Source: a virus
IMG/VR virus record: IMGVR_UViG_3300013233_000184
Location: 1 to 36,665 of that record
Length of the DNA: 36,665 nt
Reading direction: 5' to 3' (one strand)
Below, piece after piece: positions 1 to 36,665 of this stretch. The translations under genes and the position numbers were made by a program. The notes beneath the pieces are model-generated. The model saw nothing but the letters and a program-made list of their open reading frames with translations. It had not been told where the DNA came from and did no database searches. The number at the start of each line of letters is the position of its first letter. Positions within the stretch are counted from its first letter, which is position 1.

Positions 1-380
1 CCACTAAAGATAATACGTCTTTCTCCACCTTGACCTGACTTAGCTCTTTCGGTAAGAACTGGTCTAAACCGATCGTGATCATATGTTCCTGATATACCTG
101 TTTGAGTGATAGATTGTTTCATTGTGGAGAAATCAGCCAATTCAGCTGGTGTCATATTAGCTAGTGGAGTAGTTAATAGTTGATCACGACGAGTGATATG
201 AGCATTAAGTCTATCTATATCAAGTGTGGATGATCCATCGTCATTGACACGTTTTTGTGCAAGGAAAGCTATTTTCATACACTTGAGTAACTGAAGATGT
301 TCACCAAGTTCCTGATTTTTTAATCTCTCATTCCTTGCCACAACTGTTTCATTGACAGGGATATTAATTGTAAACGACAT
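1..380 (-). CDS. Tail-fibre-like protein, N-terminal part (runs off the window)
   Basis: Only the first 126 codons are visible; the 3' part lies before position 1. The ATG ends at 380, about 26 bp downstream of a TATAAATA late box, with a weak AGAGG-type ribosome binding site. The product starts MSFTINIPVNETVV and, over the visible part, has the same amino-acid sequence as the N-terminus of the complete 542-aa protein at 28858-30486. About 18 nucleotide differences separate the two copies and all that I checked are synonymous. In the complete copy this segment precedes a LamG/concanavalin-like domain, so it is probably a virion-attachment domain of a tail fibre or adhesin (inference). Whether this copy carries the same C-terminus cannot be seen. 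Confidence 0.8.
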   Translation of the reverse strand, partial: MSFTINIPVNETVVARNERLKNQELGEHLQLLKCMKIAFLAQKRVNDDGSSTLDIDRLNAHITRRDQLLTTPLANMTPAELADFSTMKQSITQTGISGTYDHDRFRPVLTERAKSGQGGERRIIFS

Positions 381-406
381 ATGTATACCTCTTCTATAAT
401 GAACGG

Positions 407-414
407 TATTTATA
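407..414 (-). promoter_or_regulatory. T4-type late promoter box
   Basis: TATAAATA on the minus strand, followed by CCGTTC, 26 bp upstream of the fibre-like start codon at 380. The same context is present ahead of the paralogue at 30486. T4-type late promoters consist mainly of this -10 box, recognised by gp55-bearing RNA polymerase (family knowledge). Confidence 0.75.
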
Positions 415-417
415 ATG

Positions 418-446
418 TTGACCTAATACTATTTTTAGTGTATACT
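418..446 (+). promoter_or_regulatory. Sigma70-like promoter with no gene behind it
   Basis: TTGACC, a 17-bp spacer and TATACT on the plus strand. Spacing and sequence are near consensus, and the element matches the promoters at 30525 and 34649, which do precede genes. No plausible plus-strand gene follows here. A transcript would run from about 453 into the 68-bp repeats and then antisense to the endonuclease genes. Confidence 0.6.
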
Positions 447-621
447 TCCCACATTGAACTATTTGAATGATAATGGATGGGTTACGATTAAAGTGGATGT
501 CAACTATTCAGTGTTTAGTTATATACTGATATGAAACGAAATACCTGTTAGGACTTATGAGTGGGGTCATCAAACGGAAGGTAAACGCATCTGACATCCA
601 TACAATTCTGTCGTGTTTTTC

Positions 622-1062
622 AGTTATGATCGGCCACTCTTCTATAAAATAAAGTCGTTTTCCTCTATTATAACCACTTAAATATTTTTCAGTTATGACA
701 GTCACTTTCCTATAAATTAAAGTCGTTTCCTTCTATTATATCTACTTAAATATTTTTCAGTTATGATCAGTCACTTTCCTATAAATTAAAGTCGTTTCCT
801 TCTATTATATCTACTTAAATATTTTTCAGTTATGACAGTCACTTTTCTATAAATTAAAGTCGTTTCCTTCTATTATAACTACTTAAATATTTTTCAGTTA
901 TGACAGTCACTCTTCTATAAAATTAAAGTCGTTTCCTTCTATTATATCTACTTAAATATTTTTCAGTTATGACAGTCACTGTTCTATAAATTAAAGTCGT
1001 TTTCCTTCTATTATAACCTCTTAAATATTTTTCAGTTATGACAGTCACTTTCCTATAAAGTA
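622..1062. repeat. Tandem array of 68-69 bp intergenic repeats, cluster 1 (7 units)
   Basis: Units begin (AGTTATGA) at about 622, 691, 759, 828, 896, 965 and 1034; the last is partial. Each unit contains CAGTCACT, a variable TATAAA-like stretch, AAAGTCGTTTCCTTCTATTA and ACTTAAATATTTTTC. This cluster fills most of the 381-1116 gap between the fibre-like gene and the first endonuclease gene. The rest of that gap (447-620 and 1063-1116) shows no supported feature. Related clusters lie at 28315-28568 and 34312-34636. On the minus strand each unit could encode a peptide of about 18 residues starting GTG ACT GTC, but only the unit at 705 stays open longer. Function unknown. Confidence 0.9.
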
Positions 1063-1116
1063 TGATTATTGAATACATCATGATGGGATGTTACACGGAG
1101 TAATTTGAACCTAGAA

Positions 1117-2664
1117 TTAGGTTTTAGAGAATGTTTTAATGTATGTTTTATTACCACAATCATATATCTTTCTATAATTGTTGTTGAACATATTCATTGT
1201 TTCTGTTAATGACGAGTCATAATGTTCTAATTTATCTTTCAATTTGTGCTTTTGGAATTGTTCTCTTGAATATAAGATGTTTTCGTTTACTTTGAAATAA
1301 AAATAATTAAGATTGGAGTTGGCAACAAAGTCGAATCCTAATTGAGTGTATACATTACCCATACTCCATCTTCTATTAGCGTAACTGATGATTGACGTTG
1401 GACTATATGTTCGTTCGAAATACTTCAACAATTTTCCTGCTCCACCAACTACATTCATGTGGATCCTTGAACACAACCTAATTAATTCATATTGAACTGA
1501 TTTGTTGTATCTTGATTTACTGAAGGTCATTACTTGAACTAAATCGTCACCATAGAATAAACCCAATCGTATTGATGCGTTACATCTGCCTTGTAAGTGA
1601 TTGTTTTCAAGGAATTCGTTACATGTTGAATTGTCGATTGTTCCTACTGTACACTTCCTAGCAAAAATGCGGTCATTTCGCTTTAATTTATTGTCTATGA
1701 CTGATTTCCATATCGATTGTTTGATCGGATTCAACCACTCGTTTTCGAATATATGGAATAACTGAATATTATTACTCTCACAAAGTTCTGTTTTGATTAC
1801 GTGTTTATTTTTGACATCACGTTCATCACAGTAATTGTTGAACATGGATGATTTATGTTTACCGATACTATGATACATAATCCCATCATATTCTATACCA
1901 AAATTGAATGATCTACACATGATATCAATTTCTTTGGATAATGTCTTGTCGTTTTCATTGGCCGTAGCGAATTGAGTGACATAATCGTATATCACTGTTT
2001 GCGTTTTATGTTTGGATGGATGACATTTCTTGCAAATTGTCTTTACTAATGATGTACTCTTAGTCATAGTCCATTTATGATTGCATTTCACACACTCAAC
2101 AGGTAGATATTTATTGTTATAGTAGAATTCCTCATCGAATAACAATATTAAGTCACTAAATCTTGATAAATTGTCGAATGCTGTCAATCGTATGACGTTG
2201 TTTGAGTGTAGTTGTTTACGTTCTTCCACAGATAATGATTCATTGAATCGTTTAATAGAATCACTTATTTTCTTGTTCTTTGATTGTTTTTGTTCTTCAG
2301 ATAGTGTTTCGTGGTGGAGTTTCATCGCTTTTGAAAGATTATCAATGAATACAGAATTACTGGGTTTATGTTTGTTGTTACATGAAACAGAACAAAACTT
2401 GGGAATCTTTAGTTTCTTGAATGGTATGGATGTATCACAATGTTGACACCTTGGATATTCAGTTATGTCATTATTAATAACAAATAATCTCAGAGATATT
2501 GTACAATTTAGGTTGAGTTCATCCAACCATGTCGTTTCATGGATAATTTGAGTGTGTTCAGTTGATGATTTAAATGATGATTTCTTTATCTCAGAACGAT
2601 TGATCTTGGTATCTTTGATCAACTTGGAGTCTATGTATTCTTTGATGTGAGATGAGTAAACCAC
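1117..2664 (-). CDS. Homing endonuclease, zinc fingers plus Vsr-like nuclease domain
   Basis: 515 aa, GTG start placed by AAGGGG six bases upstream. The N-terminal module (about 1-100) is homologous to that of the neighbouring gene at 2763 and carries a C73-C76-C91-C95 zinc-binding pattern. A second Cys4 ribbon lies at C191, C194, C211 and C214. Residues about 250-320 contain FGIEYDG (E258, D260), H265 and LFHIFENEW (H304, E307), which fits the Vsr-like (EDxHD) nuclease core known from phage homing endonucleases. The C-terminal 180 residues (NHLQG, YELIRLCS, GGAGKLLKYF, SYANRR) form a conserved module often fused to such nucleases. It probably nicks or cuts DNA to spread its own gene. Expression is likely limited by the hairpin at 2668. 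Target site unknown. Confidence 0.75.
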   Translation of the reverse strand: MVYSSHIKEYIDSKLIKDTKINRSEIKKSSFKSSTEHTQIIHETTWLDELNLNCTISLRLFVINNDITEYPRCQHCDTSIPFKKLKIPKFCSVSCNNKHKPSNSVFIDNLSKAMKLHHETLSEEQKQSKNKKISDSIKRFNESLSVEERKQLHSNNVIRLTAFDNLSRFSDLILLFDEEFYYNNKYLPVECVKCNHKWTMTKSTSLVKTICKKCHPSKHKTQTVIYDYVTQFATANENDKTLSKEIDIMCRSFNFGIEYDGIMYHSIGKHKSSMFNNYCDERDVKNKHVIKTELCESNNIQLFHIFENEWLNPIKQSIWKSVIDNKLKRNDRIFARKCTVGTIDNSTCNEFLENNHLQGRCNASIRLGLFYGDDLVQVMTFSKSRYNKSVQYELIRLCSRIHMNVVGGAGKLLKYFERTYSPTSIISYANRRWSMGNVYTQLGFDFVANSNLNYFYFKVNENILYSREQFQKHKLKDKLEHYDSSLTETMNMFNNNYRKIYDCGNKTYIKTFSKT

Positions 2665-2667
2665 AAG

Positions 2668-2710
2668 ATGCCCCTTAATTAGTTTTCAGGGGGAACTAAT
2701 TAAAGGGCAT
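2668..2710 (-). promoter_or_regulatory. RNA hairpin hiding the ribosome binding site of the first endonuclease gene
   Basis: Arms 2668-2684 and 2694-2710 pair over 17 bp with one G-U pair and a 9-nt loop. The 3' arm of the minus-strand RNA holds AAGGGG, the ribosome binding site for the GTG at 2664. A long transcript should therefore be poorly translated. T4 homing endonuclease genes are restrained in a comparable way (established for I-TevI). Confidence 0.75.
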
Positions 2711-2759
2711 TTCAATTAATTCACCCCCGAAAAGAGTTAGTATTATTATACTATTCGAT
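2711..2759 (-). repeat. Shared endonuclease leader, copy next to the first gene
   Basis: Just upstream of the hairpin, the minus strand reads TTAATCGATCG, then ATAGTATAATAATAC, then CTAACTC...GGGGGTG. The same elements in the same order occur at 4346-4415 ahead of the second endonuclease gene. Here the terminator-like inverted repeat is degraded. TATAAT could be a -10 box, but I see no convincing -35 element. Confidence 0.6.
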
Positions 2760-2762
2760 CGA

Positions 2763-4298
2763 TTAATATACCTTTAATTCGAAGTTGCATCCACTATCTA
2801 AAACAGATTGGAATTTCATCTTGTTCATTTCTATATTACGACCCAATGTGTATTCAGACTTGACTTCATATATGGTGTTGGTCTCTGGTATGAATACATC
2901 AGGAAAATAACGCCTGGTTTTGCCGTCTAATTCGTACCAAAATTCTGGCATGTCCTTTCTGGATGTCTTTATTTTATCCTCAGAATAATGTTCTAATAGT
3001 TCGTCCAATAAAAAATTCTCGTATCCTTGAATTCTGATTATCTTACCAGATGGCAACTCATAATCCTTCCACTTATATCCGTTGGATGCTAAATTACTTT
3101 GCGAGTAAAAAGGAACACCATATCTTTTCATGCAAGTGGATTTTCTTTTATCAACGTTTGCATAAAAAGGAACACCGTATCTTCTCATGCAAGTGGATAT
3201 TCTTTTATCAACGTTTGCATAAAAAGGAACACCGTATCTTCTCATGCAAGTGGATATTCTTTTATCAACGTTCGCAAATGAAGGAACACCATATTTTCTC
3301 ATATTAGTGGATTTTCTTTTATCAACGTTTGGGTAAAAGGGAACCCCATATTTTTCGATACTTGTGAACTGTCTTTTTGACTTAATTTCAGTCCACTTCT
3401 TATGATTCGAACAAATATCTTTCCATGTTTCACTGATGGATTTTGGGTTATTGTATTTTTCGTCACCATACCGTCGTAATTTAGTTACTTTCATTTTAGA
3501 TCTAACATTGGGGTCTTTGAATTGATGATCAACTCCGAACTTCTCAATACAATGTTTGACCATTTTAGCTTTTACTTCAGGATTCTTATGAGGATGTGAA
3601 TAACCTGTTTTTGTTAAATAAGTTTCTAATCTTTTTGGTGCTGTATAACTACTCTGACAACCAACTGAACAACATTCATTGTAGTGATTCTGATTCCAAT
3701 TAACATCGTTTGAACAGTTGGGATTCTTACATTTTGGGATTATATCAATGTTATTATGTAGACAAAACATTCTTTCTAAAAACGAGTTGAACTCCATTCC
3801 AACCAATTCGTTTGAATAATGCATGATGGAATGATAAAAACCGTTGTAAACGGATTCTCTTTCAGAGTTACCTTGTCCACTTTTATTGAGTTTCGATTCA
3901 ATATATGTCGTTGTTTCATCGAGTGAGAATAACGTTGTCGATTCTTTCAATTTGTCGTATTTAACGGATTCGTTGGATTGTCTTAATTTTAACGACGATC
4001 TACATGAACAGCGTTTTGAACAAAATCTACTGAACTTATTCCACTTCTTGTATCTAACATTATCACCACAACGCTCACATTTAGGGAAAGTTGTTATATT
4101 ATGATGAACCATCATTACTCTTAATGCTGGATCACAATCAGAATTAATGTCGTTGAGCCATTCAGTTACATGAAGGATTTGTTGGAATTCAGGGGATTCT
4201 TTGAACCAATCCCTACGAAGTACTGCAGCGTTAGGATTACCTAACTTATTGATGAGGTTATCAGATATGTAACCTCGAAGTTCTTGTGTATAATTCAT
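2763..4298 (-). CDS. Homing-endonuclease-like protein, tandem DNA-binding repeats plus PD-(D/E)XK domain
   Basis: 511 aa, ATG start with AAGGGG eight bases upstream. Residues 1-100 share a domain with the neighbouring endonuclease, including C74-C77-C93-C97. A second Cys cluster (PKCKNPNC...CCSVGC) follows. The middle has a run of 19-residue repeats around (R/K)YGVPFYANVDKR, at least five copies plus weaker ones (EKFGVDHQF, RRYGDEKY). Such repeats occur in phage endonucleases and probably read DNA (inference). The C-terminus shows RYFPDVFIPETNTIYEVKS with D467, E478 and K480, a PD-(D/E)XK nuclease core. It lies directly downstream of the major capsid gene, a common kind of site for such elements. 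It has its own leader hairpin at 4304. Confidence 0.7.
   Translation of the reverse strand: MNYTQELRGYISDNLINKLGNPNAAVLRRDWFKESPEFQQILHVTEWLNDINSDCDPALRVMMVHHNITTFPKCERCGDNVRYKKWNKFSRFCSKRCSCRSSLKLRQSNESVKYDKLKESTTLFSLDETTTYIESKLNKSGQGNSERESVYNGFYHSIMHYSNELVGMEFNSFLERMFCLHNNIDIIPKCKNPNCSNDVNWNQNHYNECCSVGCQSSYTAPKRLETYLTKTGYSHPHKNPEVKAKMVKHCIEKFGVDHQFKDPNVRSKMKVTKLRRYGDEKYNNPKSISETWKDICSNHKKWTEIKSKRQFTSIEKYGVPFYPNVDKRKSTNMRKYGVPSFANVDKRISTCMRRYGVPFYANVDKRISTCMRRYGVPFYANVDKRKSTCMKRYGVPFYSQSNLASNGYKWKDYELPSGKIIRIQGYENFLLDELLEHYSEDKIKTSRKDMPEFWYELDGKTRRYFPDVFIPETNTIYEVKSEYTLGRNIEMNKMKFQSVLDSGCNFELKVY
3112..3396 (-). repeat. 57-bp coding tandem repeat, 5 copies
   Basis: Units start with GGAACACC or GGAACCCC at 3112, 3169, 3226, 3283 and 3340. 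The three from 3112 to 3282 are nearly identical; the last two have diverged. Each encodes 19 residues of the YGVPFY repeat inside the endonuclease-like gene. Near identity at the DNA level points to recent amplification. Confidence 0.9.
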
Positions 4299-4303
4299 AT
4301 AAG

Positions 4304-4345
4304 ATGCCCCTTAATTAGTTTTTAAGATGAACTACCAGAGGGCAT
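4304..4345 (-). promoter_or_regulatory. RNA hairpin over the ribosome binding site of the second endonuclease gene
   Basis: Counterpart of the hairpin at 2668. The arms ATGCCC/GGGCAT and TAGTT/AACTA still pair, with an internal loop between them. AAGGGG, the ribosome binding site for the ATG at 4298, sits in the base-paired 3' part of the minus-strand RNA. Weaker than copy 1, but same position and sequence family. Confidence 0.55.
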
Positions 4346-4361
4346 TCCGATAACTCACCTT

Positions 4362-4388
4362 AAAAACTAACCCCCCGAAGAGGGTTAG
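4362..4388 (-). terminator. Rho-independent terminator after the major capsid gene
   Basis: On the minus strand CTAACCC, an 8-nt loop and GGGTTAG are followed by TTTTT. It lies 37 bp beyond the stop codon of the capsid gene and before the leader of the endonuclease gene, so it would end late capsid transcripts and shield the endonuclease gene from them. Confidence 0.7.
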
Positions 4389-4424
4389 AATTATTATACT
4401 ATGCGATTGATTAAGAAAAAGATC

Positions 4425-5846
4425 TCAAATTCCGCCAAGTACTGTATTAGCAAAGTTAACGCCAAATGAACGAGAATATGTAGCTGCGCGATCATTAGAG
4501 ATAGGTGACGAGATGCCAGGAATAGTATCCAAAGCATAGCGACATTTTGCGATTACAGCGGGTTGACCTGAATCTTGGTGAGTAACTTTAGTGAAGCTCA
4601 TAGGAACGTAAGGAGCGAAGAAGCCCATAGCATCGCGACGATCGGCACCTTTATACATAACGGTACAATAGTCAGATACTGCATATTGATCCACGATTAC
4701 TTTATAGCGACCATCGAACACGCCAGCCACGCCACCTGATACAGGAGCAGCGACTTCAGATTTCTGAGTAGCTGTTTTGAATGTACCAACTTGTTCCAAC
4801 ATAGTAGCAACTTTCGGAGAAACGATCAAAGTATTACCTTGACCACGTTTAGTAGCCACGCCAATCATAGCAGCTTCAGCTGAGATACGAATAGCTTGAG
4901 CGCGATAGCGTTCAATTTCCCAACGACCATCAGTTGTTGCAGAAGCAGCATTAACAGTACCGAAGGCAGTATCTGGTAATTGAGTAGAGTTAGTATTAAC
5001 GAAGTTAACCACTTCTCTATCGATTTCAGCTTGCATTTCATATGACATCAAAGACATAATTTCTTCATCAGCCAAAAGACCATGTTGAGCTTTCAGATCT
5101 TGATACATTTCAACAGTATATTGACCTTTCAACGCACGTGATACAGCGGTAACATTTTTACGAGCGATTGAGAAGCCAACTTCACGCATATCAGTAGCCA
5201 AGATTTCAGCTGCTGCAGTAGCGTATGTACCAGTATAACCAGGAAGGATATTACCGAAAGATGCTTCATTCGAATAAACTGCACCAACTGTAACGGTATC
5301 AGCAAGAACTTGACCAGTCAAGCCAGTGATTGTTTCGCCAGGTAATGGTGCAGCAACTGTACCGACCAACAATTTATAAGCGACTGTTCCGACAGGGGAA
5401 CCAACAGGAACGATGCCAGGAGCAACGAATGCAACTGTGCCAGTAGTACCAGCAGTTACGAATGTAAGTGTATCACCGACAACAGGAGCAACGGTAGCAG
5501 CAGAAGCTACAACAGAAACCACTTTAGCAGCTGCATTAGGGTTGATATTTTGACCAAGTACGCCATTACCAGTATATTCATTAGTCAACGCATAGATGAA
5601 GCCTGTTGGCATTGACATTGGTTGAACGCCCAACAATTCGTTAGCGATCAAGTTTGGATATACACGACGGACCAATGGCATAAGGATTGGTGTAAATTGA
5701 GCAACGTCACCAGACAATGTGCCTTCATTAACAAGTTTGTCTTGTTCTTTTTGTGTATTTTCCAACAGCATCATCATAGATGCTTTATCGGATGTGCCCA
5801 ATTCTGGGTACTTTGCGCTTTCAATTAAAGCTTGGATGTTTTTCAT
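4425..5846 (-). CDS. 23: Major capsid protein (gp23 family)
   Basis: 473 aa. The segment TPILMPLVRRVYPNLIANELLGVQPMSMPTG matches the start of the HK97-fold core of T4 gp23 (VRRxxPNLIAxxxxGVQPMxxPTG). The first 45 or so residues are rich in Lys and Glu and look like the delta piece removed by the prohead protease; VNE before GTLSG resembles the protease's (L/I)xE cut site (inference). Residues about 108-190 are rich in Ala, Val, Gly and Thr and probably form an insertion domain. AGGAG stands before the ATG. There is no late box of its own, so it is likely transcribed with the scaffold gene upstream. A terminator follows. Confidence 0.93.
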   Translation of the reverse strand: MKNIQALIESAKYPELGTSDKASMMMLLENTQKEQDKLVNEGTLSGDVAQFTPILMPLVRRVYPNLIANELLGVQPMSMPTGFIYALTNEYTGNGVLGQNINPNAAAKVVSVVASAATVAPVVGDTLTFVTAGTTGTVAFVAPGIVPVGSPVGTVAYKLLVGTVAAPLPGETITGLTGQVLADTVTVGAVYSNEASFGNILPGYTGTYATAAAEILATDMREVGFSIARKNVTAVSRALKGQYTVEMYQDLKAQHGLLADEEIMSLMSYEMQAEIDREVVNFVNTNSTQLPDTAFGTVNAASATTDGRWEIERYRAQAIRISAEAAMIGVATKRGQGNTLIVSPKVATMLEQVGTFKTATQKSEVAAPVSGGVAGVFDGRYKVIVDQYAVSDYCTVMYKGADRRDAMGFFAPYVPMSFTKVTHQDSGQPAVIAKCRYALDTIPGISSPISNDRAATYSRSFGVNFANTVLGGI

Positions 5847-5862
5847 TTTGTTGTTTCTCCTA

Positions 5863-6639
5863 TTAAACTAAGTGAGCCCAGGCAGGTTCACTGTCTGATG
5901 TGTCATCTTTTTTGTGTTCGACCATACGTTTGGTTGGTTCTTGTTCATCGTGTTTAGAAGTCCGTCCGATTACTGATTCGCGAATTGTTTCCAATTTATC
6001 GCTATATGCAGCATTCTTTTCGAAGTTCACTAGTCCTGCCAATCGTTTAAATTTGGCTGATTCTACTAACGACAATCCTTCAGTTAACTCAGCGATCACA
6101 CCCATTTGAATGAGTTGTTCGTTTTCCTTCTCCATCGCGATAACCGTTTCAACCAAACTATCGTATTTTTCAATAGATTCAGCCAATTTGTGTTCATCTG
6201 ATGATGTATCTTTTGCTTCAACAATTTGTGAAACCTTGACGCCAGTTGCTACCAACATGGAATCGAATGCTTCAATGATAAGATCAGCTTTTTCAGACTT
6301 AACTGATTCATTCAACGAATCAGTAGCTGATTCAACGAATTCCTCAACTACACGGTCCAAATATTGATCCAATGATTCCAACATTTCGGTTTCTTTTTTC
6401 GCAACAAATTGATCAGCTTTTTCTGTCAAATAGTCAATATGTTCTTCTGATTTACCAGACAACATATCGACATATTCTTCAGATTTTTCGCTAAGTTTTT
6501 CAATTTCTTCGTCGATGCGTTCGTCGGCCAATAATTGAGCTTTTGATTCAACTGCTTCATTGAACTGAGTTTCAAGAGATTCTTTCAACTCGTCTGTGAA
6601 GATTGTTTCATCAAGAGATTCAAATAATTTTTTCAACAT
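5863..6639 (-). CDS. 22: Prohead core scaffolding protein (gp22 family)
   Basis: 258 aa, strongly acidic and helical with long heptad-like stretches (EEIEKLSEKSEEYVDMLSGK and on). It opens MLKKLFESLDET and ends in a short polar tail. Composition, length (T4 gp22 is 269 aa) and position between protease and capsid gene all fit the internal scaffold that shapes the prohead and is then degraded. GGGAGA precedes the ATG, and a TATAAATA box lies 36 bp upstream at 6676, inside the end of the protease gene. Assigned on context and composition more than on residue identity. Confidence 0.85.
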   Translation of the reverse strand: MLKKLFESLDETIFTDELKESLETQFNEAVESKAQLLADERIDEEIEKLSEKSEEYVDMLSGKSEEHIDYLTEKADQFVAKKETEMLESLDQYLDRVVEEFVESATDSLNESVKSEKADLIIEAFDSMLVATGVKVSQIVEAKDTSSDEHKLAESIEKYDSLVETVIAMEKENEQLIQMGVIAELTEGLSLVESAKFKRLAGLVNFEKNAAYSDKLETIRESVIGRTSKHDEQEPTKRMVEHKKDDTSDSEPAWAHLV

Positions 6640-6675
6640 AAATCTTCTCCCATTTAGTATTATATACTTGTGTTT

Positions 6676-6683
6676 TATTTATA
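6676..6683 (-). promoter_or_regulatory. T4-type late promoter for scaffold and capsid genes
   Basis: TATAAATA on the minus strand, 36 bp upstream of the scaffold start codon. It overlaps the stop codon of the protease gene (6679-6681), so scaffold and capsid can be made in greater amounts than the protease, as expected from their copy numbers. Confidence 0.75.
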
Positions 6684-7335
6684 ATTTAGAGATAAAAGAG
6701 GTGAATTTTTCTTTAATAGCCTCTGTTATTTCTTCTTTTGTGAATGATTTTTCAGATGGAATGATGTTATTCAGGTCATCAACGCCAAACTCAAGATCTT
6801 CAATAATTCCTTCGTTCAGTTGATGATTTTCAACCAAACCATTCATAGTAGCGTTATAGTCTGACGGAGCAGCCACCAAATCGTATGTAACCAATTTGAA
6901 GTTTTCAACGATACCATTTTTTACTGATCCAACACCACGTGAACTGACTGACATCTTAACACCGTTATCTATTAACGTTTTAAGTTGGTTTGCCTTAGCG
7001 TTGTCCAATAATACAGCTTCACCCATCACAAATCGATCTTTGATTTCTAATTTAGTGATTTTCGCAACTGCTTCCATTGGATCAACTGCAGTACGTGCTG
7101 GATGTTCGTATTCCATTAACGTATTGATTGAACCAGTAGTGAAGTTGTCTTGATATTCGCTGATTTGGGTTTCCCAAAGTTCTCTTGGATAGATCCGACC
7201 ATTACGGTTTTTTTCACCCATGGTACTGAATACACCCTTAATCTTGTATTTCTTAGATGTGACACCAGTTGATTCGTTGATGTCAGAATCAACAACAAAA
7301 TCAACATCTGATTCTGCGTCAAAAATAATTTTCAT
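6679..7335 (-). CDS. 21: Prohead maturation protease (gp21 family)
   Basis: 218 aa from the ATG at 7335, which has AGGGAG seven bases upstream. An in-frame TTG at 7350 lies inside the previous gene and is unlikely. The early motif GEKNRNGRIYPRELW, LMEYEHPA with the probable catalytic His78, and KMSVSSRGVG with the probable catalytic Ser at 131-132 are those of the herpesvirus-like prohead proteases (family S78/U9 type). YDLVAAPS follows, as in the family. It would cleave scaffold and capsid protein during head maturation. The start codon nearly touches the previous stop codon. Confidence 0.9.
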   Translation of the reverse strand: MKIIFDAESDVDFVVDSDINESTGVTSKKYKIKGVFSTMGEKNRNGRIYPRELWETQISEYQDNFTTGSINTLMEYEHPARTAVDPMEAVAKITKLEIKDRFVMGEAVLLDNAKANQLKTLIDNGVKMSVSSRGVGSVKNGIVENFKLVTYDLVAAPSDYNATMNGLVENHQLNEGIIEDLEFGVDDLNNIIPSEKSFTKEEITEAIKEKFTSFISKL

Positions 7336-7336
7336 G

Positions 7337-7522
7337 TTATGCTCCCTCAACAGAATTAGAAATATCTTTAAATGATTGTTTCATCTGACTTGTGTTGTCC
7401 AATGTATTCACGTAGTCTCTGATGGTTGGATGTTCAGATAGTTTTTGTCCTAATAAACTCTTAACTGATGTGGAAAATTCAGTAAAATGTTTACCGGTTG
7501 CTTGTTTCATAATGTGTTCCAA
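7337..7522 (-). CDS. Small prohead core protein (positional match to gp67/gp68)
   Basis: 61 aa with a TTG start, chosen because AAGGAG lies seven bases upstream. The ATG at 7510 is 19 bases from that site and would give 57 aa. The product is helical (FSTSVKSLLGQKLSEHP) with no motif I recognise. In T4 the genes 67 and 68 for small prohead core proteins sit just before 21, so a core role is plausible from position alone. Only a few bases separate it from the genes on both sides. Confidence 0.6.
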   Translation of the reverse strand: MEHIMKQATGKHFTEFSTSVKSLLGQKLSEHPTIRDYVNTLDNTSQMKQSFKDISNSVEGA

Positions 7523-7525
7523 TGT

Positions 7526-8062
7526 TTATCTCCTTGTTTTTCTAGCCATATTTAACATCTCTTGTGCAGAATATCTCCCATTGGTAAAGGTCTCAGTTTT
7601 CAACCTAGCAACTTCAATTAAACGATCTGGTGGAATCACTACACCGATTTTTGACATCCTTTTATTTATATATAATCGAATGACTGGTGCATAACCCAAG
7701 GATTTCAAGTGAGGACGTAGATCATGATAACTGAATTTCATTGGTTTGTTATTCTTGATGTTCAATTTATTCTGACTTATAATTAATTTAATTAACGTGA
7801 GTCGCATATTCATTGGTAACCAATGGAAATTAAGACCCAACGTATACTTAGTACTTCTTCTCAATATGAGAATCAGTGGTGTTTTATCATAAGTTTGTTT
7901 TTTATCCTTAGCGTCATATGATGTGAATATCAAGTTGCCAGGAATGAAGTCTCTACGAGACATATTCCGTCTAGTAGTCAATAACTTCTTGACTTGAATT
8001 AACGACTCAGAATTAGATAGTTCTTTGAGTATGTTCTTTTTGCGTTGACGTTTGGAAGCCAT
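7526..8062 (-). CDS. Conserved myovirus structural protein of unknown function
   Basis: 178 aa, basic at both ends (MASKRQRKKN...ARKTRR). The core reads GNLIFTSYDAK, YDKTPLILILRR and LGLNFHWLP, a pattern I recall from uncharacterised proteins of other T4-like phages in which a Y-x-PL strand is followed by GLNxHxLP. No enzyme motif is visible. Before the ATG at 8062 there is no ribosome binding site; instead a GC-rich hairpin stands at 8069-8088. Its place in the head-tail block suggests a virion or assembly role (inference). Confidence 0.7.
   Translation of the reverse strand: MASKRQRKKNILKELSNSESLIQVKKLLTTRRNMSRRDFIPGNLIFTSYDAKDKKQTYDKTPLILILRRSTKYTLGLNFHWLPMNMRLTLIKLIISQNKLNIKNNKPMKFSYHDLRPHLKSLGYAPVIRLYINKRMSKIGVVIPPDRLIEVARLKTETFTNGRYSAQEMLNMARKTRR
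7663..7670 (-). promoter_or_regulatory. Possible internal late promoter box
   Basis: TATAAATA on the minus strand inside the 178-aa gene, about 140 bp ahead of the small core gene and the protease gene. It could add late transcription of those genes, but AT-rich coding sequence can give this octamer by chance. Confidence 0.3.
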
Positions 8063-8068
8063 AATTAT

Positions 8069-8088
8069 GGGAGACCCGTGGGTCCCCC
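8069..8088 (-). other. GC-rich hairpin between tail-tube gene and 178-aa gene
   Basis: GGGGGACC and GGTCTCCC pair over 8 bp with one G-U pair and a 4-nt loop, in the 33-bp gap between the stop at 8096 and the start at 8062. No T run follows, so it is not a classical terminator. It may mark RNA processing, protect the 3' end of the tube mRNA, or dampen downstream translation. Confidence 0.55.
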
Positions 8089-8095
8089 AATCCTA

Positions 8096-8677
8096 TTATA
8101 GTGCGATCGGATTCAACGTTGGTTGACCGGCCGCACCAGGTGTATTGAATTCTCCACCGCCCACTACCCAATCAGAGAAACTAAAAGTTACTTCAAATTC
8201 TTGTAGTGAGTCGACTGATTCAGCATCAACAGCTAATTCAGATACTTCTTGAACGAATACATTATGGAATGTATATTTAGCTGTTGGCATACCAGCAGAA
8301 TCCAATTGTTCAACTGATAATTCACCCATCACTGATGTTGGATCACCAGAATGTTGATTGTTTTGGAAATGGTCAGCCGCCATAGCCCAAGCGATCATAT
8401 CACGTCTTAGTCCATGATCTTCAGTATTGTAGAATGTCAGTGACCACGAATTAGTGTATGTTGTGTCGCCTGGCAATACCAACTTTCTGCCTTGATTGAA
8501 TACTTCGATTTGACCAATCGACATAGACGGAAATGCTGACGCTTTACATAACGCTTCAGCAGTCTGAAGATTAGATCCTGTTGTAATTGCCGCTGGAACC
8601 GCAAAGTTTACACGGTATTTACTTACCCGTGCTCCTGCTCCCAACGCATTTTTTAATTCAGCTATCTTATTAGCCAT
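8096..8677 (-). CDS. 19: Tail tube protein (gp19 family)
   Basis: 193 aa, close to T4 gp19 (163 aa). It has the family features: an N-terminal helix (IAELKNALGAGA), then SKYRVNFAVP, CKASAFPSMSIG, GRKLVLPGDTTYTNSWSLTFYNTEDHGLRRDMIAW, and the late TAKYTFHNVFVQEVSELAVD followed by EFEVTFSFSDWVV. The compact size and best fit to the canonical pattern make this the likely main tube subunit among the paralogues here. AGGAGA lies before the ATG. It is third in a minus-strand set that starts at the divergent late promoter at 10226. Confidence 0.85.
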   Translation of the reverse strand: MANKIAELKNALGAGARVSKYRVNFAVPAAITTGSNLQTAEALCKASAFPSMSIGQIEVFNQGRKLVLPGDTTYTNSWSLTFYNTEDHGLRRDMIAWAMAADHFQNNQHSGDPTSVMGELSVEQLDSAGMPTAKYTFHNVFVQEVSELAVDAESVDSLQEFEVTFSFSDWVVGGGEFNTPGAAGQPTLNPIAL

Positions 8678-8689
8678 TGTAATGTCTCC

Positions 8690-9454
8690 TTATTTTACTA
8701 GTGTTTCGATTCCTACGATAATATCTTGTCCTGTTTGTCCTATCAACGAATTAACGAGTTGTCTTCCCATACTTATACCTTCTAGTGGTAAAAACTCACT
8801 ATAAGTGAAAGTAATGTCGTAAGATGTTAGTGAATCGTTCTCAGCATCGTCATACGACACAGTTCCTATTTGAGTGGGGAATGCGTTTTGTAGTCTATAT
8901 CCGTATACCTTGTGTTCAGTACCGGATAATTGCCATATGTTTATATCTGTTTGATACTTCGCAACAGGAACTCTACCGCCAGCATCCATCACACCAAGAA
9001 AAAAGTTACCAACAGCATTATACATACTTTGTCTGCTTTTTGTAATATTCTTGAGTTTATTCGCTGCACTCACGCCAGATTTAATATTTGACAACATCGA
9101 AGATATACCAGTTTCGTATGACCCACCGCTAAATAACCCCATGTTCTTGGGTTTAGAGTCATCCACTAATCGCAACCATTCATCCATTTTCCTTCGTATT
9201 GACATATTAGAATCATCAACAACAGATACAACAAAAGTTCCACCGTAATCAGTTTCACCTCTGACATTGTATGTCCTACCTTTATGTGCCATTGTAGTCG
9301 TTTTAATGGTTCGTTCAGGAAACCCAGCAGTTCTAGCTAACGCATTTATTTGAGCACCATCCAACCCAGGGATAGGCAATTCCAATAAATATTTATTTTT
9401 ACGAAGTCCTAATCCAGGACCTAATTGTTTCTTGAGGTCATTAATGGTATTCAT
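8690..9454 (-). CDS. Tail-tube-fold protein with internal insertion
   Basis: 254 aa. Beginning and end match the tube fold: KNKYLLELPIPGL, ARTAGFPERTI, GRTYNVRGETDYGGTFVVSVVDDSNMSIRRKMDEW, then YGYRLQNAFPTQIGTVSYDDAENDS and SYDITFTYSEF. Between them about 65 extra residues (NMGLFSGGSY to GVMDAGG) are inserted, rich in Ser, Lys and Asn. It could be a specialised ring at the tube end, like the tube-fold baseplate proteins gp54 or gp48 of T4 (inference). The ATG overlaps the TGA of the preceding gene (ATGA), so translation is probably coupled. Confidence 0.75.
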   Translation of the reverse strand: MNTINDLKKQLGPGLGLRKNKYLLELPIPGLDGAQINALARTAGFPERTIKTTTMAHKGRTYNVRGETDYGGTFVVSVVDDSNMSIRRKMDEWLRLVDDSKPKNMGLFSGGSYETGISSMLSNIKSGVSAANKLKNITKSRQSMYNAVGNFFLGVMDAGGRVPVAKYQTDINIWQLSGTEHKVYGYRLQNAFPTQIGTVSYDDAENDSLTSYDITFTYSEFLPLEGISMGRQLVNSLIGQTGQDIIVGIETLVK

Positions 9455-10212
9455 TTAAACGCTCCAGTTTCGCCATATCCACCGCCAGAAGTTTGATGAG
9501 TCGCTTTTGATGTTTGTGGTTTGGTGAAATTAAACGTAGGAGTGTATTGTTGTTTCGTTTGTCCGGTTAGTGTATTCAACGCATTACCGATTGCATCGGT
9601 AGCGTATTTATTCATCATTCCTAATGCGTTATCAACAAAGTTACCATCTGGTGAAGCCTTGACTTCTAATGTGTAGTGACTATAAGCAAACGAAACAGCG
9701 AACTCACTTATTGCTCCTGTGTTATTGGCGTCCGTTGCTACACTAGACACGGATATAGGAAACGCATTGTGAATAGTGTATTTAGCTGTAGCTCTTGTAT
9801 CGTTGAAGTCTAATTGAGTTATGATCATATCTTTGACGTAACTTTTTTGTAGTTTCGCTGTTTCTATGTCTTTGTTCGATGTAGTATCGAAATAATTGTT
9901 CGTACCATCTAACGACTCAATCCAATTTTCGAAGGTGTTCTTTAGATAATGATCTTCAGTTAAGTAGAATGTACAATCCCAAACTTGTGTATACTTCGTT
10001 TGTCCTCTGATGGGGATAATTCTACCTCTATATTTGAAGTCGATCTTACTGTGTGTTTTGCCTGGAAATGATGAAGTTTTGCATGTCGCTGATACTGCGG
10101 CTGTGTCTAATCCTAACGATGAATCAGAAAAATGGATTACCGCTTCGTATTTAGTTGGCCTCGCTCCATCACCAATCGTTTGTTCTAAAATGTTTTGAAT
10201 TGCTGATGACAT
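9451..10212 (-). CDS. Tail-tube-fold protein with C-terminal extension
   Basis: 253 aa from the ATG at 10212, with AGGAG seven bases upstream. A GTG at 10218 is too close to that site. The tube-fold landmarks are present: CKTSSFPGKT, GRIIPIRGQTKYTQVWDCTFYLTEDHYLKNTFENW, ATAKYTIHNAFPISVSSVATD and EFAVSFAYSHY. About 75 C-terminal residues rich in Thr, Gln and Gly follow (QTSGGGYGETGAFK). It is the first gene of the minus-strand tail-tube/head operon, 17 bp from its late box. A tube terminus or baseplate-tube adaptor role is plausible. Confidence 0.75.
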   Translation of the reverse strand: MSSAIQNILEQTIGDGARPTKYEAVIHFSDSSLGLDTAAVSATCKTSSFPGKTHSKIDFKYRGRIIPIRGQTKYTQVWDCTFYLTEDHYLKNTFENWIESLDGTNNYFDTTSNKDIETAKLQKSYVKDMIITQLDFNDTRATAKYTIHNAFPISVSSVATDANNTGAISEFAVSFAYSHYTLEVKASPDGNFVDNALGMMNKYATDAIGNALNTLTGQTKQQYTPTFNFTKPQTSKATHQTSGGGYGETGAFK

Positions 10213-10225
10213 GAACACACTCCTA

Positions 10226-10245
10226 ACGTTATTTATAAATAACGT
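10226..10245. promoter_or_regulatory. Palindrome with two overlapping divergent late promoters
   Basis: ACGTTATTTATAAATAACGT is a perfect 20-bp palindrome. It contains TATAAATA on the plus strand (10234-10241, 22 bp before the ATG at 10264) and TATAAATA on the minus strand (10230-10237, 17 bp before the ATG at 10212); the two boxes share four bases. It is the only intergenic space between the leftward head/tube block and the rightward baseplate block. Confidence 0.85.
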
Positions 10246-10263
10246 GTGATAGGAGAAGATATA

Positions 10264-10794
10264 ATGAATTTTTCGGACGCAGTATCCAAAGCATACACAA
10301 CTAAATGGTCATATATAAACTCATTTGTTGTGGATTTTGTACCAGGTGGATCGGTTTTATTAAAGAACGCTAAATGGAACCCAGAAGAACTTCGTTCCAT
10401 GGGATTATTCGTCAAATCATTCACGACACCTCAGTATTCTACTTCTCCAATTGAATCATACGTTGCAGATCAATGGCAAATACAAAATGGTAGATATGAA
10501 CTATTTAAATATACAATTGGGTTCAAGGATCACGACGGTCATTATTTATATAGAAAGTTTTTACAATCTCTGACACTACACAAGAAAGCATATCTGGCTG
10601 AATGTCATTGGAATATAACGATATCAAAGGCTCCTGAATACGTTGGTGACCCACAAGTTAAAATTATTGAGTTCCCCATGTCTATGATTGAAAGTGTTAG
10701 TCAAATGCAGTTCAGTAATGAAACAGAAGGACAAATAGCCGAATTCAATGTGAGTTTTAAATGTACATCACCAATCATAAATGTGAATTACTAA
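10264..10794 (+). CDS. Tail-tube-fold or baseplate protein
   Basis: 176 aa from the ATG at 10264, with AGGAGA seven bases upstream; a GTG at 10246 precedes that site and can be set aside. The order of elements resembles the tube fold: INSFVVDFVPG, GLFVKSFTTPQYS, FKYTIGFKDHDGHYLYRKFLQ, and near the end IEFPMSMIESVSQMQFSNETEGQIAEFNVSFKC. It is the fourth such protein in a row, the only one facing the baseplate block, so it may be the tube-fold protein nearest the baseplate (gp54-like). No closer assignment is supported. Confidence 0.65.
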   Translation: MNFSDAVSKAYTTKWSYINSFVVDFVPGGSVLLKNAKWNPEELRSMGLFVKSFTTPQYSTSPIESYVADQWQIQNGRYELFKYTIGFKDHDGHYLYRKFLQSLTLHKKAYLAECHWNITISKAPEYVGDPQVKIIEFPMSMIESVSQMQFSNETEGQIAEFNVSFKCTSPIINVNY

Positions 10795-10804
10795 AGGATA
10801 AAAT

Positions 10805-11479
10805 ATGTATAATGTAACATTCAACCTAAAAAACAAAAAAGTGGATTGCAGAAAATGGAGAGTTAAGGATAAGAATAAGTTTGTACTAGCGACCAATACT
10901 GGTAACTCCAAGGATGTGAGAGATGCGTTGGTGTATGATTGCATGAAAACACCAACTACATTATCTAATGAGGAATACAAGTTTGTATTTATGCAATTAC
11001 GGGACGCATCAATTAAACAACGAATATCCTATCAATTTGATTGTGAATATTGTAATAATGAATTTATCACGGATGTCAACCTATCAGATGTCATAACCAA
11101 ACAATATAATCAAAATAATGTAGTCAAATCATCAACTTATGAGTTCGTGATGGGTGACATTTGTAATCGTCAGTTTTATGATGAACATATGGTTGGATCT
11201 GATGATGAGAAATTCATTGTTGACTTTATTCTTCACATCAAAACGTGTAATAATGACACCACCAAAACATTCGATCAGATTTTGGATATTATTAATGAAT
11301 TAGAAGTAGATGAGTTTGAAGAAATCGTCAAAGGTTGGAACGACATTCGATTCCAAACCAACATAATATCAGACATTGAATGTCCGAAATGTAAGAAGTC
11401 CACAACATTTGAATTCGACGAGTTGCCAGGATTCTTTCCTGATTCATGGGGAATTAAGTATGTTAAAGATACCATATGA
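10805..11479 (+). CDS. Baseplate hub assembly protein (gp26/gp51 type)
   Basis: 224 aa. It has two Cys pairs (CEYC near 80, CPKC near 198) set like a zinc-binding site, and the acidic helical segment DIINELEVDEFEEIVKGWNDIRF. The next gene has the same arrangement, so the two are paralogues. T4 has a related pair, gp26 (208 aa) and gp51 (249 aa), needed to build the baseplate hub, and the position ahead of hub genes agrees. AAGGA precedes the ATG. The end overlaps the next gene by 20 bp. Confidence 0.6.
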   Translation: MYNVTFNLKNKKVDCRKWRVKDKNKFVLATNTGNSKDVRDALVYDCMKTPTTLSNEEYKFVFMQLRDASIKQRISYQFDCEYCNNEFITDVNLSDVITKQYNQNNVVKSSTYEFVMGDICNRQFYDEHMVGSDDEKFIVDFILHIKTCNNDTTKTFDQILDIINELEVDEFEEIVKGWNDIRFQTNIISDIECPKCKKSTTFEFDELPGFFPDSWGIKYVKDTI

Positions 11480-12152
11480 ATACGGCACTAGGAAGTTTCT
11501 TCTAGCTCCGTATAACACTGAACAGGAAAAGAATCTCCTACTTTTGGACACTATTGACACATCAGATCTAGGTGTAGCTCTGATGACTGCTGGTGTAGAA
11601 TCATCGATAGTAGATATATTGACACGTGATGAGAAATTCGCAATGTTGTATAAACTAAGGGAGTTGTCAAATGGAACGGACATTAACACAGAAATAACTT
11701 GTGCTGATTGTAATAAAAAGACATCCGGTGTTGTATCAATAGAACACGTAATTACTAAAAAATACCCCACCAATCCATTGATTGTTGACGCTCATAAACA
11801 ACTAACAACTGAAAACATGGACGACTTTTTGAGGGGTGATATTGATGAGATGGAGTTTGATGAATATGACCAAGTAACCAAGGAGGTAGCTGATTCAGTA
11901 ACATCCTTCAATTTCTCAGCTCCTTTGATGTGTGAGCATTGTAATGTTCTAAATTATGTCGTTTTGAATGATGAGAAGTTTTGTATAAGTGTGATGAGTG
12001 AAACCACATTATCCGATATATATCAGGCGTATAATGACATGGTTTTCTTTGGTCATTACACTAAACACGACATTGATAGTTTATTTCCTTTTGAAAGAGT
12101 TATTCTCATAAGTATGTTGAATAAAACCAAAGAGGACTTGAACAATGGATGA
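11460..12152 (+). CDS. Baseplate hub assembly protein (gp51/gp26 type), second paralogue
   Basis: 230 aa from the ATG at 11460, with GGGGA seven bases upstream. The open frame extends further 5' but that part overlaps the previous gene and lacks a start signal. MLKIPYEYGTRKFLLAPYNTEQEK is followed by CADC and CEHC pairs, and by the acidic stretch MDDFLRGDIDEMEFDEYDQV. Like its neighbour it fits the gp26/gp51 family; which is which cannot be decided here. The last codons overlap the start of the next gene by 8 bp. Confidence 0.6.
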   Translation: MLKIPYEYGTRKFLLAPYNTEQEKNLLLLDTIDTSDLGVALMTAGVESSIVDILTRDEKFAMLYKLRELSNGTDINTEITCADCNKKTSGVVSIEHVITKKYPTNPLIVDAHKQLTTENMDDFLRGDIDEMEFDEYDQVTKEVADSVTSFNFSAPLMCEHCNVLNYVVLNDEKFCISVMSETTLSDIYQAYNDMVFFGHYTKHDIDSLFPFERVILISMLNKTKEDLNNG

Positions 12153-14073
12153 TCACTTCGACAAACGATACGACAAAGACACTGTAACCCAAGACAAATT
12201 AGAAGCCACCGACAAACGATTAGTAGATTATATGTCTTCTGTTGGTGAAGTCGACGCGTCCACAGAAATAACAAGATTGATTGATAATCAGAAGGTGTCT
12301 TCTGATGACGACAAAAAGAAATCAGAGGACGTCAAACTCCTCAAAGTAAATAAAAGAATTCTTGCTGTATTAGAACGAATACAACGTGATATGATTGACG
12401 AACAAGACACGTCAATCAAACAAATATCCAAAGTAAAATCAGATTCTCCAAATAAGATTGTCACACCAGGAGAAAAAAAAGAAGATGATGAAGGATTCGA
12501 TTTTGGTGGATTATTACATCTCCCCAAGTTTCCAAGATTAGGTAGGCGAAGAGGAGTCAAACCTTCTAAAAGACCAAAGGAAGTCAAGAAAGAAAAACCT
12601 TCTAAAAGACCAAAGGAAGTCAAGAAAGAAAAACCACATAAGATACCCAAGAAACCTAAACCTGTTGGTAGTTCAAAAGCGTTGAAACTTTTGAAATTCG
12701 CTAAATTTGCTGGTCCGATCGGATTAGCTGTTGGTGTTGGTTTGGCCATGTATGACGGTATCAGTGGATATAACGACGCTGCAAATATATTAGGAATTCC
12801 CCCAGAAGACGTAACTGTTGGGGACAAGATGTCATCAGCAGCAGGAAGTATTGTGTCAGGGTTGACGTTCGGAATTGTAGATACATCAGTAGCAGCTAAG
12901 TCGGTTAACAACTTATTTGGTGGTGGAGAAGTAGCTGAAAAATACTCAAAAATGGGAGTAATTGAACACCACGGATTCGGTATGAATTCAGACATACTCG
13001 ATTGGAGTAAGATAGCCAGTCTTCCTGTTAAGGACATCCAAGAAATCATTGACATAGATGATTGGTCTGATGATGATTTAGATCGATTGAGTCGTTTACG
13101 TGTCGGTGTTGAAACAGGAGACGCAGTCAAAAAGGCAGTTAACACGGAAATAACTAAGAAAAATTCACCACTACAAGGTATTGATTACACTAAAACCGGC
13201 GACATGCCCACCAATTCAAATCAATTGTCACCAGACTTAATATCTCATGGTTTCGGTGAAGACAGTAAAGTTATTGATAATAAGGGTAATAGAGTAGTTA
13301 CTGATCGTGAAGATAATAAAGTAGTTAATGACAATAAAGTAGTTAATGACAATAAAGTAGTTAATGACAATAAAGTAGTTAATGACAATAAAGTAGTTAA
13401 TGACAATAAAGTAGTTAATGACAATAAAGTAGTTAATGACAATAAAGTAGTTAATGACAATAAAGTAGTTAATGATAATAATGACCTATCACCCAATCGT
13501 GTAAATGGATCGGTTATACCGACTAATGTATCGGTTGTTGGTGATATTCCCACATCTAACAGTGGAACTGATCAGAACGTCTCCACTACTCAACGTTCGA
13601 CTTCCACTAATAACTACAACAACAATACTGTAACAAACAACATTACCACCAATAAAATCACAAACAACGATAATAAGTCTGATTCACATATCCATAATAA
13701 CACGACAATCACCAACGACTCTGATTACGAACGCCCTACATCCCAACCGAACACATCACACACGAAAGTTCCAACTCGTTATACACCAATGAATTCACCA
13801 ACCCGTGTGATTCCAGACAAATATGTTGTAAAAACATCATCATTAAGTTCGTCAGATCAAACAACACCTCCTACTGTGATGGGATATGTGGATAAACAAA
13901 AAAATGTCAAGTCCAACTCAAGTATAAGTAAAAGTTTAGTGGACTCAACAATAAGACAAAATGTGGACAAAACACCGCCCAAACAGACTTCTGACGGTTC
14001 AGTTGTCATCAACACAAATATAAATAAAAAGGACAACACCACCATTGAACGACCGTTGATGTTGTTCCCATAA
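12145..14073 (+). CDS. Large hub or tape-measure-like protein (positional match to gp29)
   Basis: 642 aa. Acidic and coiled at the start; basic Pro-Lys repeats at about 140-175 (PSKRPKEVKKEK twice); then a hydrophobic, Gly-rich segment around 182-215 (FAGPIGLAVGVGLAMYDGI, then YNDAANILG) of a kind seen in tape-measure and tail-internal proteins. A low-complexity half follows with nine NKVVND repeats and Asn/Thr-rich stretches. T4 gp29 (590 aa, hub and tape measure) sits between the gp26/51/27/28 genes and gp48, and this gene holds the same place before a gp48-like gene. I infer a tape-measure or hub role from position and segment type. No direct motif match was made. Confidence 0.5.
   Translation: MDDHFDKRYDKDTVTQDKLEATDKRLVDYMSSVGEVDASTEITRLIDNQKVSSDDDKKKSEDVKLLKVNKRILAVLERIQRDMIDEQDTSIKQISKVKSDSPNKIVTPGEKKEDDEGFDFGGLLHLPKFPRLGRRRGVKPSKRPKEVKKEKPSKRPKEVKKEKPHKIPKKPKPVGSSKALKLLKFAKFAGPIGLAVGVGLAMYDGISGYNDAANILGIPPEDVTVGDKMSSAAGSIVSGLTFGIVDTSVAAKSVNNLFGGGEVAEKYSKMGVIEHHGFGMNSDILDWSKIASLPVKDIQEIIDIDDWSDDDLDRLSRLRVGVETGDAVKKAVNTEITKKNSPLQGIDYTKTGDMPTNSNQLSPDLISHGFGEDSKVIDNKGNRVVTDREDNKVVNDNKVVNDNKVVNDNKVVNDNKVVNDNKVVNDNKVVNDNKVVNDNKVVNDNNDLSPNRVNGSVIPTNVSVVGDIPTSNSGTDQNVSTTQRSTSTNNYNNNTVTNNITTNKITNNDNKSDSHIHNNTTITNDSDYERPTSQPNTSHTKVPTRYTPMNSPTRVIPDKYVVKTSSLSSSDQTTPPTVMGYVDKQKNVKSNSSISKSLVDSTIRQNVDKTPPKQTSDGSVVINTNINKKDNTTIERPLMLFP
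12562..12633 (+). repeat. 36-bp coding direct repeat, 2 copies
   Basis: Units at 12562-12597 and 12598-12633 encode PSKRPKEVKKEK twice in the 642-aa hub or tape-measure-like protein. The copies are identical in DNA, which points to a recent duplication of a positively charged linker. Confidence 0.85.
13315..13476 (+). repeat. 18-bp coding tandem repeat, 9 copies
   Basis: AATAAAGTAGTTAATGAC is repeated nine times with almost no change, encoding NKVVND. Degenerate relatives lie just upstream (NKGNRVVTD). Copy number is likely to vary between isolates through slippage, changing the length of the disordered part of the protein in steps of six residues. Confidence 0.95.
14019..14026 (+). promoter_or_regulatory. 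Possible late promoter inside the end of the 642-aa gene
   Basis: TATAAATA on the coding strand, 55 bp ahead of the start codon of the gp48-like gene at 14082. The distance is greater than for the intergenic boxes, and the octamer lies in coding DNA, so it may be chance. Confidence 0.35.
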
Positions 14074-14081
14074 GGTAATAA

Positions 14082-15107
14082 ATGACTACTTCAGGAACCA
14101 AAACACTTTCACAGAGCGATTATCCAGCTAAATATTATTATCCGGAGGATATAATACATTCAGACAACGATCATCGTAGAATGGTCCTAAAGGTTAAATA
14201 CATATCCACATCAAAAGGGTCACAAGAACTAATATCGGCAGCTGGGTCGACGGTCACAGCGGGAGTGTCTGCAGCTGGTGCAGCCATATCAACAGGAATA
14301 TCTGCTACTGCGAGTTTAGCGTCAGTTGGAGCTGCGAGTTTTTCGTCTCCTACATCTGCTGCGGATGCTGCGTCTCTACCAGGAGGAGCGTCACAATTTA
14401 ACGCACATTCACTGAAATCAGTTGGTAACGCAGCTGGGTCAGCTATGAACACGTTAGCTCACGATGTAACTACTATGGCCCAGACTAAACGTCAGACTGT
14501 AAAGGGTAGTAAGGATATGAATATTGCGTCCATTGCATTACCACTTCCTAATCAATTTTCTGATTCTCAACAACACTCATGGAGTCAAGAACAAGGTGTA
14601 GTCGGTAACTTCGGATCCAAATTGACTGGCACATCTGTGTTAGGAGTATCCATGGATAAGATATTAGGAGAAACATCACGTTTAACTGGTACAAGGAAAC
14701 CATTATTTGACCCATCGTATTACCAAAACTACACTGGTAGTGCTCCAAGGACATTCACAGCTAAATGGGAGTTTGTCCCTCAATCTGGTGATGATACAAA
14801 TAGAATCGTTCAAATAATCATGAAATTAAAACAATACACATCCCCAACTAGGATGGTTAAGGGAGTAGCTATATTGGCTCCTTATTACTTCGAAATACTA
14901 TTTAGTAATAAATATATTACAGCAATGATTGGTATTGGTCGAGTTGTGTGTGAAAATATAGAAGTAGATTATGGTGATGGTCAGATGCAAACATATAGTG
15001 ATGGCATGCCAAAGAAAATATCGTTGACTCTTACACTCAAGGAAGTAGATATGGCTGTATCTCAAGATTATGGTGTAATACCAAGCGGACCACCAGGAGC
15101 TAGTTAA
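14082..15107 (+). CDS. 48: Baseplate tail-tube cap protein (gp48 family)
   Basis: 341 aa (T4 gp48 is 364 aa). An N-terminal part with YPEDI and MVLKVKYIS is followed by an Ala/Ser-rich segment (about 50-105), then MNIASIALPLPNQFSDSQQHSWSQEQG, where the LPxPNxxxDSQxHxW pattern is typical of gp48. The C-terminal half carries the tube fold: RTFTAKWEFVPQSGDD, IMKLKQYTSPT, GVAILAPYYFEILFSN and ISLTLTLKEVDM. It would start the tube at the baseplate. AAGG precedes the ATG, and the stop overlaps the next ATG by one base. Confidence 0.75.
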   Translation: MTTSGTKTLSQSDYPAKYYYPEDIIHSDNDHRRMVLKVKYISTSKGSQELISAAGSTVTAGVSAAGAAISTGISATASLASVGAASFSSPTSAADAASLPGGASQFNAHSLKSVGNAAGSAMNTLAHDVTTMAQTKRQTVKGSKDMNIASIALPLPNQFSDSQQHSWSQEQGVVGNFGSKLTGTSVLGVSMDKILGETSRLTGTRKPLFDPSYYQNYTGSAPRTFTAKWEFVPQSGDDTNRIVQIIMKLKQYTSPTRMVKGVAILAPYYFEILFSNKYITAMIGIGRVVCENIEVDYGDGQMQTYSDGMPKKISLTLTLKEVDMAVSQDYGVIPSGPPGAS

Positions 15108-15586
15108 TGACTAAGATAGTAAGTGGCACGTTCACTAGGTTCAATAAGAGAATCGTTGGCAATTACAACGCAGCTGATTTCAGATCAAAAGACATTATTC
15201 AACTGAAAAAATTCATCAATAACTTACCTCAAAACGCGTTCGATTACGCAATGGTTCCTGATAACGACAATTTCATGAGAATATCCTTGAAATTGTACGG
15301 AGACATGAACTTTTGGGATGTATTGATAGCTATCAACGGAAGAGATTCCTTAGCTGGTTTACCTTTTGACTTCGACACAATTGACGTCATATCTAACGAC
15401 AAAATAATAGAATACGAAACATTTGTGTATGGTAAGACAGTGCCCGAACCTCAACGAACTGAGTTGTTGAATTTAAAGAAGACTGAGTTAGACGTACTTA
15501 ACGAAGGACATCGAGTGATCAAATATATTAAACCAGACGTCCTTGGTCAATTCATCCAAACAGCTTACGATAACAATATGTTATGA
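15107..15586 (+). CDS. 53: Baseplate wedge protein (gp53 family, LysM-like)
   Basis: 159 aa (T4 gp53 is 196 aa). FAVxxx-type opening followed by MRISLKLYGDMNFWDVLIAINGRDS, the conserved LysM-like segment of gp53 in which a tube-side helix precedes Y-x-D-x-x-FWDVLxxINxxxS. The central DFDTIDVIS and the end FIQTAYDNNML fit a small wedge subunit that joins hub and wedges. It overlaps the previous stop by one base and the next gene by four. Confidence 0.75.
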   Translation: MTKIVSGTFTRFNKRIVGNYNAADFRSKDIIQLKKFINNLPQNAFDYAMVPDNDNFMRISLKLYGDMNFWDVLIAINGRDSLAGLPFDFDTIDVISNDKIIEYETFVYGKTVPEPQRTELLNLKKTELDVLNEGHRVIKYIKPDVLGQFIQTAYDNNML

Positions 15587-16740
15587 CAGTATCAAGAATA
15601 TTTTCACAAAGTTCAATTGTCGAACACCTAATCGTCGAAATCGACGGTATAGCAGTAAGTGTGGATGATGTATTGGAAATAGACATAACTAGCGATTTTT
15701 TCGATTTTAAAGTATTGGGAAGTATGACATTCCGTGATAATCTGAACATATCATCAGGAACTCACATCACTCTCAATAATGACAATAAAATCAAGATAAC
15801 TATCACGGATTTCTCAGGGAAAACACTCATTAGATTATTTAGAGTAATATCTATGAACGTGGACTTCATCAACGAATACTTTAAACAATATACATTCGAA
15901 CTTCAAGACGAAATATCTTTTATATTAGATAATGCTTATATGAGTAAAGGATTCACTTCTACACCAGTTGCTGCGTTCCAACGATATCTAACAGAATTGA
16001 GGATCCCTCAGATACTATCAATGGAACGACGTTCGTTACACGTGAGTGACACAAGTTCATCAACTACTTTTGTTGTACCACAAAATGAGTCGGTATTAAG
16101 TTTCTTTTGTGGGTTACTTAAACAGGAGAATATACGAATATGGCAAGATTTCAACGGAATCAATGTAAGTACGACATCCGCTGACACGTTAGTTCCTTCA
16201 ATTGGATCTGCTGGAGACATTGAATACTCTCAGAATATCACAGATCAAGATAACGCGTTCAGAATACATGATTTAGTCATAAACAAGTCACACACAGGAC
16301 AATTGAACCACAATTTACCTAAAAGAAGTGTTTTTAGATCTGGACAATTCAAGACAATAAATAATGTAACACACAATTTAGTTGAATACATATCTCATTT
16401 AGTTCTAAATAAGACAGGAAACACAGGACTTCAAATGACTAGTGGATTGAAAACAAGTTATCAAGAAACAAGTGACATTAGACTTCAAGACTACGAATTG
16501 TTTGATGAGTATATGTTGAACGACTCCATTACAATAGCTACTGTCGGATTATGGTTGACATCTGTTGGTGAGTCAGTCCGTGTTAGTTTAAGAGGTCATT
16601 TATTAGATTCAACATCATTAACTGTTGGTGATAAGATGGATTCTGGAAAGTATTTAGTTAGAAAAACACGACATAAATTGATCGGAGGAAAGATGATCAG
16701 CAAGTCAGATTTAGTTAGAATGGATAACAACTCTGTATGA
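15583..16740 (+). CDS. 27: Baseplate central hub protein (gp27 family)
   Basis: 385 aa (T4 gp27 is 391 aa). The beta-rich start (VEHLIVEIDGIAVSVDDVLEIDIT and GSMTFRDNLNIS), the middle PVAAFQRYLTEL with FFCGLLKQENIRIWQDFNGI, and the late VRVSLRGHLLDSTSLTVGDKMDSGKYLVRKTRHKL are the layout of phage hub proteins related to gp27 and VgrG. It forms the trimeric adaptor between tube and spike. The last four bases (ATGA) are shared with the spike gene start, so the two are coupled. Confidence 0.8.
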   Translation: MTVSRIFSQSSIVEHLIVEIDGIAVSVDDVLEIDITSDFFDFKVLGSMTFRDNLNISSGTHITLNNDNKIKITITDFSGKTLIRLFRVISMNVDFINEYFKQYTFELQDEISFILDNAYMSKGFTSTPVAAFQRYLTELRIPQILSMERRSLHVSDTSSSTTFVVPQNESVLSFFCGLLKQENIRIWQDFNGINVSTTSADTLVPSIGSAGDIEYSQNITDQDNAFRIHDLVINKSHTGQLNHNLPKRSVFRSGQFKTINNVTHNLVEYISHLVLNKTGNTGLQMTSGLKTSYQETSDIRLQDYELFDEYMLNDSITIATVGLWLTSVGESVRVSLRGHLLDSTSLTVGDKMDSGKYLVRKTRHKLIGGKMISKSDLVRMDNNSV

Positions 16741-17942
16741 AATTATATAAAGCAGTAGTAGAAGACAATAAAGATCCACTTGAGTCATCCAGAGTGCGTG
16801 TTAGAGTGTTTGGGGTACACACAGAAAAGAACGAACATTCAGGAGTACCATTCAACTTCATCAGTTCTACAGATTTGCCGTGGTCTGAGGTCGTCGGAGG
16901 AACATCATTTGGACTAGTTGGTGGCATTGGGATATCCAACATTCTTCAACAGGGCACTTGGGTTTGGGTGTTTTTCGAAAACGACAACCCTAACAAACCT
17001 GTAGTGATTGGTACAGTGTGTGGTCAAAATAAAACGCGAACTGCTTACACTGGTGGTGAAGGATTTAATGATGTAGATGAAGTATATCCGTTTTCAGCGA
17101 GAGCTGACGAAACAGACATCAATAGACTATCTACTGGGAAGAACTTAAACAATTCGTATAGGGACACTCCGACATCAGTATATAATACATCTGATACTAT
17201 ACATAAACAAATAAATGACAACGTTGATGTTGTTTCTGTTACTGATACAACATCCGGTGCAGATGTTTCTCAAACGGAACCAAATTCTACATCCGATCTA
17301 ACTACATATCCTAATTCCTCTGTATTGGAAACTCCTAGTGGTCACGTAATCGAATACGATGATACTCCATCGAATGAACGAATCAGATTGTTTCATACAT
17401 CCGGATCGTATATAGAAATGAAACCAGACGGCACAATCATCCAAAAGTCAGTCGACAACGGAACGAATAGTGCGTCACAATATATACACATGAATGATGT
17501 AAACGAACACATAGCTAAGAGTGTGAAACGATACATCGAACAAAACGTTGATGAAATAATTGATGGTGCTGTAAAACGAAAGATTGGAGCCACGTTGGAT
17601 GAACACATCGTTGGAGACGTCAATCTGACTGTGGACGGCAATCTAACTTGGAATGTAACTGGATCTATTAGTATAGTGGGTAGTGACACTATTGGTGTAA
17701 CTAGCTCAAAAGCTATGACATTGGGAAGTAGTACGACATTAGGACTGACAAGTACAAAAGCTATGACATTGGGAAGTAGTACGACATTAGGATTAACGAG
17801 TACAACCGATATGACACTAACAAGTAGTAAAACATTAGGACTGACAAGTACGACTGCTATGACATTGGGAAGTAGTACGACATTAGGATTAACGAGTACA
17901 AACGATACGACATTAACTGCTGCAATTATTAATCTTAATTAA
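16737..17942 (+). CDS. 5: Baseplate central spike (gp5-like) without a lysozyme domain
   Basis: 401 aa. Residues 1-105 form the OB-fold domain: LYKAVVEDNKDPLESSRVRVRVFGVHT, LPWSEVVGG and GTWVWVFFENDNPNKPVVIGTV. A linker rich in Thr, Ser and Asp follows, then SSVLETPSGHVIEYDDTPSNERIRLFHTSGSYIEMKPDGT, the start of the beta-helix, and a C-terminal run of 16-residue repeats (KAMTLGSSTTLGLTST). T4 gp5 is 575 aa with a lysozyme domain between OB fold and helix. Here that space holds only about 100 low-complexity residues and no lysozyme motif. The protein is expected to bind the PAAR tip made by the next gene. Confidence 0.8.
   Translation: MKLYKAVVEDNKDPLESSRVRVRVFGVHTEKNEHSGVPFNFISSTDLPWSEVVGGTSFGLVGGIGISNILQQGTWVWVFFENDNPNKPVVIGTVCGQNKTRTAYTGGEGFNDVDEVYPFSARADETDINRLSTGKNLNNSYRDTPTSVYNTSDTIHKQINDNVDVVSVTDTTSGADVSQTEPNSTSDLTTYPNSSVLETPSGHVIEYDDTPSNERIRLFHTSGSYIEMKPDGTIIQKSVDNGTNSASQYIHMNDVNEHIAKSVKRYIEQNVDEIIDGAVKRKIGATLDEHIVGDVNLTVDGNLTWNVTGSISIVGSDTIGVTSSKAMTLGSSTTLGLTSTKAMTLGSSTTLGLTSTTDMTLTSSKTLGLTSTTAMTLGSSTTLGLTSTNDTTLTAAIINLN
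17690..17925 (+). repeat. 48-bp coding repeats in the spike gene
   Basis: Four to five copies of a unit encoding (K/T)AMTLGSSTTLGLTST, some identical over long stretches and some diverged (TDMTLTSSKTLGLTST). They form the beta-helical needle at the end of the gp5-like spike, so copy number sets needle length. Confidence 0.85.
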
Positions 17943-17962
17943 CTCTTAAAATGTAGTCATTG

Positions 17963-18006
17963 TATAAATAACAAATGTATATTCAGATGGAGACCGATTA
18001 TAAATA
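17963..18006 (+). promoter_or_regulatory. Two tandem late promoter boxes before the PAAR gene
   Basis: TATAAATA occurs twice in the 84-bp gap after the spike gene, at 17963-17970 and 17999-18006. The second is 20 bp before the PAAR start codon. These separate the tip and wedge genes (PAAR, gp25, gp6, gp7-like) from the hub operon and give them their own late transcription. Confidence 0.75.
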
Positions 18007-18026
18007 CACGTAAATAGGAGACAAAT

Positions 18027-18314
18027 ATGGCCGCAGTGAGTGTTATAGGGGATTTAGGAAGTGGTCATGGTTTGTTTCTGGCTCGGCCTAGTATATCTGG
18101 TGGATCGCCAAATGTGTTAGTTAATAAAGTATCCGTACTGATAGTAGGGTCTTTATTTGCTATCCACACTGACGGCAATACTGCTCATCCTGGCACATTA
18201 TCTGCTGGAAGTTCAAAGGTTTTAGTGAACGGAGTAGGAATAGGACGAGTTGGTGACACGATTTCCTGTGGATCGACGGTAGCCATAGGTTCCGCTACTG
18301 TGTTGGCTGGTTAA
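18027..18314 (+). CDS. PAAR-repeat spike tip protein
   Basis: 95 aa. The pattern is that of PAAR proteins, which sharpen the end of contractile-tail spikes and bind one metal ion: GDLGSGHG, RPSISGGSPNVLVN, H at 53, TDGNTAHPGTLSAGSSKVLVNGVGIGRVGDTISCGS. His and Cys residues (H15, H53, H60, C80) are candidates for the metal site. The T4 counterpart is gp5.4. AGGAG lies before the ATG. It would cap the gp5-like needle. Confidence 0.85.
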   Translation: MAAVSVIGDLGSGHGLFLARPSISGGSPNVLVNKVSVLIVGSLFAIHTDGNTAHPGTLSAGSSKVLVNGVGIGRVGDTISCGSTVAIGSATVLAG

Positions 18315-18315
18315 A

Positions 18316-18669
18316 GTGGCATTATATACTGATTTCATCACTGCTGCAACCACCAATATAGACGCATCAGCGATCAACAACTCAATAACCAACATATTAT
18401 CCACGTCATATGGATCAGTACCTGGCATGCCCACATTTGGCACAAGATTGAACGGAGTATTATTCAGTCAAATGGATTCATTGACTATATCCATCATACA
18501 AGACCAAATACGAGAAGCACTATCTGTGTGGGAACCAAGGATAACAGTCACAGATGTGATCATTACAGCAATACCAGAGTTCAACAAGATCGTAGCAGTC
18601 ATCGATTATAATTATATAGATAAACAATTATCCATGAACGAACAAATATCTGTTTCGTTAGTGAAATAG
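18316..18669 (+). CDS. 25: Baseplate wedge protein (gp25 family)
   Basis: 117 aa (T4 gp25 is 132 aa). A GTG start one base after the previous stop, with no good ribosome binding site, so translation is probably by re-initiation. INNSITNILSTSYGSVPGMPTFGTRLNGVLFSQMDS is the conserved gp25/GPW core (the EPR-type region, here less typical), followed by IQDQIREALSVWEPRITVTDVII. It anchors sheath and wedge to the tube in contractile tails. Confidence 0.85.
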   Translation: MALYTDFITAATTNIDASAINNSITNILSTSYGSVPGMPTFGTRLNGVLFSQMDSLTISIIQDQIREALSVWEPRITVTDVIITAIPEFNKIVAVIDYNYIDKQLSMNEQISVSLVK

Positions 18670-18679
18670 GAACAACAAT

Positions 18680-21223
18680 ATGCCACCAATTCAACCAAAT
18701 AATTTAGTAGAAACTGTTCCGTTTAATTATGACGAAATCTACAACAATGTTCAAACTAAATTCTCCAACGCTGGATACGATACTACAGCTGGATCTAATG
18801 TATCTCAATTGATATCTGCTATGACGTACTTTACAAGTACACTGAACGTCAATACAGCGATGAATATCAATGAAAACATACTGTCGTTGGCCACTACACG
18901 TGATTCAGTCGTTACTGATGCTCGTGAGTTTGGGTATGAAATTAAACACCAACAATCATACGAATACACGTTGAGTGTTTCGTTGACTGGTGCACTCAAC
19001 TACACCATTCCTAAATATACATCATTTCAATATAATGGACTCAACTATTACTATTTGGGAGTCGGTATATCACTAACTGCACAAAGTGTTTCTGATGTTT
19101 TACATGCGTCATTTGTTGTGAAAGAGGGGACTATGAACTTTTCAGTTGATAACCCTGGTGCATTAGTTGTGGAAACGACTACAGTAACAAACGAAACAGG
19201 TCAAGTTGTCCCACAATACTTCATTGATATTCCTTACGCAAACGTCGAAGAAAACGGAATAGAATGTTTTGTTTCTTATTATGATGATTTTGGTAACTAC
19301 ATCGTTGATGAACAATGGAATCGTGTTGATAATTTCTATATTGACGAAACAGTCCAATCGAGTAAAAACTATTTTCGTATGGATGATATTGCTCACCAAA
19401 CTCCACGGTTATACTATTCAATAAGTGGATTTGGATTAGGACTCAAGTTAGGAAGTGTTGTTAAGTTCAACGTACTCCAAACGTCAGGACTAAAAGGCAT
19501 TATCACGGACGTCACTAATACAAACAATGTGAAACATTCTGTTCCATATGCTACTGTTGATAGTATTGTATTGAAATTAGAAGGAACTGCTGAAGAAACA
19601 ATTACAAGTATCAAACAAAACGCTCCTAAATTCTACAACTCCCAAAACAGAGCTGTTACATTGAATGATTATATGGCGATTTGTAATAGACAATCTACAG
19701 TCAAAGAATCTAGTGTGTGGGGAGGAGAATCCGAATTCCCCAAAGCTCCAGGTCATGTTTGGATCAGTCTAATACAATCGAATCAAGATAGAGTGTTTGT
19801 CGCTGCTCCATTCAACCAATCATTTACGTTGAATAATGACTATTTTTCATCATGGAACTACTCTATATTGTCGAGTGATCCAGCATTCAAAACACAAACA
19901 GATTCACAAAATGCGTTTTACCGTAGCAAATACATAAATGACTCTGAAATAGTTTCTTCTGATATCAATCCTGATGGTTCTGTGTCGAATCCTGGTGTTT
20001 GGGACGTACTAAACACTCTAAAGGTACCAACAACAGAATTTCACAATAGACATCCTATATTCCTTGATTTTGATTACAATGTACACATTGTTAAGTATAA
20101 TGTCACGACCTCTAAAGCAGATATTCATCAAACTACATTCAACACGATAGACAGTTTCTTCTCAGGGATCGGTGATTCAATCAATACTGAGCGATATAAC
20201 GCACAATACTTTCACTCATCTTTGGAAAAACGCGTAGATACTAACTTGTCAGATGCGTCAGGTGTATCAAGTACATTGAACACGTCGTTGATTTTGACTA
20301 GAAAAAGCATCAATACTGAAAATAACTTACGTTCCGCAAAGAACATCACGTTCGATTTAGCTGTTCCGCTTGAACCGTACTTTGATGGCACTGGTCAATT
20401 GATTACTGGTGCGTTACCCAATATAGACACTCCAAACTTCCTCACTAATACCTCAACTGGTCAACCAATCATCGGAACTAATTTATATGTAGATTGGTCA
20501 GGTTTGGCAACATCTCCACCACCACAAACACAAGAAATAATAACAGCTCCTATTTATATATCTGAGTTAGAAACATTGACTATTGTTTCAACCAATTCAA
20601 CAGGAAGTGTTGTACCCATCAACAATTCAATATTTCCTGATGATCCAACGTCGATCGATTTATTTACTACTCAAACATACAACAATACTGTAATAACTCT
20701 TATTAACGCTGGTGGAACACGTACAACGTTGGTTCACACTTCCGATTGGACTATCAATAATAATAATCGAAAGGAATTAACTATCTATCACGCTGTGACT
20801 GCTGGGGATGTCATTGAGATATCTAGGAAGTCAAGATGTGGTGATTATATTTTGTTCAATTCATACAAACGTTTCATAAAGGTTCAATTGTATATTGATG
20901 CTTCCAATTCTATTGTACTGAATCAACCAGGATCTTTGTTTACTACGCCCAAATCGTATTTGGTCACAATTGATGCTTGGTTCTTGGCTTCTACTGACGC
21001 TTATTACGTAACGAGTACAGGATATTCATTATTGAATGTCGGTCAACAGAACTTATTGACTGGAGCTATCGTACACAAAGTGTCTCCGTCATTATACACT
21101 GGATCACCAATTAAATATGACATGTTCAATAACGACAAGAAATTAAATATGTCATATTCATCGTTCAATTTCTCCACAATCGGCAATATTGTACCAAGAC
21201 TTCATAGCGTCAATTTTGTATAA
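18680..21223 (+). CDS. 6: Baseplate wedge protein (gp6 family, baseplate J-like)
   Basis: 847 aa, longer than T4 gp6 (660 aa). The N-terminal third has the order typical of gp6/baseplate J: FNYDEIYNNVQTKFSNAGYD, SNVSQLISAMTYFTSTLNVNTAMNINENILSLATTRDSVVTDAREFGYEI. Later, FYNSQNRAVTLNDYMAICNRQSTVKESSVWGGES marks the conserved end of the core domain. The C-terminal 250 residues are beta-rich and not recognised; they account for the extra length. It forms the wedge ring with gp7 and gp53. AGGA precedes the ATG. Confidence 0.85.
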   Translation: MPPIQPNNLVETVPFNYDEIYNNVQTKFSNAGYDTTAGSNVSQLISAMTYFTSTLNVNTAMNINENILSLATTRDSVVTDAREFGYEIKHQQSYEYTLSVSLTGALNYTIPKYTSFQYNGLNYYYLGVGISLTAQSVSDVLHASFVVKEGTMNFSVDNPGALVVETTTVTNETGQVVPQYFIDIPYANVEENGIECFVSYYDDFGNYIVDEQWNRVDNFYIDETVQSSKNYFRMDDIAHQTPRLYYSISGFGLGLKLGSVVKFNVLQTSGLKGIITDVTNTNNVKHSVPYATVDSIVLKLEGTAEETITSIKQNAPKFYNSQNRAVTLNDYMAICNRQSTVKESSVWGGESEFPKAPGHVWISLIQSNQDRVFVAAPFNQSFTLNNDYFSSWNYSILSSDPAFKTQTDSQNAFYRSKYINDSEIVSSDINPDGSVSNPGVWDVLNTLKVPTTEFHNRHPIFLDFDYNVHIVKYNVTTSKADIHQTTFNTIDSFFSGIGDSINTERYNAQYFHSSLEKRVDTNLSDASGVSSTLNTSLILTRKSINTENNLRSAKNITFDLAVPLEPYFDGTGQLITGALPNIDTPNFLTNTSTGQPIIGTNLYVDWSGLATSPPPQTQEIITAPIYISELETLTIVSTNSTGSVVPINNSIFPDDPTSIDLFTTQTYNNTVITLINAGGTRTTLVHTSDWTINNNNRKELTIYHAVTAGDVIEISRKSRCGDYILFNSYKRFIKVQLYIDASNSIVLNQPGSLFTTPKSYLVTIDAWFLASTDAYYVTSTGYSLLNVGQQNLLTGAIVHKVSPSLYTGSPIKYDMFNNDKKLNMSYSSFNFSTIGNIVPRLHSVNFV

Positions 21224-21238
21224 TAGGAGTATGTAATC

Positions 21239-22588
21239 ATGGCTGATCTAATTCCTATCTATAATGCATTATTTCCTGAGAATCTCAAGAATAATAGGTT
21301 ATTCACAGATACATTCGACATATTCGTCAAAACTATTGAGGAATATTCTCGTGTATCTGTGAACATAAACAATGTATTCAGTAACACATTGTATCCAACT
21401 GATTCTTTGCCAACAAAAAACGCAAAAATGAGGTTAAAGTCGTCATTAATCGAAGTTAATATGAATAATGTATTCACTTCAATTAAAACAGCTCAACACA
21501 ACCAAATACTATTGGATAAATTAATTCGTGTCGGATTGGATAACATTGCCACGATATCAAGACCTGTTGAGTCTATAATATCACCAGAGAACCTGTCAAC
21601 AAATAAGAGTTTGTCGAACAAAATAGCTACACGATCAGCGATTGATTATGCTTACCGATTGGCATCCCACCTCGAATCAAATATAGATAAAACTCCCCTC
21701 AGTATAACATACGATGTTCCTCAACACATGCACATAAATGGCAGAATTACAAGAGAAATGTATTCAGCTATTGTCGAGCCCATTTCTCACGTTGCTGGTT
21801 ACACATATACATATACTAAAAATAGTGACGTTACTATGGATGATGTATTTGGTTTGGTGTCTACATATAACGTGAACACAATAGAAATACGATCGAGTCA
21901 TGGTTTCTACGATGTGTTCATTCCTGGCACAACCCAAGTTGAAATTGACGCTGTTTGGACAACTGACTTTATCAATCGAACTAATATTGTGACTGGCAAC
22001 TTGTTTACATTGACCGAATTTAACACTCAAGTGACTGTTCGTACTGACATGGTAGTTAAAGAAGTACTAACCATGCATAATCCGGCTGGACGTGAAGTGA
22101 ATGTGCATTTCGTGAATGGTCAAGCTATAATACTTCAACCAACAATCAGTGGTGTAAATGACCTGCTTTTAGTCAACTATCCTGTTTGGGCATCATTATC
22201 CACTAAATATCCAGGAGCTGGGTTGTTTAGGACTTATACTCCAACACTAACAGATGGACATTGGGTGTTATTTACTGACTACACAACTAACGTTGACTTT
22301 TCATATGGTGACGTCAATATACATAATATCGATTTTGAAGTGACTAAATATAATGATTATACTCACACCACAACAGGATTGACGTATATTGATTATAACG
22401 GAATATCTCAACCATCAGGCACATCAGACGTCATAAAAATGACAAGTACTAACTATGTGAATGATATCGTGGACATTCAAGAAACACGAGCAATTGGAAA
22501 CTATTTAGTGGGAAGCGACATCCCAGCTAACGCGTCATATTTCATATCTACTGAAGTTGGTGTTAGTTTGGTTGTGACGTCAATATAA
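21239..22588 (+). CDS. Baseplate wedge protein, gp7/gpI-like
   Basis: 449 aa, far shorter than T4 gp7 (1032 aa). Its first 140 residues (IYNALFPENLKNNRLFTDTFDIFVKTIEEYSRVSVNINNVFSNTLYP and on) are helical and resemble the gpI-type part that packs against gp6. The rest is beta-rich with Thr/Val repeats, as in fibre-attachment proteins. Position right after gp6 supports a gp7 role. Assignment is from context and overall layout; no diagnostic motif was seen. AGGAG lies before the ATG. Confidence 0.55.
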   Translation: MADLIPIYNALFPENLKNNRLFTDTFDIFVKTIEEYSRVSVNINNVFSNTLYPTDSLPTKNAKMRLKSSLIEVNMNNVFTSIKTAQHNQILLDKLIRVGLDNIATISRPVESIISPENLSTNKSLSNKIATRSAIDYAYRLASHLESNIDKTPLSITYDVPQHMHINGRITREMYSAIVEPISHVAGYTYTYTKNSDVTMDDVFGLVSTYNVNTIEIRSSHGFYDVFIPGTTQVEIDAVWTTDFINRTNIVTGNLFTLTEFNTQVTVRTDMVVKEVLTMHNPAGREVNVHFVNGQAIILQPTISGVNDLLLVNYPVWASLSTKYPGAGLFRTYTPTLTDGHWVLFTDYTTNVDFSYGDVNIHNIDFEVTKYNDYTHTTTGLTYIDYNGISQPSGTSDVIKMTSTNYVNDIVDIQETRAIGNYLVGSDIPANASYFISTEVGVSLVVTSI

Positions 22589-22591
22589 ATA
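22584..22591 (+). promoter_or_regulatory. T4-type late promoter
   Basis: TATAAATA overlapping the stop codon of the gp7-like gene, 20 bp before the ATG at 22612. It gives the two tail-end genes their own late transcription. Confidence 0.75.
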
Positions 22592-22611
22592 AGAAATAAA
22601 GGATTAATAAT

Positions 22612-22860
22612 ATGGTAGCAAATGTTGGCGGATTCGCCCCTTATCAAATACAACTAACAGCGACTCAAATCGACGCTGCAATTCAGGCTGGTCATAACCT
22701 TGGAACAACATTAAGAGGTTATGTAGCTGAACATGGTGGTTCTATTCCACCAACAGTTCAACAAGGCGTAGTGGATGGCGACCTTTGGTCTGATCCAGCT
22801 ACTGGAAAACGATATCGAGCGTATGTTGACGTTCTTAACGTGGTTTATTTCGAACTATGA
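22612..22860 (+). CDS. Small tail or fibre-associated protein
   Basis: 82 aa. The end reads GDLWSDPATGKRYRAYVDVLNVVYFEL, which follows the GDLWxDxxxGxxYxxY...EL pattern I know from phage tail-fibre and adaptor proteins. The first half (LTATQIDAAIQAGHNLGTT) looks helical. AAAGGA precedes the ATG, and the end overlaps the next gene as ATGA. Exact role unknown; it is probably displayed with the 255-aa protein that follows. Confidence 0.6.
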   Translation: MVANVGGFAPYQIQLTATQIDAAIQAGHNLGTTLRGYVAEHGGSIPPTVQQGVVDGDLWSDPATGKRYRAYVDVLNVVYFEL

Positions 22861-23624
22861 GAGACTTTAAAACAACCACAGGACACTTTGCGATCGATGT
22901 AATCGATAATAATGACAATGTAATTGATAGTTATGAAGATGATAATATGATTATGGTATCGGCTAGTACGTCAATGGCTGAAATATTTTCGAATTCTGCT
23001 GGCAGTGTATCTGTCGATTCATTTAGACTTGGTACAATGGGTCATTCTGAACTTGGTGGATTACTTCAACCTAAAATATCAGGTGATGGATTCATTAATA
23101 CTAGAAATAGAATGTTCTCAGAATATATGATTGTATCTAGCGGATCAACTATCCCATTCGTCAATCAAAATGATGTCATTTTTTACTCATCACCAGCTAA
23201 TGCAGCAACACATAATAAATACTATAGGTATTTGGGGAATGCAACGTTGACTAATTATGTTGCAGCTACATCGTCTATCAGCGATACTACCGTTTGGGTG
23301 GTAGTTCCTAGTGAACCATATAATCACATTATCAATTTCACTACTCCAGCTCCAACCACAACTGTGGTTACGACAGAATTCGATAATGGTGCGTCCGTTA
23401 CAGCATCATCTGACGTGACTACGACTGTATCAGGATCTAGTGTGACGTTTGTGTTTAATATTCCTGTTCCTGTTGCAAACGGACAAGATCTGGTGTTGGG
23501 CAATTCATCGTTCACTGAAGCCGCTTTATATGCGAATGGTAGGATATTCTCTCACAAAACATTCATTGTCAAGTCAAAAGATTTTGCGACCTCACTGAAA
23601 ATCACTTGGACCATCACATTTTAA
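22857..23624 (+). CDS. Tail or baseplate structural protein, unassigned
   Basis: 255 aa, translation coupled to the previous gene (ATGA). It opens DFKTTTGHFAIDVIDNNDNVIDSYEDDNMI, a pattern seen in virion proteins where a GxFxIxVxDxxGNVxxxYEDxNxI strand set precedes a fibre-like body. The middle is rich in Thr, Ser and Val (TTTVVTTEFDNGASVTASSD) and the end has SFTEAALYANGRIFSHKTF, as in fibre or adaptor proteins. It is the last gene of the rightward late block. No terminator was seen after it. Confidence 0.55.
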   Translation: MRDFKTTTGHFAIDVIDNNDNVIDSYEDDNMIMVSASTSMAEIFSNSAGSVSVDSFRLGTMGHSELGGLLQPKISGDGFINTRNRMFSEYMIVSSGSTIPFVNQNDVIFYSSPANAATHNKYYRYLGNATLTNYVAATSSISDTTVWVVVPSEPYNHIINFTTPAPTTTVVTTEFDNGASVTASSDVTTTVSGSSVTFVFNIPVPVANGQDLVLGNSSFTEAALYANGRIFSHKTFIVKSKDFATSLKITWTITF

Positions 23625-23643
23625 ACTAATGGTTGACGTTGTA

Positions 23644-23669
23644 TCCTTACTGTATAGTTATAGTAAGGA
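23644..23669 (+). promoter_or_regulatory. Hairpin over the nrdB ribosome binding site
   Basis: TCCTTACT and AGTAAGGA pair perfectly, extended inward by a G-U pair and two more pairs around a UAGU loop (11 pairs in all). The 3' arm contains AAGGA of the only ribosome binding site (AAGGAG at 23665-23670) for the ATG at 23682. TTGACG at 23633 might be a -35 element, but no -10 box sits at a good distance. It suggests translational control of the reductase genes by a protein, RNA or temperature. Confidence 0.6.
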
Positions 23670-23681
23670 GCGACGTCAAGA

Positions 23682-24782
23682 ATGAAAAGTATTTTAGATA
23701 CGACCAATCTGAATATTGATAAATCGAAGGAACGCATTTTCTTTGGAGAATATTCAGGATTTCAACGGTATGATAATCCGACTTATAAAATAGCAGTCCA
23801 ATTAGAAGAACGTCAACGCAATTCGTTTTGGAATCCGAATGAAGTATCTCTGAGCACTGATTCTCAAACATATTTCGATATGCCAGAAGATATGCAAGAC
23901 GTTATGCAACGTATTTGGTTGTTCCAAACACTAATGGATTCAGCTCAGAATACTGGATTGGAGAATGTCATTGCTGAATTATGCACTAATTCAGAGTTCG
24001 AAGCTATGTTTAAAACATGGGGTTACTTTGAATTAATCCATAGTTTGTCGTATTCTCATATATTGAGAGGCATTTTCACTGACGCATCCAAAGTATTCAA
24101 TAAAATTGAAGAATATCCTGAGATCCAACAACGAATAAATAAAGAAATTCAGTTGTACAATAAAGTCAAAAACGTGAATAACTCTGATTTGTCACTTGAC
24201 GATAAAAAGAAATTATTAGTTGAATTATTAGTTAATGTATTCGCACTCGAAGGAGTGAAGTTCTATATATCGTTTTTGGTCACATACATCATCAATAACT
24301 CATTCAATAATAAAATTCAGGGTGCTACAAGAATCATTAAATTGATTAATTTTGATGAAGATATCCATACATCCATGTGTAGTAACGTATTGTCAATCCT
24401 ATCAACAGAAGAACGAGAAGGGTTTACCGATATTATGAACTCTGATTGGTATCGCAATATGGTCAAAAGTACATTCGAAACAGTGTATAGTGATGAAGTG
24501 GAATGGGCTAAATATCTGTTGAGCATCGGAAATATCCCAACACTAACTGAAGAAGTGTCTAAATTATTCCTTCAATACTTCATCGATCAACGATTGGGTC
24601 AGTTGAATATGGATCCACTATTCAATAGTCATAAAACAGACGTCGTTCAATGGTTTGAGTCGTATAAGAATATGGATAAAGACAATATTGCTCTTCAAGA
24701 ATCTGACCTCTCAGTATATTCAGTGGGAATCATGCAAAATGACATATCTGACGGTCCAATTACACTAGAAATTAAGGAATAA
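23682..24782 (+). CDS. nrdB: Ribonucleoside-diphosphate reductase, beta subunit (class Ia)
   Basis: 366 aa. It holds the di-iron and tyrosyl radical site that starts catalysis in NrdA. All expected ligands are present: D86 (FQTLMDSAQ), E117 and H120 (GYFELIHS), the radical Tyr124 (SLSYSH), E190 (FALEGVKFY), and E226 with H229 (FDEDIH). Length and order match E. coli NrdB (376 aa). The tail ends SVYSVGIMQND...LEIKE and would dock on NrdA. It is followed two bases later by the first nrdA fragment. It supplies deoxynucleotides for phage DNA synthesis. Expression may be controlled by the hairpin over its ribosome binding site. Confidence 0.95.
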   Translation: MKSILDTTNLNIDKSKERIFFGEYSGFQRYDNPTYKIAVQLEERQRNSFWNPNEVSLSTDSQTYFDMPEDMQDVMQRIWLFQTLMDSAQNTGLENVIAELCTNSEFEAMFKTWGYFELIHSLSYSHILRGIFTDASKVFNKIEEYPEIQQRINKEIQLYNKVKNVNNSDLSLDDKKKLLVELLVNVFALEGVKFYISFLVTYIINNSFNNKIQGATRIIKLINFDEDIHTSMCSNVLSILSTEEREGFTDIMNSDWYRNMVKSTFETVYSDEVEWAKYLLSIGNIPTLTEEVSKLFLQYFIDQRLGQLNMDPLFNSHKTDVVQWFESYKNMDKDNIALQESDLSVYSVGIMQNDISDGPITLEIKE

Positions 24783-24784
24783 TA

Positions 24785-27121
24785 ATGAGATATAATAAAG
24801 TAGCATTGGAAGAATTATCAGAAGCAGTGTATCAAAAAGAAGATATTAACATCTCTGACGAATGCACAACTAAAGCGATCGATATCACTATCATTAAACG
24901 CGATGGAAGAAAACAACGATTCAACCCTGATAAAATGCGTAACGTATGTCTATGGGCTTGCGATGGATTGACTTGGATGTCTGATGAGTTGATTCGTGAT
25001 ACAGAAATCAAACTACATAAAGAAATCCATATTCGCGATATGTATAAACAATTGATCACCACAGCAGTTAATAAAATATCATTGTTGTATCCTGGTTGGG
25101 AAGATGTGTCAGCTAAACTTGAATTGATTTCAGTGTATAAAGAAACATACAATATTAGCAAATCCAATGAATATCCACCAATGTCTCAAGTGTTGAGTAA
25201 AGGTGTCGACCATAAAATATACGATAAAAATACCGTCGGTCAGTATTCTGATGAAGATTTGAGACAAATCGATACTATTATTGTTCCTGATCGTGATTTA
25301 TTGTTTAATTACAAGGGGTTAGTTACCTTTGTTAGTAAATATTGTTTAAATTACTCAAAAACAAAGAAACTTGAACTACCTCAACATGCATATATGCGTG
25401 TAGCAATGACGTTAATGATTAACGAGAAGAATAGAATTGAACAAATTCGAGATTTATACGACTCATTATCTAAACATATGTTCACTGAAGCGACCCCGAT
25501 TATGTTGAACTCCTTGACACCAGGTCAACAACTAAGTTCATGTGTGTTGAATACTGTGAATGATGACTCCCATAGTATATTGGATACTGGTAAAAACCTT
25601 GGAATCTACAGTAAATTTAAAGGTGGTACCGCCCTAGATGGTTCAGCTCTTAGAGGTAAAGGAGCATACATTAATGGTACACAAGGAATATCATCAGGCC
25701 CTGTACCATTCATCAAGTATTTTGAATCGATTATGAAGGCTTGGAATCAAGGTGGTAAACGACCTGGTGCGCTATGCGTGTACTTTTCGTGGTGGCATAC
25801 TGATGTGTTCGATATCCTGTCACTGAAATCTAATGGTGGAACGGATGAAAATCGAGCACGCGGTGTTCAGTATGGTTGTAAATTGAACCAATTGTTTATT
25901 GACGCTGTGTTGAATGATGAAGACGTCTATTTATTCGACCCAAAAGATGCTCCAGAATTACTCACAGTGTTTGGTGATGAATTCAATGAATTGTATCATA
26001 AACTTATTAATAAATCCAGTGTACGTAAACGTAAAGTGTCCGCTCGTGAACTAAACGAAAAGATTTTTAAAGAACGGTCAGAAACTGGCAATATCTATCT
26101 ATTTCACTCCGAAAACGTCAATAACGCAACACTACTTAATCGGTATGTGGGTAGTTCTAATTTGTGTACTGAAATTGTATTACCGTCTACAGCATCTATT
26201 CAATTATCTGATACACTACACGAAACAGAAAGTGGGGATAAAGTCATTACAAAAACATATGCGGCTGGTGAAATAGCACTGTGTAATCTGTCATCCATTA
26301 ACTTGGAACGATGGTTCTATTTAAATGACGACGAACGAACTAAATTGGTTAATATCGTAGTTAGGGCTCTTGACAATACAGTCGATATTGCTGAATATCC
26401 AGTTAAAGAAGGTAAGAATTCTAATACTATGTATAGATACCTCGGTATTGGCGTCCTTAATTATACAAACTATCTAGCACTCAATAAGATTGTAGTCGAT
26501 ACACCCGAAGCTATGGAAGAAACTGATTCACTTTTTGATGATTTATCGTATAAGATTATATCAGCTAGCGTTGATTTAGCTATTGAAAAAGGTAGATTCC
26601 CTAAATTCTACGAAACTGAGTGGGCTGATGGTGTTCTTCCTATATATAAAGCGAATAAAAAGGCTATTGAACTGACTAAATATCAACCAGATATGGATAA
26701 ATGGGATCAATTGAGTGACCGCGTTAAATTGTTCGGTATTAGAAACGCTCAACTTATGGCTATCGCCCCAACTGCGTGTCAAACTAAAGTCGGTGAAATT
26801 AAAACATCAACTGGCATTATGTCATTAGAACAAATTATGGATGAACAAAAAATTGACCATAATTTAATTGAAAATAACCAAATTAAACAATGGGTTAACT
26901 TCGACGCTCCGATCACTATTCCGACACGTCTTGGTGATCGTGAAGTATATCGAATATGGTATAATGGTAAGGTACCAACACGCAAAATCACAATGGAAGA
27001 CGGTAATGTTTATGAGTTTTCACTTAATCATAAGTTGTTGGTCACATTAGAAGGTGGATGTAAAACGTGGGTGAAGGTTGGAGATCTCTCCAATGGAATG
27101 GATATAGTGTGCTTGGATTGA
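24785..27121 (+). CDS. nrdA: Ribonucleotide reductase alpha subunit, N-terminal 664 residues fused to split-intein N-half
   Basis: 778 aa. Residues about 30-115 are an ATP-cone allosteric domain (TIIKRDGRKQRFNPDKM). The catalytic barrel has C253 (LSSCVL), N459-x-C461-x-E463 (SNLCTEI) and C500 (ALCNLSS), all active-site residues of class Ia enzymes. The enzyme part stops at MAIAPTA, in the phosphate-binding loop, and from C665 the sequence is intein (see 26777). The active-site Tyr pair and the redox Cys pair of the C-terminus are missing here and are supplied by the gene at 27610. The TGA at 27119 ends it. AAGGA lies before the ATG. Without trans-splicing this product should be inactive. Confidence 0.93.
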   Translation: MRYNKVALEELSEAVYQKEDINISDECTTKAIDITIIKRDGRKQRFNPDKMRNVCLWACDGLTWMSDELIRDTEIKLHKEIHIRDMYKQLITTAVNKISLLYPGWEDVSAKLELISVYKETYNISKSNEYPPMSQVLSKGVDHKIYDKNTVGQYSDEDLRQIDTIIVPDRDLLFNYKGLVTFVSKYCLNYSKTKKLELPQHAYMRVAMTLMINEKNRIEQIRDLYDSLSKHMFTEATPIMLNSLTPGQQLSSCVLNTVNDDSHSILDTGKNLGIYSKFKGGTALDGSALRGKGAYINGTQGISSGPVPFIKYFESIMKAWNQGGKRPGALCVYFSWWHTDVFDILSLKSNGGTDENRARGVQYGCKLNQLFIDAVLNDEDVYLFDPKDAPELLTVFGDEFNELYHKLINKSSVRKRKVSARELNEKIFKERSETGNIYLFHSENVNNATLLNRYVGSSNLCTEIVLPSTASIQLSDTLHETESGDKVITKTYAAGEIALCNLSSINLERWFYLNDDERTKLVNIVVRALDNTVDIAEYPVKEGKNSNTMYRYLGIGVLNYTNYLALNKIVVDTPEAMEETDSLFDDLSYKIISASVDLAIEKGRFPKFYETEWADGVLPIYKANKKAIELTKYQPDMDKWDQLSDRVKLFGIRNAQLMAIAPTACQTKVGEIKTSTGIMSLEQIMDEQKIDHNLIENNQIKQWVNFDAPITIPTRLGDREVYRIWYNGKVPTRKITMEDGNVYEFSLNHKLLVTLEGGCKTWVKVGDLSNGMDIVCLD
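26777..27118 (+). other. Split intein, N-terminal half (IntN, 114 aa)
   Basis: Starts with Cys665 of the fused protein, the expected first nucleophile. KVGEIKTSTGIMSLEQIM corresponds to block A; the block B region reads MEDGNVYEFSLNHKLLVT, with SLNH where most inteins have TxxH. GGCKTWVKVGDLSNGMDIVCLD fits the end of a splicing domain before the point where split inteins break. It is followed by a stop codon. Confidence 0.88.
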
Positions 27122-27606
27122 GTACACTAGAATCAGAGATTCTGACACTACAAACGTACTTGTCGTTTAGACAGTATGTGTTGAGTGAAGCTAAACAAGT
27201 TGGACACGTTTATCACTTCACTACATTGACGAATATCTTGAGGATAATGAGGTCAAAAAAAATCAGCAAAAATAACGAAGGGTACGTTTCAGTGACTAGA
27301 GATTTCCAACTTCCGAACGAAAAAGGATATTTCAACACTGGAGAATATGTAGTCAGAATTACTATTGATGGTGATAAGTTATCAAACAACGTTAGAATAA
27401 TGCCAATCGGAGATATAAATTTCGAAGACGAGCGAGAATGTGGCATTTTAAATGAGGTCAAGTCAAAATACTTCAAACAAATTGATTTCCTAACGACTGA
27501 TAATAGAGTGTTCCCTAAGGAATCCGTACGTGTCATTTATGATAAATGCAAAGATATGTTTGACGATGTTCGTTTAATTAAAAAATATCAACCAGTTAAA
27601 GGATAA
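27109..27606 (+). CDS. Gene lodged between the two split-intein halves; not a recognised endonuclease
   Basis: About 165 aa. Start uncertain: GTG at 27109 (GGA four to nine bases upstream) or TTG at 27118, which overlaps the previous TGA. Motifs: VYHFTTLTNILRIMRSKKI (35-52), YVSVTRD (59-65), a beta segment EYVVRITIDGDKL, then INFEDERECG (103-112) and KYFKQIDFL. The YHFT ... SxTR ... acidic order brings to mind ADP-ribosyltransferase-fold proteins (inference, weak). In published fractured phage and metagenomic genes the insert between intein halves is usually a homing endonuclease. I find no GIY-YIG, HNH, LAGLIDADG, Vsr-like or PD-(D/E)XK signature here. Its end is three bases before the next ATG. 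Confidence 0.7.
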   Translation: MLGLSTLESEILTLQTYLSFRQYVLSEAKQVGHVYHFTTLTNILRIMRSKKISKNNEGYVSVTRDFQLPNEKGYFNTGEYVVRITIDGDKLSNNVRIMPIGDINFEDERECGILNEVKSKYFKQIDFLTTDNRVFPKESVRVIYDKCKDMFDDVRLIKKYQPVKG

Positions 27607-27609
27607 AAT

Positions 27610-27711
27610 ATGAAAATCACCAACATCGAAGAATCGATGAGTCACACATGGGATATTGAAGTACCATCTACTCACGAATATCTACTATCTAATGGATGTG
27701 TGTCTCACAAT
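27610..27711 (+). other. Split intein, C-terminal half (IntC, 34 aa)
   Basis: MKITNIEESMSHTWDIEV is followed by THEYLLSNGCVSHN. The D-I-x-V...H-x-Y-L/F pattern and the final His-Asn before Thr are the blocks F and G of inteins. Length is typical of naturally split IntC pieces (about 30-40 aa). The ATG provides its own start, so the half is translated separately. Confidence 0.9.
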
Positions 27712-28062
27712 ACATCAGGAAAAGCGATTAATGCTATTGAGTCAACTGAACCGGTTCATGACTTCTTTTATAAGGAAGAAGGAACAATCACTGTACCAAC
27801 TGTTGTTCCAAACTTCAAGAAAAACAATAAATATTACAAACGAGCGTTCGATTGTAACCAAACTAACTTGTTGAAGAACGCAGCAATCAGACAGAAATGG
27901 ATTGACCAAGCTCAATCAGTTAATGTGTACATCGCTCGACCCGATTCGTTAGAATATATGACGAAACTCCATTACAAATTCTTCGATATGGGTGGTAAAA
28001 CACTATACTACCTCAAACAACAAAAAGGCGAATCTGGATACGTTTGTGAGTCTTGCACATGA
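27610..28062 (+). CDS. nrdA: Split-intein C-half fused to the C-terminal 116 residues of ribonucleotide reductase alpha
   Basis: 150 aa with its own AAAGGA ribosome binding site. Residues 1-34 are intein (see 27610-27711). From T35 the sequence is NrdA: TSGKAINAIESTEPV completes the phosphate-binding loop begun by MAIAPTA in the upstream gene; KTLYYLKQQ carries the adjacent Tyr133-Tyr134 pair of the radical path; and VCESCT at the end supplies the C146/C149 redox pair. Joined at A|T, the two parts give a 780-residue subunit, a normal class Ia length. Thr as the +1 residue is compatible with splicing. Confidence 0.92.
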   Translation: MKITNIEESMSHTWDIEVPSTHEYLLSNGCVSHNTSGKAINAIESTEPVHDFFYKEEGTITVPTVVPNFKKNNKYYKRAFDCNQTNLLKNAAIRQKWIDQAQSVNVYIARPDSLEYMTKLHYKFFDMGGKTLYYLKQQKGESGYVCESCT

Positions 28063-28268
28063 ATTATGAAGTAGTGAAAGTCAACGATAACACTTACATG
28101 ATAGACGAAGCCGTTGTAATAACTGACATTAAAGTCGATGGAGAAAATGTCGAATACAACTTAAAAATCGTGGATGGGAAATATCCATACGATGTAGCTA
28201 AGAAGATGTGTGATACATTCATACTAGAAGCAATCGAATACGGTATGAACCAACACACTAACTTGTAA
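28059..28268 (+). CDS. Small protein of unknown function, last gene of the nrd operon
   Basis: 69 aa. The ATG overlaps the TGA of the nrdA C-terminal gene (ATGA), so coupled translation is likely; no strong ribosome binding site is seen. The sequence NYEVVKVNDNTYMIDEAVVITDIKVDGENVEYNLKIVD looks like a small beta sheet followed by a helix (DVAKKMCDTFILEAIEYGM). No motif is recognised. A terminator starts eight bases after its stop codon. Confidence 0.7.
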   Translation: MNYEVVKVNDNTYMIDEAVVITDIKVDGENVEYNLKIVDGKYPYDVAKKMCDTFILEAIEYGMNQHTNL

Positions 28269-28275
28269 CAAAACG

Positions 28276-28306
28276 AAAAGGTATATTCATTGAATATACC
28301 TTTTTT
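28276..28306 (+). terminator. Rho-independent terminator of the nrd operon
   Basis: AAAAGGTATATTC and GAATATACCTTTT pair over 13 bp around a 3-nt loop, with the T run TTTTTT at 28301-28306. A classic intrinsic terminator just after the last gene of the reductase operon. Confidence 0.88.
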
Positions 28307-28314
28307 GATTCTGA

Positions 28315-28568
28315 CAGTCACTTTCCTACAAATTAAAGTCGTTTTCTTCTATTATAACCACTTAAATATTTTTCAGTTATGATCAGTCACTCTTCCATAA
28401 AAATAAAGTCGTTTCTTTCATATATATATAACCATTTAATTATGACAGTCACTTTTCAATAGAATTAAAGTCGTTTCCTTCTATTATATCTACTTAAATT
28501 AATTTGACAGTCACTCTTCAATAGAATTAAAGTCGTTTCCTTCTATTATAATCCGTAATTAATTCTGA
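28315..28568. repeat. 68-bp intergenic repeat family, cluster 2 (4 units)
   Basis: CAGTCACT at 28315, 28384, 28446 and 28508, each followed by AAAGTCGTTT and CTTCTATTATA-like sequence. The spacing is 69, 62 and 62 bp, and units are more diverged than in cluster 1 (for example TTTCATATATATATA in the second). With the hairpins at 28276 and 28574 it fills the 344-bp gap between the rightward nrd operon and the leftward fibre genes. Confidence 0.88.
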
Positions 28569-28573
28569 CAATA

Positions 28574-28606
28574 GGATTCCATTAGTCATTATAACCAATG
28601 GAATCC
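28574..28606. terminator. Hairpin, probable terminator for the leftward genes
   Basis: GGATTCCATT and AATGGAATCC form a long stem with one further mismatched segment around a loop. It is seven bases beyond the stop codon of the minus-strand gene at 28613. The same stem sequence GGATTCCATTGGT occurs at 34258. No strong T run follows on either strand, so the termination role is inferred from position. Confidence 0.5.
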
Positions 28607-28612
28607 ATACTG

Positions 28613-28855
28613 TTACAACACGTTAGGACTGAATGTCTTCGGTGGCGTGTCTATGCACTTACTCATATCATCTACACTCAATAATGATAAATACTTACCC
28701 TCGAACGCAACAAGAACATGATTCTCCGCTGGATTGACAGCTGAATCAACTGTTGTGTATGTTAATGTATCACCCTTTGGGTATCCTAATTTTTCATTGA
28801 ATATATTCACTATTCTATTTGCATCGTCTTTATTGGCTGTCATATAGTATTTCAT
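28613..28855 (-). CDS. Small protein encoded after the fibre-like gene, unknown
   Basis: 80 aa. It follows the stop codon of the 542-aa fibre-like gene by two bases and probably shares its late transcript. MKYYMTANKDDANRIVNIFNEKLGYPKG reads as a helix-rich start, then a beta segment (ENHVLVAFEGKYLSLL). No motif is recognised. Small genes in this place are often fibre assembly helpers, but nothing in the sequence proves that. Confidence 0.6.
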   Translation of the reverse strand: MKYYMTANKDDANRIVNIFNEKLGYPKGDTLTYTTVDSAVNPAENHVLVAFEGKYLSLLSVDDMSKCIDTPPKTFSPNVL

Positions 28856-28857
28856 TT

Positions 28858-30486
28858 TTATTGTCCGTATGTTGATGCAATGTATGCGTTTAAATTAGTT
28901 AATTCAGTTGGTGTTAATATTGGTTTATTAATAACCAATACCTCATACATGTAAAATGGTCTGTAATACGAACCGACGATGCCTTCACCACCCAAAGTGA
29001 ATAAATTTCGTTGTCCTGTTCCGGTTATGATGGCATTCCATGCCCGTTGAATTGGTGTAAGATTCCCCATATCGATTGTAGATTGAACCGAAAAAACACT
29101 AGTTGTAGAATCTATTGATGTATAAAATAAATCATTATACACATACGGATAATGTTGCCAAGCGAATGGAGCTTGATTATTTAACGACGACCTTGAACTA
29201 CAAATATCATCGAATGTTGATGTTTGTATAGTATATCGATCATTCGGTTTGATTAACGTGCTGATTGCTGTTGGGTTAACACTTGTGTCAGCTCCAGCAC
29301 TATACGAAAAAAATTCGAACGATACTGAACCATAACTATATGGAGCAGTATATCCTTCCCATCCACGCGTTATGTATATAAGTGTCTTGTCAGTTAAACT
29401 CTCAACTCCGACATTATTATTAAGGAATTGTTCCTTGATATCTGGTCTGAATAATACGGCTGTTTGTCCTCTGTTATCCGTTACCTGTGATGGTTGTTTC
29501 AATTGAACCGATTGACTGAATGACGTACTTCCACTAACTAAGTCAGTCCATGATGATACATTAGAACTGGCGTCAGTTGTTACTAATGAATCAGACTTTA
29601 AGTGGAATAATACATCAGACTTGTTGAATACTGCTCCTGCACCTGTATGAGCATACGTGTAATAATAAGAACTCCATAATTGTGATCCCATAGTATCACC
29701 AGCTACCTGTTCGATTGCATTAGCTACTACGGCTACATCTAATCCACCATGGGATTCAATAAGGGAATATAATTGACTTAATTGGATAGACTTCTGGGGA
29801 ACGAAATACACGTATTCTGTAATAGGTGTATTCATATTATTATTGACATAACTAGGAGCAACATTCTGATCAGCATCATACCATTGTTCAGTAATTGCAC
29901 TCACTTCAGGAACATTAGTACCAACTGGTGATTTAATGATTTCCCCACCATTACCCAATCGAGCCATTTCAACAGAATTGTCTACACCGACAATATAACC
30001 ATATATTTCAACATTATAGTTCGTATCGGATAATATAAGTTCTCTAACAACGACTGATATTGTTTTATCAGGTGTAACGAATGAGAAGTCTCCTGATGAT
30101 GCAGCGCCACTAAAGATAATACGTCTTTCCCCACCTTGACCTGACTTAGCTCTTTCAGTAAGAACTGGTCTAAACCGATCATGATCATATGTTCCTGATA
30201 TACCTGTTTGAGTGATAGATTGTTTCATTGTGGAGAAATCAGCCAATTCAGCTGGAGTCATATTAGCTAGTGGAGTAGTTAATAGTTGATCCCGACGAGT
30301 GATATGAGCATTAAGTCTATCTATATCTAAAGTAGAAGATCCATCGTCATTGACACGTTTCTGAGCAAGGAAGGCTATTTTCATACACTTGAGTAACTGA
30401 AGATGTTCCCCTAGTTCCTGATTCTTTAATCTCTCATTCCTTGCCACAACTGTTTCATTGACGGGAATATTAATTGTAAACGACAT
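28858..30486 (-). CDS. Tail-fibre-like or adhesin protein with LamG/concanavalin-like C-terminal domain
   Basis: 542 aa, ATG at 30486, 24 bp from a TATAAATA late box. Residues 1-126 equal the visible N-terminus of the paralogue at 1-380. A beta-rich middle follows. From about 288 the sequence has the LamG/ConA-like pattern: VLFHLKSDSLVTTDASSNVSSWTDLVSGS, RGQTAVLFRPDI, and the closing FYMYEVLVINKPILTPTELTNLNAYIASTYGQ. That fold binds sugars, so a role in host surface recognition or capsid decoration is likely (inference). The shared N-terminus is probably the part that attaches to the virion. Confidence 0.75.
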   Translation of the reverse strand: MSFTINIPVNETVVARNERLKNQELGEHLQLLKCMKIAFLAQKRVNDDGSSTLDIDRLNAHITRRDQLLTTPLANMTPAELADFSTMKQSITQTGISGTYDHDRFRPVLTERAKSGQGGERRIIFSGAASSGDFSFVTPDKTISVVVRELILSDTNYNVEIYGYIVGVDNSVEMARLGNGGEIIKSPVGTNVPEVSAITEQWYDADQNVAPSYVNNNMNTPITEYVYFVPQKSIQLSQLYSLIESHGGLDVAVVANAIEQVAGDTMGSQLWSSYYYTYAHTGAGAVFNKSDVLFHLKSDSLVTTDASSNVSSWTDLVSGSTSFSQSVQLKQPSQVTDNRGQTAVLFRPDIKEQFLNNNVGVESLTDKTLIYITRGWEGYTAPYSYGSVSFEFFSYSAGADTSVNPTAISTLIKPNDRYTIQTSTFDDICSSRSSLNNQAPFAWQHYPYVYNDLFYTSIDSTTSVFSVQSTIDMGNLTPIQRAWNAIITGTGQRNLFTLGGEGIVGSYYRPFYMYEVLVINKPILTPTELTNLNAYIASTYGQ

Positions 30487-30510
30487 ACGGTCACCTCTTA
30501 TAATGAACGG

Positions 30511-30518
30511 TATTTATA
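30511..30518 (-). promoter_or_regulatory. T4-type late promoter for the 542-aa gene
   Basis: TATAAATA on the minus strand followed by CCGTTC, as at 407-414, 24 bp upstream of the start codon at 30486. Confidence 0.75.
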
Positions 30519-30524
30519 ATAATG

Positions 30525-30553
30525 TTGACATTATACTATTTTTAGTGTAGACT
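30525..30553 (+). promoter_or_regulatory. Sigma70-like (early-type) promoter
   Basis: TTGACA, exactly 17 bp, TAGACT, then TCCCATATCA. It lies 27 bp ahead of the ATG at 30581. Core and flanks are shared with the promoter at 34649 and, less closely, with the one at 418. Confidence 0.78.
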
Positions 30554-30580
30554 TCCCATATCATAACAACAGGAGATTGT

Positions 30581-31051
30581 ATGTTTCTTAAACATTTCAT
30601 TCTGAGCAAAGAACTCACAACTAAGATGGGTATCAACGCAGCATTCATGAGTAATATTAGGAGTCAATTTATTCATCGGGATGATTATTACAACATTCAG
30701 AAGTTGGGTGCTTGTTTATATATCAACCGACATTGTAATTCTCTCCCAAAGAATATTAGTAAGGCTATCGATCGTTACGAATTAACTGATATGAGTGACA
30801 AACTACCGATCACATACGTTAAATCCGAATTAGGACTCACAGAAACGGATGTATTATCATCAGATATGGTGATTGATACAATGACGATTGCTGGGAAACG
30901 ATTGTATCAATTTCACCCAGATGTAGTTAGAGAAACTGAAGGTCACACACCATATGTTCTGAACGCTAAAGAATACAACGAATGCAAATCAAAAAACCAA
31001 ATACTTGGATCCATTCCTCTACGTAGTGATAAGTTTTTTGTTTGGTATTAA
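30581..31051 (+). CDS. Early-type protein of unknown function, possible DNA-binding N-terminus
   Basis: 156 aa, AGGAG before the ATG, directly behind the sigma70-like promoter. FILSKELTTKMGINAAFMSNIRSQF could form a helix-turn-helix (inference, weak); the following YYNIQKLGACLYINRHCNSLP and ITYVKSELGLTETDVLS look helical too. No enzyme motif is seen. Its stop codon meets the stop of the convergent late gene at 31052 with no gap and no terminator, so early transcripts may run on toward the gp55-like gene. Confidence 0.6.
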   Translation: MFLKHFILSKELTTKMGINAAFMSNIRSQFIHRDDYYNIQKLGACLYINRHCNSLPKNISKAIDRYELTDMSDKLPITYVKSELGLTETDVLSSDMVIDTMTIAGKRLYQFHPDVVRETEGHTPYVLNAKEYNECKSKNQILGSIPLRSDKFFVWY

Positions 31052-31543
31052 TTACACTTGAAGGGTTAGTGTGTTACTATTAGGAAATACTATGTTATAT
31101 GTGTCGTACTTTATTTCGATACTCAGGGTATTTTCAGTTTCTGACGATGTTGTATCTAAAGATATATCACCAATTGATTCGATTCTACAATTGTTGAATT
31201 CCAATTTAAACACTCTAAATCCCTTAACATTATTAACATCTATCCAAAAGTCAAATTCTTGAGTAGCGAACGTACCTGTCAACGGACTAACATTTTGAAA
31301 TATTTTAGTCATAAGTTCGTTGTACACAGCGAAGTTTTCGTCAATAAGTACTTCAATGCTCAGTGGGTTGAATGTTAAGTTGTCAGCGGTCACAAATAGA
31401 GGACTACCACCTTTTGCGTGTACTTCTGGATGACTCATTTGAATGCCAGGAATACTCAATGACGTTAGGTATAGTGATGTTAATCCTAATTTATCTGATC
31501 CTGCCATGAAATTAGTTTGAGCTGCTAGGTTATTATTATTCAT
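31052..31543 (-). CDS. Virion structural protein, tube-like fold family
   Basis: 163 aa. TSLYLTSLSIPGIQM, then ADNLTFNPLSIEVLIDENFAVYNELMTKIF, follows the pattern SxxxPGI ... GDxLxFxPLxVxxxVDExxxxYxxxxxW of a virion protein family common in T4-like and other phages, probably related to the tail-tube fold. GGGGA lies before the ATG, and a TATAAATA box stands 37 bp upstream. It is transcribed late, against the early gene at 30581 and away from the gp55-like gene. Its exact place in the particle is unknown. Confidence 0.6.
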   Translation of the reverse strand: MNNNNLAAQTNFMAGSDKLGLTSLYLTSLSIPGIQMSHPEVHAKGGSPLFVTADNLTFNPLSIEVLIDENFAVYNELMTKIFQNVSPLTGTFATQEFDFWIDVNNVKGFRVFKLEFNNCRIESIGDISLDTTSSETENTLSIEIKYDTYNIVFPNSNTLTLQV

Positions 31544-31580
31544 ATGTCCCCAAATATTAATGAAAATTGTTGTATCGTAT

Positions 31581-31588
31581 TATTTATA
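31581..31588 (-). promoter_or_regulatory. T4-type late promoter in the leader of the late sigma gene
   Basis: TATAAATA on the minus strand, 37 bp upstream of the start at 31543 and only 10 bp from the ATG of the gp55-like gene on the opposite strand. Late transcription from here would start beside the gene for the sigma factor that it needs. Confidence 0.7.
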
Positions 31589-31598
31589 TGGGGTATTT

Positions 31599-32414
31599 AT
31601 GATTAGACCAAAAAGACAGAAACACAACTACACTAGTGAATTGGAATTGAAGTCTATTCTGATACGTATTCAAAACATGAAGGACGAGTGTGGTGAATAC
31701 GACGATAATAAGAGGATCGGTAAGTATGTTAAATGGCATACTGATCTGAGCAATTGCAAGGACCATCAACCGGAACGTAGAAATACAATTAAACACAAGA
31801 TTCGTGATAAGGTTGTTGAATTATCTGAAAAAACTAAGTCTGATGATGTTGTGTATGAACGATTTGGTGAAATCATATTGTTGATGGTCAAAAACATTCT
31901 AAAATCACCAAAGTTTTCCAGATACACTTACTTTGATGACTTCTATTCTGACGCAGTATTCAAGATCATTAAGTACCTTCACAACTTCGATCACACGAAG
32001 ATTTCCGTGAGAACGAATCAACGAGTGAACGCATTCGCATATATTTCACAAATAATCTTTAATAGCGTACTATTTGTAATCATATCGAAAGGCAAAGATA
32101 GTAAGAAAATTGATGCATACCAAGTTGATATGCAGATCCAAAACGAATCCCAAGTGAATTCATTCGAACATCACAGAGACATCACAGATACATCTGTTGG
32201 TGGAGAATGTACAATCACAAAGATTCTGACTCTTGACGTTATTACTCACGACGACTTTTTGGAAACCGTATTCGATTGGATTGAATCGAATCCAGCGGAT
32301 AGTTACGTGGTGATAATTCCTGACGATTTTAAACCAACTGCTGACGAGCTCACTGAAGTGGTGGGTCATTCCAAATCAATTATTGTAGAAGGATCATCTT
32401 ATGAAATCAATTGA
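31599..32414 (+). CDS. 55: Late-transcription sigma factor (gp55 family)
   Basis: 271 aa from the ATG at 31599 (GGGG five bases upstream); an in-frame ATG at 31560 lacks such a site. Residues about 90-165 match T4 gp55: FSRYTYFDDFYSDAVFKIIKYLHNFDHTK and FAYISQIIFNSVLFVIISKGKDSKK, compared with FSGYT...[21 protein letters not shown] and [21 protein letters not shown] in T4. This region binds core polymerase and the late -10 box. It is longer than T4 gp55 (185 aa), with extra residues at both ends. It is expected to direct host RNA polymerase to the TATAAATA boxes in this genome. It overlaps the next gene by 14 bp. Confidence 0.82.
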   Translation: MIRPKRQKHNYTSELELKSILIRIQNMKDECGEYDDNKRIGKYVKWHTDLSNCKDHQPERRNTIKHKIRDKVVELSEKTKSDDVVYERFGEIILLMVKNILKSPKFSRYTYFDDFYSDAVFKIIKYLHNFDHTKISVRTNQRVNAFAYISQIIFNSVLFVIISKGKDSKKIDAYQVDMQIQNESQVNSFEHHRDITDTSVGGECTITKILTLDVITHDDFLETVFDWIESNPADSYVVIIPDDFKPTADELTEVVGHSKSIIVEGSSYEIN

Positions 32415-32640
32415 ACAACATTATCCGAAAATAGTATCCATGGTTATGGAATACATCATTGAGAGAAAATCAATCCATCCTGATGCACCATTAATAGAAT
32501 TAATTCAGGACTTTTGTGTGAAGAAGGATTGTCCAATTGAATTAGTTGGTGATGCGATTCAGAGTGATGAATATTTCAAGTCGTTCGTCGCTAGTGATTG
32601 TGAACACAGGGAAATCGAATTAAAACAAGAGATATGGTAG
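32401..32640 (+). CDS. Possible late-transcription co-activator (gp33-like)
   Basis: 79 aa. AAGGAT lies before the ATG, and the gene starts inside the end of the sigma gene, so the two are made together. IVSMVMEYIIERKS, then PLIELIQDFCVKKDCPIELVGDAIQSDEYFKSFVASDCEHREI, has the M-E-x-IxxFCxxxxxxxExVGxxIxxxxxxK layout that I associate with gp33-type co-activators, which join gp55 polymerase to the sliding clamp. The likeness is modest and the neighbour is part of the argument. T4 gp33 is 112 aa. I cannot see a clear clamp-binding tail. Confidence 0.45.
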   Translation: MKSIEQHYPKIVSMVMEYIIERKSIHPDAPLIELIQDFCVKKDCPIELVGDAIQSDEYFKSFVASDCEHREIELKQEIW

Positions 32641-33891
32641 ATGTGGTCATTTCGGGACGAATTGTTCACGGAAGTAATTGACGGATTTGAGTCGTTTGTT
32701 TATATAATAGAACGACTGAATACCTTAGAATGTCCTGATTCTCCAGTGTATTACATCGGAAAGAAGAGTTTTTACTCCAAGAAGAAAGTGAGTGGTAAAC
32801 GGACAATCGAGGAATCCGATTGGTGGGACTATTATGGTTCATCTGAATGGTTACAACAAGACATCGAAAGATTCGGAAAGAAATCATTTAAACGAACGAT
32901 TCTTCATTTGTGTAGAACTAAAGGTGACGCTGGATATTTGGAATTAAAGGAACAAATAGAACGGAACGTCCTACATATTGATGACAATTATAAATTGTAT
33001 TACAATAAAAATGTGTTGGGCATATATAGAATGGAACCAGAAATGTACAAGTTTTCTGGATCTATTACGGATTATGTCAATCGAAGTGTTGTCGATAACA
33101 AGAACAATAAAGTGTGGGTGACTAACGGTGAGATTAATCGTTTGGTGACTAAATCAGTTGGAGATAAAGTCACTAATACCAAACAATGGGTATTTGGGTC
33201 CTGTGAAAAACACATCCAAGTTAATGATGGTTCGTGTAATTTAGTAGTACCGTATTCTCAATCGGACGAATATTTTATTGGGTGGAAGTTCAGTCATGTA
33301 GTTAAAGGAGACGACGTTAAATTCGTTTCTATTCAGGAATTATCATCATATTTGAGTAATGGTTGGGTAGAAGTTGATGATGTTATACATGATTCAGTAG
33401 CATCACTGAAAGAAATGACTCATATGACTAAGGAACACAATAGTAAGTGGATTCCTACTGACAAATTATTGTCGTATTTGTATGACGGATGGAGGATATC
33501 TGGCGTTTTTCCTCTTTATTTCGCTAATAACGGAGTAAATGTACAAACGTTTACATCCATCGTCGAGTTTGATGATTTCCTCAAGGATAACGTATCGTGG
33601 ACCAATGGCAGAATACACCAAAAATTCTCAGACTTAGATCTTATTGTTGTCAGGAATGTCATAAGTGGTGAAAAGGAATTAGTTACTCCTGATTCATTTA
33701 AAACCAACTCACAATTAGTTAAATTATCTACTCCATTGGTCAAAATAAAGAACAAAAATCGCATCATTTTTAGAGGATATTTGAGAAACTTCGTATTAAA
33801 TTCGGATTTCTCAGAAAGAAGTCTTCAAATAGCTCTCCGAACTGGAAATAAAGTAAGAAATACGGACATCACTATAATCAAGGAGCGTTGA
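32641..33891 (+). CDS. GIY-YIG homing endonuclease
   Basis: 416 aa. FVYII (19-23) and VYYIGKKSF (36-44) are the two strands of the GIY-YIG nuclease; YYGSSEWLQQDIERFGKKSFKRTILHLC and the acidic LELKEQIE (about 100-107, candidate catalytic Glu) follow as in phage Seg-type enzymes. The long C-terminal part has W-(V/T)-TNG-type modules (KVWVTNGEINRLV near 157, SWTNGRIHQKF near 320) typical of DNA-binding tails in these enzymes. The ATG directly follows the TAG of the gp33-like gene, so it sits in the late-transcription operon. Target site unknown. Confidence 0.7.
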   Translation: MWSFRDELFTEVIDGFESFVYIIERLNTLECPDSPVYYIGKKSFYSKKKVSGKRTIEESDWWDYYGSSEWLQQDIERFGKKSFKRTILHLCRTKGDAGYLELKEQIERNVLHIDDNYKLYYNKNVLGIYRMEPEMYKFSGSITDYVNRSVVDNKNNKVWVTNGEINRLVTKSVGDKVTNTKQWVFGSCEKHIQVNDGSCNLVVPYSQSDEYFIGWKFSHVVKGDDVKFVSIQELSSYLSNGWVEVDDVIHDSVASLKEMTHMTKEHNSKWIPTDKLLSYLYDGWRISGVFPLYFANNGVNVQTFTSIVEFDDFLKDNVSWTNGRIHQKFSDLDLIVVRNVISGEKELVTPDSFKTNSQLVKLSTPLVKIKNKNRIIFRGYLRNFVLNSDFSERSLQIALRTGNKVRNTDITIIKER

Positions 33892-34254
33892 ATGAATCTA
33901 AAGTGTATTAAGTCAGAATGGTGGATGGAGTCAGAATGGAGTTTATTGGAGAAAACAGTAGACTTAAATCTTAAAGAAATTACACCTATTTTCAATCGGA
34001 ATGGTATTTATAAGTTTGGTGATAATTGTTGGATGGAATCATTTGGACGAGCATTTGAGTATAGTTCTGATGAATTCGACAAGAAGTTTAGACGTTCGTC
34101 ATTGGTTCCGATTAGTAGTTCCCAATATAACCTATTGAATGTTTGGGATGTATCAGGGATTGATTCACGTGTTAGTGAATTATTGAAAGATTATAGTGAT
34201 AGATACTCCGAAAGATTGACTAAATATCGAAATTATAAAGAATTGTTCTGTTGA
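33892..34254 (+). CDS. Protein of unknown function after the GIY-YIG gene
   Basis: 120 aa. The ATG follows the TGA of the endonuclease directly, with AAGGAG eight bases upstream. Trp-rich start (CIKSEWWMESEWSLLE), then FGDNCWMESFGRAFEYSSDEF and a polar helical end. No motif is recognised. It could have moved together with the endonuclease or belong to the older operon; the sequence does not decide. A hairpin terminator follows. Confidence 0.6.
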   Translation: MNLKCIKSEWWMESEWSLLEKTVDLNLKEITPIFNRNGIYKFGDNCWMESFGRAFEYSSDEFDKKFRRSSLVPISSSQYNLLNVWDVSGIDSRVSELLKDYSDRYSERLTKYRNYKELFC

Positions 34255-34257
34255 ATG

Positions 34258-34290
34258 GGATTCCATTGGTTGTGATGACCAATGGAATCC
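34258..34290 (+). terminator. Hairpin terminator with GGATTCCATTGGT stem
   Basis: GGATTCCATTGGT and ACCAATGGAATCC pair perfectly over 13 bp with a 7-nt loop, followed by TTTATGGTTTT. It starts four bases after the stop codon of the preceding gene. The same stem is found at 28574. T run imperfect. Confidence 0.7.
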
Positions 34291-34311
34291 TTTATGGTTT
34301 TCAGTTATGAT

Positions 34312-34636
34312 GAGTCACTTTTCTATAAAATTAAAGTCGTTTCCTTCTATTATAACTACTTAAATTAATTTGATTCTGACAGTCACTTCCTATAAAATAA
34401 AGTCGTTTTCTTATATTATATCTACTTAAATTAATTTGATTCTGACAGTCACCTTTCTATGAAATAAAGTCGTTTCCTTCTATTATAACCACTTAAATTA
34501 ATTTGATTCTGACAGTCACTTCCTATAAAATTAAAGTCGTTTCCTTCTATTATAACCACTTAAATATTTTTCAGTTATGATCAGTCACTTTCCTATAAAA
34601 TTAAAGTCGTTTCTTTCATATATCCACTTAAATTAA
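34312..34636. repeat. 68-bp intergenic repeat family, cluster 3 (5 units)
   Basis: (C/G)AGTCACT or CAGTCACC at 34312, 34380, 34446, 34513 and 34582, each followed by AAAGTCGTTT and mostly CTTCTATTATA. Several units carry TTAATTTGATTCTGA in place of ATTTTTCAGTTATGA. The cluster lies between the terminator at 34258 and the promoter at 34649 and takes up most of the 457-bp gene-free stretch. Confidence 0.9.
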
Positions 34637-34648
34637 TGTAACCAATCG

Positions 34649-34677
34649 TTGACCTTTGATTAGTTTTAGTGTAGACT
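34649..34677 (+). promoter_or_regulatory. Sigma70-like (early-type) promoter
   Basis: TTGACC, 17 bp, TAGACT, then TCCCATATCA. The stretch from TTTTAGTG through the -10 box to CCCATATCA is identical to the promoter at 30525. It lies 34 bp before the ATG at 34712 and should drive the operon to the end of the window. Confidence 0.78.
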
Positions 34678-34711
34678 TCCCATATCAGAAGTACGATTGG
34701 AGTCAACTAAA

Positions 34712-34888
34712 ATGAAAAATTCTATCACTCAAGAACAATACTACATTGAACTAGCAGACCTTGAAGTCAACTATAATCGTAAACGTGTTGAATTATTAGC
34801 TGAGTTGAATAGAATTGAACAACAACAGGAAAACGCATTGGAGTCCCTTCAAACTAGAGGAATGGAATCAAACTTGGATGAAATCTGA
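34712..34888 (+). CDS. Small coiled-coil protein, unknown
   Basis: 58 aa from the ATG at 34712 with GGAG nine bases upstream; a TTG at 34697 overlaps that site. Residues about 10-50 (IELADLEVNYNRKRVELLAELNRIEQQQENALESLQ) are charged and heptad-like, consistent with one coiled coil. First gene after an early-type promoter. No family recognised. Confidence 0.6.
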   Translation: MKNSITQEQYYIELADLEVNYNRKRVELLAELNRIEQQQENALESLQTRGMESNLDEI

Positions 34889-34911
34889 GAGTAAGGTTAG
34901 AAGGAACTAAA

Positions 34912-35946
34912 ATGACTGAAAATTTACTAAAAACTAATGTTATTGTTAAACACTTGGCTGGATCAAAGTCGTACGGCACCAATACTCCTGAGTCCGATAC
35001 TGATTACCGTGGAATTTTCTTTGCTGATAGAAAAAGTATAAATACTCCTTGGTTTAAAATTGAACAAATTACTGATCCTACTGAGGAAGACACTGTTTTC
35101 TTTGAATTGTCTAAATTCATGAAGTTGGCTGTTGATCAGAATCCCAACGTCATTGAAACTCTTTGGGTACCCAATGATTGTGTCGTTAAATCGACTCCAG
35201 TTTACGAACTATTACGTTCACATCGTCACGCTCTTTTGTCGTCCCGTGCAGCGTTGACTTATTCTGGGTATGGTTTATCCCAATTGAAACGAATTAAAGG
35301 ACACAATAAATGGATCAATAATCCTGAACCTCAAGACGCTCCCAAACAACGTGACTATTTGTTTTTGGTTCACAATAATACTCCTGATAAAATATTGAAG
35401 TTCAACATTGATGAATTTGAATCGGATCATCGATTGATTTCTGTTGGGAATAATGTATTTATGGTTATCGACGATAAGGGAACCAATTTATGTAATGATG
35501 ACGGTAGTTTGAATTATTCGCGTGTTGATGGTTCGGAGAAGAAATACAAACTACTTGTTCGTTTTGATAAAGACGGATATAAAGTATCTAAGGAAAAACA
35601 TCGTCAATATTGGGATTGGGTATCCAACAGGAACGCAAAACGTTCGGTATTTGAATCCTCATTTGGGTACGATACTAAACACGCGATGCATTTGATTCGT
35701 TTGATTCGAACTGCTCAGGAGATTTTGACTGACGAACATATTTTAGTTCGACGTCCTGATGCCAGTGAATTGTTGGAAATCCGAAATGGTAAGTGGTCGT
35801 ATGACGAATTATTGAAATACGCTGAAGATATGAATGTCAACATTCGAACTGTATTATTGAAGAACACCAATTTACCAACTAATGTAGACTTGAATTTTGC
35901 GTCAAACTTATTGTTAGATTGTTACGATCAACTATGGAGTAAATAA
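34912..35946 (+). CDS. Predicted nucleotidyltransferase
   Basis: 344 aa. HLAGSKSYGTNTPESDTDYRGIFF carries the GSxxYGTxxxxSDxDxRGI motif of polymerase-beta-type nucleotidyltransferases, with two Asp residues that bind metal. The following ELSKFMKLAVDQNPNVIETLW and, later, FGYDTKHAMHLIRLIRTAQEIL match the uncharacterised family often found in phages (COG3541 type). The substrate is unknown; tRNA or another RNA or protein is possible. It lies in the early-type operon next to a second nucleotidyltransferase. Confidence 0.75.
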   Translation: MTENLLKTNVIVKHLAGSKSYGTNTPESDTDYRGIFFADRKSINTPWFKIEQITDPTEEDTVFFELSKFMKLAVDQNPNVIETLWVPNDCVVKSTPVYELLRSHRHALLSSRAALTYSGYGLSQLKRIKGHNKWINNPEPQDAPKQRDYLFLVHNNTPDKILKFNIDEFESDHRLISVGNNVFMVIDDKGTNLCNDDGSLNYSRVDGSEKKYKLLVRFDKDGYKVSKEKHRQYWDWVSNRNAKRSVFESSFGYDTKHAMHLIRLIRTAQEILTDEHILVRRPDASELLEIRNGKWSYDELLKYAEDMNVNIRTVLLKNTNLPTNVDLNFASNLLLDCYDQLWSK

Positions 35947-35947
35947 A

Positions 35948-36595
35948 GTGTTTCTGAGTAAACTACCACACAAACTTTTGCCGTTCGTGTCTGTATTGAA
36001 TAATTCATCAGACAACAACTACATTGTTGGTGGAGCTGTGAGAGACATGATGTCTGATATAACTCCACACGATTATGACATGGTAACAGATATTCCAATG
36101 GATGTGTTAGCGGAATTGTTTGTAGATTGTGGATTCTCAGTAACTAAGACTGGGGTTGCTCACTTCGTATTGAATGTAAGTTTTGGTGGATTTGAAGTAG
36201 AAATCTCCAATTTCCGTAAGGATGCGTCTTGTGATGGCAGACACGCAGTTGTTGAAGTGGGAAGTATTGTGGAGGACGCATTTCGAAGAGATTTCACAAT
36301 AAATGCAGTCTATCTGAATGTAAAAAATGGTGAAATCTTTGACGTAACTGGATTGGGTGTAGATGACATCATAAATAAGAAATTGAGGTTCATTGGATCA
36401 CCGAAAGACAGAATCGTTGAGGACTACTTGAGAGTGTTTAGGTTCTATCGTTTCGTAAACAAGGGATTTACTCCTGATAAAAAGTCACTGAGAGCCGTGA
36501 GAGAATTGTTCTCTGAAGCATACGAAAAAACGACACCAGAACGAGTTAGAGTAGAAATGGAAAAAATGAACACAAGGATAATACATAATGACTGA
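35948..36595 (+). CDS. Poly(A) polymerase / tRNA CCA-adding enzyme head-domain protein
   Basis: 215 aa. GTG start one base after the previous stop, GGAG about ten bases upstream. YIVGGAVRDMMSDITPHDYDMVTD has the GGxVRD and DxD motifs of class II CCA-adding enzymes and poly(A) polymerases. RRDFTINA and FIGSPKDRIVEDYLRVFRFYRF follow in the usual order. Bacterial members have about 400 residues; here the protein ends soon after the neck region, so the body and tail that hold the tRNA are missing. It may act on a different RNA or need a partner. It overlaps the next gene by 8 bp. Confidence 0.8.
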   Translation: MFLSKLPHKLLPFVSVLNNSSDNNYIVGGAVRDMMSDITPHDYDMVTDIPMDVLAELFVDCGFSVTKTGVAHFVLNVSFGGFEVEISNFRKDASCDGRHAVVEVGSIVEDAFRRDFTINAVYLNVKNGEIFDVTGLGVDDIINKKLRFIGSPKDRIVEDYLRVFRFYRFVNKGFTPDKKSLRAVRELFSEAYEKTTPERVRVEMEKMNTRIIHND

Positions 36596-36665
36596 AGGTG
36601 GCATATTTTTGGTGTGTGGATCTATACTTATATTCGTGTTTCTTGGAACACCCGATTTAATGGAT
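36588..36665 (+). CDS. Small membrane protein, 5' part (runs off the window)
   Basis: 26 codons are visible. MTEGGIFLVCGSILIFVFLGTPDLMD contains one hydrophobic segment of about 17 residues (IFLVCGSILIFVFLGT), probably a membrane span. It starts inside the end of the previous gene. Short phage proteins ending this segment in LGTPDLxD are familiar to me from T4-like genomes, but without a known function. Confidence 0.55.
   Translation, partial: MTEGGIFLVCGSILIFVFLGTPDLMD

Follow-up and report, generated by a model that had tools for sequence, protein, structure and literature searches.

In phage T4, overlapping promoters are said to direct divergent transcription in the base plate cluster, reportedly described by Scarlato and others in Virology in 1989. 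An old T4 GenBank record (M77695) already annotates overlapping TATA boxes of genes 26 and 51, and the T4 genome holds a single copy of the overlapped box pair, TATTTATAAATA, at 116450-116461, within the 50-bp gap between these genes. RB69, JS98, and CC31 carry one TATTTATAAATA each, every one at 26|51. Late boxes also face each other in the T4 4|53 gap (7350-7372 of our locus L173), with TATAAATA on the plus strand at 7350-7357 and on the minus strand at 7365-7372, so that transcription from either promoter would run through the box of the other. The T4 late promoter box occupies positions -13 to -6 (PMC1524935), T4 late complexes are unwound from -12 to +2 (PMC7892883), and the DNA just downstream of the box is usually AT-rich, which is a preponderance and not an absolute rule (PMC2988020). 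In the bidirectional promoters of Escherichia coli, the -10 element is symmetric, and a single site thereby yields divergent starts that flank it (PMC12825309; Warman, Grainger and others).

The locus studied here lies in a 36,665-nt stretch of DNA from a T4-related virus (the window), and direct reading agreed exactly with what the original prediction had described: ACGTTATTTATAAATAACGT is a perfect 20-bp palindrome holding TATAAATA on both strands, the two copies having four bases (TATA) in common (Table 1). It is the longest perfect palindrome of the window, the runners-up measuring 14 bp. When the window was shuffled with dinucleotides preserved, a palindrome of at least 20 bp turned up somewhere in 12 of 200 shuffles (6%), and the length by itself is only mildly unusual. 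The overlapped box pair TATTTATAAATA at its core appeared in one of 200 such shuffles (0.5%; mean, 0.005 per window), and the window's copy is additionally placed inside a 51-bp divergent gap, bounded by the leftward ATG at 10212 and the rightward one at 10264. TATAAATA occurs at 15 sites in the window versus 4.4 expected (3.4 times enriched), a count that none of 100 shuffles attained; other boxes lie 21-57 nt before the starts of virion genes, gp22 and PAAR among them. Because the 5' half of the box is the self-complementary TATA, perfect outward-facing boxes can overlap only by 4 bases (TATA) or by 2 (TA). The 4-base overlap is no arbitrary coincidence; it follows from the box TATAAATA itself.

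Table 1. Coordinates in the window of the palindrome, its flanking elements, and related late features
Feature	Position	Strand	Evidence
20-bp perfect palindrome; 12-bp core TATTTATAAATA at 10230-10241 = two overlapping late boxes	10226..10245	.	Direct reading, shuffles
Leftward late promoter box TATAAATA	10230..10237	-	Direct reading
Rightward late promoter box TATAAATA	10234..10241	+	Direct reading
TAGGAG ribosome-binding site, leftward gene	10220..10225	-	Direct reading
TAGGAG ribosome-binding site, rightward gene	10250..10255	+	Direct reading
gp19-like tail-tube paralogue, leads leftward late block	9451..10212	-	phrog_45 E 1.3e-35
phrog_25014 protein, leads rightward baseplate block	10264..10794	+	phrog_25014 E 3.8e-17; relatives; baseplate hub genes next
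Separate late box 37 nt upstream of gp22 scaffold gene	6676..6683	-	
Separate late box before PAAR gene of baseplate block	17999..18006	+	Another at 17963-17970
gp55-like late sigma factor, expected reader of the boxes	31560..32414	+	phrog_19643 E 8e-38; phrog_234 late sigma E 6.8e-16; T4 gp55 7d7c_F E 2.4e-4

Each box is a short way from the start codon of a virion gene, 18 nt on one side and 23 nt on the other. The original prediction had placed the site between head and baseplate blocks, and on the right this holds: the block comprises the phrog_25014 protein, baseplate hub genes, a tail-tube cap, a gp5-like hub lysozyme, PAAR, gp25, and gp6. On the left, the immediate neighbor is a tail-tube gene and not a head gene; the block contains three gp19-like tail-tube genes, with a gp2-like end protector, gp21 protease, gp22 scaffold, and gp23 capsid further on. 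The three tail-tube paralogues follow one another at 8096-10212, and Vibrio phage Va1 (L172) likewise has three gp19-like genes in a row, a triplication common to both. A tandem pair of large homing-endonuclease-like genes (1117-4298) adjoins the major capsid gene, and the two late boxes before the PAAR gene are in tandem, 36 bp apart (17963-18006).

Outward-facing boxes with common bases between divergent genes are the layout of a bidirectional promoter, and we estimate a probability of roughly 0.87 that this site is a real bidirectional late promoter. A σ70 promoter or a terminator was rejected as an explanation, since neither a σ70-like promoter pair nor a terminator pattern was found at the palindrome; the absence of a -35 element is in keeping with a T4-type late promoter, which needs none. 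The window also carries a sigma factor gene of the gp55 family, as a T4-type late promoter would call for, and its likeness to gp55 shows clearly in a profile match (phrog_234) and only moderately in a single-sequence match (T4 gp55). A T4-type late RNA polymerase consisting of host core, this gp55-like sigma, and probably gp33 and a sliding clamp would read TATAAATA on either strand. By the T4 rule, leftward transcription would start at about 10224, 12 nt before ATG 10212, and serve the tail tube and head genes, and rightward transcription would start at about 10247, 17 nt before ATG 10264, and serve the baseplate genes, placing the predicted starts ~23 bp apart. The sequences 3' of the two boxes, ACGTG and ACGTT, are not AT-rich, unlike those of the usual T4 late promoter, which may make for weak transcription in one direction or in both.

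A fourth gp19-like tail-tube gene (31052-31543, minus strand) diverges from the sigma gene, and its late box (31581-31588, minus strand) falls inside the beginning of the latter; late transcripts of the tube gene would accordingly originate within the sigma gene. The nrdA gene is split, with 24785-27121 matching the first part of the profile and 27610-28062 its end; the ORF between them (27067-27606), with no assigned family, is possibly an intron, an intein, or an inserted gene. The protein encoded at 32641-33891 is a SegE-like GIY-YIG endonuclease (Pfam PF19835, E 1.7e-27), for which the PHROGs label "NAD synthetase" is apparently misleading.

We scanned IMG/VR with the two flanking proteins and obtained 17 distinct contigs in which both orthologues are present and diverge as in the window, with 38-47% identity to the right-hand (partner) gene. 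All 17 have back-to-back late boxes, TATTTATA on the left-facing side and TATAAATA on the right-facing side, the sole deviation being one L142 box that reads AATAAATA. Since every relative has such a pair, divergent late promoters at this gap are very well supported by the comparison, and the earlier proposal of two divergent gp55-type promoters gains from it, as it does from the sigma gene and from the short distances between the boxes and the start codons. An AT-rich gap happening to hold the motif could appeal to the 6% of shuffled windows with 20-bp palindromes, but the rarity of the overlapped pair in those windows and the presence of both boxes in 17/17 relatives leave a practically negligible probability for chance, a reading that conservation already refutes.

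Counting the window, 18 orthologous gaps could be compared for spacing. The box distance is -4 in five (the window, L140, L146, L160, and L161) and -2 in two (L141 and L153), and the boxes are 6-27 bp apart in the remaining 11, never exceeding 27 bp in the 17 orthologues. Overlap of any kind is thus present in 7/18, which falls short of the functional constraint looked for in a mutual-exclusion switch. On an 18-row tree of both proteins, many forks of which are weakly supported, the overlapped or separated state changed at least six times. Beyond these gaps, L164 has an overlapped pair but a different partner gene, L144 and L145 have separated box pairs with no partner gene identified, and the distant L166-L170, with a tandem layout, retain only the tube-gene-facing box. 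Judged from these sequences, the box pair is conserved and the spacing between the boxes is not. Whether relatives keep the palindrome has a divided answer: they keep the pair throughout and the exact overlap in a minority, and the ACGT arms are missing from every one of them.

The arms bear on the suggestion that the palindrome is an operator through which a dimeric DNA-binding protein, for example a DsbA-like one, controls the late promoters. In T4, two late promoters are overlapped by AT-rich sites to which DsbA binds (PMC2988020), and perfect symmetry here runs 4 bp past each box, for which the chance probability of the flanks is ~0.005. We nevertheless rejected such an operator as very unlikely: the relatives lack the arms, and past the boxes the symmetry extends for 0, 0, 1, and 4 bp among orthologues and is near the chance level at other divergent sites. 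Folding of the palindrome in RNA, hiding ribosome sites or ending transcription, is more improbable still. The gap does fold well as RNA (z -3.5), with its AGGAG and CTCCT ends paired, but the same lack of arm conservation and of a terminator pattern stands against a hairpin, and neither late RNA would contain the palindrome because both predicted starts lie outside it, the palindrome being upstream of each; the hairpin was rejected despite the good fold.

The original prediction read the site as a switch open to one direction at a time that may balance the output of the two largest late blocks, although a 36.7-kb fragment is too short to rank such blocks by size. In its strong form, this reading holds that selection maintains the exact overlap as a dedicated device, making the two late directions compete and keeping the output of the blocks in balance. 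The geometry lends this some force. With TATA shared and the predicted starts so close, one complex at a time would bind and melt the site; if melting extends from -12 to +2 as in T4 (PMC7892883), opening one promoter would unwind the other's box, making simultaneous use of one copy very unlikely. On geometry, two polymerases are likely to be mutually exclusive here, although both directions could still fire by turns and on separate genome copies. The bidirectional promoters of E. coli show steric exclusion, and competition under strong activation (PMC12825309), and as the gap between boxes is at most 27 bp in all 17 orthologues, exclusion may hold for all of them. Mutual exclusion is not equivalent to a switch, however, because the E. 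coli promoters compete when one direction is strongly activated but not at basal strength (PMC12825309). The exact overlap is found in just 5/18 gaps and comes and goes on the tree, a pattern among relatives that argues against selection for the overlap as such. Neither late block would hang on the palindrome alone, since gp22 and PAAR have late boxes of their own; gp22 adjoins gp23, which, if read on from gp22, would share that independence. We consider a selected switch unlikely, and the claim that one balances the two blocks is not supported by these comparisons. Within the bidirectional late promoter that we favor, the overlap is one among several interchangeable spacings in this phage group, most likely reflecting economy of space and TATA symmetry rather than a dedicated switch.

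Activation of T4 late promoters depends on the orientation of the sliding clamp (PMC2988020), and direction at a symmetric site could for this reason be set by the strand that loaded the clamp. That the clamp chooses direction here seems to us rather unlikely. If it does, the palindromic promoter would reveal on which strand replication had loaded the clamp, and head/tail versus baseplate output would be tied to fork direction; the near-perfect symmetry of the window site makes it a clean template for asking if clamp orientation picks direction.

We also looked at how often such sites occur between divergent genes elsewhere. In IMG/VR, 25 of 121 places with TTATTTATAAATAA were within 60 bp of both divergent starts, compared with 2 of 123 for TTAAATTAATTTAA, a control palindrome of matched composition; the ORFs were called mechanically and the contigs are partly dependent, yet the contrast is still large. 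The other 63 A/T palindromes at the same loci were between close divergent starts in 2 of 158 cases. Searched as nucleotides against known phages, the gap gave no match. Among named phages, the exact TATTTATAAATA form is, by sequence, common yet far from universal: it was missing from KVP40, S-PM2, P-SSM2, Syn9, HTVC008M, CP220, S-H9-1, Mosig, RB49, 44RR2.8t, and RB43. Campylobacter phage NCTC12673 has one match, which coincides with the annotated start of a gene whose neighbor is divergent, and the overlap-by-2 form was found in one named phage, Pelagibacter phage Mosig, between divergent genes as well. The closest named relative by tube protein, Vibrio phage Va1, has two TATTTATAAATA sites (142130 and 143353), which as in the window are between divergent genes, there of the neck and head. 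The gene pairs are other than the window's, namely gp13-like | head completion and hypothetical | gp20, and the Va1 tube and phrog_25014 genes, divergent neighbors in the window, point in the same direction 9 kb apart with separate late-box-like sites. With two sites in Va1 and one each in T4, RB69, JS98, and CC31, the exact overlap is not the unusual feature it was first thought to be.

Compared with the E. coli bidirectional promoters, the site is alike in its predicted start spacing, ~23 bp being common there, and probably in that two polymerases exclude each other (PMC12825309). It differs in that those promoters use σ70 and -35 elements, whereas the window has a gp55-type box and no -35 element and would, by analogy to T4, be clamp-activated. 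Across the orthologues, box spacing drifts from full overlap to ~27 bp while both promoters persist, and the gap thus offers a ready-made set of spacings in which to test when exclusion between polymerases is important. The likeness to T4 26|51 lies in the exact TATTTATAAATA, the boxes sharing TATA, and the short gap between divergent baseplate or late genes. The window's pair is instead tail tube | phrog_25014, in a distant phage group, and its symmetry runs 4 bp further on each side. The overlapping divergent late promoter is accordingly a design already present in T4, and the feature, well supported, is an ordinary one; what the comparison adds is that this design, known from a single T4 position, is found again between other genes in distant T4-related phages.
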